Assembly (NCBI RefSeq): GCF_001375555.1
Contig: NZ_CTDZ01000009.1
Location: forward strand, 2,039,758-2,103,757
Reading direction: 5' to 3'
DNA from: Numidum massiliense
GTDB lineage: Bacteria > Bacillota > Bacilli > Thermoactinomycetales > Novibacillaceae
DNA: 64,000 bases
Shown here: positions 1 through 64,000 of the stretch, piece after piece
Numbering within the stretch: the first letter of the stretch is position 1
How the letters are laid out: each line of letters opens with the position of its first letter
Translations under genes and position numbers: made by a program
The notes under the pieces: generated by a model
Database searches by the model: none
Told to the model about the DNA's origin: nothing
What the model saw: the letters and a program-made list of their open reading frames with translations, nothing else

Positions 1-873
1 AAACGCCGCCAGTTGGTTGTTCTTACCCGTCGCCGTCACGGCGATCGTTTCTGGATAACGCGCTGGGAAGTCCAACTTCCCTTTCGTCCCTTGGTTGCCT
101 GCGGCCGCCACCATGACGATGCCGCGGCTGCGCGCTTTTTGAATCGCGTATTTAAGGCTCTCGCTCATTTTATCCATGCCGAAACTCATATTAATCACCT
201 GCATGCGGTTGTCGATGCACCAGTTGATCGCTGTGAGTAAGTCGGACAAATTAGCTGTACCTTTGCGGTTAAACGCCTTTACTGCGTACAAATGGGCGCG
301 TGGCGCAACGCCGATCACGCCGCTCGCATTTTTGCGGCCGGCGATCGTCCCGGCGACGTGCGTCCCGTGGCCGTTGTAATCATACGGGGAAAACAGGGGC
401 GACAAGATGTTCACACCACCGCGGTAATTGCGTTCAATGGCAGCGTGGTCGTAAGCGACACCGGTGTCGATCACCGCCACTTTCACCCCTTTGCCCATTG
501 AGTGCCGCCACGCTTGCGGAGCGTTGATACGCTCAATTCCCCAAGGAATTTGCTTCAACGTTTGCGCAACTTTTCCTTTGAGCGGTTCATCAATTTTTAT
601 TTCAATATCGGGCTCCGAAATAATAAACCCTGGATGACGTCGTGCAAATTGCCTCGCCCACCTTTCTTGAGGGAAGTCGCCCACAATGGCTCCAATGTGT
701 TTTAAGTAACGGTAGGAGCGACATCCGAATTGTTTTATATTGTGCAAACTCCAACGAATTCGGTCATCGTCCTTTAAATAAAAAATATGCCGGCACTGCT
801 CTTTCTGCGAGAAAAAATGGCGCGGTCTTTCGTCGTACGGCTCGCCCGGCAGCCAGTTTCCGAAAGCAAACAT
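1..873 (-). CDS. Subtilisin-like serine protease, partial (C-terminal part outside the window)
   Basis: The reading frame is open from an ATG at 873 to the window edge (291 codons). Residues about 55-95 look like an I9-type propeptide (YLKHIGAIVGDFPQE...). A peptidase S8 domain follows, with catalytic Asp in VAVIDTG (about D136) and catalytic His in NGHGTHVAGT (about H169). The oxyanion-region motif VAAAGNQGTKG is also present, while the catalytic Ser lies beyond the edge. There is no N-terminal hydrophobic stretch, so no classical signal peptide is visible, which suggests an intracellular or spore-associated protease. AGAGGAGTG stands about 9 bases before the start. The family call is secure; substrate and location are unknown. 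Confidence 0.9.
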   Translation of the reverse strand, partial: MFAFGNWLPGEPYDERPRHFFSQKEQCRHIFYLKDDDRIRWSLHNIKQFGCRSYRYLKHIGAIVGDFPQERWARQFARRHPGFIISEPDIEIKIDEPLKGKVAQTLKQIPWGIERINAPQAWRHSMGKGVKVAVIDTGVAYDHAAIERNYRGGVNILSPLFSPYDYNGHGTHVAGTIAGRKNASGVIGVAPRAHLYAVKAFNRKGTANLSDLLTAINWCIDNRMQVINMSFGMDKMSESLKYAIQKARSRGIVMVAAAGNQGTKGKLDFPARYPETIAVTATGKNNQLAAF

Positions 874-963
874 TGCGCGGTCACTCCTCTTCACCATTTA
901 ATTTCTGCCCGAATATATTGAAACCGACTCTAAACGGTAATCATCGACAGGAGGTGTCACACG

Positions 964-1359
964 ATGCAGACGAGGCGAGGATCAGGAAGACATCGCACAT
1001 ACCGTTCTCGCCGGCAACGACACACAAGGCGCGTCACCGCACCACGCAGTGACACGAGAGCTAATCGATCAAAAATTAGTGTCGCGGATCGCATCGAAGA
1101 GGTGCATATTTTATGCCGCGAAATTTCTTCTGCAGTGGCAAACGTCGAAACGTGGATGAATGCAGTCTTTAACGTCACGCGAGCTATTCGCGACAAGAAG
1201 GCGCTCAAAGATATCGTTGCGGCCATTTCATCTTTAGAAATGCACGATAACCAAGATGAGTTGAATGAAGCGGCGACAGACGATGGGGGTGAATCGACCG
1301 ACAATGCGCGATACCGGTCGAATGTCGTGCAATACTTGTTAGATAAAATAAGTCGGTAA
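964..1359 (+). CDS. Hypothetical protein, basic N-terminus
   Basis: A 131-residue protein of unknown function. An excellent ribosome binding site (CAGGAGGTG) precedes the ATG and a strong hairpin terminator follows the stop, which supports a real gene. The first 35 residues are very rich in Arg, Thr and Ser. The remainder is predicted helical (ADRIEEVHILCREISSAV and onward) with an acidic stretch near residues 100-112. No signal peptide or membrane segment is visible. I recognise no family. Confidence 0.7.
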   Translation: MQTRRGSGRHRTYRSRRQRHTRRVTAPRSDTRANRSKISVADRIEEVHILCREISSAVANVETWMNAVFNVTRAIRDKKALKDIVAAISSLEMHDNQDELNEAATDDGGESTDNARYRSNVVQYLLDKISR

Positions 1360-1374
1360 TTAAGGGAAAAAGTT

Positions 1375-1401
1375 GGGCTACGTTCTGGTAGCCCTTTTTT
1401 T
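1375..1401. terminator. Bidirectional intrinsic terminator
   Basis: Perfect 7-bp stem GGGCTAC/GTAGCCC with a 6-base loop. A T-run follows on the + strand and AACTTTTT on the - strand. It sits between two convergent genes and can serve both. Confidence 0.85.
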
Positions 1402-1402
1402 G

Positions 1403-1753
1403 TTAGCGCCGCTTGCGCCGTTTTTTCGTCACTTTGCTCCCTTTGTTCAACGTTTTGTCGATTTGGCTCGCTTGCGTTTCGTTAATGATCTTTTGGTTTT
1501 TTAACGCTTCCAGTGCTTTGTCTGGTCCCCCGGAGTTTTTTACCATATCTGCGATGCTTTTGATTTGTTCGTTACTGACAGGCGCATTCGTAATTTGCCG
1601 CAAATAGTTAAACAACCCTTCCGTGCCGCGGGTTTCCTTCGCCCTTTTGGCATCGTATAAAATGCGGTCTAATTTTTTCTCTGTCATCACGTCTTGGCCT
1701 AACACAGAGTTTATTAAGTTGGCGAAGTCCTTTTTCGACGGTCGTCCTTCCAC
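1403..1753 (-). CDS. Small basic protein, possibly SpoVIF-like
   Basis: A 116-residue soluble protein starting at GTG, with AAGGAGG eight bases upstream. It is helical and charged and ends in a Lys/Arg tail (KVTKKRRKRR). The middle part (RQITNAPVSNEQIKSIADMV) recalls the small sporulation protein SpoVIF/YjcC in layout, but the resemblance is weak and unconfirmed. It may bind nucleic acid through the basic tail. The position among spore genes is suggestive only. Confidence 0.6.
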   Translation of the reverse strand: MEGRPSKKDFANLINSVLGQDVMTEKKLDRILYDAKRAKETRGTEGLFNYLRQITNAPVSNEQIKSIADMVKNSGGPDKALEALKNQKIINETQASQIDKTLNKGSKVTKKRRKRR

Positions 1754-1874
1754 GTCACTTACCTCCTTTTCCTTTAACTATGTTACGAACCTATACAAAA
1801 AAGAGTGATAGACATTTCCCTATCTAGTCGCAATTAGGCCGGTAAAACGTACCCGCGACGAGAAAAATGCGCAC

Positions 1875-1901
1875 AAAAAAAACCGCTGGTCGTCAGCGGT
1901 T
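1875..1901 (-). terminator. Intrinsic terminator of the 1934-2437 gene
   Basis: On the minus strand AACCGCTG pairs with CAGCGGTT, followed by a run of eight T. Confidence 0.85.
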
Positions 1902-1933
1902 CGCGCATAAGCGAGTTCGGTTATTTTTGTTTG

Positions 1934-2437
1934 TCACTTTTTTAGATCGCAAGCTGCCGGTTTATCGAATGTCAAGTCCGTACCGACTTTGTGGGCGCGA
2001 ACATAAAAATCGGCGACACAGTCTAACGGATCAGTCACCTCATCAGCTGCCGCGATGTAAAATGTAACAGGTTCATCGCCCGTAAACGACAAATAAAACA
2101 CTCGGTACGGTACGACGCCACGCTGTTCGTCGTCAATCGGGAACTCGATATCGTGAGTGATGGTTGTACTCGCATACGGGTACGTGACTTGAGCGGTTTC
2201 GTTCGTCTCTTCATGACGGAACGTACACGTCCACAGCTGTTTTTCGCCGTCTGCCTCGACACCAGCTAACGTACCGTACTGATAAAGCGCATCCGGGTTT
2301 AACGTGATGGCACCAAACAACACGCGCCCGTGCGCTTCTATGTATTCGTTAATGTCTTTGGCGACTTCCTCCGGCGTCATCTCCCGCGACACACCTTGAA
2401 AACGACGTACGTATCCTTGTGCAATTTGATATCGCAT
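1934..2437 (-). CDS. Hypothetical protein, 167 residues
   Basis: A soluble, acidic protein of unknown function with alternating beta-rich segments (TLAGVEADGEKQLWTCTF, VPYRVFYLSFTGDEPVTFY) and no signal peptide. Two in-frame ATGs exist at 2446 and 2437. AAAGGAC touches the first but lies about 11 bases before the second, so 2437 is preferred. A good terminator follows. I recognise no family. Confidence 0.7.
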   Translation of the reverse strand: MRYQIAQGYVRRFQGVSREMTPEEVAKDINEYIEAHGRVLFGAITLNPDALYQYGTLAGVEADGEKQLWTCTFRHEETNETAQVTYPYASTTITHDIEFPIDDEQRGVVPYRVFYLSFTGDEPVTFYIAAADEVTDPLDCVADFYVRAHKVGTDLTFDKPAACDLKK

Positions 2438-2529
2438 CGTATTCATGTCCTTTCACATTCCTATTTCGCATACCTATTTCGCATAAAAATTATAACATAC
2501 GCGTAGCGGGTTGTCCTAAACGACACATT

Positions 2530-2556
2530 AAAGGGCAGCGGCCGTGACCGCTGCCC
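2530..2556 (-). terminator. Probable terminator of the SASP gene
   Basis: Nine-bp GC-rich stem GGGCAGCGG/CCGCTGCCC downstream of the SASP stop; a short TTTAAT follows on the minus strand. Confidence 0.65.
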
Positions 2557-2582
2557 AGAAACCATTTATATTTCATTTTTTA

Positions 2583-2810
2583 TTACTGGGGGAATGCTGT
2601 GCCTCCGCCTAATTGCTGTTCTGCTAAAGCAACGAGGCGTTTCGTAATTTCCCCTCCGACAGACCCGTTTGCCCGAGAAGTCGTATCCGGTCCTAATTGG
2701 ACGCCAAACTCTTGCGCAATTTCGAATTTTAATTGATCCAAAGCTTGTTCAGCCGTAGGAACCAGTAACTGGTTAGAGTTCCGTTCACGATGTTGTTGTT
2801 GTTGTGGCAT
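2583..2810 (-). CDS. Alpha/beta-type small acid-soluble spore protein
   Basis: A 75-residue DNA-binding SASP, which saturates spore DNA and protects it from UV and heat, then serves as an amino-acid store after cleavage by the GPR protease at germination. The family signatures are plain: a first motif ([18 protein letters not shown]) that contains the GPR-type cleavage region, and a second ([18 protein letters not shown]). Residues 3-20 are Gln/Asn/Arg-rich and variable. AGGAGGTGAG precedes the ATG. A sigma-G-like promoter lies upstream, as expected for forespore expression. Confidence 0.96.
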
Positions 2811-2840
2811 AAGTTTCTCACCTCCTTTGGCTGGTGTGAT

Positions 2841-2870
2841 TAGAATGTGAAGAAACGAAGGGCATCATGC
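2841..2870 (-). promoter_or_regulatory. Sigma-G-like promoter of the SASP gene
   Basis: Minus-strand GCATGA (-35) and CATTCTA (-10) separated by 17 bases, matching the known sigma-G pattern, 30-60 bases upstream of the SASP start. Confidence 0.65.
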
Positions 2871-2886
2871 GTACTACATTTTGGAA

Positions 2887-3255
2887 TTAACGTAACGCAC
2901 CGTGTTTTTTTAATACGTGATCCGCTTCTTCGCGGCGCTTCGTCTCTGTCACGACAGTGACGAGCCAGTTTTCCATGCTGTGGTGTGGTTCCCCGCCAGC
3001 CATGCCGCTCGCATCGGGCGAAGCGGCAAGAAGGACACCCTCGTCCGGACCTGCCACATCTGTTTCTAATATTTCCGTACCGAGTGAGGCGATCGGTTCG
3101 CTGATCGGGTTGTCCAAGTCAGACGCATTAGCGCCAGGATACGGTGACACGACACTTACTTGTACTTCTGTAAAATTGTTCTGTTTCAGCTCTTTCGCCG
3201 CGGCGCGGGCAGCAGCTTCCGTTTGAAAATAACGCAATAAGGCGCTTTCGTCCAT
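2887..3255 (-). CDS. Hypothetical protein downstream of cotJC
   Basis: A 122-residue soluble protein. The start at 3255 is chosen because AGGAGG stands six bases before that ATG; a longer in-frame ORF to 3363 has no such site. The N-terminal part (LLRYFQTEAAARAAAKELKQ, then FTEVQVSVVSP) resembles the ferredoxin-like fold of YflT/general-stress 17M-type proteins. The middle is acidic and Gly/Ala/Pro-rich, and the C-terminus (WLVTVVTETKRREEADHVLKKHG) could be a second copy of that fold. It lies about 110 bases after cotJC and may belong to that operon. Confidence 0.7.
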   Translation of the reverse strand: MDESALLRYFQTEAAARAAAKELKQNNFTEVQVSVVSPYPGANASDLDNPISEPIASLGTEILETDVAGPDEGVLLAASPDASGMAGGEPHHSMENWLVTVVTETKRREEADHVLKKHGALR

Positions 3256-3367
3256 TAAATACCTCCTCACATCCTCATATATGTGCCCTCTTGTCCAATA
3301 TGAAAAGCGCTCGGCAGTTCCGAACGCCTTGCAGTACGTATAGTGTGGGTCAGTTGTACACATATTA

Positions 3368-3937
3368 TTAATAGTATTTTTTTCGACCTTGCTCTTCCTT
3401 CAAAATTTCCACCGCCTCGCGGAAACGCATAGAGTGAACAATTTCGCGTTCACGTAAAAATTTCAGGCTGTCTTGCAGGTCGGTATCGTCCGTCATGTCG
3501 ATAAGCCATTGATACGTGGCCCGCGCTTTTTCTTCTGCGGCGATGTCTTCGTACAAATCGGCGATCGGATCGCCTTTCGCTTGAATATATGTGGCGGTCC
3601 ACGGGACACCGGCCGCATTTTCATAAAAGAGGGCGCGGTCGTGATTGGCGTAGTGTTCCCCTAAGCCAGCCGCCTTAAGTTGTTCGACCGTCGCATCTTT
3701 CGTCAGTTTGTACACCATCGTCGCGATCATCTCGAGGTGCGCAAACTCTTCTGTCCCGATGTCGTTTAACAAACCGATCACTTTATCCGGGATCGTGTAG
3801 CGTTGGTTTAAATATCTTAACGCCGCGGCAAGTTCCCCGTCCGGCCCGCCGTACTGTTCTAATAAGTACTTCGCCATGCGCGGGTCGCATTTACTGACGC
3901 GGACCGGGTATTGCAGTTTTTTTTCATACACCCACAT
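3368..3937 (-). CDS. cotJC: Spore coat protein CotJC (manganese-catalase family)
   Basis: A 189-residue di-metal ferritin-like protein of the manganese catalase family and third gene of cotJABC. The helical core carries the Glu/His metal-ligand pattern (NDIGTEEFAHLEMI; later EDIAAEEKARATYQW and REREIVHSMRF). In Bacillus CotJC is built into the inner coat with CotJA. AGGAGG lies nine bases before the ATG. The gene follows cotJB by 25 bases, so it is expected to be mother-cell expressed from the same promoter. Confidence 0.95.
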   Translation of the reverse strand: MWVYEKKLQYPVRVSKCDPRMAKYLLEQYGGPDGELAAALRYLNQRYTIPDKVIGLLNDIGTEEFAHLEMIATMVYKLTKDATVEQLKAAGLGEHYANHDRALFYENAAGVPWTATYIQAKGDPIADLYEDIAAEEKARATYQWLIDMTDDTDLQDSLKFLREREIVHSMRFREAVEILKEEQGRKKYY

Positions 3938-3962
3938 CGTCCGTTCCCCTCCTGTTTAATAA

Positions 3963-4229
3963 TTAAACTTGCCATGGCCACGGCGCCCTTGACCACTCCC
4001 AAGGATGTTTAGAAAGACTGTTGCCATTACTCTGTAGCGGACCGAATTGGCGCTCGAACGACTCTTTCATTTTTTTACGGTGCAACGCCAATCGGTTGAA
4101 CTGTTTGATCGCTTTCAGATCGTCCGGGTGTGTGTCCAAATACAACTGTAACTCCATCAGTACAAAATCGATTGCCTGTAAATCGCCGAGCTCGCGGTAA
4201 TACTGTTTTGGAAGGGCTTCTTCCTTCAT
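3963..4229 (-). CDS. cotJB: Spore coat protein CotJB
   Basis: An 88-residue protein with the CotJB signature (YYRELGDLQAIDFVLMELQL, LDTHPDD, YNR-like FNRLALHRK). Its ATG overlaps the cotJA stop as ATGA, so the two are translationally coupled. The C-terminus (HPWEWSRAPWPWQV) is Trp/Pro-rich as usual for the family. Confidence 0.94.
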   Translation of the reverse strand: MKEEALPKQYYRELGDLQAIDFVLMELQLYLDTHPDDLKAIKQFNRLALHRKKMKESFERQFGPLQSNGNSLSKHPWEWSRAPWPWQV

Positions 4230-4444
4230 GATCCGTCACCCCTCCCGGAGCTTTCGTAAGGACTGAAAAGGCACGGCCATAATGTGCCGCGCTTGAGCGC
4301 TTCGTACGGCCCGTATTGGGGTAAGTTAGGAGGTTGATACACCATATACAGTTGAGGGGGGGTTTCATACGTCTTTACCCGCTGCGGCGGACAAGGATCG
4401 AATGGACTAATATACGGATAGTAAGCTTTACGCTGTGTGAACAT
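4226..4444 (-). CDS. cotJA: Spore coat associated protein CotJA
   Basis: A 72-residue protein with the CotJA signature: SPFDPCPP, YETPPQLYMVYQPPNLPQYGP and KRGTLWPCLFSPY. The start is placed at 4444, where AAGGAGG precedes the ATG by nine bases and the length fits the family; a longer ORF from 4507 would include the ribosome binding site. First gene of cotJABC. Confidence 0.93.
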   Translation of the reverse strand: MFTQRKAYYPYISPFDPCPPQRVKTYETPPQLYMVYQPPNLPQYGPYEALKRGTLWPCLFSPYESSGRGDGS

Positions 4445-4477
4445 GACATTGGCCCTCCTTCCGCGTTTGTCAACGTC

Positions 4478-4485
4478 ATAGTATG
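4478..4485 (-). promoter_or_regulatory. Sigma-E-like -10 element of cotJABC
   Basis: CATACTAT on the minus strand about 35 bases upstream of the cotJA start agrees with the sigma-E -10 pattern CATACANT. The B. subtilis cotJ operon is known to be sigma-E dependent. The -35 element is less clear. Confidence 0.5.
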
Positions 4486-4528
4486 CGTTTCCGTTAGGTA
4501 AAGGCACATTTTCCGCAAAAATGGGCGC

Positions 4529-4557
4529 AAAAAAAGAACTCGCCCACAGGGGAGTCC
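4529..4557 (-). terminator. Intrinsic terminator of the 4600-4980 gene
   Basis: Minus-strand stem GGACTC...GAGTTC extended by CCC/GGG around a TGT loop with one bulge, then seven T. It separates the min region from cotJ. Confidence 0.75.
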
Positions 4558-4599
4558 CTTTCGCTGATTCGATCGCTATGTACCTGAGCGTTACAACGG

Positions 4600-4980
4600 C
4601 TAATCGCTCAGTTTGACGTTCAGTGCTTTCATCATGCGCGCAGCGTTTACGTCAGTCCACAGCCGCGTACCGGCGACGAAATCTCCGGCCTCGCCGCGAC
4701 GTAAATAGTCGTATCGGCACAACACGTGTAACACGCGTTGACACTGTTCACGCCCTTTAACGATCGTTTGTAAGTCTATGAGTAGCGTTTGTTCAGAGCA
4801 AGAAACTGGCACTGCCGGCGCACATCGTAACTTAGCTAGCAAGGCCGGCAGCACGAGACGCTGCCAAATAAGTGGAAGCGATGCGTTCGCCTGCTTGTAC
4901 TGACGTGTTTGCTGTAGAAGAATAGCATCTTTCGATATGGCGGCCGCAATAGCGTCATCTGGAACAACTAAGCTCCCCAC
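4600..4980 (-). CDS. Hypothetical protein downstream of minE
   Basis: A 126-residue protein of unknown function. The GTG at 4980 is chosen because AGGGGGTGG lies six bases upstream; the longer ORF from 5082 starts without a site. It is largely helical, Ala/Leu-rich, with cysteines at CSEQ, QCQR and LCRY and a basic stretch CRYDYLRRGEAGDFV that could be a winged-helix wing. It follows minE by about 120 bases and ends in its own terminator, so cotranscription with minDE is possible. Confidence 0.6.
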   Translation of the reverse strand: MGSLVVPDDAIAAAISKDAILLQQTRQYKQANASLPLIWQRLVLPALLAKLRCAPAVPVSCSEQTLLIDLQTIVKGREQCQRVLHVLCRYDYLRRGEAGDFVAGTRLWTDVNAARMMKALNVKLSD

Positions 4981-5101
4981 CGTTGTCCACCCCCTAAAAC
5001 TCTTACAGCTAAAGCTTACAGTTTTGCTTGCGCAAACCTGTATTAGTTTATTGTTCCCAGGGGCGGCACCCTTTATACGCATACGCTATGGGCGATGATC
5101 G

Positions 5102-5395
5102 TTACAAACCGCGCGCGCGGCGAACTTCTTGTTCGATGTCGGACCTGCCACGCATTTTTACCGGTATATTTGCATTGAGTACCGTATTGCGGGATGTGCT
5201 TTGCGGACGCACCTCTACTTGTCCGACGACATCAAATCCGAATCGTTCACATAATGCGATTAGTTCTTTTTCAAATGCTTCTAACCGCTCTTCGTTAATT
5301 TGCATCCGCTGGTAACTTAGCACGAGTGACAAGCGGTCGTCGGCTGTATCGGCGGATCGACTCTTTTGACCTAAAATACGTTCAATGAAATTCAT
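5102..5395 (-). CDS. minE: Cell division topological specificity factor MinE
   Basis: A 97-residue MinE-like protein. The N-terminal amphipathic segment MNFIERILG can bind membrane. The MinD-stimulating helix region follows (TADDRLSLVLSYQRMQINEERLEAFEKELIALCERF), then the beta strands of the dimer domain (VVGQVEVRPQ, NTVLNANIPVK). MinE activates the MinD ATPase and drives pole-to-pole oscillation. It lies 28 bases after minD on the same strand. B. subtilis lacks MinE and uses DivIVA/MinJ, so this is notable in an endospore former. No minC is adjacent. Confidence 0.82.
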   Translation of the reverse strand: MNFIERILGQKSRSADTADDRLSLVLSYQRMQINEERLEAFEKELIALCERFGFDVVGQVEVRPQSTSRNTVLNANIPVKMRGRSDIEQEVRRARGL

Positions 5396-5423
5396 CGCCT
5401 CGTGCCTCCCTACCGTATTTTTG

Positions 5424-6224
5424 TCAAGCGGTACTGAATAGCCGCTTGAGCTTCGCTAGAAAACCCTTCTCCTGTAACTCTAAAAACGGAACATCTTCCC
5501 CCGTCAAACGCTTGGCTATGTTAAAGAAGGCTTTTCCCGCAGGCGATTTTTCGTCGTTGATGACAGGATCGCCTGTGTTGGAAGAGCGAACAATGCGTTT
5601 GTCTTCCGGGACGACGCCGATCAAATTAATCGATAAGTGATTTTGGATCCGTTCGACACTGAGCATATCACCTTCGTCAATCATTTGCGTATGGACGCGG
5701 TTGATGACAAGATCTAATTCGTGCAGCTCCGCAGCTTCTAGCAAACCGACGACGCGGTCTGAATCGCGAACAGACGGAATTTCCGGGTTGACGACGAGAA
5801 TCGCCCGATCGGCGGGGGCGATCGCATTGCGGAAACCACCTTCGATACCTGCCGGCGAATCGATGAGGATGTACTCGAAATCTTCACGCAGTCTGTCGAC
5901 GACGTCTTTTACTTGTGCGGGTGACACTTCTTCCTTGTAGCGCGTCTGGGCGGCGGGAAGTAAGTACAAGTTCGTGTATTGTTTGTGGCGCACGAGTGCT
6001 TGTCTCAATTTACAAGACCCCTCGACGACGTCGACCAAGTCGTACACGATGCGATTTTCTACCCCGACCATTAAATCGAGCTTCCTGAGGCCAATATCGG
6101 TATCCATGAGACATACTTTTTTTCCTAAGCGCGCAAGCCCCATTCCGACCGAAGCAACTGTCGTCGACTTCCCGACGCCCCCCTTCCCACTCGTAACCGT
6201 AATCGCAACAGATTCGTTCGCCAT
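5424..6224 (-). CDS. minD: Septum site-determining protein MinD
   Basis: A 266-residue deviant-Walker-A ATPase of the MinD/ParA group: SGKGGVGKST at residues 12-21 with the signature Lys14, switch I MDTDIGLRKLDLM, and Walker B ILIDSPAGIE. The C-terminus ends in an amphipathic membrane-targeting helix (KGFLAKLKRLFSTA), which distinguishes MinD from other ParA proteins. AAAGGAG precedes the ATG. It heads a minD-minE operon. In most Bacilli minD follows minC in the mre operon; neither mreBCD nor minC is visible here. Confidence 0.93.
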   Translation of the reverse strand: MANESVAITVTSGKGGVGKSTTVASVGMGLARLGKKVCLMDTDIGLRKLDLMVGVENRIVYDLVDVVEGSCKLRQALVRHKQYTNLYLLPAAQTRYKEEVSPAQVKDVVDRLREDFEYILIDSPAGIEGGFRNAIAPADRAILVVNPEIPSVRDSDRVVGLLEAAELHELDLVINRVHTQMIDEGDMLSVERIQNHLSINLIGVVPEDKRIVRSSNTGDPVINDEKSPAGKAFFNIAKRLTGEDVPFLELQEKGFLAKLKRLFSTA

Positions 6225-6545
6225 TTTTACGGTCTCCTTTCTGTCTATCGCTATAACGAAACAGCACCGGTTGATCGCCTTGTACCGGGCTCATTTTCTT
6301 CGTAAGCTTTCATTATTCTTATTTTAACAGATTGCACGGCTGCTTGTCGCATAAATACGACGGACTGCTTGTCGCGCAGCGCGATTACTATGCAACTTTT
6401 TCAGCCATACGTTTTTCAACCGTGCGTTTTGCAGCCGTGCGCTTACTGTTGTGAACGAGGATAACTGTTTTGAAGTGTCACTAATGCATCGTCGGGAAAT
6501 ATCTTCCATATTTAAGAGGGGGGTGATCCGTTTCCTTTTTTTAAT
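6225..6545. other. Intergenic region without a supported gene
   Basis: Between the minD start and the nagB terminator. It holds three imperfect 15-bp tandem units at 6402-6446 (CAACCGTGCGTTTTG type) and nearby direct copies of CTGCTTGTCGC. A 61-codon minus-strand ORF through it lacks a ribosome binding site. No regulatory element was recognised. Confidence 0.6.
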
Positions 6546-6581
6546 GAATAAAACCGAACCCTCTAACTGAGCAGTCCGGTT
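6546..6581 (-). terminator. Probable terminator of nagB
   Basis: Minus-strand AACCGGAC pairs with GTTCGGTT (one G-T) around a 14-base loop, followed by TTTATTC. Confidence 0.6.
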
Positions 6582-6594
6582 TCTCTCTCATCGA

Positions 6595-7326
6595 TTATCG
6601 CGCTAATTGCGAAGCTGCTGCGGCATCGACATAAACGTGCACGTGACGGTGTAACCGTAGCAACGTCGCTGGAATTTGCGTCGTAATGCCACTCGTTTGC
6701 AGCTTTCCGATGACTGGGGCTTTCGCTTCCCCGTTCGCCAGCAACATAATTTTCTTCGCCTGTAAGATCGATTCCATCCCCATCGTGATCGCCGTACGCG
6801 GTACGTCAGCGGCGTTGTCGAAAAACCGTGCATTCGCTTCGATCGTCGCCTCAGCCAATTGTACGCGATGACAACGCGGCGTAAGTTCCTCCCCTGGTTC
6901 GTTAAACCCGATGTGTCCGTTCGTTCCGATGCCGAGAATTTGCAGATCAATGCCCCCTACCTCATTAATTCGCGCATCGTAGGCACGGCAGTATGCATCG
7001 ACGTCGTCTGGAGTCCCTGACGGTATGTTGATGTTTTCCTTAGAAATGTCTATGTGCGAAAAAAGGTTCTCCCACATGAAATGGTGGTAGCTCTGCGGGT
7101 GATCCGGTGCGAGTCCGTAATACTCATCTAAGTTAAATGTCTTCACTTGTGCAAAGCTTAACCCTTCTTCGCGGTGAAGACGAATTAATTCGCGGTATAA
7201 ACCGAGAGGAGTACTCCCTGTGGCCAACCCGAGGACGGCACGCGGGTTAGCGCGAACTTCCTCTGCTATGGCCACAGCAGCAGCTTTACTTAGCGCCTCA
7301 TATGTATCGAACGTTTGGAATTGCAA
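6595..7326 (-). CDS. nagB: Glucosamine-6-phosphate deaminase
   Basis: A 243-residue NagB that converts glucosamine-6-phosphate to fructose-6-phosphate and ammonia, feeding amino sugars into glycolysis. Family motifs: GLATGSTPLGLYREL (phosphate-binding loop), FNLDEYYGL with the catalytic Asp, and GIGTNGHIGFNEPG. Full length for the short Gram-positive form. The start is TTG with AGGGAGG nine bases upstream. No nagA is adjacent. An ISLre2 element sits 80 bp upstream and may have altered its promoter. Confidence 0.96.
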   Translation of the reverse strand: MQFQTFDTYEALSKAAAVAIAEEVRANPRAVLGLATGSTPLGLYRELIRLHREEGLSFAQVKTFNLDEYYGLAPDHPQSYHHFMWENLFSHIDISKENINIPSGTPDDVDAYCRAYDARINEVGGIDLQILGIGTNGHIGFNEPGEELTPRCHRVQLAEATIEANARFFDNAADVPRTAITMGMESILQAKKIMLLANGEAKAPVIGKLQTSGITTQIPATLLRLHRHVHVYVDAAAASQLAR

Positions 7327-7398
7327 GTTGAACGACCTCCCTGAAATAACCTGTCTCTAGTCATCATATCATAGCGCAGAGTGCCTGTTCACGTCTAA

Positions 7399-7407
7399 TC
7401 GTGAATT
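7399..7407. repeat. Target site duplication, left copy
   Basis: TCGTGAATT immediately outside the left end of the ISLre2 element; an identical copy is at 9024-9032. Confidence 0.9.
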
Positions 7408-9023
7408 GTATGTGTCAAGCTTTACTCGACGACCTTACAGGATCAAGGATTTAAAGACCTAAATATGTCATTCCCTAACGTTCACTTGTTGTCCGCCCTT
7501 GAGGAGTTAACTCTTCAAGGACGGCGATTAACCACCTTATCCAAATACCCAATAGCACTTGAAGCTGATGCGGCACCTACTTGGATCCTGCCAACTTGAA
7601 CCCCAATGTGATCCGACTTACCTATTCGCCTCGCATGGCGTTTTAGTTTTTGTGTCACTTGGCGGTTGGGCCAGACAGTTAATAATGCCTGTCTCAACGT
7701 CCCATTGGTAACGCCTTGTTGTACTTTGGCGATGGCTTGAGCCCCTTCTTCACTCCAGTACATGCCACGACGTTTCATGCGGTATGCCAGACGTCTCTGG
7801 TTCGATTCCATGCATCCCATCCTACGAGCATTTTTTGGCACGTCTGGACTAACCTCACGCCAGTCGCAGAGGATCTCCCAGTGCCCTTCAAGATACTTCT
7901 GCATGTTCTCGATACGCTTTTCCTCTCGCTCCGTCTCTGCATTTCCCTGTGCCGTATCAATCACCGCTTTAAACCTATCCTTATTTTTTTCGGATATTGC
8001 CTTTTCAATTTGAGGAATGAGCCTTGGCTGGCGGCTCAACCCGCGACGAATACTCCTCTTTACGTGAAAAGGATCCAATTGGCGGACAACCGATGTCGCT
8101 TCAGAAAAGGTATTTTGAACGCGTTCCTCAGAGATCCATGAAGCCGCATCCGCATTAGTCGCCACATGTGTATGTGAGAGATCCCAACGATGTCGAATCG
8201 CTGCATAACCTATTTCCCAAAAGTCATCCACCGATTCAACGGTAGAAAAGACGTGACGATCTGTTAACGAGACACGCTGTCCGTTTTGCTCCCACCCGGT
8301 ATAGGCAAGCATATTTTTGATCTCTATTCCTTTGCCTCTCCCTTTGACGTATAAGCCATCTGCTTCGCAATATAAGTGCTTAACGGACGGAGAGTTAGGA
8401 ATTACCGTATCCTCAAAAATTCGATCCCTTTTTTCAGCATCCATGACAGCTTGAGCTTCACCTGCTTCTTTTACTAAGCGCTGAAACGTCGTATGGCTGA
8501 TCGTTATACCGGCAAGTTTTTGCGTGACCTCTGAGGCGAGGCGGTAGGTCATTCCCGGCGCTGCAGCTAACTCTGCTCCGAGCATCATAAGGTCTGGGCT
8601 GTATCTTTTACGGCGTTTTAAACCGATTGCCTCATCGACAGGGTAATGTGCGTTTCCGTTTCGGTCGTACATCAAGTGGCGTTTATAGGACACTGTCCCA
8701 AAAAAACTGGTGAACTCCCGGCTGTCCAATCGCTCACTTTTCCAACCGTATTTTTCCTTGTAATGCGTCGTCATCATCTGATCGAGCTGCTCCAAAAATT
8801 CTCCGAACAGATCAGCCATCACTTCCATCAGGCGAATACGTAAGCTTTCCCAAAACGACAACATATCTGTAGACTGTTCCAAGATAGTAGCGATTTCTGG
8901 TATAATGGTTTTCAAGGAAGACCTCTCCTTTCGTGGTGGTTAGGAGTACTATTTAGGTCTTCCTTTTCTATATTCTCCCTCCAAATTCCTGCTAAAACCC
9001 TTCGAGAGAAATGTTACACATAC
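7408..9023 (-). mobile_element. ISLre2-family insertion sequence, complete
   Basis: A 1616-bp element holding one full transposase gene. The ends form imperfect inverted repeats: 17 of the first 24 positions match between 7408-7431 and the complement of 9000-9023, and both begin GTATGTGT. It is flanked by a perfect 9-bp direct duplication, the size known for ISLre2. An intact gene, recognisable ends and identical duplications indicate a recent insertion between nagB and the 9164 gene. Confidence 0.93.
7515..8915 (-). CDS. ISLre2-family transposase (UPF0236)
   Basis: A 466-residue transposase, full length for the family. Typical segments are the helical N-terminus with KYGWKSERLDSREFTSFFGTV-type start, GMTYRLASEVTQKLAGITIS, the acidic YCEADGLYVKGRG and the C-terminal RMGCMESNQRRLAYRMKRRG. 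Start is TTG with AAAGGAGAGG upstream. No frameshift or stop is seen, so it should be active. Confidence 0.95.
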   Translation of the reverse strand: MKTIIPEIATILEQSTDMLSFWESLRIRLMEVMADLFGEFLEQLDQMMTTHYKEKYGWKSERLDSREFTSFFGTVSYKRHLMYDRNGNAHYPVDEAIGLKRRKRYSPDLMMLGAELAAAPGMTYRLASEVTQKLAGITISHTTFQRLVKEAGEAQAVMDAEKRDRIFEDTVIPNSPSVKHLYCEADGLYVKGRGKGIEIKNMLAYTGWEQNGQRVSLTDRHVFSTVESVDDFWEIGYAAIRHRWDLSHTHVATNADAASWISEERVQNTFSEATSVVRQLDPFHVKRSIRRGLSRQPRLIPQIEKAISEKNKDRFKAVIDTAQGNAETEREEKRIENMQKYLEGHWEILCDWREVSPDVPKNARRMGCMESNQRRLAYRMKRRGMYWSEEGAQAIAKVQQGVTNGTLRQALLTVWPNRQVTQKLKRHARRIGKSDHIGVQVGRIQVGAASASSAIGYLDKVVNRRP

Positions 9024-9032
9024 TCGTGAATT
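9024..9032. repeat. Target site duplication, right copy
   Basis: TCGTGAATT immediately outside the right end of the ISLre2 element, identical to 7399-7407. Confidence 0.9.
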
Positions 9033-9163
9033 TCTGTGGGCGTTCGCTTCTGCGTTCGGGAGAGGGGGCATACGCCTCAATTGATGCGTGGGGGGTCATT
9101 TTTTGTTATCAGAAAGACGAGCGAATTCATATGTTATAGTGTTTAAACGAGGAGATGAGGGCG

Positions 9164-9460
9164 ATGTACGATCTACCATACACTGTGCACGGCTTAGCGA
9201 TCCAATACCATCCGTCACCGATGTGTGACTGTCCCCAATGTCGGTGGTGGTTCTACGGACACCCTTACCCGTTTGATCCTTACGGCTACGTATCTTGGCG
9301 CCCCTCGCCCTTTGCGCGGTCGCGCACACTGGACGCTACTCCTCTGACGGAGCGCACACCTAGCGACACGAACAACTTCTTTACTAACCCGCGACGTTTG
9401 CTGTTACTCATCTTACTCATCATCGTCATCTTTTGGTTTATTGGGGGCGTACGCTTCTAA
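9164..9460 (+). CDS. Small tail-anchored protein, sporulation-type (tiny membrane-tail family)
   Basis: A 98-residue protein. The second ATG (9164) is preferred because GAGGAG lies nine bases before it and abuts the first. The head is aromatic and Pro-rich with a CDCPQC cluster (residues about 21-26). The C-terminus is a single hydrophobic segment (LLLLILLIIVIFWFIGG) after NPRR. That tail is nearly the same as in the three tiny proteins at 10213-10854, so the four form a family with different heads. CATATGTTA upstream (about 9128) resembles a sigma-E/K -10 element. Function unknown. Confidence 0.75.
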   Translation: MYDLPYTVHGLAIQYHPSPMCDCPQCRWWFYGHPYPFDPYGYVSWRPSPFARSRTLDATPLTERTPSDTNNFFTNPRRLLLLILLIIVIFWFIGGVRF

Positions 9461-9488
9461 CGGAGAAACACTGACTAGCCCCGTGAGA

Positions 9489-9528
9489 CAAAAAAAGCTG
9501 TTGCCCGTAAGTGGCGGGCAGCAGCTTT
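9489..9528 (-). terminator. Intrinsic terminator of the 42-bp-repeat gene
   Basis: Minus-strand AAGCTG-C-TGCCCG pairs with CGGGCA-A-CAGCTT, then seven T. It may also stop + strand transcription from the 9164 gene. Confidence 0.8.
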
Positions 9529-9539
9529 CACTTATGTTG

Positions 9540-10181
9540 CTATAAATTCCTGCTCTCGCTCGGAAAACCCGAGCGTGGAATGGACACTCGCCCCATACCC
9601 GGGCTGATCCCTTGCACGCCCGGGGCGAACCCAGGACCAGACGGCGGACCACCCATTCCAGGACCAGGCGGCGGACCGCCCACCCTCGGACCGAATCCGG
9701 GTTCGTGTTCGATACCCAATCCGTACCCTTGTGGGCCCATGCCTAGGAAACCATCAGGACCGAACCCGGGACCAAGCGGTGGCCCGCCCATACCAGGGCC
9801 ATAGCCAGGGCCACCCATACCTGGGCCGTCCATGCCGGGGCCGAAGCCGGGGCCACCCATACCTGGACCGTCCATGCCGGGGCCGAAGCCAGGGCCACCC
9901 ATACCTGGACCGTCCATGCTGGAGCCGAAGCCAGGGCCACCCATACCTGGGCCGTCCATGCCGGGGCCGAAGCCAGGGCCACCCATGCCAGGATCGCCGT
10001 ATGGGCCGTATCCTTGACCTGGCGGACCCCCTTTACCTGGTTTAAACAAGCGGCGTCTTTTGCCTTTGCCTAGGCGTCCTTTTTGCCGCATGCCGTACCG
10101 GGGAGGACCGGGGCCGGGGCCGAACTTGGAGACGCCCGGATACTTTCCACGCATCCGCCGCATGATAAGCGATTTTAGCAA
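9540..10181 (-). CDS. Gly/Pro/Met-rich repeat protein, probable spore coat component
   Basis: A 213-residue protein starting at TTG, with AGGAGG seven bases upstream. The first 50 residues are strongly basic (MRQKGRLGKGKRRRLFKPGK), followed by a Gly/Pro/Met region with four 14-residue repeats (MGGPGFGPGMDGPG type) encoded by 42-bp units. The C-terminus is a degenerate continuation. There is no signal peptide or membrane segment. Neighbouring tiny membrane-tail genes and the composition suggest a coat or exosporium filler protein; this is inference. It is not a true Gly-X-Y collagen repeat. Confidence 0.75.
   Translation of the reverse strand: MLKSLIMRRMRGKYPGVSKFGPGPGPPRYGMRQKGRLGKGKRRRLFKPGKGGPPGQGYGPYGDPGMGGPGFGPGMDGPGMGGPGFGSSMDGPGMGGPGFGPGMDGPGMGGPGFGPGMDGPGMGGPGYGPGMGGPPLGPGFGPDGFLGMGPQGYGLGIEHEPGFGPRVGGPPPGPGMGGPPSGPGFAPGVQGISPGMGRVSIPRSGFPSESRNL
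9809..9992 (-). repeat. 42-bp tandem repeat inside the Gly/Pro/Met protein
   Basis: Four full units start at 9809, 9851, 9893 and 9935, with a partial fifth from 9977. The spacing is exactly 42 bp and units differ at only a few positions. The reading frame is kept, so each unit adds 14 residues. Confidence 0.92.
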
Positions 10182-10212
10182 ATCATCCCCTCCTTTCTGC
10201 GCCCTTTCCGCC

Positions 10213-10308
10213 TTAGTTCCAAATGAACCAGAAGAAGATGATGATCAACAGGATTAACAACAACAACCCGCGATAGTTGTAAAAACCGTATCCAGCGTAA
10301 TTCTTCAT
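10213..10308 (-). CDS. Tiny membrane-tail protein 1 (31 residues)
   Basis: Starts MKNYAGYGFYNYRG and continues with the hydrophobic tail LLLLILLIIIFFWFIWN. GGAGG lies ten bases before the ATG. The tail is identical in the two genes upstream. The layout (Gly/Tyr head plus one membrane segment) recalls the YjcZ-type tiny sporulation proteins, but the tail sequence differs from the usual form. A CATACGATA element (10345-10353) stands about 40 bases upstream. Confidence 0.82.
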   Translation of the reverse strand: MKNYAGYGFYNYRGLLLLILLIIIFFWFIWN

Positions 10309-10344
10309 AGGCGACAGACCTCCTCTCTCTCTTCGCAATCACCA

Positions 10345-10353
10345 TATCGTATG
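10345..10353 (-). promoter_or_regulatory. Sigma-E/K-like -10 element, gene 1 of the tiny family
   Basis: CATACGATA on the minus strand fits CATA-N3-TA. The same nonamer occurs at the matching place before gene 2. Confidence 0.5.
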
Positions 10354-10413
10354 CCTGTATGGCGAGGTTCGTATGGACATTTGTTTAGCATAAAAGATAA
10401 ATGTTTGAAAAAA

Positions 10414-10441
10414 ATGCCCAGCTAAACGCCTAACCAGGCAT
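10414..10441 (-). terminator. Weak terminator after tiny gene 2
   Basis: Minus-strand ATGCC/GGCAT stem with a long loop, followed by seven T. Confidence 0.45.
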
Positions 10442-10451
10442 CGTTAGAGGG

Positions 10452-10577
10452 CTAGTTCCATATGAACCAGAAGAAGATGATAATCAACAGGATTAACAGC
10501 AGCAATGCGCGGTAGTTAAAGAAGCCGTATGCTCCTTTCACCGGATAAGAGTAGCCTGCGTATCCATCTACTCCCAT
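10452..10577 (-). CDS. Tiny membrane-tail protein 2 (41 residues)
   Basis: Head MGVDGYAGYSYPVKGAYGFF, then NYRA and the shared tail LLLLILLIIIFFWFIWN. AAAGGAGG lies nine bases before the ATG. Same orientation as copies 1 and 3, with its own upstream CATACGATA element, so the copies seem to be separate transcription units that arose by tandem duplication. Confidence 0.84.
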   Translation of the reverse strand: MGVDGYAGYSYPVKGAYGFFNYRALLLLILLIIIFFWFIWN

Positions 10578-10611
10578 GTAGCAAAGTCCTCCTTTGTTAT
10601 TAAATTCAACA

Positions 10612-10620
10612 TATCGTATG
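10612..10620 (-). promoter_or_regulatory. Sigma-E/K-like -10 element, gene 2 of the tiny family
   Basis: CATACGATA, with the same following TG as before gene 1. It is about 35 bases upstream of the start codon. Confidence 0.5.
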
Positions 10621-10682
10621 CGTACAATCATCCTGCCGTATAGACGTTAGCGGTGGGCATTCGTTTAATTGTCACTCTAGAT

Positions 10683-10708
10683 AAAAAAAACCCGGCATAC
10701 GTGCCGGG
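10683..10708 (-). terminator. Intrinsic terminator after tiny gene 3
   Basis: Perfect 7-bp stem CCCGGCA/TGCCGGG with a TACG-type loop, then eight T on the minus strand. Confidence 0.9.
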
Positions 10709-10728
10709 CGTTACTTTGACAAGAGAGG

Positions 10729-10854
10729 TTAGTTCCAGATGAACCAGAAGAAAATGATGATCAACAGGATTAATAGGAGCAAGCCACGGTAATTGTAAAA
10801 ACCGTAACCGCCATAACCTTTGTAACCGCCGTAACCGCCGTATCCCGTACTCAT
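10729..10854 (-). CDS. Tiny membrane-tail protein 3 (41 residues)
   Basis: The head MSTGYGGYGGYKGYGGYGFY has a GGY/GYG repeat; NYRG and the shared tail LLLLILLIIIFFWFIWN follow. GGAAGGAGG precedes the ATG, and a perfect terminator follows. It is a paralogue of the two downstream genes and related through the tail to the 9164 protein. Confidence 0.85.
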   Translation of the reverse strand: MSTGYGGYGGYKGYGGYGFYNYRGLLLLILLIIIFFWFIWN

Positions 10855-11014
10855 TCGTTTGTGTCCTCCTTCCATGCCAAAGTTATTACACTATATGGAA
10901 CTGGCGTTAAACCTGTATACGCACTTATACTGAGTGAATGGCCCAACTTTTTTGAAACTGCCTCAAACGGCGACGTGACCCCCTTCTTCCGCTACCGCCG
11001 ACCGTTCGTAATAG

Positions 11015-11043
11015 TTGCTATCACCTGACAGGAATATTATAAT
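11015..11043 (+). promoter_or_regulatory. Sigma-A promoter of the antiporter gene
   Basis: TTGCTA and TATAAT separated by 17 bases, 70 bases before the ATG at 11113. Confidence 0.75.
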
Positions 11044-11112
11044 GTGAGCTGTACAAATCATTAACTCCCCCGGAAAAAATTGTGATTCGGTAGTTAGCGA
11101 AAGGAGTATGGC

Positions 11113-12246
11113 ATGTTTTATGTAAAGCTTCTTATTATTTTGGTATGCGTTAAACTAGCTGGGGATTTATCCGCGCGCGTGGGACAACCCCCCGTACTCG
11201 GCAAGCTCCTCGTCGGTGTGCTCGTCGGACCGGCTGTGTTAGGATGGATCGAATACGATGATTTAATCCACCAGTTTGCTGAAATCGGAGTGTTATTGCT
11301 CATGTTCGTCGCCGGACTAGAAACAGATTTAAACGAATTGAACAGGAACCGTAACTCCTCGCTCGCCGTTGCAGTCGGCGGTGTTATTTTCCCCTTGTTA
11401 TTCGGTTATTTAGCGGGGAAACTCATCGGGGTGAACGATATCGAGGCGGTTTTTTTCGGTCTTTTACTATCTGCGACATCCGTTAGCATTTCCGTGCAAA
11501 CGCTGAAAGACATCGGAAAACTACAAACGCGGGAAAGTGTCACCATATTAGGCGCGGCAGTCGTCGACGATATTCTCGTCGTTATTTTACTCGCCTTTAT
11601 GACGAGCTTCATGCTGGAAACCCCTGGCGCAGACGAAAGCGTCCTGCTCGTCATCGGGAAGCAAGTGCTTTTCTTCGTACTCGTCTTTTTAATTGGTTGG
11701 AAACTTATACCGTGGCTCATGCGCCTTATGTCAAAATTAAAAGTGACATACGTCATCGCCAGCGGTGGACTCATCGCTTGTTTCGGCTTAGCTTTCTTAG
11801 GGGAAAGTCTCGGTGTCGCGGGAATTATCGGTTCTTTCGCCGCCGGGTTAGCGCTCTCGCGCACCGAATACAAAGCAGAAGTAGAGCGTTCGGTCGAACC
11901 GATTGCCTACACGATCTTTGTCCCCGTCTTCTTCGTTAACATCGGATTATCGGTAACGTTTGAAGGGTTAGGCGACCAAATATGGTTCATCGTCGGAATG
12001 ACAATTTTGGCCATTTTGACGAAGTTGATCGGTTGCGGCTTAGGCGCCCGCATGACTGGCTTCAACACGAGTTCCTCGATCGCGATCGGTTCTGGGATGA
12101 TCTCGCGCGGGGAAGTGGCGCTCATTATCGCCCAACTCGGATTGACAGCAAAAATTTTACCCGTCGAATACTATACGGCGATGATCATTGTAGTTATTTT
12201 AACGACGATCGTGACACCGCCGATGTTGAAAAAAACGTTCGTTTAA
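11113..12246 (+). CDS. CPA2-family cation/proton antiporter
   Basis: A 377-residue polytopic membrane protein (about 12 segments) of the monovalent cation:proton antiporter-2 family. Early motifs GQPPVLGKLLVGVLVGP and EIGVLLLMFVAGLET are typical. The paired aspartates in AAVVDDILVV (about residues 152-153) mark the ion-binding core, as in electrogenic NapA-like members. It lacks the C-terminal TrkA domains of KefB-type members. AAAGGAG precedes the ATG. It is monocistronic behind a sigma-A promoter. The ion (Na+ or K+) cannot be told from sequence. Confidence 0.92.
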   Translation: MFYVKLLIILVCVKLAGDLSARVGQPPVLGKLLVGVLVGPAVLGWIEYDDLIHQFAEIGVLLLMFVAGLETDLNELNRNRNSSLAVAVGGVIFPLLFGYLAGKLIGVNDIEAVFFGLLLSATSVSISVQTLKDIGKLQTRESVTILGAAVVDDILVVILLAFMTSFMLETPGADESVLLVIGKQVLFFVLVFLIGWKLIPWLMRLMSKLKVTYVIASGGLIACFGLAFLGESLGVAGIIGSFAAGLALSRTEYKAEVERSVEPIAYTIFVPVFFVNIGLSVTFEGLGDQIWFIVGMTILAILTKLIGCGLGARMTGFNTSSSIAIGSGMISRGEVALIIAQLGLTAKILPVEYYTAMIIVVILTTIVTPPMLKKTFV

Positions 12247-12322
12247 CGTTCGTTTAGAGAAACGACGACAAATCAATCGAACCACTACATGTCGACCGGA
12301 CAATGTTACGCCAAACAAAATA

Positions 12323-12381
12323 TGCGCCTCCGCACAGGACGTTGGCACGCGATCGTTACAACATCCTGCTTCGGAGGCGCA
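12323..12381. other. Long two-part hairpin between convergent genes
   Basis: TGCGCCTCCG pairs with CGGAGGCGCA; inside it CAGGACGTTG pairs with CAACATCCTG (one G-T) around a 14-base loop. No T-run follows on the + strand, but TATTTTGTTTGG follows on the minus strand, so it may terminate the MFS gene. Confidence 0.6.
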
Positions 12382-12413
12382 TTGTCGTTCAATAAGTTCC
12401 TACCCGCCTAACG

Positions 12414-13622
12414 CTAACTACTCCTGATCGCCTTCCGCTTGAAGCTGACGAAGGAGAAACGGAACCACACGCTGTTAATTAACAGAAGCGCTGCTGTCAC
12501 TAAAAACAACCCTTCAATACCGATCCAGTTAGCCACGTACCCACCAGTAATCGGTCCAAGCATGTTCCCGAGAGCCACGGCGCTGTTACTGTAGCCGTAA
12601 GCAGCACTTTCTTTCCCTTCCGGCGCGTGACGACTAATGAGTGAGTTGAGCGCCGGCAAGAGGCCGCCGATAAACAACCCTAACATGAAGCGCCAAATAA
12701 GCAATTCCCATACAGAACTGACAAAGGCGTGTGGAATGGAGAACAGACCCGCGCCGATTAAAGCAGCCATAAGGACGTACTGTGAACCGTACTTATCCCC
12801 TAATTTTCCGAGCTGTGGGGCGGCCATAATGTTCGCGAGCCCTGTGACTGCAGTGACAAGACCGGCAAAAAAGACGACATACCCGCCCGGGGCACCGAGT
12901 TCTAGGACGAACAGCGACATGAGCGGCGACGGACCCATCATCGCGAATTGGATGAGAAAAGCAACAGTAAACAGTGGCACGAGTGATTTGTTGTGCAAAA
13001 TGAGGGCCGCATCGGCACGTACACTCGCTCTTTTCACTTTTGACGGATCCGGCTTATGCAATTCTGTGACCTTGAATAAGACGACCATCGTCGCGGCCAA
13101 GATGACGAATCCCGTTATGGTGAAAATTGCGCGGAAACCGATCCACTCCGCAAGTAAACCACCGAATAGCGGCCCCATAATCGAACCAGACACCCCGCCC
13201 GCTTGTAAAATGCCGAGGGCATACCCGACGCGGTGTTTCGGTGTATTCGTAGCGGTTAAGGCGATCGCCGCAGGCATAAAGCCGGAAATGAGTCCGTTGA
13301 CGAAACGCAACAGCAACAAATGAACAGGGGATGTCGCCAACCCCATGAGGACGATTGTAATCGACATCCCGATCCCGGAGCGGATGACCATTAATTTTCG
13401 ACCGTACTTATCGGCCAGTGTCCCCCAAATTGGCGAGACGAGAAAAGCCGAGAAAAAGTTAATCCCAAAAATAAAACCTGCCCAGATTTGCACTTTATCC
13501 GGGTCAGTGACACCTAAATCACGCAAGTAGAGCGGCAAGAAGGGGATGACCATCGTAACCCCGGCCATCACTAAAAATTGCGCTACGGCTAAAATCCATA
13601 CATTTCGCCGCCATGAATCCAT
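12414..13622 (-). CDS. MFS transporter, multidrug efflux type (DHA1)
   Basis: A 402-residue, 12-segment major facilitator. The loop 2-3 motif is GTLADKYGRKLMVI and the second-half copy is GKLGDKYGSQYVL. Helix 5 carries the antiporter motif C (GVSGSIMGPLFGG), which is typical of drug exporters. The ATG at 13622 is preferred over an adjacent TTG; AAAGGAG precedes it. The substrate is unknown. Confidence 0.9.
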   Translation of the reverse strand: MDSWRRNVWILAVAQFLVMAGVTMVIPFLPLYLRDLGVTDPDKVQIWAGFIFGINFFSAFLVSPIWGTLADKYGRKLMVIRSGIGMSITIVLMGLATSPVHLLLLRFVNGLISGFMPAAIALTATNTPKHRVGYALGILQAGGVSGSIMGPLFGGLLAEWIGFRAIFTITGFVILAATMVVLFKVTELHKPDPSKVKRASVRADAALILHNKSLVPLFTVAFLIQFAMMGPSPLMSLFVLELGAPGGYVVFFAGLVTAVTGLANIMAAPQLGKLGDKYGSQYVLMAALIGAGLFSIPHAFVSSVWELLIWRFMLGLFIGGLLPALNSLISRHAPEGKESAAYGYSNSAVALGNMLGPITGGYVANWIGIEGLFLVTAALLLINSVWFRFSFVSFKRKAIRSS

Positions 13623-13734
13623 CAATTGTACATCTCCTTTAAGTCGTTCCCACTTCTACCAGTCATTCGTGCCGGTAATATTTCGCCTATCGAAATTTAT
13701 CTTCAAATGAAACAGCCTGCTTCTGCAGACTGTC

Positions 13735-14007
13735 CTATTGTTGTCCTATGAGCGTCAGCCATGGTTGATCGAGTAACCCGTCGTATTCTGTAGGTATTTC
13801 CTTACGCTTAGACTTCTCGACGCGAATGACAAACGGCATTTTTTGGATGCGGTTCATGAGTTGACTTTCCTTCCGCGCATCAATATACATGCAGACGTAG
13901 TTCAACTTCTTCGACATGTAGTGTATGTTTCCGTAACGCCCAAGGGAACGGGCTTTACGTAGGTCTTTAACCCAAACAGCTAAGCCCGTGCGCTCTGCTA
14001 TTTGCAT
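13735..14007 (-). CDS. ylbG: YlbG family protein (DUF2129)
   Basis: A 90-residue cytosolic protein. Signature AVWVKDLRKARSLGRYGNIHY, then SKKLNYVCMYID, as in B. subtilis YlbG. The role is unknown. In Bacillus ylbG directly follows ylbF; here a lipoprotein gene lies between them. AAAAGGAG precedes the ATG. Confidence 0.92.
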   Translation of the reverse strand: MQIAERTGLAVWVKDLRKARSLGRYGNIHYMSKKLNYVCMYIDARKESQLMNRIQKMPFVIRVEKSKRKEIPTEYDGLLDQPWLTLIGQQ

Positions 14008-14103
14008 TGCAAAAACTCCTTTTCGATAAGAAGGGGAAGTTCAACACTTTGTTTCATAATAGCACGAATAATGGCTGAAGGCAACAATTATTTGTTTAAC
14101 TTT

Positions 14104-14814
14104 TCATTCGTTTAACTGTTCCACCTTCACAATGGCGCCACTCTGCGGTGAACGGTATGACACCTCACCTGCGTCAACGCTTAAGTCTCGGTCAGTTATT
14201 TTTAACTTGGCGACGACGTGTAACGGTTCGCCTTGCTCTTTTTCTGTCTTCCCGACGACCGTGACATCCCATACGCCCTTCGGGTCACTCGCCGTTAGGT
14301 TTTCAAAATAAAATTTCAGGTACACTTTTTTGTTTTTCAGGTTTGGTAACGCCTTGTACGCAGCTTGCCGCACGTGATCCGAACTGCTGCTGGCCATCAA
14401 TTCCCCGCCATTTACGTTGCGCAATGTCACTTGCGGAAGCCGTTTGTCCTTCCACCAGCTGCCTTTCTCGATCCGAACCATTTTATGTAATGATTCCGTT
14501 TGTTCTCCTTCGTTATGATTGCTTTTCTCCCAATCTAACTCGATCTGTATTTCTTTGCTGTTCGCCTGCACATTGCTGACGAGAAGCGGGTACGAACCGT
14601 ATTTTAGCGTGTCACCGCTAATGAGGATGTCGATGGCTTTGTCGCCAATATTAACGATTTTTGCTTGCGGTGTCACCTGGTCAACATCCGCTTCAGACGC
14701 GTCAAGTACTGTAAACAGGACTTGCGCCTGGTCGTTTCCGAAAATAAACTGACATCCAGAAAGAAGTACAATACTGATCGCTAGTACAACAACCATCCAC
14801 TTTTTCCCCGTCAC
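14104..14814 (-). CDS. Hypothetical lipoprotein
   Basis: A 236-residue exported lipoprotein with signal peptide and lipobox LLSGC (Cys21). The mature part is soluble and beta-rich (VLFTVLDASEADVDQ, VYLKFYFENLTASD, VWDVTVVGKTE), with no recognised domain. GTG start with AGGAGGGG upstream. It lies between ylbF and ylbG on the same strand and may be an insertion into the ancestral pair. Confidence 0.8.
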   Translation of the reverse strand: MTGKKWMVVVLAISIVLLSGCQFIFGNDQAQVLFTVLDASEADVDQVTPQAKIVNIGDKAIDILISGDTLKYGSYPLLVSNVQANSKEIQIELDWEKSNHNEGEQTESLHKMVRIEKGSWWKDKRLPQVTLRNVNGGELMASSSSDHVRQAAYKALPNLKNKKVYLKFYFENLTASDPKGVWDVTVVGKTEKEQGEPLHVVAKLKITDRDLSVDAGEVSYRSPQSGAIVKVEQLNE

Positions 14815-14884
14815 GGCTTTCTCCCCTCCTATATTATAGGACGATATAGAAGCCTATTCGGTTTCAATCGTTACGTTCTTTTCA

Positions 14885-14918
14885 AAAAAACCGCTGCCAA
14901 ACGAATTTGACAGCGGTT
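14885..14918 (-). terminator. Intrinsic terminator of ylbF
   Basis: Minus-strand AACCGCTG/CAGCGGTT stem followed by seven T. Confidence 0.88.
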
Positions 14919-14958
14919 GCGCGTTCTGTTTATAGCGCTTGCCGCGATCGCACACTGC

Positions 14959-15381
14959 TTAGCCACAACTGCTCTTCGACTCTTTTAGACCTTGTCGTTC
15001 TAAGCGCGGGTCGTTTGCCGACACTTTTACAGAGGTCGAAACGGCGTGCGCAATCGTCTTACTCACGTGAAACAACAGCTCGTCCACCTCGCGTTCGCTC
15101 TTTAAAAAAGCGCCGATTGTCGGATGGCGTTCCATTCGCTGTTGGAACGCACGCGCCTCTTTTTTTGCTTGATGATAATCCGGGTGATAGTGGCCAAACC
15201 GTTTGGCCTCTTCAAACAGCTGTTTCTTTTTTTGAAACGCTTGAATTAATTGCTGCGCCGACTCATCTTGGGCTAGTTGCCGCTTTAACTGTAAGTAGCG
15301 GGCGACAAGTGGCGTTTTAATTATTTCGTCAGAGACGCTGGAAGCCTCTGCTAAAATTTCAACAAAATCTAAGGAAGCCAT
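14959..15381 (-). CDS. ylbF: YlbF (RicF) family regulator
   Basis: A 140-residue, all-helical member of the YlbF/YmcA family. In B. subtilis RicF acts with RicA and RicT on RNase Y-dependent mRNA processing, competence, biofilm and sporulation. Visible family parts are LDFVEILAEASSVSDEIIKTPLV near the N-terminus and YHQAKKEARAFQQRMERHPTI in the middle. The C-terminus ends SSCG with a single Cys. The start at 15381 follows GGGGGGA; the longer ORF would need an unsupported start. ylbG nearby supports the call. Confidence 0.88.
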   Translation of the reverse strand: MASLDFVEILAEASSVSDEIIKTPLVARYLQLKRQLAQDESAQQLIQAFQKKKQLFEEAKRFGHYHPDYHQAKKEARAFQQRMERHPTIGAFLKSEREVDELLFHVSKTIAHAVSTSVKVSANDPRLERQGLKESKSSCG

Positions 15382-15462
15382 CCCATATCCCCCCAAATTT
15401 ATTGTAACAGCAAGCGCGCTATTTTGCACACTTTTTCTTAGTGCCGCTTGTAACCTTACGCT

Positions 15463-17388
15463 TTAAAACGTGGGGGTGCGTATGCGGATGTAGGTCATCT
15501 CACGCAACGGCAACTGCAGCTGCTGCGCGTCAGCAGCGACGCCTTCCACTAGCCATTCGCCGGCTGCGTTGAAAACCCGCGTCGGCCGGAACACCGTTCG
15601 TGTCGCCTCTTTTGTCGCTTGCCATTCGACGTCTAATTGTAACTCGAGGGCGCGGTTGACGATGTGCCGCAATGTCGACGGATGGTACTCGCGCAAGTCG
15701 CTCGTCCATACTTTCGGCAGCTGCGCCAAACGTGGAAGGGACTGCGCGACCGTTGGATACGTGTTGACGACTTCTAATTTTGGCCTCTTCCGGTCGTTCG
15801 ATCGCGATCGGGTATGGTCGTTCAGGGGCGACAAGGCTACGGCGTCGGCGTCTTGCGTCCGCCACGCCGAACGGATCCCCGCCTGGACTAACTGTCGCTG
15901 TAGTGGCGCCCAATCGCTTTCTCGTACGAAAAACGCCTTTTCGCCTAGTTGCACCACGTTGCAGCCGTCCGCGATGATCGGCTCGCTAACTTTTTCCGTA
16001 CGTTGTGTGCATTGACCGAACAGCTGGTTGATGCGAGCGGCGCTTTGCACAGTCGGACATTCGAGCAGCACGACGCGCTCACAGCGAATACACGCATACT
16101 GTTCTCCCCATTGGCGGATCGTCGCCGCAACATTTTGCGGGACGTCGGACACACTCGCAGCGCCGATGAACGAAACGATCTCTTCTGCCGTCCAGCCTGC
16201 GGCTAGCCCCCGCTGCACCGCTCTTTCGTTAAGCTCGTATACGCACATTTGCTCCGTTTTGATTAAATCGGCAAAGTGAGCGATTTGCCACCGCAGCGAG
16301 AGAGGGATGTGCAGCGGTAACAGCCATTCGAAATTCGCTTGCACGTAGCCGCGGTACTCAGCAGGTGCGATTGCTGCGCCGAACGGCGCAAAGGCGGACC
16401 AACGCCAATATGTGCCGCCACTATCCCCTTCACCCCATTCGAGCCAGCCAAAACCGAACAGCGGCTGCATCCATTCACCTTGCCATTCATCTTGCCAAAT
16501 AGGCATTTCCGACGTACGTACCCAGCCGCGCTGTTGTTCCATCCACCAGACGAACGCTGCCATGTGTGGATGGGTCCCTAGTAGCATCGTTTTTATCGCC
16601 TCGTACAAGCTGTGCGCGGCATCGCGTAACTTTTGCCCCAGCCAGAGAGACAGGCGACGTGCGTCGAGACGCAACGTTCCTTCGCGTTCCGCTAGAAGGC
16701 CCATTTGCTGTGCGACTGTATAGACGAGGGCAAAGTTGCTCCCGCCCCCACTGTCGCAGCCTCTGTCGCTTCGATCGCTGTCTACCTTAGCAGCAGTAGG
16801 TAGCCAATTAGACGCCGTAAACGCTTTCTCCGGCATATCTAACTCGACGTCTAACTTGTGCACGGTCCGACGGTGTACCTCTCCTACCTGCGTTAACGGC
16901 AGTGGGTCGCGCGCAACCAACACGAGAAAATGAAAAAAGTCGTGCAATAGCCCCGGGGGAGCCAATTCGCGGACAGCGACTCCTTCTGCCGGTTCGCCTA
17001 CCGGGTCATAAACCGTGCTGAGCCAAGCACTGCGAAGATCCGTCGGAAGCACGTACGCCGTTTCCCCCCAGCTTTGTCGAACCGCAAAAATGATACCGCG
17101 TTGCCGTAAGATGGTCAAGGCAATTGTAAAGGCAGTGCTAGGCAAAGGTAACGCCTTACTGGTCAGTTCGGAAAAAGTAAACGGGCGCGCGCCTATTTCC
17201 AGGGCAAACCAGCGTAAAACACGCTGTTCATCACCGTTTAACGCGTGCGCGTAAGTCTGCCAATAGGCGTGGTCGGCGAGACTTAGCGGCACTTGACTGC
17301 GGTTTAACGGCGCATGATGGGCAGCCATTTTCATTTGTACGTTATCAGACAACTGCTGCCAACACTCCGAGACGTTCATCGCGGTCAT
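15463..17388 (-). CDS. Helicase-associated protein (XPB/Ssl2 N-terminal-like domain)
   Basis: A 641-residue protein encoded right after the XPB helicase; the two overlap as ATGA (17385-17388), with AGAGGAG inside the helicase end. It has no helicase motifs itself. The N-terminal half looks like winged-helix repeats (RVLRWFALEIGARPFTFSEL, IALTILRQRGIIF). The C-terminal part (VVLLECPTVQSAARINQLF, then KAFFVRESDWAPLQRQLVQAG) matches the layout of the Helicase_C_3 domain that often accompanies bacterial XPB. It probably binds the helicase and DNA for repair. A tract near residues 525-540 is charged and linker-like. Confidence 0.8.
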   Translation of the reverse strand: MTAMNVSECWQQLSDNVQMKMAAHHAPLNRSQVPLSLADHAYWQTYAHALNGDEQRVLRWFALEIGARPFTFSELTSKALPLPSTAFTIALTILRQRGIIFAVRQSWGETAYVLPTDLRSAWLSTVYDPVGEPAEGVAVRELAPPGLLHDFFHFLVLVARDPLPLTQVGEVHRRTVHKLDVELDMPEKAFTASNWLPTAAKVDSDRSDRGCDSGGGSNFALVYTVAQQMGLLAEREGTLRLDARRLSLWLGQKLRDAAHSLYEAIKTMLLGTHPHMAAFVWWMEQQRGWVRTSEMPIWQDEWQGEWMQPLFGFGWLEWGEGDSGGTYWRWSAFAPFGAAIAPAEYRGYVQANFEWLLPLHIPLSLRWQIAHFADLIKTEQMCVYELNERAVQRGLAAGWTAEEIVSFIGAASVSDVPQNVAATIRQWGEQYACIRCERVVLLECPTVQSAARINQLFGQCTQRTEKVSEPIIADGCNVVQLGEKAFFVRESDWAPLQRQLVQAGIRSAWRTQDADAVALSPLNDHTRSRSNDRKRPKLEVVNTYPTVAQSLPRLAQLPKVWTSDLREYHPSTLRHIVNRALELQLDVEWQATKEATRTVFRPTRVFNAAGEWLVEGVAADAQQLQLPLREMTYIRIRTPTF

Positions 17389-19094
17389 AGCCACTCCTCT
17401 TCCATGTCTTCGGCGTCGACGACTCGGTACGTATACCCTTGTTCGGCGAGAAACCGTTGCCGATTCAAGGCGTATGCTTGATCCACCGTCCCCCGGCTAA
17501 CAATGGTGTAAAAATAGGCGCGGTTATTTTTTTTCGGACGTAAAATGCGACCTAACCGCTGCGCTTCTTCTTGCCGTGATCCGAACGAACCGGACAGCTG
17601 TACGGCGACAGTCGCTTCTGGTAAATCGACGGCAAAATTGGCCACTTTTGAGACGATGAGGATACGCAAAATCCCTAGGCGAAACTGGCGGTACAGCTCT
17701 TCGCGCGCTGCTTGTGCCGTGCGACCGGTGATCAGCGGTGCGCCGATTTCCGTCGCAATGAGCTCGAGCTGCTGTAAATATTGCCCGATGATGAGGATCT
17801 GGTGGTTGTTATGGCGTGCGATAATGCGCTTTAAGACGCCGATTTTGCGCGGGTTTTCACACGCTACCCGGTATTTTTGCCGCGCTCCCGCCTTTGCGTA
17901 GGCACGACGCCTGTCATACGTTAACGGTGTGCGCACTTCGAGACACGTCGCGGTCGCAAGCCACCCACCCGTCTCTAGCGCCTTCCACGACACATCCATC
18001 TTTTTCGGCCCGACGAGTGAAAAGACGTCTTCCTCGCGCCCGTCTTCGCGTACGAGTGTCGCGGTCAAGCCGAGGCGCCGTTTCGCCTGAATGGAAGCAG
18101 TAGCGCGAAAGACGGGAGCCGGCAGTAAATGAACTTCATCGTAAATAATTAAGCCCCAGTCCCTCTCTGCAAACAACTGCATATGGGAAAAGGGCTGCTC
18201 TTTGCCCTCTCGGTGTGTCAATATTTGATACGTCGCCACGGTAATCGGCTTCACTTCTTTCGCCGCACCGGTATATTCGCCAACGAAATCCCGCGGCACA
18301 TCTGTTTTTTCTAATATTTCGCGGATCCACTGCCTGACGGACGTTGCATTCGGCGTTAGAATGAGTGTTTCACACTCTACTTTTTCCATAATACCGAGCC
18401 CGATGATCGTTTTACCGGCGCCACACGGTAAGACGAGTAGCCCGCTCCCCCCCGCCATTGACCCCTCACGATAAAAGGCGTCAACCGCTGCTCGCTGATA
18501 GGGGCGAAGCGCGAACGGTTTTCCGGAAGCCGTCTGTTTGAGTTGAATCGGCAGCCGTTCCCCTGTTGCATATCCGGCGCGATCTTCGACAGGGTAGCCT
18601 AATTTGAGCAACTGCTGTTTCACGCGGCCCCGCGCGGCCGCGTCGATTTCGACACTGTCAGTGCAACCGACATGTCCCTCGCCGACCGTATGATCGACAG
18701 CGAAACAGCCTCTGAGCGTTGGTTCAGTCACGAGTTTTCCCAACACAGACGGCTCTTTTGCCACGAGGAATATCTTTGTCCCCCGCTTTTCTAAGTAAAA
18801 GAGGCCGTAACGATTCATTTGCGTTTCTATTTCCCGTATAAGGGTGAGCGGAATGTCGAATTTGCTCCACTGTGTGAGACAGTGGACGACCTCGCTCGCA
18901 CTCATAGTTGCCGCAGCGGCATTCCACAAGGAGAGTGGCGTTAACCGGTACGTATGTAAATGCGCCGGACTCTTTACAAGTTCGGCAAAAGTCGCTAGCT
19001 CTTCGCGAACTTTCGTCGCCACAGGATGGTCTGTCTCTAGTAAGACCGTATGATCGCTCTGCACAATCAAAGGATTGTTTGGTCGATAGTGCAA
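17385..19094 (-). CDS. XPB-type DNA repair helicase (superfamily 2)
   Basis: A 569-residue SF2 helicase. After an N-terminal domain (about 1-190) come motif Q region LRPYQRAAVD, Walker A PCGAGKT (residues 223-229), the DEVH box (319-322), LTAT (343-346) and the XPB hallmark RED (349-351). HD2 ends with QEEAQRLGRILRPK. Bacterial XPB unwinds DNA 3'-5' and is linked to nucleotide excision repair. TTG start with GGGAG upstream. It is coupled to the accessory gene downstream. Confidence 0.93.
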   Translation of the reverse strand: MHYRPNNPLIVQSDHTVLLETDHPVATKVREELATFAELVKSPAHLHTYRLTPLSLWNAAAATMSASEVVHCLTQWSKFDIPLTLIREIETQMNRYGLFYLEKRGTKIFLVAKEPSVLGKLVTEPTLRGCFAVDHTVGEGHVGCTDSVEIDAAARGRVKQQLLKLGYPVEDRAGYATGERLPIQLKQTASGKPFALRPYQRAAVDAFYREGSMAGGSGLLVLPCGAGKTIIGLGIMEKVECETLILTPNATSVRQWIREILEKTDVPRDFVGEYTGAAKEVKPITVATYQILTHREGKEQPFSHMQLFAERDWGLIIYDEVHLLPAPVFRATASIQAKRRLGLTATLVREDGREEDVFSLVGPKKMDVSWKALETGGWLATATCLEVRTPLTYDRRRAYAKAGARQKYRVACENPRKIGVLKRIIARHNNHQILIIGQYLQQLELIATEIGAPLITGRTAQAAREELYRQFRLGILRILIVSKVANFAVDLPEATVAVQLSGSFGSRQEEAQRLGRILRPKKNNRAYFYTIVSRGTVDQAYALNRQRFLAEQGYTYRVVDAEDMEEEWL

Positions 19095-19215
19095 CCTTTC
19101 TCACTCCCAATCGTCTTTATGAATAGCATGGTTCCGAGCGAACCTTTTTATCCATAAAACAGGGAGACTAGTAACGCTAACAGGAAAAATAGCGCAAAAG
19201 GTGGTATCAATAGTA

Positions 19216-19743
19216 ATGAAGAGAAGTATAATAAAGCACACAGGACTATTACTAATGTTCGCGATTTTGTTTGTGGTCATCGGGTGTGGTTCACAGGTAC
19301 CTGCTGCTGACACAAAAACAGACGACAAAGGGGGAACCACTGAAATGGACAAAGAAACAAAGGAAACCCTCGACTTTACGCAAGAGGAAACGACGCACTT
19401 GCCGGACAAGGTCGCTGCCGAGGCAGAAAAGCTCGCGCGCGCTAACAAGGACGGCGGTGAGCTAGCGATCCACGACGGCGAACGCACCTATTTTATTGTC
19501 GCGCTCGGGGAGCGGCCGACAGGTGGGTTTACGATACAAGTCGTCAAAGTTGAGAAGGAAGACGGACACGTGCACGTTTACGCCGCGGAAGAAGCGCCAG
19601 CGAAAGATGCGTTTGTGACACAAGTCATTTCTTATCCGTACACAGTCGTCTCTGTCGAAGGGGAGTATGCGAAAGACGATGTCACGTTTCACGTCGAAGG
19701 AACAGAAAAGGCGAAAGAAACGAGTATGACGAACGATCAGTAG
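19216..19743 (+). CDS. Lipoprotein with PrcB-type C-terminal domain
   Basis: A 175-residue secreted lipoprotein; the signal peptide ends in a VIGC lipobox. After an acidic Thr/Lys linker comes a beta-rich domain (YFIVALGERPTGGFTIQVVK ... SYPYTVVSVEG) with the GERPTGGF turn typical of the PrcB_C domain, known from Treponema protease complexes and common in Firmicutes lipoproteins. The ATG at 19216 is preferred over the GTG at 19201, which overlaps the Shine-Dalgarno-like AAAGGTGG. Exact role unknown. Confidence 0.82.
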   Translation: MKRSIIKHTGLLLMFAILFVVIGCGSQVPAADTKTDDKGGTTEMDKETKETLDFTQEETTHLPDKVAAEAEKLARANKDGGELAIHDGERTYFIVALGERPTGGFTIQVVKVEKEDGHVHVYAAEEAPAKDAFVTQVISYPYTVVSVEGEYAKDDVTFHVEGTEKAKETSMTNDQ

Positions 19744-19744
19744 T

Positions 19745-19791
19745 GGAACAGAACGCAACACGACATAAGTGCTGCGTTCTGTTCCTTTTAA
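19745..19791 (+). terminator. Strong terminator of the PrcB-type lipoprotein gene
   Basis: Thirteen-bp perfect stem GGAACAGAACGCA/TGCGTTCTGTTCC, then TTTTAATCTTT. Confidence 0.88.
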
Positions 19792-19940
19792 TCTTTCCGT
19801 TCTTTTTCGCGGTCAGGCGTATCTTCAGGGTTAGGGACATCCGTCGTCGGGGGCGACAATATTTCTGGATCCGGTTTAGGGCTATATATTTCGGGTTCGC
19901 CCATCGGATTGCCGATGTCAGGTATTTTCAAAAAGAGCAC
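19788..19940 (-). CDS. Small Pro-rich acidic protein (50 residues)
   Basis: GTG start with AAAGGAGG nine bases upstream. The sequence begins with a short hydrophobic part (VLFLKIPDIGNP) and continues as a Pro/Asp/Glu-rich tail (SPKPDPEILSPPTTDVPNPE) ending in KERKD. There is no family I recognise. Its stop codon overlaps the convergent terminator of the + strand lipoprotein gene. The good start site is the main support. Confidence 0.55.
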   Translation of the reverse strand: MLFLKIPDIGNPMGEPEIYSPKPDPEILSPPTTDVPNPEDTPDREKERKD

Positions 19941-20033
19941 GTGCGGACCCCTCCTTTGCGTAGTACGCTTATTTTAACCGCTCCATCAAAAATTATGTTC
20001 CATTTGTGGCATCAAAAAATAAAAGAGGAGCAC

Positions 20034-20717
20034 TTAGCTCCCCGATTGCTCACTTTCTTCTTTTGTCTTATACCACGCCGAATCGGGTGAAGATGACGAT
20101 TCGTGGGGATCGTACGGCTGCCAATACGGTGGTCGACCATACGGATTGGCCACATATCCGTGCGGTGCGGGCGCTGTGGGTGCATAACCGTAAGTTGTCG
20201 CCCGTCGCTCACGACCGTACGGATCGTAATAATTGCCATACGGCATCCCCGGATAAAAGCCATTCTCCATTGGAAAACGGGATGCGGCGCCGCTGTGCGT
20301 GCCACTGGGCATACCCGAATGCTTGCCTATACCTGCCGGGTGACTGCCGATCCCTGCTTGAAAGCGCTTGTGGCCGCCGTAATCACTTTGGTAACTGCTA
20401 TTCATACCGGGGTAGCCGCCGTACATCCAAGGGTAACCACCTGGCCGACCGTCGTAGTGGCCATACATCCAAGGGTAACCACCTGGCCGACTGTCGTAAT
20501 GGCCGTACATCCAAGGGTAACGACCTGGCCAACTGTCGTCGCCGTACATCCAAGGATTGCCGCCCGGCCGACCGTCGTATCCGCCGTGCATCCACGGATA
20601 GGCGCCGTACATCCAAGGGTAACCACCCTGTATGCCGTGGTAGCCGCTTCCCTCAGGAATCGGCTGATTTACCCCGGCTTGCCACTTATTTTCGCGACTT
20701 TCATCATTGTGAACCAA
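20034..20717 (-). CDS. Gly/Tyr/Trp-rich repeat protein, probable spore coat component
   Basis: A 227-residue soluble protein starting at TTG, with GGGAGG eight bases upstream. Residues about 30-105 are 14-residue repeats (YPWMYGHYDGRPGG type). The C-terminal half is Tyr/Pro/Gly/His-rich (FYPGMPYGNYYDPYGRERR). There is no signal peptide or membrane segment. Tyr-rich, low-complexity proteins of this kind are common in spore outer layers, where tyrosines can be cross-linked; that role is inferred. An IS110 element stands directly upstream and may have cut off its native promoter. Confidence 0.75.
   Translation of the reverse strand: MVHNDESRENKWQAGVNQPIPEGSGYHGIQGGYPWMYGAYPWMHGGYDGRPGGNPWMYGDDSWPGRYPWMYGHYDSRPGGYPWMYGHYDGRPGGYPWMYGGYPGMNSSYQSDYGGHKRFQAGIGSHPAGIGKHSGMPSGTHSGAASRFPMENGFYPGMPYGNYYDPYGRERRATTYGYAPTAPAPHGYVANPYGRPPYWQPYDPHESSSSPDSAWYKTKEESEQSGS
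20422..20627 (-). repeat. 42-bp tandem repeat inside the Gly/Tyr/Trp protein
   Basis: Units begin TACATCCAAG at 20422, 20464, 20506 and 20545 (42, 42, 39 and 42 bp), then a 21-bp half unit and another TACATCCAAG at 20608. All length changes are multiples of three, so the frame is kept. Confidence 0.9.
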
Positions 20718-21132
20718 TCGCCTTCCCTCCCACTATAAATTAGTTTTATCTCGTGTTTCCTCACTCATTCACCGTATTTCAGCCCTTGACATTTGAGTGT
20801 GATGGATAATAAGTGCATAACTGTGTTTTTATGGGATCGGGGTTTGGTGCGGGAACAGAGAAATAACACTAAATTCCATATTCCCCCAGTCATTATGCGA
20901 TGATCGCACCCTGGATCTCCACTTTCACCCTTGCGGTTTACCCTCCCATGTCACACGGGGTCTATTGCCCTTACATTCCTTCGTTCTACCTCTCAAGGGG
21001 TGGAGGCCGCTTCTTGCTCCCTTACTGGGTCGTTGCCCTTATGGAAATTGTACTGCGGCTACTCCGTGCTTCAGTTGTCTTTGCCTTCCCTACGGAAAAA
21101 CTTAAGGTCACACGACGATTGGCTAATTCGTT
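20718..21132. other. Non-coding region between the repeat gene and the IS110 transposase
   Basis: This stretch probably holds the native upstream region of the repeat gene and the non-coding end of the IS110 element. The exact border cannot be placed because IS110 elements lack clear terminal repeats. ORFs on the + strand here have no ribosome binding sites. Confidence 0.55.
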
Positions 21133-22560
21133 TTAAGCAGCCATCTGTAACTGTTGCTGGCGCACTGGACCCAGAACATCCTTCGCATCATACGCAATCT
21201 GCCTCGTACCGAGCGTATGCAGAACTTTGATCAGTTTGCAGCATAGGGCAATAAGCGATTGCTTCTTTTTCAGGGGATTGTGACGACGTGTCGTGTAGTA
21301 ACGATGCATCGCTTTAAACTCGGCATTTTTAGCGACCATCGGGAGGACACATCGGAATAGCAGGGCACGTAACCTTGCACGTCCTCGTTTACTAATACTC
21401 GCTTTCCCCTTCTTCTTGCCTGAGCTATTCTCTTTGAGATTCAACCCCGCCAAGCGGATGATTTGTTGCCCGTGGTCGTAGTCATTTAAATCACCCACTT
21501 CTGCTAGAAAACCAGCGAGTGTGACAATGCCCACACCGGGAATGGTCATCATTGCTTCGGTACCGGGGATTTTCTCAAGCAGTTGCTCCACTTGCCGCAT
21601 GATCTCTTCTAGTTGGTCAGCTAACAAGGTGTACTGATCTAGCAGCATCGAACATTCAATCTTCGCGGCATACATGCCTTCTGTAAGCCCGATAGAAGTT
21701 GTCGCTACTTTCACCAACTTCTCGGCGCGCTTTATCCCGACAGCCCGCTTCACTTCCGATTTCCAATGCTTGAGAATGGCTTCGGCGCCTAAAGCGACAA
21801 TCTCATTGGGCATTGGAAATTCACGCAAGGTCATTAGCGATGCTTTGCCTTCCCAGTCTTTAAACACTTGATGGTACTCAGGGAAGAAGCGGTCTAGCCA
21901 GTTCTGAATACGCAGTTTTGCTTGATTAAAGTTCACCATTACTTTTTCTCGCAGGTTCATGATGATCCGTAAATCGGCATAAACCTGTGTCGGGAACTTC
22001 GGTTCAGCGTAGTGACCGTTGCGGATAAGATCCGCGATCACTTTGGCATCTTTGTAGTCGTTTTTCGTCGGTGAGTTGTCTTCCAACTCTTTACTTCGGT
22101 TGACATGATGTGGGTTAACCACAACGACTTTGATGCCTTCTTCTTTTAAAAATGCCGCTAAAGGAAACCAATAGTGTCCAGTTGGTTCAACGCCAAACAG
22201 CACATCTGTTTTGTTGTGAACCTGTTTTAAGTCCTTCATCCACTTCACCAGTTTGGTTAGCCCTTGGTGCGTATTCTCGAACACGCAGTCTTTTCCGAGT
22301 TCGATCCCCCGAAAGTCGATCGCACGAGCGACGTGTGTCTGCTTGGCAATGTCTGCCCCAACGATTAAGGTTTTTTCGGTCATGCGTAAAATGCGTTGAT
22401 TTTTCTTCTGTTTCATCTTATACTTCATGTGAGTGTCTCCTTTTGCCTTGGGATGAATGAGTGTAGCGCTACATTCTAACCCAAGCTTACTGGAGGCACT
22501 TTTTTTGTGCAAACCTCAAATTAATTCATTACAGGAATGGCTCCCTGTCATTAAAATATG
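20790..22560 (-). mobile_element. IS110-family insertion sequence, approximate limits
   Basis: One intact transposase with non-coding flanks of about 340 bp (3' side) and 130 bp (5' side). One flank is expected to encode the bridge RNA used by this family for target choice. No terminal inverted repeats or target duplication were seen, as is normal for IS110. Limits are estimates. Confidence 0.6.
21133..22428 (-). CDS. IS110-family transposase (DEDD type)
   Basis: A 431-residue recombinase. N-terminal RuvC-like domain: VGADIAKQTHVARAID with the first Asp, FGVEPTGHYWFPLA, then NSPTKNDYKDAKVIADLI with the last acidic pair. C-terminal transposase_20 domain: IPGVGIVTLAGFLAEVGD and KGKASISKRGRARLRALLF with the catalytic Ser region. 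The ATG at 22428 has AAAGGAG eight bases upstream; the longer ORF is not supported. No disruption is seen. Confidence 0.94.
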   Translation of the reverse strand: MKYKMKQKKNQRILRMTEKTLIVGADIAKQTHVARAIDFRGIELGKDCVFENTHQGLTKLVKWMKDLKQVHNKTDVLFGVEPTGHYWFPLAAFLKEEGIKVVVVNPHHVNRSKELEDNSPTKNDYKDAKVIADLIRNGHYAEPKFPTQVYADLRIIMNLREKVMVNFNQAKLRIQNWLDRFFPEYHQVFKDWEGKASLMTLREFPMPNEIVALGAEAILKHWKSEVKRAVGIKRAEKLVKVATTSIGLTEGMYAAKIECSMLLDQYTLLADQLEEIMRQVEQLLEKIPGTEAMMTIPGVGIVTLAGFLAEVGDLNDYDHGQQIIRLAGLNLKENSSGKKKGKASISKRGRARLRALLFRCVLPMVAKNAEFKAMHRYYTTRRHNPLKKKQSLIALCCKLIKVLHTLGTRQIAYDAKDVLGPVRQQQLQMAA

Positions 22561-22648
22561 AGAAGACTGTTTGGCCCAATTACAGTAATCGTTTCGCGAT
22601 GGCAATACAGTGGCGTTCGCATTGCGCTGTCAGATACCGTTAATGAAC

Positions 22649-22966
22649 TCACGGATCCATGATCGGACAAATGAAACATATCATTTTTATCCGGATGCAA
22701 CATTCGCGCCCGTCGACGCGCAGCGTGATGTAGTCTTGTGCGACCTCCTTCAATACGCCCTTCAACGTTTTACAATCAGTCGCTACCTCGCACCTGTGCC
22801 CGAGAAAGCGGTGAATCCGCTCTACAAAAAACGGCTCTTTCGGGTGATGGTAGTGGTGCTGACGATGGCGATGGGGACGATGGTGAAACGGCATATACGG
22901 CGGTCGATGCATTTTTTTCATGTGACTGCTCGATTCGAACGGCATCATGGGCTTCTTCTCCCCCAT
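22649..22966 (-). CDS. His-rich protein with DUF2642-like C-terminus
   Basis: A 105-residue protein. Residues 15-45 are very rich in His, Pro and Arg (PFHHRPHRHRQHHYHHPKEP). The C-terminal domain (VATDCKTLKGVLKEVAQDYI, then RVDGRECCIRIKMICFI) has the short Sm-like beta pattern of DUF2642/YuzF-type spore proteins. GGAGGAGG lies six bases before the ATG. The His tract could bind metal. A spore coat role is likely by family but unproven. Confidence 0.75.
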   Translation of the reverse strand: MGEKKPMMPFESSSHMKKMHRPPYMPFHHRPHRHRQHHYHHPKEPFFVERIHRFLGHRCEVATDCKTLKGVLKEVAQDYITLRVDGRECCIRIKMICFICPIMDP

Positions 22967-23064
22967 AATTGACCTCCTCCATAGTAAAATGTGCCTCTCA
23001 TCCGCCGATGACTATCGACACTTATACGATATGCAGGAGCCTGCCGTGTTGCCTGGGCATTTGC

Positions 23065-24075
23065 TTAAACTGCTGCGAGCGCTTGTTTTAGGCGGTGAAT
23101 ATCGTCCATGAGAGCGTTAAATTCCGGAATCGTGAGCGATTGCGGCCCGTCGGACAACGCCTTCTCCGGCTCGGGATGCACTTCGACGATCAACCCGTCC
23201 GCCCCGGCGACGATCGCCGATTTAGCCATCGGCGGGACGTAGCGCCGTTTGCCGACGCCGTGGCTCGGATCGACGACGACGGGTAAGTGGCTTAAATGTT
23301 TCACGACCGGCACGGCACTCAAGTCGAGCGTGTTACGCGTGTACGTTTCAAACGTGCGAATGCCGCGCTCGCACAAAATGACATTCGGATTGCCCTCACT
23401 TAGAATGTATTCCGCCGACATGAGCCACTCTTCGATCGTCGAGGATAGGCCGCGTTTTAATAGGACTGGCTTCGTCGTACGACCGATCTTTTTCAGCAGG
23501 TGGAAGTTTTGCATGTTACGGGCGCCAATTTGTAAAATATCGACGTACTCCGCCACTAGCTCTAAGTTTTCCGGATCCATTACTTCCGAGACGACGGGGA
23601 GTCCGGTTTCCTCCCGCGCTTCCGCGAGCAATTTCAACCCTTCTTCTCCCAATCCTTGGAAGGAGTAAGGCGACGAACGCGGTTTAAACGCACCGCCGCG
23701 CAAAATTTGTCCGCCTGCTGCCTTCACTGCCCTCGCCGTCGTCAGCAGTTGCTCGCGGTTTTCCACGGAACAAGGTCCGGCCATCATCACAGGATTGCCA
23801 CCGCCGATCGCGACATCGCCGACTAACACGACCGAGTCTTGCGGATGAAAGTCGCGCCCCGCCAACTTGTACGGTTCACTGATCGACACGATTTTCGCCA
23901 CACCCGGATACGTTTCCAGCGGTAATTCATTAATTTTTCGTTTGTCGCCGATGAGTCCGAGTAACGTCTTGTCAACTCCTTTTGACAGGTGAACTTGCAA
24001 CCCTTGCTGTTCTAACTTCGCGATCATTTGCTGAATGTCTTCTTCCGCAACGTGCGGTTCTAATACGATAACCAT
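23065..24075 (-). CDS. aroF: 3-deoxy-7-phosphoheptulonate (DAHP) synthase, type I-beta
   Basis: A 336-residue enzyme that condenses phosphoenolpyruvate and erythrose-4-phosphate, the first step of aromatic amino acid synthesis. Residues 1-70 form the ferredoxin-like regulatory domain seen in Thermotoga-type enzymes. The barrel follows, with [35 protein letters not shown] and [11 protein letters not shown]. The start at 24075 has AAAGGAG upstream; the longer ORF runs into the T-box. Expression is controlled by the T-box leader. Confidence 0.96.
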
Positions 24076-24104
24076 CGATTTCTCTCCTTTACGTTTTTTA
24101 ATAT

Positions 24105-24359
24105 AAAAAAACCCCTCGCCCAATAAAGGGACGAGGAGTTGTGCTCGCGGTACCACCCTAATTGATTCGCTTAGTAGCGAATCCACTCGAAGTTGTTAAC
24201 GGCTCATCGCCGGTGGCAAAGTCAAGCCACTGCTCCGGGAGTGTAATTCGAACGAAAACCCAAACTGGTTCGCACTGTCCACCAGCTCTCTGCATTGGGG
24301 AAAGTCGCTCTACTTTAACCCATCAACGCGTTTAAGTAAATACGTGTTGTATGACCGTT
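24105..24359 (-). promoter_or_regulatory. T-box riboswitch (probable tyrosine specifier) of aroF
   Basis: The minus-strand leader carries the conserved T-box sequence AGGGTGGTACCGCG (near 24145-24158) and a terminator CCTCG-CCC/GGG-CGAGG with seven T (24105-24138). Stem I contains the apical motif GGTGGACAGTGCGAACC. Its specifier loop has AGTA on one side and GAAT-TAC-AC on the other; the placing of UAC as specifier suggests tRNA-Tyr sensing. Uncharged tRNA would stabilise the antiterminator and turn on aroF. Confidence 0.9.
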
Positions 24360-24388
24360 ACTATACTACGGTTGCAAACGCGTGTCAA
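24360..24388 (-). promoter_or_regulatory. Sigma-A promoter of the T-box/aroF unit
   Basis: TTGACA and TATAGT with 17-base spacing on the minus strand, directly upstream of the T-box. Confidence 0.85.
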
Positions 24389-24408
24389 CACACTTTTTTT
24401 GCCCAATT

Positions 24409-25419
24409 TTAACCTAGTTCAAAAGAGACGGCGTGCGCAACGCACGGAATCGATTCTTTTTGTTGGAAAGAAATGGGGCTAAACAAGGCACCGGTGGCTA
24501 CGACGAGCACTTTGCGATACTTACCGCGCGCCATTTGCCGAAAAATGTGTCCGTACGTGACGATCGCACTGCTAGCACAGCCACTCGCCCCGCCGTAGTC
24601 GCGCTGCTTGGGATCATAAATCATTAACCCACAATCTTGGTAATTGTCGCCAATAATAATATCTTTTTTCCGCAGCAGTTCTTTCGTAATGTTATACCCG
24701 GACTGGCGTAAATCGCCGGTAACGATCAGGTCGTAATCGTCCGGCGTGCGCCCCGTATCGGAAAGATGCTTTTCAATCGTATGTGCCGCTGCGGGCGCCA
24801 TTGCCGCCCCTAAATTGAACGGGTCTTTCACCCCGAGATCGATCACCTTCCCGATCGTACAGTGGGTGACGAGCGGGCCCACTTTGCCGTGGCCGAGGAC
24901 GACTGCTCCCGCGCCAGTCGCCGTCCAACCGGCCATCGGCGGTTTTTGGCCCCCGTATTCGGTCGGATAGCGAAACTGTCGCTCGGATGAACTGTTATGA
25001 CTGCTCACCCCGGCGACGACGCGTGCCATTAAGCCCCCTTCGATGAACAGCGCCCCCAACGTCACCGACTGCATGGAAGACGCACAGGCAGAAAAAACAC
25101 CCATATGTGGAATTCCTAGTGCTTTGGCAGAAAAAGACGAGACGATGATTTGGTTCATTAAATCGCCGGCTATGTACAAGTCGATCTCTTGCTTTTTGTA
25201 GCCACTTTTGTGTAGCGCAAAATCGACGGCATCTTCAAGCATTTTTCGCTCGGCGCGCTCCCACGTATCTTGCCCGGCGTACGTGTCGGAATAGATCGCA
25301 TCGTAATCATTTTTAAGTAACCCTTGGCCTTCTTTAGGCCCGACGACGGCGGCACTCGCTAGAACGCGCACGCCACTCGTCACAGCCCACGTCTGCTGCC
25401 CTAATTTTTTCTGGGACAA
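24409..25419 (-). CDS. spoVAD: Stage V sporulation protein AD
   Basis: A 336-residue thiolase-fold protein of the SpoVAD family. It binds dipicolinic acid and is needed for its uptake into the forespore. Recognisable parts: KMLEDAVDFALHKSGYKKQEIDLYIAGDLMNQ, GVFSACASSMQ (the thiolase-like Cys position), GLMIYDPKQRDYGGASGCASSA and the C-terminus VLVVATGALFSP. Start is TTG with GGGGAG seven bases upstream. It follows spoVAC by about 15 bases. No spoVAE follows. Confidence 0.95.
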   Translation of the reverse strand: MSQKKLGQQTWAVTSGVRVLASAAVVGPKEGQGLLKNDYDAIYSDTYAGQDTWERAERKMLEDAVDFALHKSGYKKQEIDLYIAGDLMNQIIVSSFSAKALGIPHMGVFSACASSMQSVTLGALFIEGGLMARVVAGVSSHNSSSERQFRYPTEYGGQKPPMAGWTATGAGAVVLGHGKVGPLVTHCTIGKVIDLGVKDPFNLGAAMAPAAAHTIEKHLSDTGRTPDDYDLIVTGDLRQSGYNITKELLRKKDIIIGDNYQDCGLMIYDPKQRDYGGASGCASSAIVTYGHIFRQMARGKYRKVLVVATGALFSPISFQQKESIPCVAHAVSFELG

Positions 25420-25434
25420 TAGTCTACTCCCCTC

Positions 25435-25905
25435 TCACGTCACAATTGTTTTAATTAATGCGATGATAAAAGAGGCCACCACGCCGAACACGATAACCGA
25501 CCCTGCCAACTTAAACGCATTGCCACCGACGCCGAGCACGAAACCTTCACTCTTGTGCTCAATGGCGACGGATGAAACAGCATTGGCAAAACCGGTTACC
25601 GGAACAGATGTCCCCGCTCCTGCCCACTGTCCAATTTTGTCATACAGGCCAAAGCCGGTAAGTAACGTCGCCAACAACACCATCGTCGCCACCGTCGGAT
25701 TTCCCGCATCAGCCATACTAAAACCGAACACGCGGACAAAAAAACTTTGTACGACTTGCCCGAGCAAACAGACAAGGCCGCCGCTAAGGAACGCTTTTAA
25801 GCAATTTTTAGCAACGGGTCGCCCGGGCGTATATTTGTTCACAATTTTTTTGTAGTATTGTCGTTCTACTTGCTGCATCGCTTGGCGATAATCGCTGTTC
25901 GCCAC
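25435..25905 (-). CDS. spoVAC: Stage V sporulation protein AC
   Basis: A 156-residue inner-membrane protein with about four segments. In B. subtilis SpoVAC is a mechanosensitive channel for dipicolinic acid release. Family parts: YTPGRPVAKNCLKAFLSGG, GQWAGAGTSVPVTGFANAV and the GVGGNAFKLAGSVIVFG end. GTG at 25905 is preferred because AAGGAGG lies seven bases before it; the ATG two codons earlier is too close. Confidence 0.95.
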   Translation of the reverse strand: MANSDYRQAMQQVERQYYKKIVNKYTPGRPVAKNCLKAFLSGGLVCLLGQVVQSFFVRVFGFSMADAGNPTVATMVLLATLLTGFGLYDKIGQWAGAGTSVPVTGFANAVSSVAIEHKSEGFVLGVGGNAFKLAGSVIVFGVVASFIIALIKTIVT

Positions 25906-26058
25906 GTACATTCCTCCTTATGCGCGCGGTTACGTATATTTTCTACTACAATGCGAGATTTTATGACTGACGGTGAGAAGTAGTTAGGAAAGGTTGAACG
26001 GATGACGCGGATCAGAAAGCTCGCGTATGTGAAAAAACGTGTGTAGGAGGAAGGTAAG

Positions 26059-26256
26059 GTGACCATTCATACAAAACTAAAGCAGGTACTCGTACAAGCG
26101 AAAACGGTCGCGGTACAGTTGGAGCAATTCGCGCTTGACACGGACGACCGACAAATACAGCAACTGTATCATGTGTTAGCGCGGCAGAGCGACGATGTCG
26201 CTAGCGTGTTACAGACGCGTATTCTCGCCGTAGAGAGCGAAGAGCCAACGTATTAG
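26059..26256 (+). CDS. DUF1657 protein, copy 1
   Basis: A 65-residue helical protein starting at GTG after AGGAGGAAGG. Layout (TIHTKLKQVLVQAKTVAVQLEQFALDT then QLYHVLARQSDDVASVLQTR, ending EEPTY) is that of DUF1657, a small family found in spoVA2mob operons. It is divergent from spoVAC and 90 bases before the DUF421 gene. A second copy lies at 27698-27904. Confidence 0.85.
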   Translation: MTIHTKLKQVLVQAKTVAVQLEQFALDTDDRQIQQLYHVLARQSDDVASVLQTRILAVESEEPTY

Positions 26257-26348
26257 ACGCGGTTGGCGCCGTTTGTCGTGGAGGATACCCGAAACGCGAT
26301 GGCGTGGTTAACCCGAAATACGATGACAACGAGGAGCGAAAAAATAAC

Positions 26349-27164
26349 ATGATTAATTTTATGACGGAACTGACAGAACACGTGTTGACGCCGCTCGCAA
26401 TTTTTGCTATATTTTGGATTTCCTTGCGCATTATGGGCAAGCGCGCGGTTTCTGAATTGTCGACGTTCGACTTAGCGATCGTCGTCTTACTCGGTAACTC
26501 CTTAACCGAACCGATTGCAAAGAAAGGGTTTTTTTCGAGTATGTTACTCGCAGCGGTATTCGTTCTCTCCCACTTGTTACTCAACTTTTTCTCGTACAAC
26601 AACCGCTTGCGCAAAAAAGTGATCGGACGCAGTATTGAACTGATTCGTCACGGTAAAATTAACGAAAAAAACTTGAAAAAGGCACGCATGACGATCCCGC
26701 AGTTGTTAGGCGCACTGCGCGTTAAAGGGTATGTGAACCCGCAAAATGTCGAATTCGCCTTTCTAGAGGAGATGGGACAAATAAGCGTCATTGCGATGCC
26801 AGAACACCGCCCGCTTAAGCCGTCTGACATCGGTTTAACTCCGCCTTACTCAGGCATCCCCGTGCCACTCGTCATTGACGGGGTGATCCAGGATAACGCG
26901 TTGCGCCGCCTCAAAATTGACCGCGAGTGGCTATGGCTCAAACTCGTCGCCAACGGCGTCACGCGCGACCTCTTGCCGAACGTGGCTCTCGCCTTACTCG
27001 ATGCGAAAGGCTCCGTGCACGTCGACTGGAATAACGATCCGCTGCAAGGTGCTTATCAAGACCATGCGAACACGGTGTCAAACCAAGTGAAACAAAGTTT
27101 ACAGAAGGACCGTGCCTTGCAGGAACTGGGCTTCGCTGACGATTACTTAAAACCCCACCCTTAG
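26349..27164 (+). CDS. DUF421 (YetF-type) membrane protein, copy 1
   Basis: A 271-residue protein with three N-terminal membrane segments and a cytosolic DUF421 domain. Signature: ISLRIMGKRAVSELSTFDLAIVV, GNSLTEPI; then LRVKGYVNPQNVEFAFLEEMGQISV. The C-terminal extension (residues about 215-271) is not shared with copy 2. DUF421 genes belong to spoVA2mob operons, and the neighbouring DUF1657 and spoVA genes fit this. The start at 26349 follows GAGGAG by 12 bases; no better start was found. Confidence 0.9.
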   Translation: MINFMTELTEHVLTPLAIFAIFWISLRIMGKRAVSELSTFDLAIVVLLGNSLTEPIAKKGFFSSMLLAAVFVLSHLLLNFFSYNNRLRKKVIGRSIELIRHGKINEKNLKKARMTIPQLLGALRVKGYVNPQNVEFAFLEEMGQISVIAMPEHRPLKPSDIGLTPPYSGIPVPLVIDGVIQDNALRRLKIDREWLWLKLVANGVTRDLLPNVALALLDAKGSVHVDWNNDPLQGAYQDHANTVSNQVKQSLQKDRALQELGFADDYLKPHP

Positions 27165-27290
27165 CTCACCGGAAATAAACAAACTGGCTATGACGAGAGT
27201 AACGAGCGGGTCGGCGGCAAAAGCCGCCAAATGACCTACAAATAAAGCTAAAGCTAAAGCCGGCGTTGTTAAAAGCAAAATCATACGACT

Positions 27291-27545
27291 TTAGTCGTGT
27301 GGCGTCTCAATGGCGCTGTTTTCTGCAAACACGTATGTACGAATATATTGCAAAAACATCTGCCGCGCGTCCTCATACGTTTTAAACTCGATAAAGTCGA
27401 CTTGATAATCTTCTTCCCCTGTCCGCTTCATCCATTTCACTTGATAACGCGTTTGACTACCGTGCCGCATTTTTGTTAACGAGATCCGCTCATGTGTCGC
27501 GTGATCTTCATACTGCAAGATGACGTTCGCTTCTGACTCCGCCAT
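27291..27545 (-). CDS. Hypothetical protein, 84 residues
   Basis: A small soluble protein (MAESEANVILQYEDHATHER ... YQVDFIEFKTYEDARQMFLQY) with a beta-rich first half and helical end. AGGGGGG lies about 11 bases before the ATG at 27545; the longer ORF to 27647 has no start signal. A short hairpin overlaps the stop. No family recognised. Confidence 0.6.
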   Translation of the reverse strand: MAESEANVILQYEDHATHERISLTKMRHGSQTRYQVKWMKRTGEEDYQVDFIEFKTYEDARQMFLQYIRTYVFAENSAIETPHD

Positions 27546-27655
27546 AAGTGCAAAATCCCCCCTCTCACCTTTGAAGTCACTCTTTCGACAAATTATAACA
27601 TAACTCGGCAACTCCTTTTTGTTTTTTCTATTATTGCACCCGGACAAATGAGATA

Positions 27656-27684
27656 AGCCTCGGATGCGCGTGCACGCCGAGGCT
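27656..27684 (-). terminator. Hairpin after DUF1657 copy 2
   Basis: Perfect 8-bp stem AGCCTCGG/CCGAGGCT downstream of the stop; the following T-run is weak. Confidence 0.5.
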
Positions 27685-27697
27685 ATTGATGTGATCG

Positions 27698-27904
27698 TTA
27701 CATTTGCTTATATTGTGGCTCTTCTTCTTGAATTTCGTTTAGGCGTGTGTTTAGTTGGTTAACAACCATGTCCATATTTTGCGCTAAGTTTTGAAACATC
27801 TGTTTCGCATTTTGATTTTGTGTATCGAGTGCAAACGTCTTTAAACTGGCGGCCACACTTTCCGCACTCGCAATCATCTGTTGCATTTTTGTACCTACCG
27901 TCAT
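27698..27904 (-). CDS. DUF1657 protein, copy 2
   Basis: A 68-residue helical protein (MTVGTKMQQMIASAESVAAS, FALDTQNQNAKQMFQNLAQN, EEEPQY). It aligns along its length with copy 1, including FALDT and the EEPxY end. AGGGAGG lies seven bases before the ATG at 27904. The two copies are on opposite strands around the DUF421 gene. Confidence 0.88.
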   Translation of the reverse strand: MTVGTKMQQMIASAESVAASLKTFALDTQNQNAKQMFQNLAQNMDMVVNQLNTRLNEIQEEEPQYKQM

Positions 27905-27983
27905 CACTATCCCTCCCTTCTTGCACTGTTAATATAGGGTTAATACGTGTCGGTTATGCGTGCCAATAACCGGCTGTTTCCTG

Positions 27984-29180
27984 TCAATTGTACTCGGCGC
28001 CTCGCCCGCGAATCCTGACCGTGTAAGCCACATCGATGGCCGCCTTCGGAAACGCCTTTTGCCAGTCGATCCGTTCCCACACATCCGGATAAAAAGCGCG
28101 TAACATCAACCCGAGCTTCAGTACATCGATATGTTGTTGCTGAAGTTTTCGCACGAGGCGAGTTGCACCTGCTTCGTACTGTTGCTTTAGTTTTTTTTCG
28201 ACTAACGCAATATGTTTTTGTTGCGCTAAATCGAGCGCACACGTTTTTTCCTCGATAACGCCATCGATGCGAATGGCGATGCGAAACTTAAAGGCGGCTT
28301 CGTCGAACGTCACCTTGCGTCGCACATTTCTCGGGTCGACCGTAATGATGCCTTTACAATCATTCGGACAGGGCACACTTTTGTGCGACCCTCTGTTGCC
28401 GTCCCCCAGTTGCATTAGCAGCCAACTTTCAACTTCGTTTAACGAAGAAACCATGTGTGTTTTATTAAACAGCGCTGTTCCAGCCCAATTGACTGCTTTA
28501 TCCGTATGTGCAATATAGTTAAGCATAGGTTGCTTCGAGTGATCCGAAAGGTCGGTAAGGAGATGGATCAGTTTTCGATCGAATATACTTCCCCTTTGTG
28601 AATGGCTCTCAAACATGTCCATTAAATAGACGGCGGGAATCGGTTCTAATTTCGGATTCGCATGCAACAAGTCGGACGCTTTCCCTTTGGACACGATTGG
28701 CCACAACTCACGGCGAATCTCGTGATTGCGTCTCAACCCGTCGATCACCGGTGCGAGGCCTCGCTCGGCAATCTCTTGGCTAAAGACGATCAGACGTAAA
28801 TGGCCTAACGTTAAACTTTCGTCCAGCTGTTTCTGAATGCTTCGTAGCGCGTCGTCCAAGTCTTTACCGTTCCCGACAAAAAATTGCACCGCCTCTTGCC
28901 CACCCCCGCCACCATTTCCACCTGAACCGGCAATTTTTACGGGGATCGGCACTTGAATCGTCACCTGTAAACCGCTCTTATGTGTGTCAATCCCAAGTGC
29001 AGCGACAGATATTTGCTTCTCAATCTTTTGCTCGTCCCAGCAACCACTGAGAGAAACACATAACGTCAAAATGAGTGTAGCTGTGTACACTTTCGCCCAA
29101 GAACTTCTATGCGCGCGCCAGCCCCCGGTAACCCCGCTAACGCTTCTCGCTTTTCGACTTTCCTCGCGGCTGCTGCCCAT
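27984..29180 (-). CDS. Spore germination lipoprotein, Ger(x)C family
   Basis: A 398-residue C subunit of a GerA-type nutrient receptor. After a 30-residue basic n-region come a hydrophobic stretch and the lipobox LSGC (Cys47), then GCWDEQKIEKQISVAALGID, the family start. The C-terminal helix-rich domain ends with DVWERIDWQKAFPKAAIDV. A Gly-rich loop (GSGGNGGGGG) is unusual. The start overlaps the gerB-type gene by 44 bases, with GGAGGAGG upstream. Anchored on the outer face of the spore inner membrane. Confidence 0.93.
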   Translation of the reverse strand: MGSSREESRKARSVSGVTGGWRAHRSSWAKVYTATLILTLCVSLSGCWDEQKIEKQISVAALGIDTHKSGLQVTIQVPIPVKIAGSGGNGGGGGQEAVQFFVGNGKDLDDALRSIQKQLDESLTLGHLRLIVFSQEIAERGLAPVIDGLRRNHEIRRELWPIVSKGKASDLLHANPKLEPIPAVYLMDMFESHSQRGSIFDRKLIHLLTDLSDHSKQPMLNYIAHTDKAVNWAGTALFNKTHMVSSLNEVESWLLMQLGDGNRGSHKSVPCPNDCKGIITVDPRNVRRKVTFDEAAFKFRIAIRIDGVIEEKTCALDLAQQKHIALVEKKLKQQYEAGATRLVRKLQQQHIDVLKLGLMLRAFYPDVWERIDWQKAFPKAAIDVAYTVRIRGRGAEYN

Positions 29181-30336
29181 TTCCTAACCTCCTCCGCAAA
29201 ACCGTGATTAATAACAACAACGGCGGGATGACAATCGCGTAAAAAAAGCCGAACAAGCCCACTCGATCCGCGGCGACAAACGACCGCTGGATATCTTCCG
29301 GCCACATTGCCAAAAAGAAGATGACGACGATGACGATGGCGACGATCCAAAACCGCTTCGCCTGACTGATTGCAAAATATTCACCTACTAAATTTACAAT
29401 GGTAGCCAAAAAGTTTGCCACCGTTGTAAAGATGGCCACAAGCCATACGGCGAGGAACCCGGAATCCATACGTTCGAGAATAAGTCCGGGCATGCGCGTC
29501 GATTTCACTAACTCGATTGTCGGCCACATCATTCTTTTTACCTCCTCGTGTCCGAAAACACCGATACAAGCGATCGTCGTGAACAAGTAGATGAAGGTGA
29601 CCATGGCGACCCCGAGGGTGTGCGAACGGACAGCCTCCTCCGGCTGTTTGTACGACGCCATATAGATGGCGGTGACCGAAACGCCTTGAAAGGCATAGAT
29701 CGCTTTAATGACTCCCCCCAAAAAACTGCGCCAATCGGTTCGAAATAACGGCAATAAGTTCGTCAGCTCTATGTTGCGCAAGACGAGCAAGCTAATGAGT
29801 AAAATCGGAATGACGATGAGCGGAAGTAAAAACTCGTTCAAGCGGGCGATCACTTCCGCCGGATTGTTCGCGACGAGCGCACAGAGCACGAGCATGCTGC
29901 CGACCATGAACCAAAGTGGCGTGTTCGGAAAGGCGATCGTACGCTGGGCTTCGCCAAACACGCGCAACACGAAAGAAACACTGAGTAGCCACCAAAGCGC
30001 GATGGATAGAATAAACGGGAAAGCGAGAATCCGTCCTAACCGCGGGTTCGACCGCTTTGCAAGTAGTTTTTGCGTATAGCCGACGTACGTTAGGTTAGGA
30101 AACTTCTGCCCTAATTTCGTGAACATCCAAATAACGAACAGTGTAAAAAAACCGGCGACGAAGACGGCAACCATGCCGTCCGTTTTCGTCGCTGTCGCTA
30201 CGATACGCGGCAGTGTCAATATTTCAGCGGAGATTAATGTACAAGCGATGAGTGTCGTCGCTTGCCACGGAGTAAACACTTTTTTCGCTTGGCTCACCTG
30301 GTTTGCTTCTTTTTGCTGCGTCGATTCACTGTTCAT
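29137..30336 (-). CDS. Spore germination permease-like protein, GerAB family
   Basis: A 399-residue, ten-segment APC-type membrane protein, the B subunit of the receptor and the likely germinant-binding part. Begins after a Gln/Lys head with FTPWQATTLIACTLISAEILTLPRIVA; SLLVLRNIELTNLLPLF and GVSVTAIYMASYKQPEEA are typical. Its ATG overlaps the A-subunit stop (ATGA). Confidence 0.94.
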   Translation of the reverse strand: MNSESTQQKEANQVSQAKKVFTPWQATTLIACTLISAEILTLPRIVATATKTDGMVAVFVAGFFTLFVIWMFTKLGQKFPNLTYVGYTQKLLAKRSNPRLGRILAFPFILSIALWWLLSVSFVLRVFGEAQRTIAFPNTPLWFMVGSMLVLCALVANNPAEVIARLNEFLLPLIVIPILLISLLVLRNIELTNLLPLFRTDWRSFLGGVIKAIYAFQGVSVTAIYMASYKQPEEAVRSHTLGVAMVTFIYLFTTIACIGVFGHEEVKRMMWPTIELVKSTRMPGLILERMDSGFLAVWLVAIFTTVANFLATIVNLVGEYFAISQAKRFWIVAIVIVVIFFLAMWPEDIQRSFVAADRVGLFGFFYAIVIPPLLLLITVLRRRLGNGQQPRGKSKSEKR

Positions 30337-31922
30337 CTTTTTTCCTCCTGCGGCTCGGTCTGCTCTTGGCGCAGTTCATTGACTGTTTTAAAAGGTTTCG
30401 GTCGCACATTCATCCACTTCCACGGCACACGGACGATCGAGTCTTTCATATCGGACAGTTTCAAAGGTGACAGCGGAGCTAAATAAGGGACGCCGAAGGA
30501 CTTCAGCTTCACTAAATGCAACACGATGATCAGTAGCGCAAACATCGTGCCGTATAACCCGGCGATTGCGGCCGCAATCATCAACGGAAAGCGCAACATA
30601 CGTACTGCAGTCGCCGCCCCATAGTTCGGATTGGTATACGAGCCGATCGTCGTCAACGCGACGACGATGACCATGAGCGGACTGACAATGCCAGCCGACA
30701 CAGCAGCATCGCCTATGACGAGCGCCCCGACGATCCCGATCGTCGGCCCGATCGGTCCCGGCAAGCGGATGCTCGCTTCGCGCAGGATTTCTACACTGAA
30801 TTCCATCAACAGTGCCTCGATGAGCGTGGAGAACGGTACCGTTGCCCGCCCCGCAGCAATCGCAATCGCCAGTTTTGAAGGGATCATTTCGGTGTGAAAG
30901 GAGACGAACGCAATGTAAAGCGCCGGTAATAGCAAGGCGATGAAGAAGCTAATAAAGCGAATGAGGCGGACGAGTGACGCAATGAGAAAACGGTTGTAGT
31001 AATCTTCCGGGCTGTAGTAAAACTGGGAAAACACAGCTGGTAAAACGAGCGCAAAGGGCGTACCGTCGACGATAATCGCCGCTTTTCCCTCCAACAAGTG
31101 GGCGACGACTGAGTCGGGGCGCTCCGTCGCCTGCAGTTGTGGAAACGGCGACCACGTATTGTCTTCAATGAACTCCTCAACGTATCCACTCTCGAGTACG
31201 CCGTCGATGTCAATATTTTCTATGCGCTTTCTGATGAGGGATAACGTATCCGCGTTGATGATTCCTTTGACATACGCGAGACAAATGTGCGTCTTTGTCC
31301 GTTTTCCGACGGTGAAACTATCGAAGCGCAAATCCGGATCTTGTAAGCGGCGACGAATGAGTGCCGTATTCGTCCGCATGTTTTCGATAAACCCTTCCCG
31401 CGACCCGCGTACGACCGCTTCCGTATTCGGCTCCGACACCGAGCGGTGCTCCCACCCTTTCGTGCCAATGACAACCCCTTGTTCACACTGATCGATGAAT
31501 ATGATCGTATCTCCGAATAACAGTGCAGCAACAATTTTTTTCATTTCGGTGGTTAGGGTCACTTCTCCCACGTGGATTAAGCGGTCCTTCAACCATTTCG
31601 CAATGTCGTACGTTTCTTCGACTTTCGCCGGTTCGACCGTCAGTGAGTGTAAAATAAAGTCGTCGATGACTTGGGAATCGGCCATACCGTCAATGTAAAA
31701 AAGAACTGCCTCGCGGTTAGACTCATGCGGGATGATAAAGCGACGGGAAATAATATCGCCGCTTTTGCCGAGTATTTTTTTTAAGAAGGCCACATTTTTG
31801 TCGAGATCGGCATACACTTGCACGTGAACTTTTTCTTGCAGCTTCTGTTCCGATTGTTGCGTAAGCCGTCGCTGTGCGCGCAGTTCGCGCGTTTTTTTCG
31901 GGCGAATAAATGACTTTTTCAT
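30333..31922 (-). CDS. Spore germination protein, GerAA family
   Basis: A 529-residue A subunit. Residues 1-260 form the cytosolic domain (NREAVLFYIDGMADSQVIDDFIL, GDTIIFIDQCEQGVVIGTKGWE). Membrane segments follow, including the conserved EIPGPIGPTIGIVGALVIGDAAV-like part (residues about 400-425). The C-terminus is a cytosolic tail. First gene of gerABC, with a weak ribosome binding site (GTGGTGG) and a sigma-G-like promoter. The germinant is unknown. Confidence 0.95.
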   Translation of the reverse strand: MKKSFIRPKKTRELRAQRRLTQQSEQKLQEKVHVQVYADLDKNVAFLKKILGKSGDIISRRFIIPHESNREAVLFYIDGMADSQVIDDFILHSLTVEPAKVEETYDIAKWLKDRLIHVGEVTLTTEMKKIVAALLFGDTIIFIDQCEQGVVIGTKGWEHRSVSEPNTEAVVRGSREGFIENMRTNTALIRRRLQDPDLRFDSFTVGKRTKTHICLAYVKGIINADTLSLIRKRIENIDIDGVLESGYVEEFIEDNTWSPFPQLQATERPDSVVAHLLEGKAAIIVDGTPFALVLPAVFSQFYYSPEDYYNRFLIASLVRLIRFISFFIALLLPALYIAFVSFHTEMIPSKLAIAIAAGRATVPFSTLIEALLMEFSVEILREASIRLPGPIGPTIGIVGALVIGDAAVSAGIVSPLMVIVVALTTIGSYTNPNYGAATAVRMLRFPLMIAAAIAGLYGTMFALLIIVLHLVKLKSFGVPYLAPLSPLKLSDMKDSIVRVPWKWMNVRPKPFKTVNELRQEQTEPQEEKR

Positions 31923-31956
31923 CCGATCAAACCACCACTTCTTTCCGAGCTCTCCT

Positions 31957-31986
31957 TAGTTTGTAAGTAATACTAAAAAAATATGC
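31957..31986 (-). promoter_or_regulatory. Sigma-G-like promoter of gerABC
   Basis: GCATAT and CAAACTA with 17 bases between, 35-65 bases upstream of the start. One mismatch to the CATNNTA pattern. Forespore expression is known for gerA-type operons. Confidence 0.6.
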
Positions 31987-32005
31987 GAAATCCGCTAACA
32001 ACAAT

Positions 32006-32037
32006 AAAAAAAGGCTACCGCAAGGAGCGGTAACCTT
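32006..32037 (-). terminator. Intrinsic terminator of the CBS-domain gene
   Basis: Minus-strand AAGGTTACCGC/GCGGTAGCCTT stem (one G-T type pair) and a T-run. Confidence 0.88.
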
Positions 32038-32047
32038 AGTTTGACTG

Positions 32048-32476
32048 TTACTGTAACGGCTGGCTCGGTTCCGAAATGTCACTTAACGCCTGCCCAGCTT
32101 CGTCAGTGTGCATTTGCCGTACCGCTAAGTCGCCAATTGCGACGATGCCAGCCAGCTTGCCGTTCTCGATAATCGGTAAGCGGCGGATTCGCTGTTCCGA
32201 CATGAGCCGCGCCACGTCGTCGACAGATTGGTCTGGCGAAGCAGTAACGACATTGCTCGTCATTATATGCTCTACCGGGGTGGTGATCGGTTTCTCGTCA
32301 GCAACACAGCGCAGAGCGATATCGCGGTCGGTAATCATCCCGACGACCTGTTCATTTTCACAAACGGGAATTGAACCGACGTTATACTGCTGCATTTTTA
32401 TCGCCGCTTGGTGCACCTGTTCTTGTGGTTCACAGCACGTCACATCGGTGGTCATAATTTCACGGATTTTTCGCAT
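32048..32476 (-). CDS. CBS-domain pair protein
   Basis: A 142-residue cytosolic protein with two CBS motifs (about 8-62 and 73-128): VGSIPVCENEQVVGMITDRDIALR and IRRLPIIENGKLAGIVAIGDLAVR. Such stand-alone pairs bind adenine nucleotides and act as energy or stress sensors; it resembles B. subtilis YhcV. The start at 32476 follows AAGGAGG by eight bases. Partner unknown. Confidence 0.9.
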   Translation of the reverse strand: MRKIREIMTTDVTCCEPQEQVHQAAIKMQQYNVGSIPVCENEQVVGMITDRDIALRCVADEKPITTPVEHIMTSNVVTASPDQSVDDVARLMSEQRIRRLPIIENGKLAGIVAIGDLAVRQMHTDEAGQALSDISEPSQPLQ

Positions 32477-32577
32477 AGTTAATCCTCCTTCACGTAACGT
32501 TAACGTCACTTATACATAGACTGTCCGACAATAGAAGAACCTATGCACTCGTGTTTCCCGCTAAGTGGGAAGAATAA

Positions 32578-32606
32578 TTGCACCTTAAGTAAAAACATAC
32601 TATGAT
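32578..32606 (+). promoter_or_regulatory. Sigma-A promoter of the YugN-like gene
   Basis: TTGCAC and TATGAT with 17-base spacing, about 45 bases before the start. Confidence 0.7.
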
Positions 32607-32651
32607 AAGTATGTATCGTTAATCGAGTTAATCGAGGAGGGACACACGTAC

Positions 32652-33005
32652 ATGGAATTAGCAAACAGCCACGTCGAAAACATCCAAGCGACGTTCGGCA
32701 CTTTAAAACCGATTACAATGAAACTCGGTTTTTACCCGTCTTGGGACTACCACAAAGTGTGTTTTGATTTAAAGTTGGAAGACAACGGCACCGACCCGGA
32801 ATTTTACTTACGCATACCGGCTAAAGTCGTCGAAGGATCGATGGAAAATCCGAAGTGTGTATTGGAATTGATGACGCCTGTATTCGCCCTGCACTACTAT
32901 CCGCACGGCTTGGACTACGAAGCTGAAGTTCCTGATTACCTGCGGAAAAAAGCTGAAAAAACGGTTAAAAAACTTGTTGACACGTTAAAAAAACAAAGCG
33001 CTTAG
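32652..33005 (+). CDS. YugN-like family protein
   Basis: A 117-residue protein of the YugN family (DUF, function unknown) known across Bacillales. Signature parts are YPSWDYHKVCFDLKLED, FYLRIPAKVVEGSME and HYYPHGLDYEAEVPDYLR. GAGGAGGGACAC precedes the ATG. Monocistronic between a sigma-A promoter and a hairpin that overlaps its stop. Confidence 0.88.
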   Translation: MELANSHVENIQATFGTLKPITMKLGFYPSWDYHKVCFDLKLEDNGTDPEFYLRIPAKVVEGSMENPKCVLELMTPVFALHYYPHGLDYEAEVPDYLRKKAEKTVKKLVDTLKKQSA

Positions 33006-33021
33006 GCTTATGCCTAGCGCT
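32999..33021 (+). terminator. Terminator of the YugN-like gene
   Basis: Stem GCGCTTAGGC/GCCTAGCGC around TTAT, overlapping the stop codon; the T-rich tail is interrupted. Confidence 0.6.
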
Positions 33022-33038
33022 TCGTTCTTTGCTAGCTT

Positions 33039-33428
33039 TTACTTCACCCGCTGTTCGACGTCTTCGGGCGCTTTTTTCCCTTCGTCTTGGAGTGCGACAC
33101 CTTCTACTTTTACATTCACCTCGACGACTTTTAATCCTGTCATCGATTCGACTGCTTGCTTCACGTTATACTGCAACTCGCGGCACACTTCGTGAATCTT
33201 GGCCCCGTACTGTACGATGACGCGTAGGTCGATCGCAGCTTCCACTTCGCCTACCTCGACGTTTACACCGCGCGAGGCGTTTTTTCCACTGACGCGCCGA
33301 GCCAGCTCCTCCGTGATACCGCCGGACATACCCGCGATCCCTTCGGTTTCAGTAGCTGCAATGCCTGCAATCACTGCGACGACGTCGTCGGCAATTCTTA
33401 CAAATCCGTCTTGTTCTTTATGTTCCAC
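33039..33428 (-). CDS. Asp23/Gls24 family envelope stress protein
   Basis: A 129-residue protein of the Asp23 family. Motifs: VRIADDVVAVIAGIAATETEGIAGMSGG, GVNVEVGEVEAAIDLRVIVQYG, and REL QYNVKQAVESMTGL. Related proteins form membrane-linked assemblies in cell envelope homeostasis. No membrane anchor is encoded beside it. Similar to B. subtilis YloU/YqhY. Confidence 0.92.
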   Translation of the reverse strand: MEHKEQDGFVRIADDVVAVIAGIAATETEGIAGMSGGITEELARRVSGKNASRGVNVEVGEVEAAIDLRVIVQYGAKIHEVCRELQYNVKQAVESMTGLKVVEVNVKVEGVALQDEGKKAPEDVEQRVK

Positions 33429-33454
33429 CTAGCATTCCTCCACAAAAATGTAAG

Positions 33455-34240
33455 TTATAATGCTTGCACCATGCCACCGTCGACAAAAAATGTCGATCCC
33501 GTCATATATGTGTTCGCATCTGACGAAAGAAAGGCCACAACGCGGGCAAACTCCTCTGGTTCCCCGTACCGCCCTAACGGTATTTGACTTTCTACACTTT
33601 CCTTAACTTGTCGCACGCTTTTTCCTTCGCGTTCCGCTTTAGCCCCGTCTAGTTGGGCCACGCGGTCGGTCGCAATGCGCCCAGGACAGACGGTATTAAC
33701 TAGTATACCGTAAGATGCCAGTTCATTCGCTAACGATTTCATCAAACCGGCGACCCCAGCACGCATCGTGTTAGATAATATTAGCCCGGGGATCGGCACT
33801 TTTACTGACGAAGAAGCAATGGTAACGATGCGCCCACCCGCTTCTTTCATGAACGGGAGCGCCCCGCGCACTAAGCGAACGACACTAAGTAAGTTCGTCT
33901 CGAAAGCCGACTGCCACGCAGCGTCGTCGAACATTTCGAACGTACCGCCTGGCGGCCCTCCCGCGTTACACACTAACACGTCAAGATGGCTATGTTCTTG
34001 CGCGATCCGGTCAAATAGAGGCGTTATCTCGCTAGCTGTGCTGACGTCAGCGACGAGTGGGGTTACAGCACGTCCAGTTTCTGCGCTAATTTCACGCGCC
34101 GTTCGCTCAATCGCTTCCTGCTGGCGGCTACAAATGTACACATGTGCCCCGCCGCGCGACAATTCGGCGGCAATCGCTTTGCCAAGGCCTTGACTCGCGG
34201 CAGTGACGAGGGCTACTTTTCCACTTAACGTTGCATTCAT
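33455..34240 (-). CDS. SDR family oxidoreductase, atypical active site
   Basis: A 261-residue Rossmann-fold protein. The nucleotide-binding motif TAASQGLGKA (residues 13-22), NAGG (92-95) and the C-terminal TGSTFFVDGG are clear. At the catalytic positions the family has Tyr-x3-Lys; here the region reads LILSNTMRAG with Ser156 and Arg160 in those places. A divergent SDR subgroup with such changes is known. Reaction and substrate cannot be named. Confidence 0.88.
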   Translation of the reverse strand: MNATLSGKVALVTAASQGLGKAIAAELSRGGAHVYICSRQQEAIERTAREISAETGRAVTPLVADVSTASEITPLFDRIAQEHSHLDVLVCNAGGPPGGTFEMFDDAAWQSAFETNLLSVVRLVRGALPFMKEAGGRIVTIASSSVKVPIPGLILSNTMRAGVAGLMKSLANELASYGILVNTVCPGRIATDRVAQLDGAKAEREGKSVRQVKESVESQIPLGRYGEPEEFARVVAFLSSDANTYMTGSTFFVDGGMVQAL

Positions 34241-34465
34241 GTTGCGCCTCCCTTCAAAACGGTTACAATTTCCCCCTTAATCATAGTACAAAATCGCGCC
34301 TATTTCCATTTATCCATCCTAAAGTGGCGAATTGTTTTTGACTAGGGCATCGCGTGACTTAAAAGTCTACAACTTCATGCGGTGGCCAAACGGATGCATG
34401 AGACTGTAACAAACTATGCAAACTAACGGATATTATGAATGGCTCGCCACAAGGGGGGACTGTCG

Positions 34466-35477
34466 ATGTTTCGGCGGCTCGTTATTTTTTGTATATCGTT
34501 TACCGCATCTGTTACCGTCATTTGTACTGATGGCACGCCCCCACTATCGTTCGCTGCTAGGGCCGCTAACTTACCTCTCGCGTATGACTCTGTTGGGATA
34601 CGGTTTTTGAAAAAGCCAATTCCTGTCGCTTCCCAGCTTATTTTTTCGTTAGACGACCAGCTGTGGACGATCGATTTAGCCGCCTACGGCTTTGACGGCA
34701 TCGACCCGACGACGATCGATCGGGCGCAGTTGCGACAAGAAATTATCGACACGGTCAAACAGAGTGAACGAAAACCGCGTGACGCTTACTTTCAAGGTGA
34801 ACAGATTGTTCCGCACTTGAACGGGCGCCGCGTCGACCAGCGCCAAATCGCGTACATACTCGACCATCTCATTAGCTTGCAAAACCGGATTGTACCGATG
34901 CCCGTTACGGAGACCGAGGCGAAGATCACCGCTAAAACACTCGAGCGCCTATCAGAAAAAGTTCTCGGAAGCTACACGACAATCTACAACCCGTACAATC
35001 GCCCGCGTGCGCGTAACATCGGACTGTCGAGCACCGCGATAGATAGTGTCATCATTCCCGTCGGCGGCATTTTTTCTTTTAACGACATTGTCGGACCGCG
35101 CACCCCCGATCGCGGCTACAAGCGGGCTACCGTGTCAAGGAGAATACGCCGAAGATTACGGTGGCGGAATTTGCCAGACGTCGTCGACGCTGTTCAACAG
35201 TATCGATCAATCCGGCCTCAAAATCGTCGAACGCGCTGTCCATACGAAAATCGTCACATACGTCCCGCGCGGACGCGACGCGACAGTGTCGTGGGGCGGG
35301 CCTGACTTTAAGTTTCAAAACAACACGAACCGCCCGATCTTAATTCGCAGCTTTGCCTACGGCGGGTACTTAACGATTAAGATCTATAGTCAAGCCGACG
35401 TACAGTTTCAGCAGCGATCGGTGCCGAAGTCACCGCAAGAGAAGCTGCCGTCAGAACAGATTATAAATTTCTCCTAG
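34466..35477 (+). pseudogene. vanW-family gene broken by a frameshift
   Basis: Residues up to RGYKRATV (about 35134) read in one frame; the rest (QGEYAEDYGGGICQTSSTLFN, IVERAVHTKIVTYVPRGRDATV) reads one base later. Skipping one base near 35127-35135 would give a continuous VanW protein of about 336 residues. It has an N-terminal signal peptide, a YoaR-like middle (residues 35-150) and the VanW domain (SYTTIYNPYNRPRARNIGLS onward). The start at 34466 follows AGGGGGG. It could be a real mutation or a sequencing error. Confidence 0.88.
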
Positions 35478-35556
35478 AAGGGTGAGAGCAGCCAGTCATG
35501 ACACTCACCAGCCACGACACTCACCACGATATTCGCTCCTCCAATCGACACGCAAA

Positions 35557-35601
35557 AACCCGCCCGCCTACTGCACAGGCAGCGATGCGGACGGGTTTTT
35601 T
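35557..35601. terminator. Bidirectional terminator
   Basis: AACCCGCCCGC pairs with GCGGACGGGTT (one mismatch), with A- and T-runs on both sides, between two convergent genes. Confidence 0.82.
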
Positions 35602-35865
35602 CTACACTTCGTCGCGTATGGCAGGTTCTCTTGCACTCGTACTCGGAAACCCTTCCTCAAGGGACAGATCGCCTGTCGCATCAGCCGTTAAGCGTGCTTC
35701 TGGCTCATCTGGCATTGCGGTCGCACCTTCGATTTGGTCGCGATTGACGCGGCCGCCAGCCATCCCCTCATTAATCATGCGATCAATGTCCATCATCACC
35801 GCACGGCGACCGTCGTCGAGGGAATCTTTGGCGCGCAGCCGTTCTTTTTCCTCTTCCGAAATCAT
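35602..35865 (-). CDS. Hypothetical acidic protein, 87 residues
   Basis: MISEEEKERLRAKDSLDDGR, then MMDIDRMINEGMAGGRVN; the second half is acidic and probably disordered. GGAAGGGGG lies eight bases before the ATG. No signal peptide or cysteine. No family recognised; the terminator next to the stop supports expression. Confidence 0.65.
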   Translation of the reverse strand: MISEEEKERLRAKDSLDDGRRAVMMDIDRMINEGMAGGRVNRDQIEGATAMPDEPEARLTADATGDLSLEEGFPSTSAREPAIRDEV

Positions 35866-36079
35866 CGCACGACCCCCTTCCTTTTTGGCGACAATACGTG
35901 TGGTCGTCTCAAACCACCTATGTAGTTATGTCCCCATTTCACACGTCAAACATGCAAGACGTTTTTTTTATCCTTATTTTGGCCTGTAGGGGACTAGCAT
36001 GCTCGATACATATTAGGAACTTGCTTCACTCATATTATTGAATGCAAGGAAACATTACGCAAAAAGGAGGGTTACAGTC

Positions 36080-36742
36080 GTGCAGCAACACATTCAGACA
36101 ATCGTGGGACGGATCAATCAAAACTTAAACCATGCCGCACAAATCGTGCAACAGTTGGCACACGTGGAGCGTAGTAACCAACAGATGGCGCAATCGACGA
36201 CCAAGCCGCACCAAGTGGCTGGTCAAATGCATACATTCGCACAGCGGGAAGCACAAGCTGTTTCCAAGTTACAGGAAGTCGGCCGGATCATCCAAAACGT
36301 CTCGCGGGAAGTACAACAACTGTCGCAAACAGAGCAGTGGGCATACGCACACAGTCCGCAAACAGGCGTTCAGCCGCAAACAGCGATGGCGCCAAGAACG
36401 TACGCGTCACACATGCAAGCGCATAAACCCGTCATGCAGCAGCACATGCAGGCTAAACCGTCGACGATGGGGCAGCATGTACCTGCTACTGCGCCCATCG
36501 GCAAGCCGGCGCAACCGCGCGTGCAGCCATCGATTCAACCACCACTTCAGCAGCACGCCTATTCGCAACAGGCACAGCGACGGACGCGCACGTATGGCAA
36601 TATATATGAACGTCTTAAACGGCATACAGAGCAACAGCCCGTGCACCAGTCCGCGTCCACCCAGATGCCACAAGCGGGCGCATCTGCAATCGGTTACCGT
36701 CCGCCGTCACAACCTGATCGCCACATCCCTCGCTATATGTAA
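36080..36742 (+). CDS. Gln/His/Pro-rich protein
   Basis: A 220-residue protein starting at GTG, with AGGAGG nine bases upstream. Residues 1-90 are helical and Gln-rich (VQQHIQTIVGRINQNLNHAA), like a coiled coil. Residues 100-220 are low complexity with Gln, Pro, His and Met. No export signal. Composition recalls spore coat or exosporium proteins, but there is no family match I can name. Confidence 0.7.
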   Translation: MQQHIQTIVGRINQNLNHAAQIVQQLAHVERSNQQMAQSTTKPHQVAGQMHTFAQREAQAVSKLQEVGRIIQNVSREVQQLSQTEQWAYAHSPQTGVQPQTAMAPRTYASHMQAHKPVMQQHMQAKPSTMGQHVPATAPIGKPAQPRVQPSIQPPLQQHAYSQQAQRRTRTYGNIYERLKRHTEQQPVHQSASTQMPQAGASAIGYRPPSQPDRHIPRYM

Positions 36743-36744
36743 CG

Positions 36745-36785
36745 AAAAAAACGCAAGCCACTTGACAAGCGAATGTCAAGTGGCT
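36745..36785. terminator. Bidirectional terminator between convergent genes
   Basis: Twelve-bp perfect stem AGCCACTTGACA/TGTCAAGTGGCT; the minus-strand side leads to GCGTTTTTTT. It overlaps the stop of the glutaredoxin-like gene. Confidence 0.8.
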
Positions 36786-37017
36786 ATTCGCCCTTACCAA
36801 GCAACTGCAATATTTTTTCCGGCTCCAAGCCTTGCACCGCTTCATCGCCAATTACCGTAACGGGGACGCCAAGAAACCCCAACCGTTTAACCTCTTCGGT
36901 ATATTCCGGATGTTTACTGCAATCGCGGTTTTCATAAGGAATGCGATAATCCTTCAAGAACTTTTTTAGCACATTGCATTCGAGACAGTGCGTCCGCGAA
37001 TAAACGATCACTTTCAT
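36784..37017 (-). CDS. Glutaredoxin-like protein (NrdH type)
   Basis: A 77-residue thioredoxin-fold protein: MKVIVYSRTHCLECNVLKKFL with redox pair Cys11-x2-Cys14, the cis-Pro region GVPVTVIGDEAVQG, and a C-terminal helix. The start at 37017 has GGGGAGG upstream; the longer ORF adds an unlikely leader. It probably reduces disulfides in small substrates; the partner is unknown. Confidence 0.9.
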   Translation of the reverse strand: MKVIVYSRTHCLECNVLKKFLKDYRIPYENRDCSKHPEYTEEVKRLGFLGVPVTVIGDEAVQGLEPEKILQLLGKGE

Positions 37018-37132
37018 TACCCACACCTCCCCTCTCCAACATACACAAACGACGAATGATGTGCAACAAGTTATAGGACGAATGTAGCCGCCCATATGTA
37101 TAAACAAAAAAGATGGAAACGAGGTGCTGTCC

Positions 37133-37540
37133 GTGAAACAGGCCATAAGACGAGCCGCTCAGTTGCTAGGTGAGAGCGATGAGGATCGCCGCTGGTCGTC
37201 ATTAAGGCCGTACGGTTACGGTCTGCTATATCCGGGCGAATGGTTTTGGGTTTGGTACGACGACCAGTTGCTCGCTGGCGAGGCGGCGCAAACGGCTGAA
37301 GCGCCCCATCCAGCTGTTATGTCACACTCGTCGACTAACACGACACATTTGGCGAATACGACGGACAAGGGAGAGGCAACAAGTACGTCTAATGCAGCGG
37401 TGAATACGAAAAATGTGGTGGTTACGGCAGAGGCGATAGATTCGGCAATGGCGGCAGTTGCAACAAAAATGACGAATGCTGCAGGTGTTCCGCAAATCCG
37501 AGTCACGTTCCGAGCGAGACTCGATCGGGGGAAACCATAG
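37133..37540 (+). CDS. Hypothetical protein, 135 residues
   Basis: The N-terminal part (VKQAIRRAAQLLGESDEDRRW, SLRPYGYGLLYPGEWFWVWYDD) is conserved-looking and aromatic. Residues 55-115 are Thr/Ala/Asn-rich low complexity and the end (GVPQIRVTFRARL) is basic. GTG start after GAGGTGCTGTCC. No family recognised. Confidence 0.6.
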   Translation: MKQAIRRAAQLLGESDEDRRWSSLRPYGYGLLYPGEWFWVWYDDQLLAGEAAQTAEAPHPAVMSHSSTNTTHLANTTDKGEATSTSNAAVNTKNVVVTAEAIDSAMAAVATKMTNAAGVPQIRVTFRARLDRGKP

Positions 37541-37612
37541 GCCGGCGTTAAGTTTTCAACTTTGACAACAGAGCGGGCAAAATTGTCCAATGCCTAGTAC
37601 ACCATCTACATG

Positions 37613-39808
37613 CTACATACGCAACTGCTCGCGCAACTGTGCCGGATCGGTAAGCGGCGCCTGACAGGCGTAGTTTTTACATATGTATGCGGTCGCCTGT
37701 CCATCTTGCATTTTTTGCTCCGCGACGCTCGGTGCTAGCTCGACCAATTTCGCGCCTTCTTCCCCAGCGGAGTGGTACAGGAGAACCGCTCCCGGTAAGA
37801 ACGCTTGCTGCACGTTGCGCAACATATGTGTGGTCGACTGTGTGGTCGACTGTGTCGTCGACGGTATGGCCGACTGTGTCGCCGACGGCATGGTCGACGG
37901 TATGGTCGACGGTTGACCGTCCCCAGCGACGACGACCATTTCCATCGGCCCTGTCGCCAATTGTACCGCACATAAGAAAAAGGCTGTACCGGTCGGTGCC
38001 CGCTCGGCGACAGCGGCAAACGCCTCGAGCTGTTGATCCGCTTTTTCCGCTAAATCGGTGCGTCCAGTCACATGTGCCAAACGGAATAGATTGTACGCCG
38101 CAACCGAATTCCCAGACGGTATAGCCCCGTCGTAAATTTCTTTCGGTCGCGCCAACAATTGCTCGCCGTCCGTCCCCGTAAAATATAGGCCGCCGTGCGC
38201 TTCATCCCAAAATAAACGTAGCATGTCATCGTTAAAGCGCTCGGCCAGTTGCAAATAAGTGACGTCCCACGTGGCCTCGTACAGTTCGTGTAGCGCCCAC
38301 ACGAAAAAGGCGTAGTCGTCCACGTATGCGAGATGGGCGGCTTCCCCGTCGCGGTAGCGTGCGAGTAATCGCCCGTCCTCTCGCTGTAGTCGGGTGAGAA
38401 TAAACTGGACCGCTCGTTCCGCCGCTTCCCGGTAACCAGAATTTTGTAACACTTTTGCCCCTTTTGCAAAAGCGGCGATCATAAGCGCATTCCACGCCGT
38501 CAAAATTTTATCGTCCTTATGCGGGTGAACGCGCATCTCGCGCCGCTCAAACAGCTTCTCTCGCGCTTCCGCCAACTGTTCCTCCCACACATAGACGGAA
38601 AACCCTTTCGCATCCGCAAACTGCTCTGCCGAGCGCCCGATCACATGCGGAATGCTCTTCCCTTCAAAATTGCCGACGCGATCGATACCGTAATAGTCGC
38701 AAACGAGTGCGCCTACTTCACTGCCTAACACATTGAACACTTCCTGCGGCGTCCAAACGTAAAACTTCCCTTCGACTCCTTCCGAATCGGCATCTTCCGC
38801 CGAGTAAAAACCGCCGTCCGGATCCGTCATATCCCGCAACACGTACGTAAATATTTGCTCAGCCACGCGGGCATAATGTTCTTTTCCCGTCACTTGGTAT
38901 GCCTCCAAATAGACGTAAGCTAACAGCGCGTTGTCGTACAGCATTTTTTCAAAGTGGGGCACAAGCCATTTTTCGTCCGTCGAATAGCGAGCGAAGCCGT
39001 AGCCGATGTGGTCGTACATGCCGCCGCGGTACATTCCGTCCAGCGTTTTTTCCACCATCTCCAGCGCGTGCTTTTCCTTTGTTTGTCGGTAGTACCTGAG
39101 CAAAAACATGCCATTGTGTGGGGAAGGAAACTTCGGCGCCTCCCCAAACCCGCCGTAAACGTCGTCAAATTGCTGCGCAAATTGCCGGTACGACTCGTGG
39201 ACAGTTTGTTGGAACTGCGACTGTAGCTGCTCTTCTCGCTGATCCCGAGCTGCCTTTCCCTCCTTCGACGTGACAAACGATGTCGGGGTGGCGACGTGTG
39301 GTTTCACCGCTTCCGCAATTTTCTCTCCCATCTCGAGGACGTGGTCCCGATCCGCGCGCCACTTATCGGCGATTTGCGTCAATATACTGAGCAACCCCGG
39401 TCGTCCCCATTTGTTCTTCTTCGGGAAATACGTCCCGGCGAAAACCGGTTGCTGCTGCGGCGTCAACAAGACCGTTAACGGCCAGCCGCCGTGCCCGGTC
39501 ATCATTTGGCAAACAGTCATGTAAAGGTGGTCGATGTCCGGTCGCTCCTCGCGATCGACTTTAATCGCTACGTACTCGCGGTTGAGTAGGGTCGCCACTT
39601 CTTCGTCGGCAAACGATTCTCTGGCCATAACGTGACACCAGTGACAAGTGGAATACCCACACGAGAGGAAGATCAACTTATCCTGCTTAGCAGCCTCTTT
39701 TATGCCGTCAGCCCAGTTGTACCAGTCGACGGGGTCGTAGGCATGCTGTAGCAAATAGGGTGACTTTTCGTTTATGAGGCGGTTCGGTGTTAGGTTCGGT
39801 TTTTCCAC
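37613..39808 (-). CDS. yyaL: YyaL-type thioredoxin-domain protein (DUF255)
   Basis: A 731-residue cytosolic protein of the DUF255/SPATA20 family. N-terminal thioredoxin-like domain with [20 protein letters not shown] and the redox motif STCHWCHVM (about residues 53-61), then an (alpha/alpha)6 barrel like N-acylglucosamine epimerases ([34 protein letters not shown]). The C-terminus has [10 protein letters not shown]. Near residue 635-660 an insertion of seven tetrapeptides (QSTT/PSTM type) is encoded by 12-bp repeats. GTG start with GGAGG upstream. Confidence 0.94.
37829..37912 (-). repeat. 12-bp tandem repeat within yyaL
   Basis: Seven in-frame 12-bp units of the type TATGGTCGACGG (plus strand) encode Ser/Thr/Pro/Gln tetrapeptides. 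The unit length is a multiple of three, so copy-number change would keep the gene open. Confidence 0.92.
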
Positions 39809-40069
39809 GCGGTGACACCTCCGTGTAATCGTTCCGTATGATAGCGATTGAGATAGACAGATTCCTCAGTTGGGACCATGGGATACTCCTGTACTTTCCC
39901 CAGCTGCTTTGCTTTTTACCCTAGCGGAGAATACGTGCGCTCTTACCGTGTACGTATTAACACTCCAAAAGGGGTACTACCCTTATTCACTATATTATCT
40001 TACCACCGCCCGAGATCATACTGATTTATACGCGCCATATGTTATACATGCAACTTTGAAAATCGTTTA

Positions 40070-40405
40070 TTAAAGACCCAACAATGAACCAAAGTTTCGC
40101 AATAACATCATTGCCACTAAACCAGTTATGACGGTGGCTAATAAACTGCGTGAAATAAATGCAACGACAAACGCGGGTAGTGCGGCTATTAACCCCTGTG
40201 GCGATGGCGCGAAAGACCCATTCGACACGAGCAGCTCCTGTGCCAACAGCGCGGACATGACGGCAATCGGTATATGGTTCAGCCAGCGCATCCCCCACTC
40301 GGGCAACTCAATTTTACTTAACACAATGAGCGGTAGTACTCGCGGAATGAGCGTAACGACTGACACCCCAAGTAGCATCAAGAAAAAACTCCATCTCACT
40401 TCCAA
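40070..40405 (-). CDS. azlD: AzlD-type branched-chain amino acid export subunit
   Basis: A 111-residue membrane protein with about four segments (TLIPRVLPLIVLSKIELPEW, NHIPIAVMSALLAQELLV). AzlD works with AzlC to export branched-chain amino acids and analogues. It follows azlC by about 100 bases on the same strand. Confidence 0.92.
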   Translation of the reverse strand: MEVRWSFFLMLLGVSVVTLIPRVLPLIVLSKIELPEWGMRWLNHIPIAVMSALLAQELLVSNGSFAPSPQGLIAALPAFVVAFISRSLLATVITGLVAMMLLRNFGSLLGL

Positions 40406-40509
40406 TTTAACGCCATCCTCCCAACTCCCGTTGTTTTAATTCCCTAGTCGGTGTTCTAATCCCTAGCCGCTATTTTAATCCTTGCCCGCCTTGGGCACTT
40501 GTCGTATTG

Positions 40510-41265
40510 TCAGAAGCCAGAAGCTTGACCCGTCCGCCTCCTCTCGCTCCACACCCCGATACTTGCAGCGACGACGGTAGCCATTAACACGCCGGCACTT
40601 TCAGACACAAACACCGATCCGACAATAACCATCGCCACCGCGCTCACTGCCACGACGAGATCGACGCCAAACTGGGAACGCTCCGTCAACTGCAGCATTA
40701 AGAGGCCGATAAACATCGCTGGCAACGCAAAGTCGAGACCGAACTTCTCGGGCGAAGTGATCCACTGGCCAAAAACTCCTCCGGCGAGGTTAGCGAGCAA
40801 CCAATTCAAGTAAGCCGTTAGATTAAGTCCAAACATCCAGTACACGTTGCCGTTCTGCTTACCGGACAGTTCCGCGGCAGCGACACCGAACGTTTCGTCC
40901 GTTAATTGCGAACCGATTAAGACGTTTTTCCACACAGGCAAATGGCGAAAGTAGGGCGCAAGCGCTGCACTCATTAACAAATGGCGCAAGTTGACAAAAA
41001 ACACCGTGAAGATAATGGCGGTCGTCGGATTGCCAGCTGCCAGCATTCCAGCAGCGATAAACTGCGCCGAGCCAGCATACAAAAGTAAGGACATTAACGC
41101 AATTTCCGCCAAGGACATGCCTGCTGTTTTTTCGACGACACCAGCTGCGAACCCGATGCTCAAATAACCTAAAACGGTCGGTAAGCAATCTTTCACGCCT
41201 TGTATGAAACTACCGTCGCCTTTAACGACTGACGGATTTGCTAACTGTATCTCTTTTTTGCTCAT
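40510..41265 (-). CDS. azlC: AzlC-type branched-chain amino acid exporter
   Basis: A 251-residue polytopic protein. Family parts: GVKDCLPTVLGYLSIGFAAGVV, LLLYAGSAQFIAAGMLAAGN, VNLRHLLMSAALAPYFR and GSQLTDETFGVA. The start is uncertain among two adjacent ATGs after GGTGGAGG; 41265 is given. It forms a pair with azlD and is probably controlled by the TrmB-type regulator upstream. Confidence 0.93.
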   Translation of the reverse strand: MSKKEIQLANPSVVKGDGSFIQGVKDCLPTVLGYLSIGFAAGVVEKTAGMSLAEIALMSLLLYAGSAQFIAAGMLAAGNPTTAIIFTVFFVNLRHLLMSAALAPYFRHLPVWKNVLIGSQLTDETFGVAAAELSGKQNGNVYWMFGLNLTAYLNWLLANLAGGVFGQWITSPEKFGLDFALPAMFIGLLMLQLTERSQFGVDLVVAVSAVAMVIVGSVFVSESAGVLMATVVAASIGVWSERRRTGQASGF

Positions 41266-41415
41266 CATTCCTCCACCCAAGCCCGTACACTATATTTTTC
41301 CTGCTCTGCCCATCTATATCGTGATCACTCATTTGCCAACCGATCGTCGATTGCTCTATCACACTTGGCGATAGGCTGTTAACTGTAACAGCAAGTGTCC
41401 AAAAATTATGTGCTG

Positions 41416-42231
41416 TTAGTCGGAGCGCTTCCCCGTCACAACGTGAACGAGATCGGGATTATTTCGCCATAGGGCGTCCAATTTCTCTGATCCAAACTGT
41501 GCGGTAATTTCTTCGATCATAATATCGTGTCGGATGTATTCTGTTGCGACGAGTACGAGCGCCGGATCGTATGTTTTGACCGCCCAGCTCGTCGTTTTAT
41601 CCGAAAAGTTGGCGATCAACACCTCTTCTCCATCGCGGGCGACAATCGTTAAGTGACCCGCTGTCCGCGCTTTGACGACCTCTGGCGTCATGTAATCGTG
41701 GTGGAATGTCACCCCGATTTCTGTATCCGGTGCCCCGAAAAGCACCGAAAACACATGAACCCCTTCTCTTTCGCTAAGATGACGCGCGACTGCCTCTTTT
41801 ACGATCGGCACTTGCGGTTCCCAGATTGACAACCATAATTCCTTTTCAGCGCGGCTGATAATGTCCGCCATTTCGTGTAAGACGAGGTCGTCACTGCGAA
41901 TGTGCCAGATGGTGTCCATCTCCCGCTCTTGCTGCAATTTCGGCAGCGTTTGCTCTAAAAATGAAAACGACCGCTCAAATTGATCCCTTAGCCGCCCGAT
42001 TAAGTCTTCGGCGGGTAGCGGCGAGTACGTGACCGGTTCGGAAGGCACGAGGTGGACAGCGCCTTTGTCCATCAGCTTCCCCATTACCTCGTAAATCATC
42101 GAGCGCGGTACACCAGAACGTTTGCTTATTTCGTAACCTGTCACCGGATGGCCCTTCAACAGGCCGATATAAGCTTTGCACTCGTACTGCGAAAAACCGA
42201 GCTTTTGCAGTGCTTTAAAAATTTCTTCCAT
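41416..42231 (-). CDS. TrmB-family transcriptional regulator
   Basis: A 271-residue regulator. Residues 1-70 are a winged helix (FSQYECKAYIGLLKGHPVTGYEISKRSGVPRSMIYEVM); a coiled linker (about 85-105) and a C-terminal phospholipase D-like sensor domain follow (EKELWLSIWEPQVPIVKEAV). It is 150 bases upstream of azlCD on the same strand, and regulation of azlCD is inferred from this. The ligand is unknown. Confidence 0.9.
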   Translation of the reverse strand: MEEIFKALQKLGFSQYECKAYIGLLKGHPVTGYEISKRSGVPRSMIYEVMGKLMDKGAVHLVPSEPVTYSPLPAEDLIGRLRDQFERSFSFLEQTLPKLQQEREMDTIWHIRSDDLVLHEMADIISRAEKELWLSIWEPQVPIVKEAVARHLSEREGVHVFSVLFGAPDTEIGVTFHHDYMTPEVVKARTAGHLTIVARDGEEVLIANFSDKTTSWAVKTYDPALVLVATEYIRHDIMIEEITAQFGSEKLDALWRNNPDLVHVVTGKRSD

Positions 42232-42249
42232 CGCTCACCCATCCGCTCA

Positions 42250-42477
42250 TTAGTTATCGATTGCTCTTACACTTAGGCGCTTGTTGTTTTTTCCTTTACT
42301 TTTTACAGCAGTAATTTCCATGCGCCCAATTTCTGCTGTTCGCCCCACGTGCGTTCCTCCGCACGCTTGTTCGTCGACGGAGTCGATCGCGACGAGGCGG
42401 ATCTGCTTGACCGAAGGCGGAAGCAAACTGACAACGGTCTTAATCATGCCGGGAGTTTTTTCTGCTTCCGCACGGCA
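42250..42477 (-). pseudogene. Remnant of an alanyl-tRNA editing protein (AlaX)
   Basis: Only the C-terminal part remains: AEAEKTPGMIKTVVSLLPPS, IRLVAIDSVDEQACGGTHVG and GRMEITAVKSKGKNNKR. The zinc-binding CGGTH is kept, but the N-terminal HxxxH editing domain is missing and a stop codon lies 11 codons before the internal ATG. Full AlaX proteins deacylate mischarged Ser- or Gly-tRNA-Ala. An inactive fragment is the simplest reading. Confidence 0.82.
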
Positions 42478-42501
42478 CTAACTACGTGAATCCTGTCGTA
42501 G

Positions 42502-42528
42502 AAAAACGGTTCAGCCTTAAGCGAACCG
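42502..42528 (-). terminator. Terminator-like hairpin upstream of the alaX remnant
   Basis: Minus-strand CGGTTC-GC/GGC-T-GAACCG followed by TTTTTCT. No gene directly upstream on that strand was found, so it may be left from an older arrangement. Confidence 0.5.
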
Positions 42529-42894
42529 CGAATGATTATTCGGACTCTTTTATAAGAAAATGGGTTTCGAAGATGGAGCTTCTAGGAAGAAACTCATACA
42601 TCTAATCGGGTTGCCCAGAAACCAGTCACTTAGTAGTTAGATTACTACTTACTATAGCTAACCACTTACAGAAAGTCAAGATAAAATAATCTGTGAAGAC
42701 GGATTGTCCGCTCGATTCTCTCTTATTAATTTCTGGAGGTCGCTGCAATTGTTTGACTTGCGCTAGCCGCGGAAAGAATAGTGAAAAAATTTTAGGTGTT
42801 AAAATACCGCTGGCGAGTGAATAGATCATTTGTTTCAATTAAGGCCGTTTTATGGTATTCTTTTGGCGTACAGTTTAGGAGATTGAGGTGTTTT
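42529..42894. other. Intergenic region, nothing supported
   Basis: AT-richer stretch before the signal peptidase gene. It should carry that gene's promoter, but no convincing -35/-10 pair was found. A 70-codon minus-strand ORF has no ribosome binding site. Confidence 0.5.
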
Positions 42895-43455
42895 ATGAAT
42901 AAAGGTATGAAAGTCGTTGGAGAATGGCTCGCCGCGTTGTCATTCGCTGTCGTTTTAGCTATCGTTATCGGAATCTTTATCGTGCAACCTTCAATCGTAT
43001 CCGGACACTCCATGGATCCGACACTGGAAAACGGGCAACGTATATACGTTTCGAAACTATCCCATACATTCAACTATGTGCCCGATTACGGTGACATCGT
43101 CATCATAGATAGTCGTGTCGATCGAAAGCGTTCGCTTGCCGACGATTTGTTCGAACACCCGCTGTTTATGTTACTCGGCCTCGGGAATAAGGAAGATCAA
43201 TATGTGTATGTTAAGCGGGTAATCGGCAAGCCTGGTGACATTTTGGAATTTAAAAATAATCAAGTGTATCGTAACGGCGACCCGTTAGACGAACCGTACA
43301 TTATGGAAACGATGGCCACCGACGATCGCGTGTTCAACGTTCCGGAAGGGCATGTGTTCGTCTTAGGTGACAATCGAAATGAAAGTGCAGATAGCCGTGA
43401 ATTAGGCTACATTCCACTGAGCCATATCCTCGGAAAAAAAATATCGTGGAACTAA
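42895..43455 (+). CDS. Type I signal peptidase
   Basis: A 186-residue membrane peptidase that cleaves signal peptides on the outer face. One N-terminal membrane segment (residues 11-30), the catalytic Ser39 in SGHSMDPTL, catalytic Lys107 in YVKRVIGKPGD, and GDNRNESADSRELGYI (box E). Size matches SipS-type enzymes. The start at 42895 is preferred to the longer ORF from 42796, and TTGAGGTG precedes it. Confidence 0.95.
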   Translation: MNKGMKVVGEWLAALSFAVVLAIVIGIFIVQPSIVSGHSMDPTLENGQRIYVSKLSHTFNYVPDYGDIVIIDSRVDRKRSLADDLFEHPLFMLLGLGNKEDQYVYVKRVIGKPGDILEFKNNQVYRNGDPLDEPYIMETMATDDRVFNVPEGHVFVLGDNRNESADSRELGYIPLSHILGKKISWN

Positions 43456-43585
43456 CAGCTTACCATACAATAATTGGCCGGGGCTCAGCGACAACATCGA
43501 TTAACTGAAGTGTATAAACGCCGCGCGAATGCACATGCTTAAAACTGTTAACTGTTAACGATCTGAACAAGGAGGTTTCACCTTT

Positions 43586-43855
43586 ATGGCTCAGCAAAAC
43601 CAACAACAGCAACAACAGTTGCAGCAGACGATTCAGGCGGCACAACAAGCGATTCAGCAGGCGCAAACGAGTGCCAATCCAGCACAAATTCAGCAGGCGC
43701 AGCAGCAATTGCAACAAGCACAGCAACAACTACAGCAAGTGCAGCAGTCGGCGCAAGCCGATGCCCAGCAGTTACAGCAGCTGCAAAGCGTCCAGCAAGA
43801 CTTGCAACAGGCGCAGCAGCAACTACAACAAGCACAACAAAATAATTACCAATAG
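43586..43855 (+). CDS. Extremely Gln-rich small protein (55% Gln)
   Basis: An 89-residue protein with 49 Gln and nearly no charge (two Asp; no Lys, Arg or Glu). Leu, Ile and Val recur with roughly seven-residue spacing (QQAQQQLQQAQQQLQQ), which suggests a coiled coil. AAGGAGG precedes the ATG and a strong terminator follows, so it is a real transcription unit. Upstream GTATAA ... CATGCTT loosely fits a sigma-G promoter. It lacks the GPR cleavage motif of gamma-type SASP. A spore storage or coat role is a guess. Confidence 0.8.
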   Translation: MAQQNQQQQQQLQQTIQAAQQAIQQAQTSANPAQIQQAQQQLQQAQQQLQQVQQSAQADAQQLQQLQSVQQDLQQAQQQLQQAQQNNYQ

Positions 43856-43865
43856 CACAGAGCGC

Positions 43866-43898
43866 GGGGAGAGCCTTGGAAGGCTTCCCCTTTTTTTT
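43866..43898 (+). terminator. Strong terminator of the Gln-rich gene
   Basis: GGGGA-AGCCTT stem around GG, closing with AAGGCTTCCCC and eight T. Confidence 0.92.
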
Positions 43899-43972
43899 GA
43901 ACAAAATTTAACGAAGTAGCAAATATGGCCCTAAATAGAACGCGCCGTATGGTAGGAGTGAAATAATAAAAA

Positions 43973-44305
43973 ATGGACAAAAAAACGTACTATATCGCTG
44001 TCGGCAGCGGCACAATTCTCGAAGATCAAGCAGATGGGGCATTCGATTTCGAAATTGAAGCGACACCTAAGGAAATCGAACAGCTCCAAAAGTTGTTTAC
44101 GGAACAATTTGCAACAGATTGGCAGTCATTTCTACGTGCACACATTCCGATTAAGCCGTATAGCGAAGACAAGCCGAACGACGCATACGATGAAAACTTG
44201 CACAATGTGTACCGAGCGATTTACCAATTAGGCACGCCGCGTACAAAGCAGTTTATCGAAGAACACGGTTTACTAACTTTAACGGACGACGCACACAGCA
44301 TTTAA
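43973..44305 (+). CDS. Conserved-looking hypothetical protein, 110 residues
   Basis: A soluble acidic protein: KKTYYIAVGSGTILED, then FDFEIEATPKEIEQLQKLF, FLRAHIPIKPYSEDKPNDAYD and a helical end. The pattern recalls small Bacillales proteins of unknown role, but I cannot name one with certainty. GTAGGAGTG lies about 13 bases before the ATG. Confidence 0.7.
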   Translation: MDKKTYYIAVGSGTILEDQADGAFDFEIEATPKEIEQLQKLFTEQFATDWQSFLRAHIPIKPYSEDKPNDAYDENLHNVYRAIYQLGTPRTKQFIEEHGLLTLTDDAHSI

Positions 44306-44483
44306 GCGAACAAGTGACGGTCAGCCCGACCTAAACGCCGCGAACCCACTCTGCCTATTCACCACTTTTTTTATTTCCTGCGGGATACTCACCCTTACAA
44401 ACCCCTGTCCTCGAACATAATGTAAAGGGATCTCACAAAAGGAGGATACACCTTTAGTGCTCACTTGCAGGAGGGGGGTGAAT

Positions 44484-44792
44484 ATGGTGGGCTACGACGG
44501 AATGATGGGTTTCTGTCATGAGCACATCGGAAAGCCTGTGCAAATGCAATTTAAAGATGGTACCGTCATGGATGGCGTCATTCACGAAGTTCACGATGAC
44601 GGGATCATGTTTGCGCCGATGGGAGACGGCGCGATATGGATGAAGGGCGGTAAAAAAGGTAAAACTGCTCACGCCATCGGTGACGCTAACAATTCCTCGC
44701 CACGGACAAAAACCGTCCAGTTCTTTTTTGCCCCGTTCTTTGTTCCGTTTGCAGCGATTGCGGCGTTTTCACTCGCTTGGTGGTGGTGGTAA
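44484..44792 (+). CDS. Small protein with Sm-like core and hydrophobic tail
   Basis: A 102-residue protein. Residues 10-50 (FCHEHIGKPVQMQFKDGTVM, DGVIHEVHDDGIMFAPMG) resemble a small Sm-like beta barrel; the C-terminus is hydrophobic and ends in four Trp (FFAPFFVPFAAIAAFSLAWW). The ATG at 44484 follows GGAGGGGGG. A GTG at 44457 also has AAAGGAGG upstream, giving 111 residues. A spore-surface or membrane role is possible; function unknown. Confidence 0.7.
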   Translation: MVGYDGMMGFCHEHIGKPVQMQFKDGTVMDGVIHEVHDDGIMFAPMGDGAIWMKGGKKGKTAHAIGDANNSSPRTKTVQFFFAPFFVPFAAIAAFSLAWWWW

Positions 44793-44821
44793 TTCTTAAA
44801 TTTCTTCCAACTCGCCGCAAT

Positions 44822-44843
44822 CGGCCCCGCAACTAGCGGGGCC
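44822..44843. other. GC-rich hairpin between convergent genes
   Basis: Perfect 8-bp stem GGCCCCGC/GCGGGGCC with a 5-base loop; no clear T-run on either side. It may still act as a terminator or RNA end. Confidence 0.55.
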
Positions 44844-44881
44844 ATGTTCTCGCCTATTACCAAAATTAATCGCACACGTCA

Positions 44882-45499
44882 TTAATCGAACAACGTCGCT
44901 TGTTCTGGATTTTGTAAGAAGGAAAACATTTGTTCAATTTGTGACTGAGTCACCCGTCTCGTCGACAGCGGCGGTAACGTTTCTACGGAAAAAAACTGCA
45001 CATCGCTCGTCTCGGTCGTGTCGCGCGTTGCCAACTCCGTAATCTCACACAAGATGAACAGCTTATAGGCGTGATAAATCGACGGCGGGTGCGCGTGTTT
45101 CTGCTGATCGAACACCGCCAGCAACTTTACAGGCGTAACGACGTAACCCGCTTCCTCTCTAATTTCCTTTACGACAACTTCTGACGGCGATTGTCCGACG
45201 TCAGCCCAACCGCCGGGCAATGACCAAAAGCCATCCGTCCGTTCTTTAACGAACAAGAGCTGATCGTTTTGAAATACGACACCGCGCACGTCAATTTTCG
45301 GTGTCGCATAACCGGTACCACTCGCAAACGACTTAGCGATTTTTTCCGGGGCGGTCTGAGTGAGTGCCGCCATCATTTCCACACTCATTTGACGCAGCGC
45401 CGTAAACCGTTCAATGTCAAATACGTCTTTGGAATACGTAAGTCCGTTTTGACTGATCGCTTGAATGCGTTTGGCCCACTCGAGCCATTTGTTCGTCAT
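44882..45499 (-). CDS. Nudix hydrolase (YjhB type)
   Basis: A 205-residue enzyme. Residues 1-60 form the helical N-terminal domain found in the ADP-ribose pyrophosphatase-like YjhB group. The Nudix box is GWADVGQSPSEVVVKEIREE (about residues 96-115), followed by AGY. It probably hydrolyses ADP-ribose or a related nucleoside diphosphate; the substrate is inferred from family. Confidence 0.92.
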   Translation of the reverse strand: MTNKWLEWAKRIQAISQNGLTYSKDVFDIERFTALRQMSVEMMAALTQTAPEKIAKSFASGTGYATPKIDVRGVVFQNDQLLFVKERTDGFWSLPGGWADVGQSPSEVVVKEIREEAGYVVTPVKLLAVFDQQKHAHPPSIYHAYKLFILCEITELATRDTTETSDVQFFSVETLPPLSTRRVTQSQIEQMFSFLQNPEQATLFD

Positions 45500-45577
45500 C
45501 GTTAAGACCCCACTTTTTCGTTTACTTATAGATAGACGCAGGAAAACATGAGCTCTTGTACATCTTTTACAAAACTA

Positions 45578-46201
45578 CTAACCGAGTCTCACTGTACACG
45601 TGCCGAGCGTCTCTGTTCCCCAGCACAAGTCTAAGTGATCCCCGTCCGCGACTGGCCCAACTCCTGCGGGAGTCCCCGTAAAAATAATGTCACCCCTTCC
45701 TAAGCCGAAATGTTCCGCAGTAAAAGCAATAATGTGTTGTAAATCGAACAACATTTCCCCGATGTTTCCTTTTTGTACTTGTTCACCGTTTTTGTAAAGA
45801 GAGAAGTCTGTCTGCTCGCATGATACGATGCTAGGAAACGACCGGAACGTCGTGATCGCTGCCGAATTCGGGAAACCTTTCGCCAAGAGCCACGGGTGCC
45901 CTTTCTTTTTCAATTTACTTTGCACGTCGCGCAGTGTAAAATCGATACCGAGCGCCATCTCGTCGACGACGTCTTCCACTGCCAAGCCTTCTGTGTACGG
46001 TTTTGCAATATGTACGACGAACTCGATTTCGTGGTGCACTTCCCCCCGCTTCCCGGGAAGCGTAATCTCCCTACCGTCTGCGCGCACGAGGGCGTGCGTC
46101 GGTTTGGAGAACAAAAACGGCTCCTTTGGTACCTCGTTCCCTAATTCCGCCGCATGTAGGGCGTAGTTTCGCCCGACACAATATATGTTACCAATGTCCA
46201 T
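45578..46201 (-). CDS. Fumarylacetoacetate hydrolase family protein
   Basis: A 207-residue FAH-fold enzyme, the short form. Motifs: IYCVGRNYALHAAELGN, HHEIEFVVHIAK with the metal-binding Glu pair, GIDFTLRDVQ, AKGFPNSAAITTF and FTGTPAGVGPVADGD. Related enzymes cleave C-C bonds in acylpyruvates or decarboxylate oxaloacetate. No pathway genes are adjacent, so the substrate is unknown. Confidence 0.92.
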   Translation of the reverse strand: MDIGNIYCVGRNYALHAAELGNEVPKEPFLFSKPTHALVRADGREITLPGKRGEVHHEIEFVVHIAKPYTEGLAVEDVVDEMALGIDFTLRDVQSKLKKKGHPWLLAKGFPNSAAITTFRSFPSIVSCEQTDFSLYKNGEQVQKGNIGEMLFDLQHIIAFTAEHFGLGRGDIIFTGTPAGVGPVADGDHLDLCWGTETLGTCTVRLG

Positions 46202-46331
46202 ATTTGCGCTCCCCTTTTCACTTTTTGACTAAATCATAACATCTTTTCCCCATTTCCAGTACATTTTTTTGTACGCGCATGCTATCATTTTGTAGTAATG
46301 TGTGTGTCACTTTTTGTTTGGGGGGACTTAT

Positions 46332-47696
46332 GTGAATCGATTACGCGTACATCTTGCGAACACGGCAGCTAAATTTGTCAAGTGGATACTGCGCATCTCT
46401 GGCAAAAAAGGAACGACCTTGCCCGGTAAAGTCGCCCTTTCCATCTGCCCGACGATCCTCGCCTATTACGGTGAAAAACTACAAGGAAACGTCGTCCTCA
46501 TTACGGGAACGAACGGCAAAACGACGACGAGTAACTTACTGACTCAATTTTTGCGTGCTGACGGGCGCAACGTTATTTCAAACAGTCTCGGCGCCAACCT
46601 GATCCAAGGGATTGTGTCAGCACTCATCGACGGTTACGATAAAAGCAAGCCGGGGCAAACGGCGGTCATCGAAGTGGACGAAGCGACAATTTCTAAAGTG
46701 ATCGAACCGCTGCAGCCGTGCGCCGTGCTCGTGACGAACTTTTTTAGCGACCAATTAGATCGCTTCGGCACGGTGGAAACGGTCGTAAAATTTGTCGAGG
46801 ACGCCTTAAACAAGGCTCCCCTTCACACCCGAATCGTGCTCAATGCGGACGACCCTCTCGTGTCTTCCATCGCTCCGCAAAAGCAGAACGTCACGTGGTA
46901 CGGCGTGAACTCTAGCACCCTCCCCTCCTCCGACGCGCGGGAAGGAGCGGACGGGAAGTACTGTCGCAAGTGCGGGACCGAGCTCGCGTACACGCGCTAC
47001 CATTACGGCCAACTCGGTTTTTATCGTTGCCACGGTTGCGGGTTTAAACGTGCCAAACCAGACTTTGCTGTCGATCACGTCCGTTTGCACGAGGGCGGTA
47101 TCCAGTTTTCGTTCAACGGACAAACGGGGTTTATTAGCTCCCCGAGCCTTTACAACGTCTATAATGCATCTGCCGCACTTACCGCGGCGCACTTTCTCGG
47201 AGTCAACCGCGACGTGCTCAGCGAACAAATAACATCCTTATCTACCGGTTTAGGGCGCATGGAACGGTTAAATGCTTCCGGTAAGCCGGTTCTGTTGACA
47301 CTCGTGAAAAACACGACCGGATGTAACCAAGTCCTTACTGCATTACAGCAAGATGAGCACCCTTCATACTTAGTCGTCGTGTTAAACGACCGCGCCGCGG
47401 ACGGAACCGACATTTCGTGGATCGAACAGACGAATTTTGAAAAACTGCGCACATTCTCCCGCCTCGAACGCATTTGGGCCACAGGAACGCGCGCGGCCGA
47501 TATGGGTACGCGCTTAGAGAAAGCGGAACTCGGTCGTTTGACGAAAGTCGTAGACGGTGACGCGTTGTCCGCTGTCGACCAGGCACTCACGGCATTACCA
47601 GACGGCTACCAACTTTACATCTTGTCGACGTATACGTCCCTGTACGCGATTAGGGACCATTTGCTAGCCCAAGAACGCGTGCCGGCTGAAGGGTAA
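46332..47696 (+). CDS. murT: Lipid II isoglutaminyl synthase subunit MurT-like Mur ligase
   Basis: A 454-residue Mur ligase. The P-loop is GTNGKTTTSNLL; DEATISKVIEPLQPCAVLVTN and FFSDQLDRFGTVE follow. A zinc ribbon (CRKCGTE ... CHGCGFKRAK, about residues 208-240) and the C-terminal DUF1727 domain are the hallmarks of MurT. MurT with GatD amidates D-Glu of lipid II. No gatD follows; mgtE is next. GTG start at 46332 after GGGGGG. Confidence 0.92.
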   Translation: MNRLRVHLANTAAKFVKWILRISGKKGTTLPGKVALSICPTILAYYGEKLQGNVVLITGTNGKTTTSNLLTQFLRADGRNVISNSLGANLIQGIVSALIDGYDKSKPGQTAVIEVDEATISKVIEPLQPCAVLVTNFFSDQLDRFGTVETVVKFVEDALNKAPLHTRIVLNADDPLVSSIAPQKQNVTWYGVNSSTLPSSDAREGADGKYCRKCGTELAYTRYHYGQLGFYRCHGCGFKRAKPDFAVDHVRLHEGGIQFSFNGQTGFISSPSLYNVYNASAALTAAHFLGVNRDVLSEQITSLSTGLGRMERLNASGKPVLLTLVKNTTGCNQVLTALQQDEHPSYLVVVLNDRAADGTDISWIEQTNFEKLRTFSRLERIWATGTRAADMGTRLEKAELGRLTKVVDGDALSAVDQALTALPDGYQLYILSTYTSLYAIRDHLLAQERVPAEG

Positions 47697-47760
47697 AAGA
47701 CCTGCGTGTACAAAAATGCACGTCCGTCTATTGACGCGAATGTCTTTTACTTGTAAATTA

Positions 47761-47791
47761 GAAAAACCCTCCCTCGTCCGGAGGGTTTTTC
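47761..47791. terminator. Strong intrinsic terminator of murT
   Basis: Twelve-bp perfect stem GAAAAACCCTCC/GGAGGGTTTTTC with an 7-base loop and T-rich flank. Confidence 0.9.
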
Positions 47792-47866
47792 TAATGATAT
47801 CGGATGTTTCGCTCACGTCTTGGACAGTGCTATATAAGAAGTACCTAAAAAAGGAGAGGATATTTC

Positions 47867-49225
47867 ATGACTGCCACCGCAACCCGCGAAGCACTGCTCG
47901 ACGACATTCGCCACATCTTACAGAGCGACGATCCGGCGACCGCCCTACTCGAGCGCGTCGAATCGTTACAGCCGTATGACTTAGACGAAATCTTACAAGA
48001 GCTGACGTTAGATGAACAACTGACGTTCTTAAGCGCGTTACCGTTTTCGCTAGCCGCGGAGACGTTAGAATACGCTGAACCGGAACGGCAGTACCAAATT
48101 TTACACCACTTAAACGTCTCCATTACCTCACGACTTTTACGGCACATGTCAAGCGATACGGTCGTCGACATGCTCCTATCGCTTCACCCGCTGCAACAGG
48201 CGCGGCTATTAGACTTGCTACCGGACGACTACCGCCAAAAAATTGATACGTTAATGACGTTCCCCGAAGACACGGCCGGCAGTTTGGCCACGGTCGAGTA
48301 CATTTCTGCTCGCGTCTCCTGGACCGTGGAACAGGCGCTTAGCCACGTACGCAAAGTCGGTCACGAAGCAGAACTCATTTCCTATATTTACGTCATCAAT
48401 GTGTATGGGGAACTCGTCGGTGTCGTCTCGTTAAAAGATGCCATTCTCGCGCCGCCAGACACGCGTCTAAGAGATATCGTCACGAGCGATGTCATTTCCG
48501 TAAGCGCCCACTTACCTCAGGAAGATGCCGCCGACATTCTCACCCGCTACGACTTCGTCGCCCTCCCCGTCGTCAGTGAGCAGCGGTTAATCGGCATTAT
48601 TACCGTCGACGACTTGATTGACGTCATTCATGAGGAGGCGACGGAAGACATCCAAAAATTAGGCGGCAGCCAGCCGCTGTCCGAATCGTATTTTAAAACA
48701 CCGATCTGGGTGTTATTCCGCAAACGGATCGTCTGGCTCGTTTTTTTGTTCGTCGCTGCCGCATACACGGGCACGATCATGCACTACTTCGAAGACGTCC
48801 TATCGCAAATGGTGTCGCTGTCGTTTTTTATTCCACTGTTGATCGGCACGGGAGGAAATACCGGCTCACAGACGGTGAGTACGCTCGTACGCGCCTTAGC
48901 CGTCGGCGAGGTGACCTTCCAAGATATGTTTCGCGTCCTAGCGCGAGAAATAGCGACCGGTTTGTTGTTAGGCCTCGCTCTAGGGGCGATCGCTTACGTC
49001 CGCGCCGCGATGCTCGGGGTCGACTTCAAAGTGGGGGCCGTCGTCTCCTTAACCGCGTTTGCGATCGTCATTTGGGCCTCGATCGTTGCCGCTGTTTTGC
49101 CGCTCATTTTACATCGTTTAAAAATGGATCCCGCCGTCGTTTCTGCGCCCCTTATTACGACCCTCGTCGACGGTACGGGACTCATTTTGTACTTTACGAT
49201 TGCGCGGCTCATCTTGAACCTGTAA
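47867..49225 (+). CDS. mgtE: Magnesium transporter MgtE
   Basis: A 452-residue Mg2+ channel. Residues 1-130 are the N domain (LDEILQELTLDEQLTFLSAL), then two CBS motifs (about 140-260; VVSLKDAILAPPD, ALPVVSEQRLIGIITVDDLID), a plug helix and five membrane segments ending in LILYFTIARLIL. The pore signature is PLLIGTGGNTGSQT. AAGGAGAGG precedes the ATG. No M-box leader was recognised upstream. Confidence 0.96.
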   Translation: MTATATREALLDDIRHILQSDDPATALLERVESLQPYDLDEILQELTLDEQLTFLSALPFSLAAETLEYAEPERQYQILHHLNVSITSRLLRHMSSDTVVDMLLSLHPLQQARLLDLLPDDYRQKIDTLMTFPEDTAGSLATVEYISARVSWTVEQALSHVRKVGHEAELISYIYVINVYGELVGVVSLKDAILAPPDTRLRDIVTSDVISVSAHLPQEDAADILTRYDFVALPVVSEQRLIGIITVDDLIDVIHEEATEDIQKLGGSQPLSESYFKTPIWVLFRKRIVWLVFLFVAAAYTGTIMHYFEDVLSQMVSLSFFIPLLIGTGGNTGSQTVSTLVRALAVGEVTFQDMFRVLAREIATGLLLGLALGAIAYVRAAMLGVDFKVGAVVSLTAFAIVIWASIVAAVLPLILHRLKMDPAVVSAPLITTLVDGTGLILYFTIARLILNL

Positions 49226-49314
49226 CACTGCCGAAATAATTGACCGGACCGCGTTTTATTGATACAACTATTGGGGAGTAGCATTCGCAAACTATTGGAG
49301 GGAACGACACTTAA

Positions 49315-50445
49315 ATGTTTTGGTTTATCGTCATTACGATCGGCCTCATCCTGCTGGCCTTTATCATTTTGCGAGTCGGATACATATGGCTGAACACTTG
49401 GGTTAGGAAGCCGGATGCCGACTACGTGCTTAAGTTTATTCAAGAAAACCCGGAGCGCTCCTCACTGTCAGTCGTCCGGAACGGCGAAGTGGTCGCCGCC
49501 TTACAGGACAACTTCTTACGCCCGCTCGCCAGTACGGTAAAAACGATCCTCGGCATCGAATACGCCAAGCAGGCGGCCAGTGGCGCCATCGATCCCGCGG
49601 AACGCGTCGCCTTAGACGATCTTACCGCGTTTTACGTCCCAAATACCGACGGCGGCGCACACGGCGCCTGGCTTAGAAGCATCGAGGAAGGCGGCTTAGT
49701 TACTCATGGACGTGTCGCATTAGCTGAAGTCGCTAAAGGAATGCTCGCGTACAGCTCGAACGCAAACACTGAATATTTAATGATGCGCTTAGGCCTCGAC
49801 CGCATAAACGCTAACTTAGAATCGCTACAATTATCGAGGCACGAACCGTTGTACCCGTTTGTGTCGAGCCTTTTCATCCCTTACGAACTGTGGCAGCGTT
49901 TAGGGACAGACTTGCCGAAAAAAGAAGCGCTCGATCGCGTCAAAAAGCAACTTCATCAAATGACGCCCAATGACTTCGCCGCCGAAGCGGAAGCGATCCA
50001 CGAAAAACTGAAAAACGATCGCGACGGGTCGTACAAAAAAACCGCTGCGCTCAGTGAGTGGTTCGACAACGAGTTTGATCGGCTTCACTCGGTAAAATTT
50101 ACGAAAGCGACAACGGCGGAATACGTGTCACTGATGCAAAAATTAAATAGCCGTACATATTTCCCGCCCGACGTTCAGTCCCACCTCGATACGATATTCG
50201 AGTGGCCGATGCAGCAAGAGAATAACGCCGAACAGTACCGTCACCTCGGCGGCAAGGGGGGCTCGACCGCGTACATGCTAACACAAGCACTCTATGCGGA
50301 AGACAACGCGGGGAATAAAACAGAGCTCGCCGTCTTCTTTTACGACATTTTAGGTTATGAGACCTCCAAACTGAAGCATAGTATCGATGCCTTTCTAAAA
50401 AAGGTGCTCATCGACGAGACGTTTCGCGGCCAATTGCGAGGATGA
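49315..50445 (+). CDS. Membrane-anchored serine hydrolase, class A beta-lactamase fold
   Basis: A 376-residue protein with one N-terminal membrane segment (residues 3-28). Catalytic motifs of the penicillin-recognising fold: Ser73-x2-Lys76 in LASTVKTIL, YSSNAN (about 146-151, in place of SDN), and KGGST near residue 310 (in place of KTG). It may be a peptidoglycan-active or unrelated hydrolase rather than a true beta-lactamase. GGAGGG lies about 12 bases before the ATG. Confidence 0.85.
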   Translation: MFWFIVITIGLILLAFIILRVGYIWLNTWVRKPDADYVLKFIQENPERSSLSVVRNGEVVAALQDNFLRPLASTVKTILGIEYAKQAASGAIDPAERVALDDLTAFYVPNTDGGAHGAWLRSIEEGGLVTHGRVALAEVAKGMLAYSSNANTEYLMMRLGLDRINANLESLQLSRHEPLYPFVSSLFIPYELWQRLGTDLPKKEALDRVKKQLHQMTPNDFAAEAEAIHEKLKNDRDGSYKKTAALSEWFDNEFDRLHSVKFTKATTAEYVSLMQKLNSRTYFPPDVQSHLDTIFEWPMQQENNAEQYRHLGGKGGSTAYMLTQALYAEDNAGNKTELAVFFYDILGYETSKLKHSIDAFLKKVLIDETFRGQLRG

Positions 50446-50546
50446 GATAGGCATAACCATCGACGCGTTGAGCGCAGAAGCGATTCGCGAGCGGGATCTC
50501 GTTTAAGTTGGCTAGCGGCCCTGACACATTGCTTTTTTGCTACGTT

Positions 50547-51248
50547 TTATTGGTCGACATCGACCGTGCCGTGCCGATTGTACGTCGCCAGCGAAATGCG
50601 GGCGACGTCTTTTTCCGTTAGGCCATACGCTTGCAATTGTACAAACAGCCAGTCGCGGTCTTTGTTCAAGTACCGCAAGTTAGGAGCGACAATATCCCCG
50701 TCGACGATGAGCGGAAGTGGAATGAACGTATGTTCAGGGACGACCGTCAACTGCTCGCCTGCTGTCGGTTGCACATCGCGCACCTGGAGCGGGCGGGCAT
50801 GCGCTTTCGGAATGACGCTGACCTTCCCGGACAACTCCATCGTCGCCATTTCGACGTCGTGCACGTCAACATACCCTTTTACCCGCAGCTCTTTCAACAA
50901 ATCTTCGACGGTTAAGCGGGCGCGGCGTAGCCCGTTCATGTCGATATCGCCGCCCTTCACGAGCACATTCGGCTTTCCTAACACCCACCGTTTCACTGGA
51001 TTCATTAAGCGCAAGCGAGAAAAAGCGATAAAAAAGAGCGCGACGGCGAGCGAATAGTACGAAGCAATGCCTAAGCGCTTCGTCACGATCGGTTCCGTTA
51101 CAGTCGTCCCGAGAATGAGCACGACGATTAAATCGAACGCGTCCATTTCCGCAACCGCTCGCCTCCCCATCCAGCGCAACAGCACGGCTCCGACGAAGAC
51201 GACAACGAACGGCGTCCATACGTAGCGAAAAAAAATATCCATCCACAC
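50547..51248 (-). CDS. DUF421 (YetF-type) membrane protein, copy 2
   Basis: A 233-residue protein with three N-terminal membrane segments. LLRWMGRRAVAEMDAFDLIVV, GTTVTEPI and LRVKGYVDVHDVEMATMELSGKVSVIP are the family marks. It lacks the C-terminal extension of copy 1. It is divergent from a DUF4363-like lipoprotein gene, an arrangement known for yetF-type genes. The start site is weakly marked. Confidence 0.92.
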   Translation of the reverse strand: MWMDIFFRYVWTPFVVVFVGAVLLRWMGRRAVAEMDAFDLIVVLILGTTVTEPIVTKRLGIASYYSLAVALFFIAFSRLRLMNPVKRWVLGKPNVLVKGGDIDMNGLRRARLTVEDLLKELRVKGYVDVHDVEMATMELSGKVSVIPKAHARPLQVRDVQPTAGEQLTVVPEHTFIPLPLIVDGDIVAPNLRYLNKDRDWLFVQLQAYGLTEKDVARISLATYNRHGTVDVDQ

Positions 51249-51524
51249 TCACCCATCCCTGTGCGCCACTTTTGCAGAGCGATCTTTAATAATGATCCTT
51301 AGTAAAAATAATTCCCCTAATGCGTGGAATTATTTTGCCACATGACAGAGGGGGGAGTACGCGCACGCATTCGACAAACGAGCACATGTGCGCGTGAATG
51401 TGCGAGTGAAGCGTAAAATCGCGCGAATGAGCATCTTTACATGCGGTTTGCGTCATACTAACAGGCGGATAATAACTGTTTGAACGGGTACGAGCTTGCA
51501 AGCCTTAAGAAAGAGGTGGCGACG

Positions 51525-51890
51525 ATGAAACGACCATTGCTTACTCGATTAACGATACTTCATATAACACTTCTCATGTCATTAACATTTTACTTAAGCG
51601 CTTGCGGCCCAGCCACTCCCACCGACATTTCCGCTAAACTCGCCCGCGCGGAACAGATCATCCGGGAAAAGTCGTGGCAAGAAGCGGCAGATGTCGTGAA
51701 AAACATCGACGACGATTGGACGTACGTGCGCGCCGCCTACAAACCGAGCGACGCGCACCGTTTCGAGGAACTGTGCCTCCAGCTCAGCCTCGCCGTCGAA
51801 GGGGGGAGCCCCACCTCGATGTCCCTCTGGCAAAAGCTTAGCACCACGTGGAAACAGATGAATCTGCCTCCTTCTGCGAAAGTGCCTTAG
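51525..51890 (+). CDS. DUF4363-like lipoprotein
   Basis: A 121-residue protein with signal peptide and lipobox LSAC (about Cys26). The mature part is helical (LARAEQIIREKSWQEAADVVKN, HRFEELCLQLSLAVEGGS), as in DUF4363. Divergent from DUF421 copy 2. AAAGAGGTGG precedes the ATG at 51525; the longer ORF from 51480 would place the signal peptide too far inside. Confidence 0.78.
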   Translation: MKRPLLTRLTILHITLLMSLTFYLSACGPATPTDISAKLARAEQIIREKSWQEAADVVKNIDDDWTYVRAAYKPSDAHRFEELCLQLSLAVEGGSPTSMSLWQKLSTTWKQMNLPPSAKVP

Positions 51891-51939
51891 TCCATATAAA
51901 TGTTCCGATCGACGCCATTACCTTAAAGTGAGGCAAAGC

Positions 51940-53337
51940 TCAAGCCGTCTTCGACTCCCCAGCAGGCACTTTCACTCTCGCCAAGAAAAACCACCCGATC
52001 ACGATAAAAACGAGTAGCGATGCGACAGCAAAACGGTTGCCGAGCGCCGCTGCATGACGCGGAAACATCGCCGTGACGGCACCCCACACGAGCGGTCCGA
52101 GAACGGCAGACATGCGCCCGGAAATGGCGTACAACCCGAAAAACTCCCCTTGCTTCTCTACCGGACTGAGCTCGACGAGTAACTTGCGACTGACGACTGA
52201 TGCTGAGCCCATCCCGATGCCCGCCAAAATCCCCGTGATCCAAAACATGCTCACCGTGAAACTAAAGGCACCGACGACGAGTGCGACCGTCCACAGTGCT
52301 AGCACGATGTACAGCGCCTTCTTCGAGCCGATCCAGTCCGACACGAGCCCGAGGACGAAGGAACCGACGATCGCGAAGGACGTCGAGCCGATCAAAAACA
52401 AGGTGAGTTCGCCAGCCGTAAAGCCGATGACCCGCGTCGCATAAATAGACATAAAGGCGACGACTGTATTGACAGCGTCCATATAAAAGAAATAAGCGAT
52501 AAGAAACAGAAACACACTGCGGTAATTCGTCTTCGCTTCTTTAATCGTTTGCATGACGCGCCGATAGGCAGCAGCGACTGTCCGCTTCTGCTGCGAGGCT
52601 GCTTCGACGACCGGCTTCACTTTATCTTTGCCGAAAATAAAAAGTGGCAGCGCAAATAGAAGGAACAGGAGCGCTGTCGGCACAAAGGCGTTGGCGTTGA
52701 CGTCCTCCCCCTGTCCTGCAGGCAAAAGCAGCAGCAAATCATTTAGCCACTGCGGCGTATTTCCCTTCACAAACGGCTGTACAACGATTAAGCCAGTGAC
52801 CGTCCCGCAGTAACTGACGGCAATCCCCCAACCGGAAATGCGTCCCAACTCTTCCTTTGCCCCTAGATCGGGCAACATCGAATTGTAAAAAACGATTGAT
52901 GCATTATAACAGACGTTACAGACGACAAAAATAATGAGACCGAACATCAAATAAAGCGACAAATTACTTCCTTGCGCAAATACGGTCGTCGCCAATAAGC
53001 CGAGTACGATCATTAAGGCGATACAGGCCAGTCCGAACAGGCGGACATACGGCACCTTCTTTTGCCGCCAATCAATGAGCACTCCGAGAAGCGGTGAAAG
53101 TAAGACGACAATAATCATGGAAACGGAGACGGCGAGACTGTAATATATGTCCGGCGCGCCGTTCGTTTCTGTCACCCACAACGAAAAATAACGAGAGATG
53201 ATGTTCATTGAAAAAATAGTAGCGCCGAAATCGTACAATGCCCACGTCATGACTGGTACGGAAAACAACAGGGCGATGTTGCGTTTAAAATTGCTGCCAG
53301 GCGATTTCTGTTGACCTGGCGGTGCGACTTGAGCCAT
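51940..53337 (-). CDS. MFS transporter, UMF1/Atg22-like
   Basis: A 465-residue, 12-segment membrane protein. The start of the fold (VMTWALYDFGATIFSMNIIS) and the loop motif SPLLGVLIDWRQKK fit the UMF1 group, related to the yeast vacuole effluxer Atg22. A long central loop (about residues 185-225) is also typical. Substrate unknown. Confidence 0.88.
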   Translation of the reverse strand: MAQVAPPGQQKSPGSNFKRNIALLFSVPVMTWALYDFGATIFSMNIISRYFSLWVTETNGAPDIYYSLAVSVSMIIVVLLSPLLGVLIDWRQKKVPYVRLFGLACIALMIVLGLLATTVFAQGSNLSLYLMFGLIIFVVCNVCYNASIVFYNSMLPDLGAKEELGRISGWGIAVSYCGTVTGLIVVQPFVKGNTPQWLNDLLLLLPAGQGEDVNANAFVPTALLFLLFALPLFIFGKDKVKPVVEAASQQKRTVAAAYRRVMQTIKEAKTNYRSVFLFLIAYFFYMDAVNTVVAFMSIYATRVIGFTAGELTLFLIGSTSFAIVGSFVLGLVSDWIGSKKALYIVLALWTVALVVGAFSFTVSMFWITGILAGIGMGSASVVSRKLLVELSPVEKQGEFFGLYAISGRMSAVLGPLVWGAVTAMFPRHAAALGNRFAVASLLVFIVIGWFFLARVKVPAGESKTA

Positions 53338-53512
53338 AGCCTTTCCCCTTTCTATCCTCTGTGTATTATGTATTCACAATGATAAGGGGAAAATCCTGCT
53401 TTTTTACCCAACCTTTACAAAAGAATAATATACATGCCCCCTAACCTTCCGCGTATTGTTCCCCCTGTCAAAAGAGACACGAAAACCTTTGAATGTAGAC
53501 CTGTCCTAAAAA

Positions 53513-53540
53513 AATAAAAAAGACCCCTGAGCGGAGTCTT
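53513..53540 (-). terminator. Intrinsic terminator of ylaN
   Basis: Minus-strand AAGACTCC/GGGGTCTT stem around GCTCA, then six T. Confidence 0.82.
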
Positions 53541-53584
53541 TAACTGCTTAGTATGGTGCATGGTATAGGGGATGGATTGACAAA

Positions 53585-53878
53585 TCAGTCTTCTTTCGAC
53601 TTCGGAGTCGAAAGAGTGTACAAATAAGCAAGTTTTTGCTCTAAATTGTCGAGAATTTCGCGTCCAACTTCCCGCGTGATTAAGCCCGCGCGTACGGCAA
53701 AATCAATTTCCCGCGAGAGGCCAAACATTTGCGTATCCAACACATCTTCGTACAGTGGGCAAGACGGCAAGGTCAAATTGTCCAATTGTACTGAAATCAA
53801 GTGGTGAATTTTGTTGGCATCTTCCTGGAGAAGCTTTAACGCTAAATGATGTAAATCTGTTTGAGCTGCGGTTGTCAA
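53585..53878 (-). CDS. ylaN: YlaN family protein (DUF1507)
   Basis: A 97-residue helical protein matching B. subtilis Yla[44 protein letters not shown] and FAVRAGLI. YlaN is linked to iron homeostasis and Fur in B. subtilis. The TTG at 53878 is chosen because GGAGGG lies eight bases upstream and the length fits; the longer ORF from 53929 spans the ribosome binding site. Confidence 0.93.
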
Positions 53879-54051
53879 AGGTATATCCCTCCATCCCAAC
53901 AAATAACGAAATATATCACACCGTGACACCCGTTTTCCACAGTTAGATTTACTCCCAGTTTATCATGAACGTCGACGCTTTGCAAAACGACCTCAGCACA
54001 CACGTGTAAGTCTGAGGTCAGCCTTTGCCTAAGCGCAGCCTCTGTCTAAGC

Positions 54052-55617
54052 TTAGTCTTCCAATTCGCGCAGTAGCTTTTCAAATGTTTTGTTCCGCGAG
54101 TCTTTCCGGTCCCCCCGGCGCAACTCTTCGATGAGTGCAGTGGCACGTTCCCCGTGACCGAAGATGTTAGCGATCGCTTCCTCGGTCATTACTGGATCTA
54201 ATTGTAACGCTTTTTTCCACATGGATTCCACTTTGTCATAGTCGCCTGCAGTCCAGTAAATAATTCCCAATTGAAAGTAAGCCGCGGCGTTCTCTGGATC
54301 GATGCGTACGACTTCCTCGTACATCGCTTGCGCCTGTTCAAACCTTTGCTCCCGTAAGAACTGCTCCGCTTTCCAAGAGAGGTGCGTCGGATCTTGCTGC
54401 ACTTCCTCGTTGCCGTAAACGAACACGCCATACATACCGACGACGAGTACGAGCGCCGCGAGTAGTCGCCACACAGGCCGATGTTGTTTGCGCGGCAAGC
54501 TGATCGCGAGCGCTGCCAAATAACCACCGAGCAAGCCACCGATATGTCCATAATTATCAATCGACGGCGTTACAAATCCGATGACTAAGTTTAAAATAAG
54601 AAAAAAGATAATGTCGCGTCCTAATGTGCGGAAAAACAACTTCGGGTAAAGCTGCCCGAAAACGAGCATCGCCCCGAAACAGCCAAATATAGCGCCCGAC
54701 GCACCAGCCGAGATATTGCTCGTAAACGCAAAGCTAGCGAGCGAGCCGCTAATGCCGGCTAACAAGTAAATGGCCAGAAAGCGCCAGCTACCGTAAATAC
54801 GTTCCACTGCACTGCCGATGAAGTAGAGCGCCATACTGTTAAATAAAAAGTGTAAATGTCCTAAATGCAAGAAAATCGGCGTCACGAGTCGCCACCATTC
54901 ACCTTCGGCAATGAGAGAGTTAAACTTAACGCCAAAATTGATCAACGTCTCTCTATTGTCGACTCCGCCGTTTAATAACACTAAACCGTAAACGATCGCA
55001 TTGACAATTAACAGCAACCACGTGAATAACGGTTTACCGTGACGGAATACGGAGAGCATTTTTTGTTCGCGCTCTCGCTCAGTATTGTGAATTTGCAACC
55101 GAATCTCTCGCAAGTCGGTCACTTCACGGGCCGCCGCCATACTACCCTGCAAAGCGGGTAGCGCTACACCCCAGCGTTCGAGTGAACTTACTCCTCCTAC
55201 GCACGTTCCCTGCTCCAAATTGAAAAAGAGCGTTTGGAGTGTAAACGGCGCACGTTCAGGTGCTGCACTCGCCGCACGCGCGCGTTCCACCATCTCGTCA
55301 GAAGGACTCTCCGGTAGCACGTAAATATTTACTGCTTCAAGTGCAGTCCGAGCACGCCGCGCCAGTTGCTGAAAACGGTGTTTGCTCTCCATCACATCGC
55401 GTTCCACGACTTGGGCCCAGTAACTTTCGAGCGGAACTAAGCGCAAATAAAGAACTTTCTTGTGTCGTTCAGAGACGAGGTGAAGCGCCTTCGCGTAAGG
55501 CTCGTCACCTTGTCCACTCGTATCATCTTTTTCGATATAAAAAAGCGAACATTGGTTGTCGTGCACGAGCTTCTTCGCCATTAACCAGATCGCCGATTGT
55601 AAATGGGACGATTGCAT
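54052..55617 (-). CDS. gluP: Rhomboid intramembrane protease with TPR tail
   Basis: A 521-residue membrane protease of the GluP/YqgP group. Residues 1-190 are a cytosolic domain, followed by the rhomboid core with catalytic Ser307 in GASGAIFG and His358 in NYGHIGGLLGG; HLGHLHFLFNSMAL is also conserved. Two TPR-like units lie in the C-terminal 120 residues (AEQFLREQRFEQAQAMYEEV). In B. subtilis it cleaves membrane proteins such as MgtE; mgtE is also in this window, 5 kb away. Confidence 0.93.
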   Translation of the reverse strand: MQSSHLQSAIWLMAKKLVHDNQCSLFYIEKDDTSGQGDEPYAKALHLVSERHKKVLYLRLVPLESYWAQVVERDVMESKHRFQQLARRARTALEAVNIYVLPESPSDEMVERARAASAAPERAPFTLQTLFFNLEQGTCVGGVSSLERWGVALPALQGSMAAAREVTDLREIRLQIHNTEREREQKMLSVFRHGKPLFTWLLLIVNAIVYGLVLLNGGVDNRETLINFGVKFNSLIAEGEWWRLVTPIFLHLGHLHFLFNSMALYFIGSAVERIYGSWRFLAIYLLAGISGSLASFAFTSNISAGASGAIFGCFGAMLVFGQLYPKLFFRTLGRDIIFFLILNLVIGFVTPSIDNYGHIGGLLGGYLAALAISLPRKQHRPVWRLLAALVLVVGMYGVFVYGNEEVQQDPTHLSWKAEQFLREQRFEQAQAMYEEVVRIDPENAAAYFQLGIIYWTAGDYDKVESMWKKALQLDPVMTEEAIANIFGHGERATALIEELRRGDRKDSRNKTFEKLLRELED

Positions 55618-55944
55618 ACAGTTATCTCCTCATAAAACTCATAAAATCACTCATTCTCTTATCATATCAGATATGGCACACTGACAACAGTCCTCGCCTA
55701 CCGAGCGGATGTATGCTTTCATTTCCTTATTACGACAGGTTACTATGAGAAAGTCTATGAGAAAGTACATGAGAAAGTCCTCGTTACTATGAGAACGTCC
55801 ACGAATAATATTGAATAACCTCAAATAAAAACGAGGCGTTCCAAAGGTTGGAACGCCATTCATTCGTACGTTTATTATTCATACGCCTTAAATAGCTATC
55901 GGATCAATAACGAGGGTTAGTCACGCGGAATACCCGCTGTCACC

Positions 55945-56199
55945 TCATACCATCGCCCTCACTGTCGCTAAAGATTCGATACAATCGTCACACACCATCT
56001 TCCCCTTGTACGGTTCGACTCGGTCGGCACTGCCGCAAAAAATGCAGGATGGACTATATTTCTTGAGCACAATCTTGTCGCCGTCGACGAATATTTCTAA
56101 TGGGTCTTTAACGTTAATTAGCATTGTCCGCCGTAACTCGATCGGTAGCACGATTCTCCCAAGCTCGTCGACCTTCCTCACAATTCCCGTTGCTTTCAC
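55945..56199 (-). CDS. AbrB-family transcriptional regulator with CxxC pair
   Basis: An 84-residue regulator. Residues 1-50 form the swapped-hairpin DNA-binding domain (KATGIVRKVDELGRIVLPIE, LRRTMLINVKDPLEIFVD). The C-terminal part has CIFCGSADRV ... CDDC, a likely zinc ribbon in place of the usual AbrB tail. The GTG at 56199 follows AAGGAGG. AbrB-type proteins control the transition to stationary phase; the target genes are unknown here. Confidence 0.92.
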   Translation of the reverse strand: MKATGIVRKVDELGRIVLPIELRRTMLINVKDPLEIFVDGDKIVLKKYSPSCIFCGSADRVEPYKGKMVCDDCIESLATVRAMV

Positions 56200-56457
56200 A
56201 TTTCCTTCCTCCTTATGCTCTTTTTTCTTTTCTCTTCTTCCTATACCACAAAATGGTGTGAAAAAAACCACATTTATGCAAAAGAGAAGATTTTTTTTCG
56301 TGCGCGCATCGCGCAAACCTTGGGAGATGCACTTGTAATATTTGGTGGAATCGGTAATTGCTTTTTATTTTTAGAAACAGCAGGAATTTCCCCCCCGACC
56401 GCGAATAGTTATCAAAGGCATTTAATTTCATTAACATCTTTAGTGCGAGGTGATAGT

Positions 56458-57864
56458 ATGACGATGAAGGACTGGGAAAAAATAATCGATTCGATTAACG
56501 GAGTCGTTTGGGGTCCGGCTATGCTGGTCTTACTCGTTGGCACAGGTATTTTTCTAACGTTTCGACTAGGATTTTTGCAAATTTCTCAACTGCCTTATGC
56601 GTTAAAACTCGCTTTTAGCCGCAAGCAAGATAAACAATCTACAGGAGATATTTCTCACTTTCAGGCGTTAATGACGGCGCTTGCGGCGACGATTGGAACC
56701 GGTAACATCGCTGGTGTGGCCACTGCTGTCGTCGTCGGTGGACCTGGGGCAATTTTTTGGATGTGGATCACAGCCGTTTTCGGCATGGCGACGAAGTACG
56801 GTGAGGCGATTCTCGCCGTAAAATACCGTGTGACGAACCAACGAGGGGAAATGTCCGGCGGTCCGATGTATTACATCGAACGCGGTCTAAAGGAAAAGTG
56901 GGGCTTTAGTTGGAAGTGGCTGGCAATTTTGTTCGCATTGTTTGGCTCACTCGCTGCCTTCGGCATCGGCAGCCTCGTGCAATCGAACTCTGTCGCTGAA
57001 GCTCTTCACGACTACTACGGAGTCAATCGCTGGGTCACTGGTGTGACTCTCGCCGTGCTTACTGGTTTAGTCATCCTCGGCGGCATTAAAAGTATCGGCC
57101 GCGTCACGAGTTATATCGTCCCGTTTATGGCGGTCTTTTACATTATCGGCGGAATGATTATTATTTTTACTAATATCACGCATGTCCCTGACGCCTTTGC
57201 CTTAATCTTTAAGGAAGCGTTTACCGGGGCATCTGTCTCTGGCGGATTAATCGGCACCGTCATCCAACAAGGGGTGGCGCGAGGGCTCTTCTCCAACGAA
57301 GCCGGCCTCGGGTCCGCGCCGATCGCCGCTGCCGCTGCGAAAACGGATCACCCTGGGCGGCAAGCGCTCGTCTCGATGACCGGTACGTTTCTCGACACGA
57401 TTGTCGTCTGTACGTTTACCGGTTTGTCCCTCGTCATGGCTGGTAACTGGATCGGGGCAGATAAAGGAAAAGGGGCTGCGCTCACGGTTGAAGCGTTTAG
57501 CAGTTTTTTGCCCTACGTCGGTGGATTCATCGTGACGGTCGGTTTAATTTTCTTCGCCTATTCCACCGTCCTCGGATGGTCCTATTACGGCGAGAAGTGT
57601 TTTTCTTACCTGTTCGGGGACAGCTCCATTACCTTCTATCGGACAGTCTTCGTTTTCACGACATTTGTCGGCGCCGTACTGTCGCTGAAAGTTGTGTGGG
57701 GCTTTGCCGATCTGTTTAACGGACTGATGGCTATTCCTAACTTGATCGGCTTGCTACTCCTGTCGTCGGTGATCGCTTCGGAGTCGCGCGACTTCGCCGC
57801 ACTCCGCCGCAAGGAAAAGCTGGCTGGGCGGGCGACGACAACAGAGACGACAGTCGACCAGTAA
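56458..57864 (+). CDS. Sodium:alanine symporter (AGCS family)
   Basis: A 468-residue transporter with about eleven segments. Family signatures: FQALMTALAATIGTGNIAGV, GPGAIFWMWITAVFGMATKY and GLFSNEAGLGSAPIAAAAAK. It imports alanine or glycine (or D-alanine) with Na+. The ATG at 56458 follows GAGGTG; the 549-codon ORF from 56215 would add an implausible leader. Divergent from the AbrB-type gene. Confidence 0.95.
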   Translation: MTMKDWEKIIDSINGVVWGPAMLVLLVGTGIFLTFRLGFLQISQLPYALKLAFSRKQDKQSTGDISHFQALMTALAATIGTGNIAGVATAVVVGGPGAIFWMWITAVFGMATKYGEAILAVKYRVTNQRGEMSGGPMYYIERGLKEKWGFSWKWLAILFALFGSLAAFGIGSLVQSNSVAEALHDYYGVNRWVTGVTLAVLTGLVILGGIKSIGRVTSYIVPFMAVFYIIGGMIIIFTNITHVPDAFALIFKEAFTGASVSGGLIGTVIQQGVARGLFSNEAGLGSAPIAAAAAKTDHPGRQALVSMTGTFLDTIVVCTFTGLSLVMAGNWIGADKGKGAALTVEAFSSFLPYVGGFIVTVGLIFFAYSTVLGWSYYGEKCFSYLFGDSSITFYRTVFVFTTFVGAVLSLKVVWGFADLFNGLMAIPNLIGLLLLSSVIASESRDFAALRRKEKLAGRATTTETTVDQ

Positions 57865-57931
57865 CGCAAAAAGGAAAATTGCAGAGAAAGCCGTAAGAAA
57901 GGTTATAAGGAAAGCTCCAAGTAACGCTGTA

Positions 57932-57978
57932 AAAAAATAAGGCATTAGGCTGCTAAGTGCGCCTAATGCCTTTACTTT
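57932..57978. terminator. Bidirectional terminator
   Basis: Twelve-bp perfect stem AAGGCATTAGGC/GCCTAATGCCTT with T-runs on both strands, between the symporter and the cold shock gene. Confidence 0.9.
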
Positions 57979-57987
57979 TTTGGTCAA

Positions 57988-58185
57988 TTACAGACGAGTA
58001 ACGTTAGCTGCTTGCGGCCCGCGGCTGCCTTCGACAACTTCAAACGTCACTTCTTCGTTTTCTTCCAACGTTTTGAAGCCTTCACCTTGGATCGCCGAAT
58101 AGTGAACGAATACGTCACCGCCGTCTTCTTTTTGGATAAAGCCGTAACCTTTCTCCGCGTTAAACCATTTCACTGTACCCTTCAT
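57988..58185 (-). CDS. Cold shock protein
   Basis: A 65-residue CspA-family RNA chaperone: [20 protein letters not shown] with RNP1 (KGYGFI) and DVFVHYSAI as RNP2. The start at 58185 follows GAGGAGG. A leader of about 130 bases lies between promoter and start, as is common for csp genes whose mRNA leader senses cold. Confidence 0.97.
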
Positions 58186-58321
58186 GTCTTGGGCCTCCTC
58201 TGGCAGCGAGTTGAAAAAGCGGAACACGAACATGCCTTAGTGACACAGGCCACAAGATCATGAATTCGCTATTCACGTACTTTTTTCACGCATAGTGCCA
58301 AAAAAATTTTCGAACAATTTC

Positions 58322-58350
58322 ACTATACCAGATGTCCGGCAAAAAATCAA
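58322..58350 (-). promoter_or_regulatory. Sigma-A promoter of the cold shock gene
   Basis: TTGATT and TATAGT with 17-base spacing on the minus strand, overlapping the ptsI stop region. Confidence 0.7.
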
Positions 58351-60056
58351 TTTTTTATTTCGTTCTCCACAAAAAATCTTACGTCTTGTGCCGTCTTCTT
58401 GTACAGCGCAGCTTCGGCCATCTGCTTCATGTCCGCTTGCTTTAAGTGGCGCAGTTGTTTCCGTGCTGGCAAGATCGAGGACGCACTCATACTGAACTCG
58501 TCCAACCCTAAACCGAGTAAGAGCGGGATCGCTAACGGATCGCCCGCCATCTCGCCGCACATGCCGGCCCACTTACCTTTGGCGTGCGCCGCGTCGATGA
58601 CTTGTTTAATTAAGCGAAGCAGCGACGGGTGGAACGGTTGGTACAGACGCGTCAACTGTTCGTTCATGCGGTCGACGGCAATTGTGTATTGGATGAGGTC
58701 GTTTGTCCCGATGCTGAAAAAGTCCACTTCCTCCGCGAACAAATCGGCACTGACAGCCGCAGCGGGGATTTCGATCATGATCCCGACTTCCATCGCTTCG
58801 TTGAAGGCGATGCCTTCGTTTTTCAGTTCCGTCTTCACTTCGTCTAAAATGCCGTTTGCCGCGCGCAACTCTTCGATCGTCGCGATCATCGGGTACATCA
58901 TTTTAATGTTGCCGTAGGCACTCGCCCGTAAAATCGCCCGCAATTGCGTTTTGAAAATGTCCGGACGTTCGAGGCAGAGGCGAATCGCCCGCACCCCTAG
59001 GAACGGGTTCATTTCTTGCGATAACTCTAGGTACGACAGCTCTTTGTCCCCGCCGATGTCTAACGTGCGAATGACGACTGGCGCGTCGCCCATCGTTTCT
59101 GCCACTCGCTTGTACGCCGTAAACTGCTCTTCTTCAGAAGGAAAGTCGTCGCGGTCCATGTACAAAAACTCGGTCCGGAACAATCCAATCCCTTCTGCAC
59201 CGCGTGCTTTTGCCGCGATGGCATCTTCGGGCGAACCGATGTTCGCCGCCAGTTCGACGCGGACGTTATCTTTCGTCACACTCGGTTCGTCGACGAGTTT
59301 TTGGAGTTCTTTTTTCTCGGCGAGGAGTGCATCGCGTTTGGCGCGATACTTTTGTAACTGTGCCTCGTCGGGGCGAATAATGACTTCTCCTGTCGTCCCG
59401 TCCACGATGAGCATGTCCCCTTGGGCGACTTCTTCTAACACCGTCTTTAAGCCGATCACGGCCGGAATTTCTAAAGACCGCGCCATAATCGCGCTATGGG
59501 ATGTACGGCCACCGATGTTCGTCGCAAAGCCGAGCACTTTCTCCCGATCCATTTGCGCCGTATCGGACGGCGTCAGATCGTGGGCGACGACGATCGACGG
59601 TTCGCTAATTTCAGCAAGTGAGCGCTGCTCGATACCGAACAGCAAATAGAGTAGCCGCGTGCCGACGTCGCGAATATCTGCCGCCCGTTCACGCATATAT
59701 TCCATATCCATATTTTCAAAAATAGTTACAAATTGATCGATAACGTCTTTGACGGCATTTTCTGCTTGCATTTTCTCAGCGGTAATTTTCCCCTCAATGC
59801 CGCCGGTCAACTCGGGGTCTTCCAACACCATGAGGTGAGCATCGAACACGGCCGCTTTATCTTCACCCATTTCGCGGGCGGCTTTGTCGCGCAGTTGGCC
59901 AATCTGTTCTTTCGCTTTTGCCACCGCTTGGTGATAACGATTGATTTCGTGATCCGGGTCTGTGGCTAGGTCAGTCGGGAACGTTAATGTGACTTCTTTA
60001 ACGACCCACGCTTGCCCAATCGCAATGCCCGGCGATGCAGCGATACCAGATTTCAC
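58347..60056 (-). CDS. ptsI: Phosphoenolpyruvate-protein phosphotransferase (PTS enzyme I)
   Basis: A 569-residue enzyme I. It takes phosphate from PEP onto His187 ([13 protein letters not shown]) and passes it to HPr. Other parts are the HPr-binding helices (residues 40-140), [23 protein letters not shown] and the [11 protein letters not shown] end with the catalytic Cys. The GTG at 60056 is chosen because AAGGAG lies nine bases before it and the protein then begins [13 protein letters not shown] as usual; an ATG eight codons earlier lacks a site. No ptsH is adjacent. Confidence 0.96.
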
Positions 60057-60251
60057 GTTAGTCAGCTCCTTGTCAGTCATGAAGTGTTAATTGCCATATA
60101 GTGTAAGGCGCATTCGTTTAACTCGTGCTGCTGGCCTAGCTATCGCTGTTAGTTTATCATAAAAACAGTCCTCACTTACCGATGTTCAATAAAATAACTT
60201 TAATAAAAGCGCGTACATCGCATTCTCGCGCAATTATGTCCATATATACGG

Positions 60252-61373
60252 TTACTTTAAGTTTTCTGGATTGAGCGGCGCTAATTCGGGCAACACAAAC
60301 CGCCCGTCTTTGCGAATTAACACGTCGTCGAAAGTCATTTCTCCACCACCGTAATCGGCGCGCTGAATATTGACAAGATCCCAGTGAACGGCGGAGCGGT
60401 TGCCGTTATCGCAGTCTTCGTACGCGTTCCCGGGCGTAAAGTGAAAACTGCCGGCAATTTTTTCATCGAATAGGATGTCTTTCATCGGGTGCAAAATGTA
60501 CGGGTTGACTCCGATCGCAAATTCACCGATGTAACGAGCCCCTTCGTCGCGGTCTAAAATGTCGTTAAGGCGCGTCGTCTCATTGGCCGTGGCAGCGACA
60601 ATTTTCCCGTTTTCAAATGTGAGTGTAACGTTCTCGAAGGTCGTTCCTTCGTACACACTTGGTGTGTTGTACGTCAGTGTCCCATTGACGGAATCGCGCA
60701 CCGGCGCCGTGTACACTTCCCCGTCGGGGATGTTGCACTCGCCCGCGCACGGAATCGCCGGCATGCCTTTAATCGAAAACGTTAAGTCCGTCCCCGGTCC
60801 AGTGATGCGGACGCGGTCAGTTTTTTCCATTAACTGTTTGAGAGGCTGCATCGCTTGCGCCATCTTCGCGTAATCTAACGTGCACACGTCGAAGTAAAAA
60901 TCGGTAAACGCCTCGGTACTCCTATTGGCCAACTGTGCCATCGACGGCGTCGGGTAACGGAGGACGACCCACTTTGTCCGATTGACTCGTTCATCGATAT
61001 GTACTGGGTTATTGTATGTCGCTGAGAACATTTTCATCCGTTCATTCGGCACGTCCGAAAGTTCACTTACGTTGTTGCCGCCGCGCAGGCCGATGTACGC
61101 ATGCATGTCTTTCATGCGCAGTAAGTCGTAGCGAGCCATATCTTGCGCTTGCTCCTCCTCTACGCCCATTAACAGTTCCCGGCGCAGCGAAGGCTCGTGC
61201 AGTTGCACGTAAGGGTAGCCGCCAACGCGGTAAGCTGCTTTGACAAGCTCCCGCGCTAAGACGAGCTCGCAATCATTACCGAACACTTCGATGAGTACTT
61301 TCTCCTGCGGCTTAAGGCGACAAGAATACTCGATTAATAACTTTGCCAGTTTTTGTATACGCGTATCGCTCAT
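60252..61373 (-). CDS. M29 family aminopeptidase
   Basis: A 373-residue metallopeptidase of the AmpS/aminopeptidase T type, smaller than the usual 410. Motifs: RITGPGTDLTFSIKG, AGECNIPDGEVYTAP with metal-binding Glu, TANETTRLNDILDRDEGARYIGE and HWDLVNI with the metal-binding His and Asp. It starts four bases after the stop of the FolC-like gene, so the two are cotranscribed. Confidence 0.93.
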   Translation of the reverse strand: MSDTRIQKLAKLLIEYSCRLKPQEKVLIEVFGNDCELVLARELVKAAYRVGGYPYVQLHEPSLRRELLMGVEEEQAQDMARYDLLRMKDMHAYIGLRGGNNVSELSDVPNERMKMFSATYNNPVHIDERVNRTKWVVLRYPTPSMAQLANRSTEAFTDFYFDVCTLDYAKMAQAMQPLKQLMEKTDRVRITGPGTDLTFSIKGMPAIPCAGECNIPDGEVYTAPVRDSVNGTLTYNTPSVYEGTTFENVTLTFENGKIVAATANETTRLNDILDRDEGARYIGEFAIGVNPYILHPMKDILFDEKIAGSFHFTPGNAYEDCDNGNRSAVHWDLVNIQRADYGGGEMTFDDVLIRKDGRFVLPELAPLNPENLK

Positions 61374-61376
61374 GTG

Positions 61377-62732
61377 TCAACTCTCCTCTTTTTTAAAAAA
61401 CGTTTGTGCCTCTCCGACGAGTGACTGTGTGCCGACAATTGCAAGCCATTCATCGGGCCTAAGTTGCGTCAGCGCTTCGCGGAACGCTGTCTCCGCGTCC
61501 TCTTCCAATTGTACCTGAGAAATAAACGCCTCGGCAACGTCTAACGCATCGTGTGGAAACTTGAGGTAATCTCGGTTCGTCGTCGTCCATATCACTTTGC
61601 GCGCGAGCGGCGCTAACACTTCTAACACGCCTTTGTAATCTTTGTCGGCGGGAATCCCGACGACGAGGATGCCCTTGTTCTGCATCCCCTGATTGCGACT
61701 GAGTATGGTCAACGCCTCAGCCACGTGTACAGCCGAACGGCGATGAATCGTGCCGTCCACAAGAACTGGGGGATCGGAGCTGACGAGTTCCAAGCGTCCC
61801 GGCCACGTCACGTTGCCAAGCGCCTGCCGCACGTCTTCACTGCGTAAACGGCTTTCGAGGACTCCCTCAGCTACCGCAATCGCAAGCGCCGCGTTCTCCG
61901 CTTGGAAAGCGCCGAGTAACGGCAGTCGCAGGTCGTTGTACGCGGCACGTGCCGTCACGACGTCAAATTGTACACCTTCCGCCCCGCTCCGGAGGTTTGC
62001 GAGGCGGACATCGCGCTCGCGGTCGAGCCAAACGCTCCTCCGATCGGTCCGATCGTTAACATACGTTGCCAGTTCCCGGCGGGCGATGTCACTTTGCCGC
62101 CCGACGTAAACGGCGTGCACTGACGGCGTGACGACCCCCGCTTTATGCCGTACGACATCTCTTAGCGATGGTCCGAAATACGGGAGGTGCTCGGCGAAAA
62201 TCGGAGTAATTACCGCCCGCTCGTGTGCGATCTGGTTCACGTCGTCATACAACGCGCCGCGCCCACATTCCCACACGTTCACGTCCGTCCGCTGCTCCTG
62301 AAAATAAAGCGCTGCGATAATAGCCGTCAGTCCGACTGGTCCGAAGTATTCGTCTTTCGCAAGGTGCGGCGCGAACTGTTCCGTCGCGCGCCGTACCGCG
62401 CGGCCTAAGCGTAGGAACGCTTCTGGTACGATGTCGCTCTCGTTCACCCGAATGCGCTCTGTAAAGTGGACGAGGTGAGGACTCGTAAATAGACCGACCT
62501 TAAGCCCGTGCGCCTGTAAAATGTGCTTAAGCAGCACTGAGGTCGATCCTTTTCCTTTACTTCCCGTAACCGTCACATTCCGCATCGACCGATCGGGGGC
62601 TTCAACGCAATCTAAAAGGCGCCGCGTCAACTGCGGGCGCCGTACGTGTTCATCTAGCGTTTCTTTAATATGGGGGCGTGCGTCCATATAACTCGCATAA
62701 ATCCACCGCTCAACATCGGCAGGTTGTCTCAT
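61377..62732 (-). CDS. FolC-like Mur ligase family protein, divergent
   Basis: A 451-residue ATP-dependent amide ligase of the folylpolyglutamate synthase/Mur group. The P-loop is VTGSKGKGSTSVLLKHIL, followed by GLFTSPHLVHFTERIRVN as in FolC. The later motifs are changed: WECGRGALYDDVN in place of E-GLGGRLDATN, and VDGTIHRRSAV in place of DGAHNP. So it is probably a paralogue with a different substrate. AGAGGTGG precedes the ATG. Coupled to an aminopeptidase gene, which may act on the same kind of peptide bond. Confidence 0.82.
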   Translation of the reverse strand: MRQPADVERWIYASYMDARPHIKETLDEHVRRPQLTRRLLDCVEAPDRSMRNVTVTGSKGKGSTSVLLKHILQAHGLKVGLFTSPHLVHFTERIRVNESDIVPEAFLRLGRAVRRATEQFAPHLAKDEYFGPVGLTAIIAALYFQEQRTDVNVWECGRGALYDDVNQIAHERAVITPIFAEHLPYFGPSLRDVVRHKAGVVTPSVHAVYVGRQSDIARRELATYVNDRTDRRSVWLDRERDVRLANLRSGAEGVQFDVVTARAAYNDLRLPLLGAFQAENAALAIAVAEGVLESRLRSEDVRQALGNVTWPGRLELVSSDPPVLVDGTIHRRSAVHVAEALTILSRNQGMQNKGILVVGIPADKDYKGVLEVLAPLARKVIWTTTNRDYLKFPHDALDVAEAFISQVQLEEDAETAFREALTQLRPDEWLAIVGTQSLVGEAQTFFKKEES

Positions 62733-62845
62733 CTGTCCACCTCTATTTCCCGGGAAAGATCAACTGCTGTTTATTACTGTCGTATGCCCTCATCCATCCA
62801 ATTACTTATTTGTAGCCCCACTTACTTTCCGTACCTATTACCCTC

Positions 62846-63490
62846 TTACCCTTGTACGTCTTGACTCGCTTCATTTTTCACTTTTACTTCTTTCTTTTCG
62901 TCGCCTGCCGCTTCACTCATCGCGCGGTGTGCCTTCTTTTGGTCGTACTTTCGTTTCACAATCCAGATGACTGTAATGAGCAAACCAATCCCTAGAAAGA
63001 CCCACGTTAAGTAGTTATCGACAAAATGTTTCGCGACACCACCGTAAAGGTAAAAGAGGATACCGACGATATAAAACTTAAAGGCGCGACCTAACGCCGC
63101 ATAAATGAGCAATTTCCAGAAGGAAAAGTTTAGCGCTCCGGAAAAGATCGTAAACACTTTAAACGGGATCGGCGTAAAAGAGCCGACTAAAATCGCCCCT
63201 TCGCCATTTTTATGAAACATAGCAGCAGCGGCGTCAATCCACTTTTCCTTAATGATTTTGTAAAGCACTTTTTTTCCGAGAAACTTACCGATGAGGTATC
63301 CGAGCGGAGTCCCTAATAAACAGCCTATATAGCCGACCGTCGCATACGTTAACGCATCTTGCGGGTTGACCAAGCTGAATGATACTTGGAGAAAAAAGGC
63401 CGGTATCGGGAAAAACACCGCATCGATAAACGCATGCAAAAACATTCCCCAAGCGCCATAATCCATGAAAAAGTCGATAACCGTTTGCAC
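62846..63490 (-). CDS. VTT/DedA-like membrane protein (YqaA type)
   Basis: A 214-residue protein with a SNARE-associated (VTT) core: FLHAFIDAVFFPIPAFFLQV, GCLLGTPLGYLIGKFLGKKV and GSFTPIPFKVFTIFSGALNF, then a final membrane helix and a charged Lys/Glu tail. Family members transport or scramble lipids. GTG start after GGGGAG. Substrate not determinable. Confidence 0.9.
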   Translation of the reverse strand: MQTVIDFFMDYGAWGMFLHAFIDAVFFPIPAFFLQVSFSLVNPQDALTYATVGYIGCLLGTPLGYLIGKFLGKKVLYKIIKEKWIDAAAAMFHKNGEGAILVGSFTPIPFKVFTIFSGALNFSFWKLLIYAALGRAFKFYIVGILFYLYGGVAKHFVDNYLTWVFLGIGLLITVIWIVKRKYDQKKAHRAMSEAAGDEKKEVKVKNEASQDVQG

Positions 63491-64000
63491 TATCCCACGT
63501 CTCCCCTTGTTTAAAACGTATATACGATCGTTTCTCGACCCTTACCCCTAATTTAATGTACGACTTGTTCCGATTAACCATGCCAGGTAGGCTAACAATA
63601 TTTGGTCACCTTAGTCTGGGACAGACTTTTATCGTACGGCCTCGTCGACAAAAGCCATACGGTACACTTCATGCCGCGCAACTTATAGTTCAACTCAAAA
63701 ATGGTTACATCTTAACAAAGTTCAGCTTAATTTGATGCTAGTCCCCTATAGTTCTAGCAAGATGGCTCTAAATCCCTTTAATGTTATTAATTTACATTAG
63801 GCTGAACAGTTAAGTATTACCTGTTAACAGTATAGACAGAACGACAATTATATAAAAATCATAGCAACAGTTGGTAGCAATTTCAAGAGATATTCGCCCA
63901 TTTTCACCCGTTATAACGCGCGCCTACCTCTACTCTACCTCTCATGCATACGGTGCGGACGCGCGATCGGTAAAGTTGCTACCGCTTCGTATTAGCGGCT
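63491..64000. other. Intergenic region, no gene seen
   Basis: AT-rich stretch with no ORF bearing a ribosome binding site. A short inverted segment CTGTTAACAG lies near 63823. It may hold the promoter of a gene beyond the window. Confidence 0.5.

Follow-up and report, generated by a model that had tools for sequence, protein, structure and literature searches.

A family of small proteins with a common C-terminal membrane tail in Numidum massiliense and its relatives, putatively made late in sporulation

The window, that is, the whole 64,000-nt stretch of the Numidum massiliense genome analyzed here, encodes a C-terminal membrane segment that is common to one 98-aa protein on the plus strand and to the products of three tandem genes on the minus strand. 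Four proteins of 31, 41, 41 and 98 aa with one such tail had been described from the letters alone (the sequence-only reading), and the reading of the open reading frames confirmed them; a Shine-Dalgarno-like sequence is found at each of the four genes, in agreement with the separate ribosome binding sites claimed there. Searches of the same genome found the tail family at these four places only. The features of the locus are listed below in window positions. G001 denotes the sole other genome of the window's family in the sample, and L064 its locus.

9128..9136 (+): CATATGTTA, sigma-K-like -10 before the 98-aa gene, with no AC at the expected distance; a weak, single element
9164..9460 (+): long-head protein of 98 aa (group B) with the tail RRLLLLILLIIVIFWFIGGVRF at its C-terminus
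9540..10181 (-): Gly/Pro-rich 213-aa protein with 42-bp tandem repeats and a TTG start; syntenic 182-aa counterpart at L064 8176-8724
10213..10308 (-): 31-aa tail protein (group A)
10345..10372 (-): AC-N17-CATACGATA, predicted sigma-K-type promoter of the 31-aa gene and probably also of the Gly/Pro-rich gene
10413..10442 (-): terminator-like hairpin and T run that separate the 10452 gene from the 10213 gene
10452..10577 (-): 41-aa tail protein (group A)
10612..10639 (-): AC-N17-CATACGATA, predicted sigma-K-type promoter of the 10452 gene
10690..10709 (-): terminator-like hairpin and T run that separate the 10729 gene from the 10452 gene; a similar one was seen by eye after the G001 gene
10729..10854 (-): 41-aa tail protein with a Gly/Tyr-repeat head (group A); syntenic 35-aa counterpart at L064 7909-8016
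10889..10916 (-): AC-N17-CATATAGTG, one mismatch from the sigma-K-type pattern with the same spacing, before the 10729 gene

The three minus-strand heads, MKNYAGYGFYNYRG-, MGVDGYAGYSYPVKGAYGFFNYRA- and MSTGYGGYGGYKGYGGYGFYNYRG-, are each followed by LLLLILLIIIFFWFIWN (31, 41 and 41 aa), and the C-terminal ends are RGLLLLILLIIIFFWFIWN or RALLLLILLIIIFFWFIWN for the short genes and LLLLILLIIVIFWFIGGVRF for the 98-aa protein. ATG 9155 is an alternative start of the 98-aa gene that would add three residues; since it abuts GAGGAG, ATG 9164 is the better start. Judged by hydropathy only, the tail proteins consist of a tiny head and one membrane segment, with the exception of the 98-aa protein, whose head is long, Pro/aromatic and not Gly-rich. 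At the DNA level the short genes are tandem duplicates, two copies showing 80% and 84% identity to the reference one across 88 nt. The family is unannotated, that is, no Pfam or NCBIfam model matches: the few rows returned for the four window tail proteins and the Gly/Pro-rich protein are all below cut-off, 10 relatives likewise gave no match over cut-off, and with E up to 10 NCBIfam gave a single row, PP0621 against the 98-aa protein (E 3.8, 7.9 bits versus a cut-off of 45). An Rfam search of the locus gave no match. The tail family is not described in the titles and abstract openings of the openly accessible literature searched.

Since consecutive short genes are separated by hairpins with T runs, each of the three looks like its own transcription unit. 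The Gly/Pro-rich gene is located between the 98-aa gene and the short genes and has no promoter pattern of its own within the window; its TTG start is only 31 nt downstream of the 31-aa gene, and the two are therefore probably co-transcribed. The 42-bp tandem repeat in it (9780-9993, 5.1 copies, 90% matches) encodes the Gly/Pro/Met repeats of the 213-aa protein. The neighbourhood is the same in G001, where genes read by eye were compared with window genes named by Pfam: G001 has MinD-like and nagB-like genes, a long-headed gene, a Gly/Pro-rich gene and a single short gene, the MFS transporter, lipoprotein-like and YlbF-like genes are also kept, and the long-headed gene is on the strand opposite to the short gene, as in the window. 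Two window genes are absent from the syntenic G001 places, namely a UPF0236-type (PF06782) transposase-like gene at 7515-8915 (-), between nagB and the 98-aa gene, and a Na/H-exchanger gene (PF00999) at 11113-12246 (+), between the short genes and the MFS gene. The G001 counterpart of the 98-aa protein has 57 aa (L064 8806-8979, start chosen by a Shine-Dalgarno-like sequence), and a second short copy is found about 29 kb away (L063).

The tails of the short genes, compared between the window and G001, have pS 0.63 and pN 0.019, with pN/pS 0.029 (6 pairs of 19 codons). Such a pS against such a pN between two genera means that the similarity of the short tails is not due to chance, and the family is real and conserved under selection. 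In a second Bacilli family (f13), pN/pS of the tails is 0.158 for 130 pairs, which are between loci rather than strictly between genomes, L117 and L121 coming from one genome. Each of the five f13 genomes has 2-7 matches, including two or more neighbouring copies in a tandem array. The sequence-only reading had named absence of the short ORFs from relatives as evidence against itself; they are conserved, in synteny in G001 and in 5/5 f13 genomes.

A superfamily profile (A3) was built from 23 tails, many of its rows coming from the two matching lineages themselves. At E up to 0.001 it matches 43/398 sampled Bacilli genomes, with 1-16 matches per genome: the five of f13 and 38 of the 42 sampled genomes of the window's order, the remaining four not being among the matches listed. 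spoIVA is present in 269/398 Bacilli genomes drawn likewise, and all 43 are among them. As the 43 genomes represent two lineages, the family lives in spore-formers, which is not the same as many independent events tying it to sporulation. An earlier profile, A2, in which four rows are from one f13 genome (G048), matched 22/398 genomes at E up to 0.01; its matches beyond the window's order and f13 (E 0.001-0.01) were rejected as chance and are not recovered by A3 at E up to 0.001. A scan of named genomes with A2 confirmed one place, a 19-residue match in Flavobacterium, which is also taken for chance. Profile-profile comparison joins groups A-F by eleven pairs with scores 30.7-64.1, of which the weakest, B with F, is barely above the range of five reversed-sequence controls (13.6-29.0).

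The heads had been described as different, and the proteins as modular. Their distal parts do vary, but all three short heads end in GYGF(Y/F)NYR(G/A) directly before the tail, and the differences are mainly N-terminal of it. Free shuffling of heads and tails is unsupported, since the short heads share this membrane-proximal part and the CDCPQC of the 98-aa head is absent in G001, whose long-headed counterpart has one Cys and lacks CDCPQC throughout its complete 91-codon open frame. The two long proteins have tails that are closer to each other (pN 0.153, one pair) than to the short ones (pN 0.222, ten pairs). Because of the shared GYGF(Y/F)NYR, the separate tail variant of the long proteins and the 57-aa G001 head without CDCPQC, the sequences point to old paralogues whose heads evolve fast and whose tails evolve slowly, with the short gene also duplicated in tandem, rather than to head exchange.

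The sequence-only reading had also noted an element common to two of the genes, and CATACGATA is indeed found upstream of both the 10452 and 10213 genes, on the coding strand as AC-N17-CATACGATA. The sigma-K consensus is AC-N16/17-CATANNNTA, and CATACGATA fits a sigma-K-type (late mother-cell) -10. In the window the pattern is exact before two of the four tail genes, has one mismatch before the third and is absent before the 98-aa gene, whose G001 counterpart has neither the pattern nor the -10 alone. Of the sequence upstream of the 10729 gene, G001 retains the GTGCGTATAC and CCATATAGTGTA blocks. For B. subtilis, an excerpt of PMC517825 describes sigma-K promoters with two elements 14-16 nt apart and places yjcZ and gerPA in the sigma-K regulon.

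Based on the 160 nt upstream of each gene, AC-N16-18-CATANNNTA precedes 13/25 A/B/C genes, about half of the members examined, where genes of one array are not independent, and all 13 have exactly 17 nt between the elements. None of 87 controls from nine of the same loci has it; these are the longest non-overlapping ORFs of at least 200 aa, and some of their starts may be wrong, since they were taken mechanically. A first-order Markov null gives a mean of 0.27 and a maximum of 3 in 300 rounds. The -10 alone is found in 16/25 genes vs 5/87 controls. The test is weaker when one mismatch is allowed (17/28 A-D genes vs 9/101 controls), and one of those nine controls, the L123 gene read as gerPC, is preceded by an exact match that is plausibly a true site. 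The copy on contig 261 of G116, which the regular expression missed, and one of three G071 matches are left out of both the 25 and the 28. Seven C genes are without the exact pattern, and for five of these, which follow another copy at no more than 120 nt, transcription could continue from that copy. In groups E and F, of the window's order, only 1/16 genes have the two-part pattern, so that the timing of expression may differ there. SigK is encoded in the window genome (372.6 bits vs a cut-off of 298.65). As for the sigma-E type CATACANT, it was rejected as the shared element (0/25 A/B/C genes, 1/87 controls); CATACAAT upstream of the G001 Gly/Pro-rich gene makes sigma-E possible for that gene.

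In the 64-kb window the exact N17 pattern has three sites, two of them at tail genes, where the chance mean is 1.04 and 9/100 shuffles reach three. The third site, 44397-44424 (+), is 59 nt before a gene for a 102-aa protein at 44484-44792 (+), which has a hydrophobic C-terminus with WWWW at its end and matches the Sm-like PF14438 only weakly (E 0.0047, below cut-off). This gene is a candidate for a further late sporulation gene with a C-terminal tail.

The orientation in the membrane can be predicted from flanking charges. By the positive-inside rule, positive residues flank a membrane segment on its cytoplasmic side. In every one of the 25 A/B/C proteins, an Arg precedes the Leu run by two residues and the sequence past the hydrophobic stretch is free of acidic residues, which suggests a cytoplasmic head, although both group B proteins have an Arg after the segment too, blurring the argument.

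Some members are located beside spore genes. One f13 array adjoins a GerA-type germination operon, and a more distant tail protein, RHLLLFILTLIVIFWFIFPEEF (group D), is present in 3/5 f13 genomes:

L122 4661-4798: group D tail protein
L123 5074-5169: group D tail protein
L126 4011-4109: group D tail protein

In two f13 genomes group D is downstream of gerPC (identified by a Pfam match for the G048 gene and by eye for the other), with two ORFs in between that were read by eye as gerPD and gerPE. The link to sporulation drawn by the sequence-only reading is thus supported by spoIVA in all matching genomes, by the sigma-K-type promoter before some members and by these neighbours.

The explanation that we prefer, and to which we give about an even chance, is that the tail proteins are mother-cell membrane proteins made under sigma-K that display Gly/Tyr segments toward the growing coat. 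They would form an unannotated family of single-pass membrane proteins of 30-100 residues, made late in sporulation by the mother-cell RNA polymerase with sigma-K. The conserved hydrophobic C-terminus would insert in the membrane with the preceding Arg on the cytoplasmic side, and the Gly/Tyr-rich head (Pro/aromatic in the 98-aa protein) would stay in the mother-cell cytoplasm. The membrane would most likely be the outer forespore membrane, so that the heads face the growing coat and may provide coat material, for example the neighbouring Gly/Pro-rich protein, with a layer that is tethered to the membrane and can possibly be cross-linked. We infer the coat role from neighbours and composition. 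SpoVM, one of several tiny spore proteins associated with mother-cell membranes, is also located at the outer forespore membrane, where the tail proteins would reside if this is right; it differs in having an amphipathic surface helix and no Gly/Tyr head. YeeK is a Gly/Tyr-rich coat protein with late mother-cell expression. Such coat proteins share the Gly/Tyr richness of the heads, and none is known to have a membrane tail.

Alternatively, the family may belong to the forespore or inner spore membrane and serve germination or membrane stability rather than the coat. The array beside the GerA-type operon is in favor of this, and so are RsfA/GerR-like regulator genes within 5 kb of order relatives in 7/11 order loci fetched (L067, L069, L070, L071, L072, L073 and L124, two pairs of the seven being from one genus each), RsfA of B. 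subtilis being a forespore regulator. However, with 106-125 bits all seven RsfA-like proteins fall short of the RsfA cut-off (126.45), and they are similar to GerR and YlbO as well, which are mother-cell regulators; the promoter pattern, in both the window's family and the second family, is of the mother-cell type. We therefore regard a forespore location as rather unlikely.

Somewhat more doubtful is that the tail proteins are divergent members of YjcZ (TIGR01732, tiny_TM_bacill), with nothing new beyond a missed annotation. Both families have a tiny, often Gly-rich head and one membrane segment, are multicopy in spore-formers and have a sigma-K-type promoter in some members: AC-N16-18-CATANNNTA precedes 4/12 YjcZ genes, and yjcZ belongs to the sigma-K regulon (PMC517825, in part). 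YjcZ family genes are also among the sporulation genes that a table in PMC8313275 gives as missing from a strain, and an excerpt of PMC11796252 names YjcZ among membrane-associated small proteins. However, TIGR01732 has no match in the window genome or G001 at E up to 1, and the seven of 61 genomes where it is over cut-off are all outside the window's order. The profile-profile match of A+C with YjcZ, with a score of 26.7, would speak for such kinship, but it is short (10 columns) and one of the five reversed controls reaches 29.0, and the scores of YjcZ with four of the A-F profiles (18.3-26.7) are all within the control range. The YjcZ core is ALIVVLFILLIIVGA, compared with R-LLLxILLxIxFFWFI in the tail family; the FFWF block is missing from all twelve YjcZ proteins read, of which a single one has an Arg close to its segment. 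The statement of the sequence-only reading that the tail differs from YjcZ is supported by the lack of a TIGR01732 match and by a profile-profile score within the control range. Type I toxins, small hydrophobic peptides often in tandem arrays, each of which would be silenced by an antisense RNA, would fit the size, hydrophobicity and arrays, but the Gly/Tyr heads, the confinement of matches to spoIVA genomes, the sigma-K-type promoters and the lack of a plus-strand sigma-70-like site inside the three short genes in a simple consensus scan make this very unlikely.

Proteins of a mirrored layout accompany the f13 genes. Each of the five f13 arrays has at least one companion in which the membrane segment comes first and a Gly/Tyr stretch follows:

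L065 (= L006), L116, L117, L118 and L119: mirrored companions inside the f13 arrays, with a WSWIW-type segment followed by a Gly/Tyr tail

A profile of five companions matches 9/398 Bacilli genomes at E up to 0.001, namely the five of f13, G001 and three weaker ones, with no match in the window's genome; the score of the companion set (W) in profile-profile comparison, 22.5, is inside the reversed-control range (13.6-29.0). As an extension of the mother-cell coat explanation, both layouts might present Gly/Tyr segments at the outer forespore membrane, on its mother-cell side, and nucleate the coat there, as a lineage-specific tethered layer in which these segments would condense or cross-link, beside or instead of the SpoVM-based anchor. 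This is a long shot, since the two-part promoter pattern is found before 1/7 companion genes (the -10 alone before 2/7) and a Lys or Arg just after the segment was seen by eye in 2/5 aligned companions.

Annotation easily misses proteins of fewer than 50 codons, and the members tested here matched no curated model. If the mother-cell coat explanation is true, an order of spore-formers has an unrecognised spore protein family with 1-16 copies per genome in the 38 genomes listed, whose promoters would serve as markers of late mother-cell genes where a species lacks experimental data, and the family would offer a compact system for studying how the coat is tied to the membrane.
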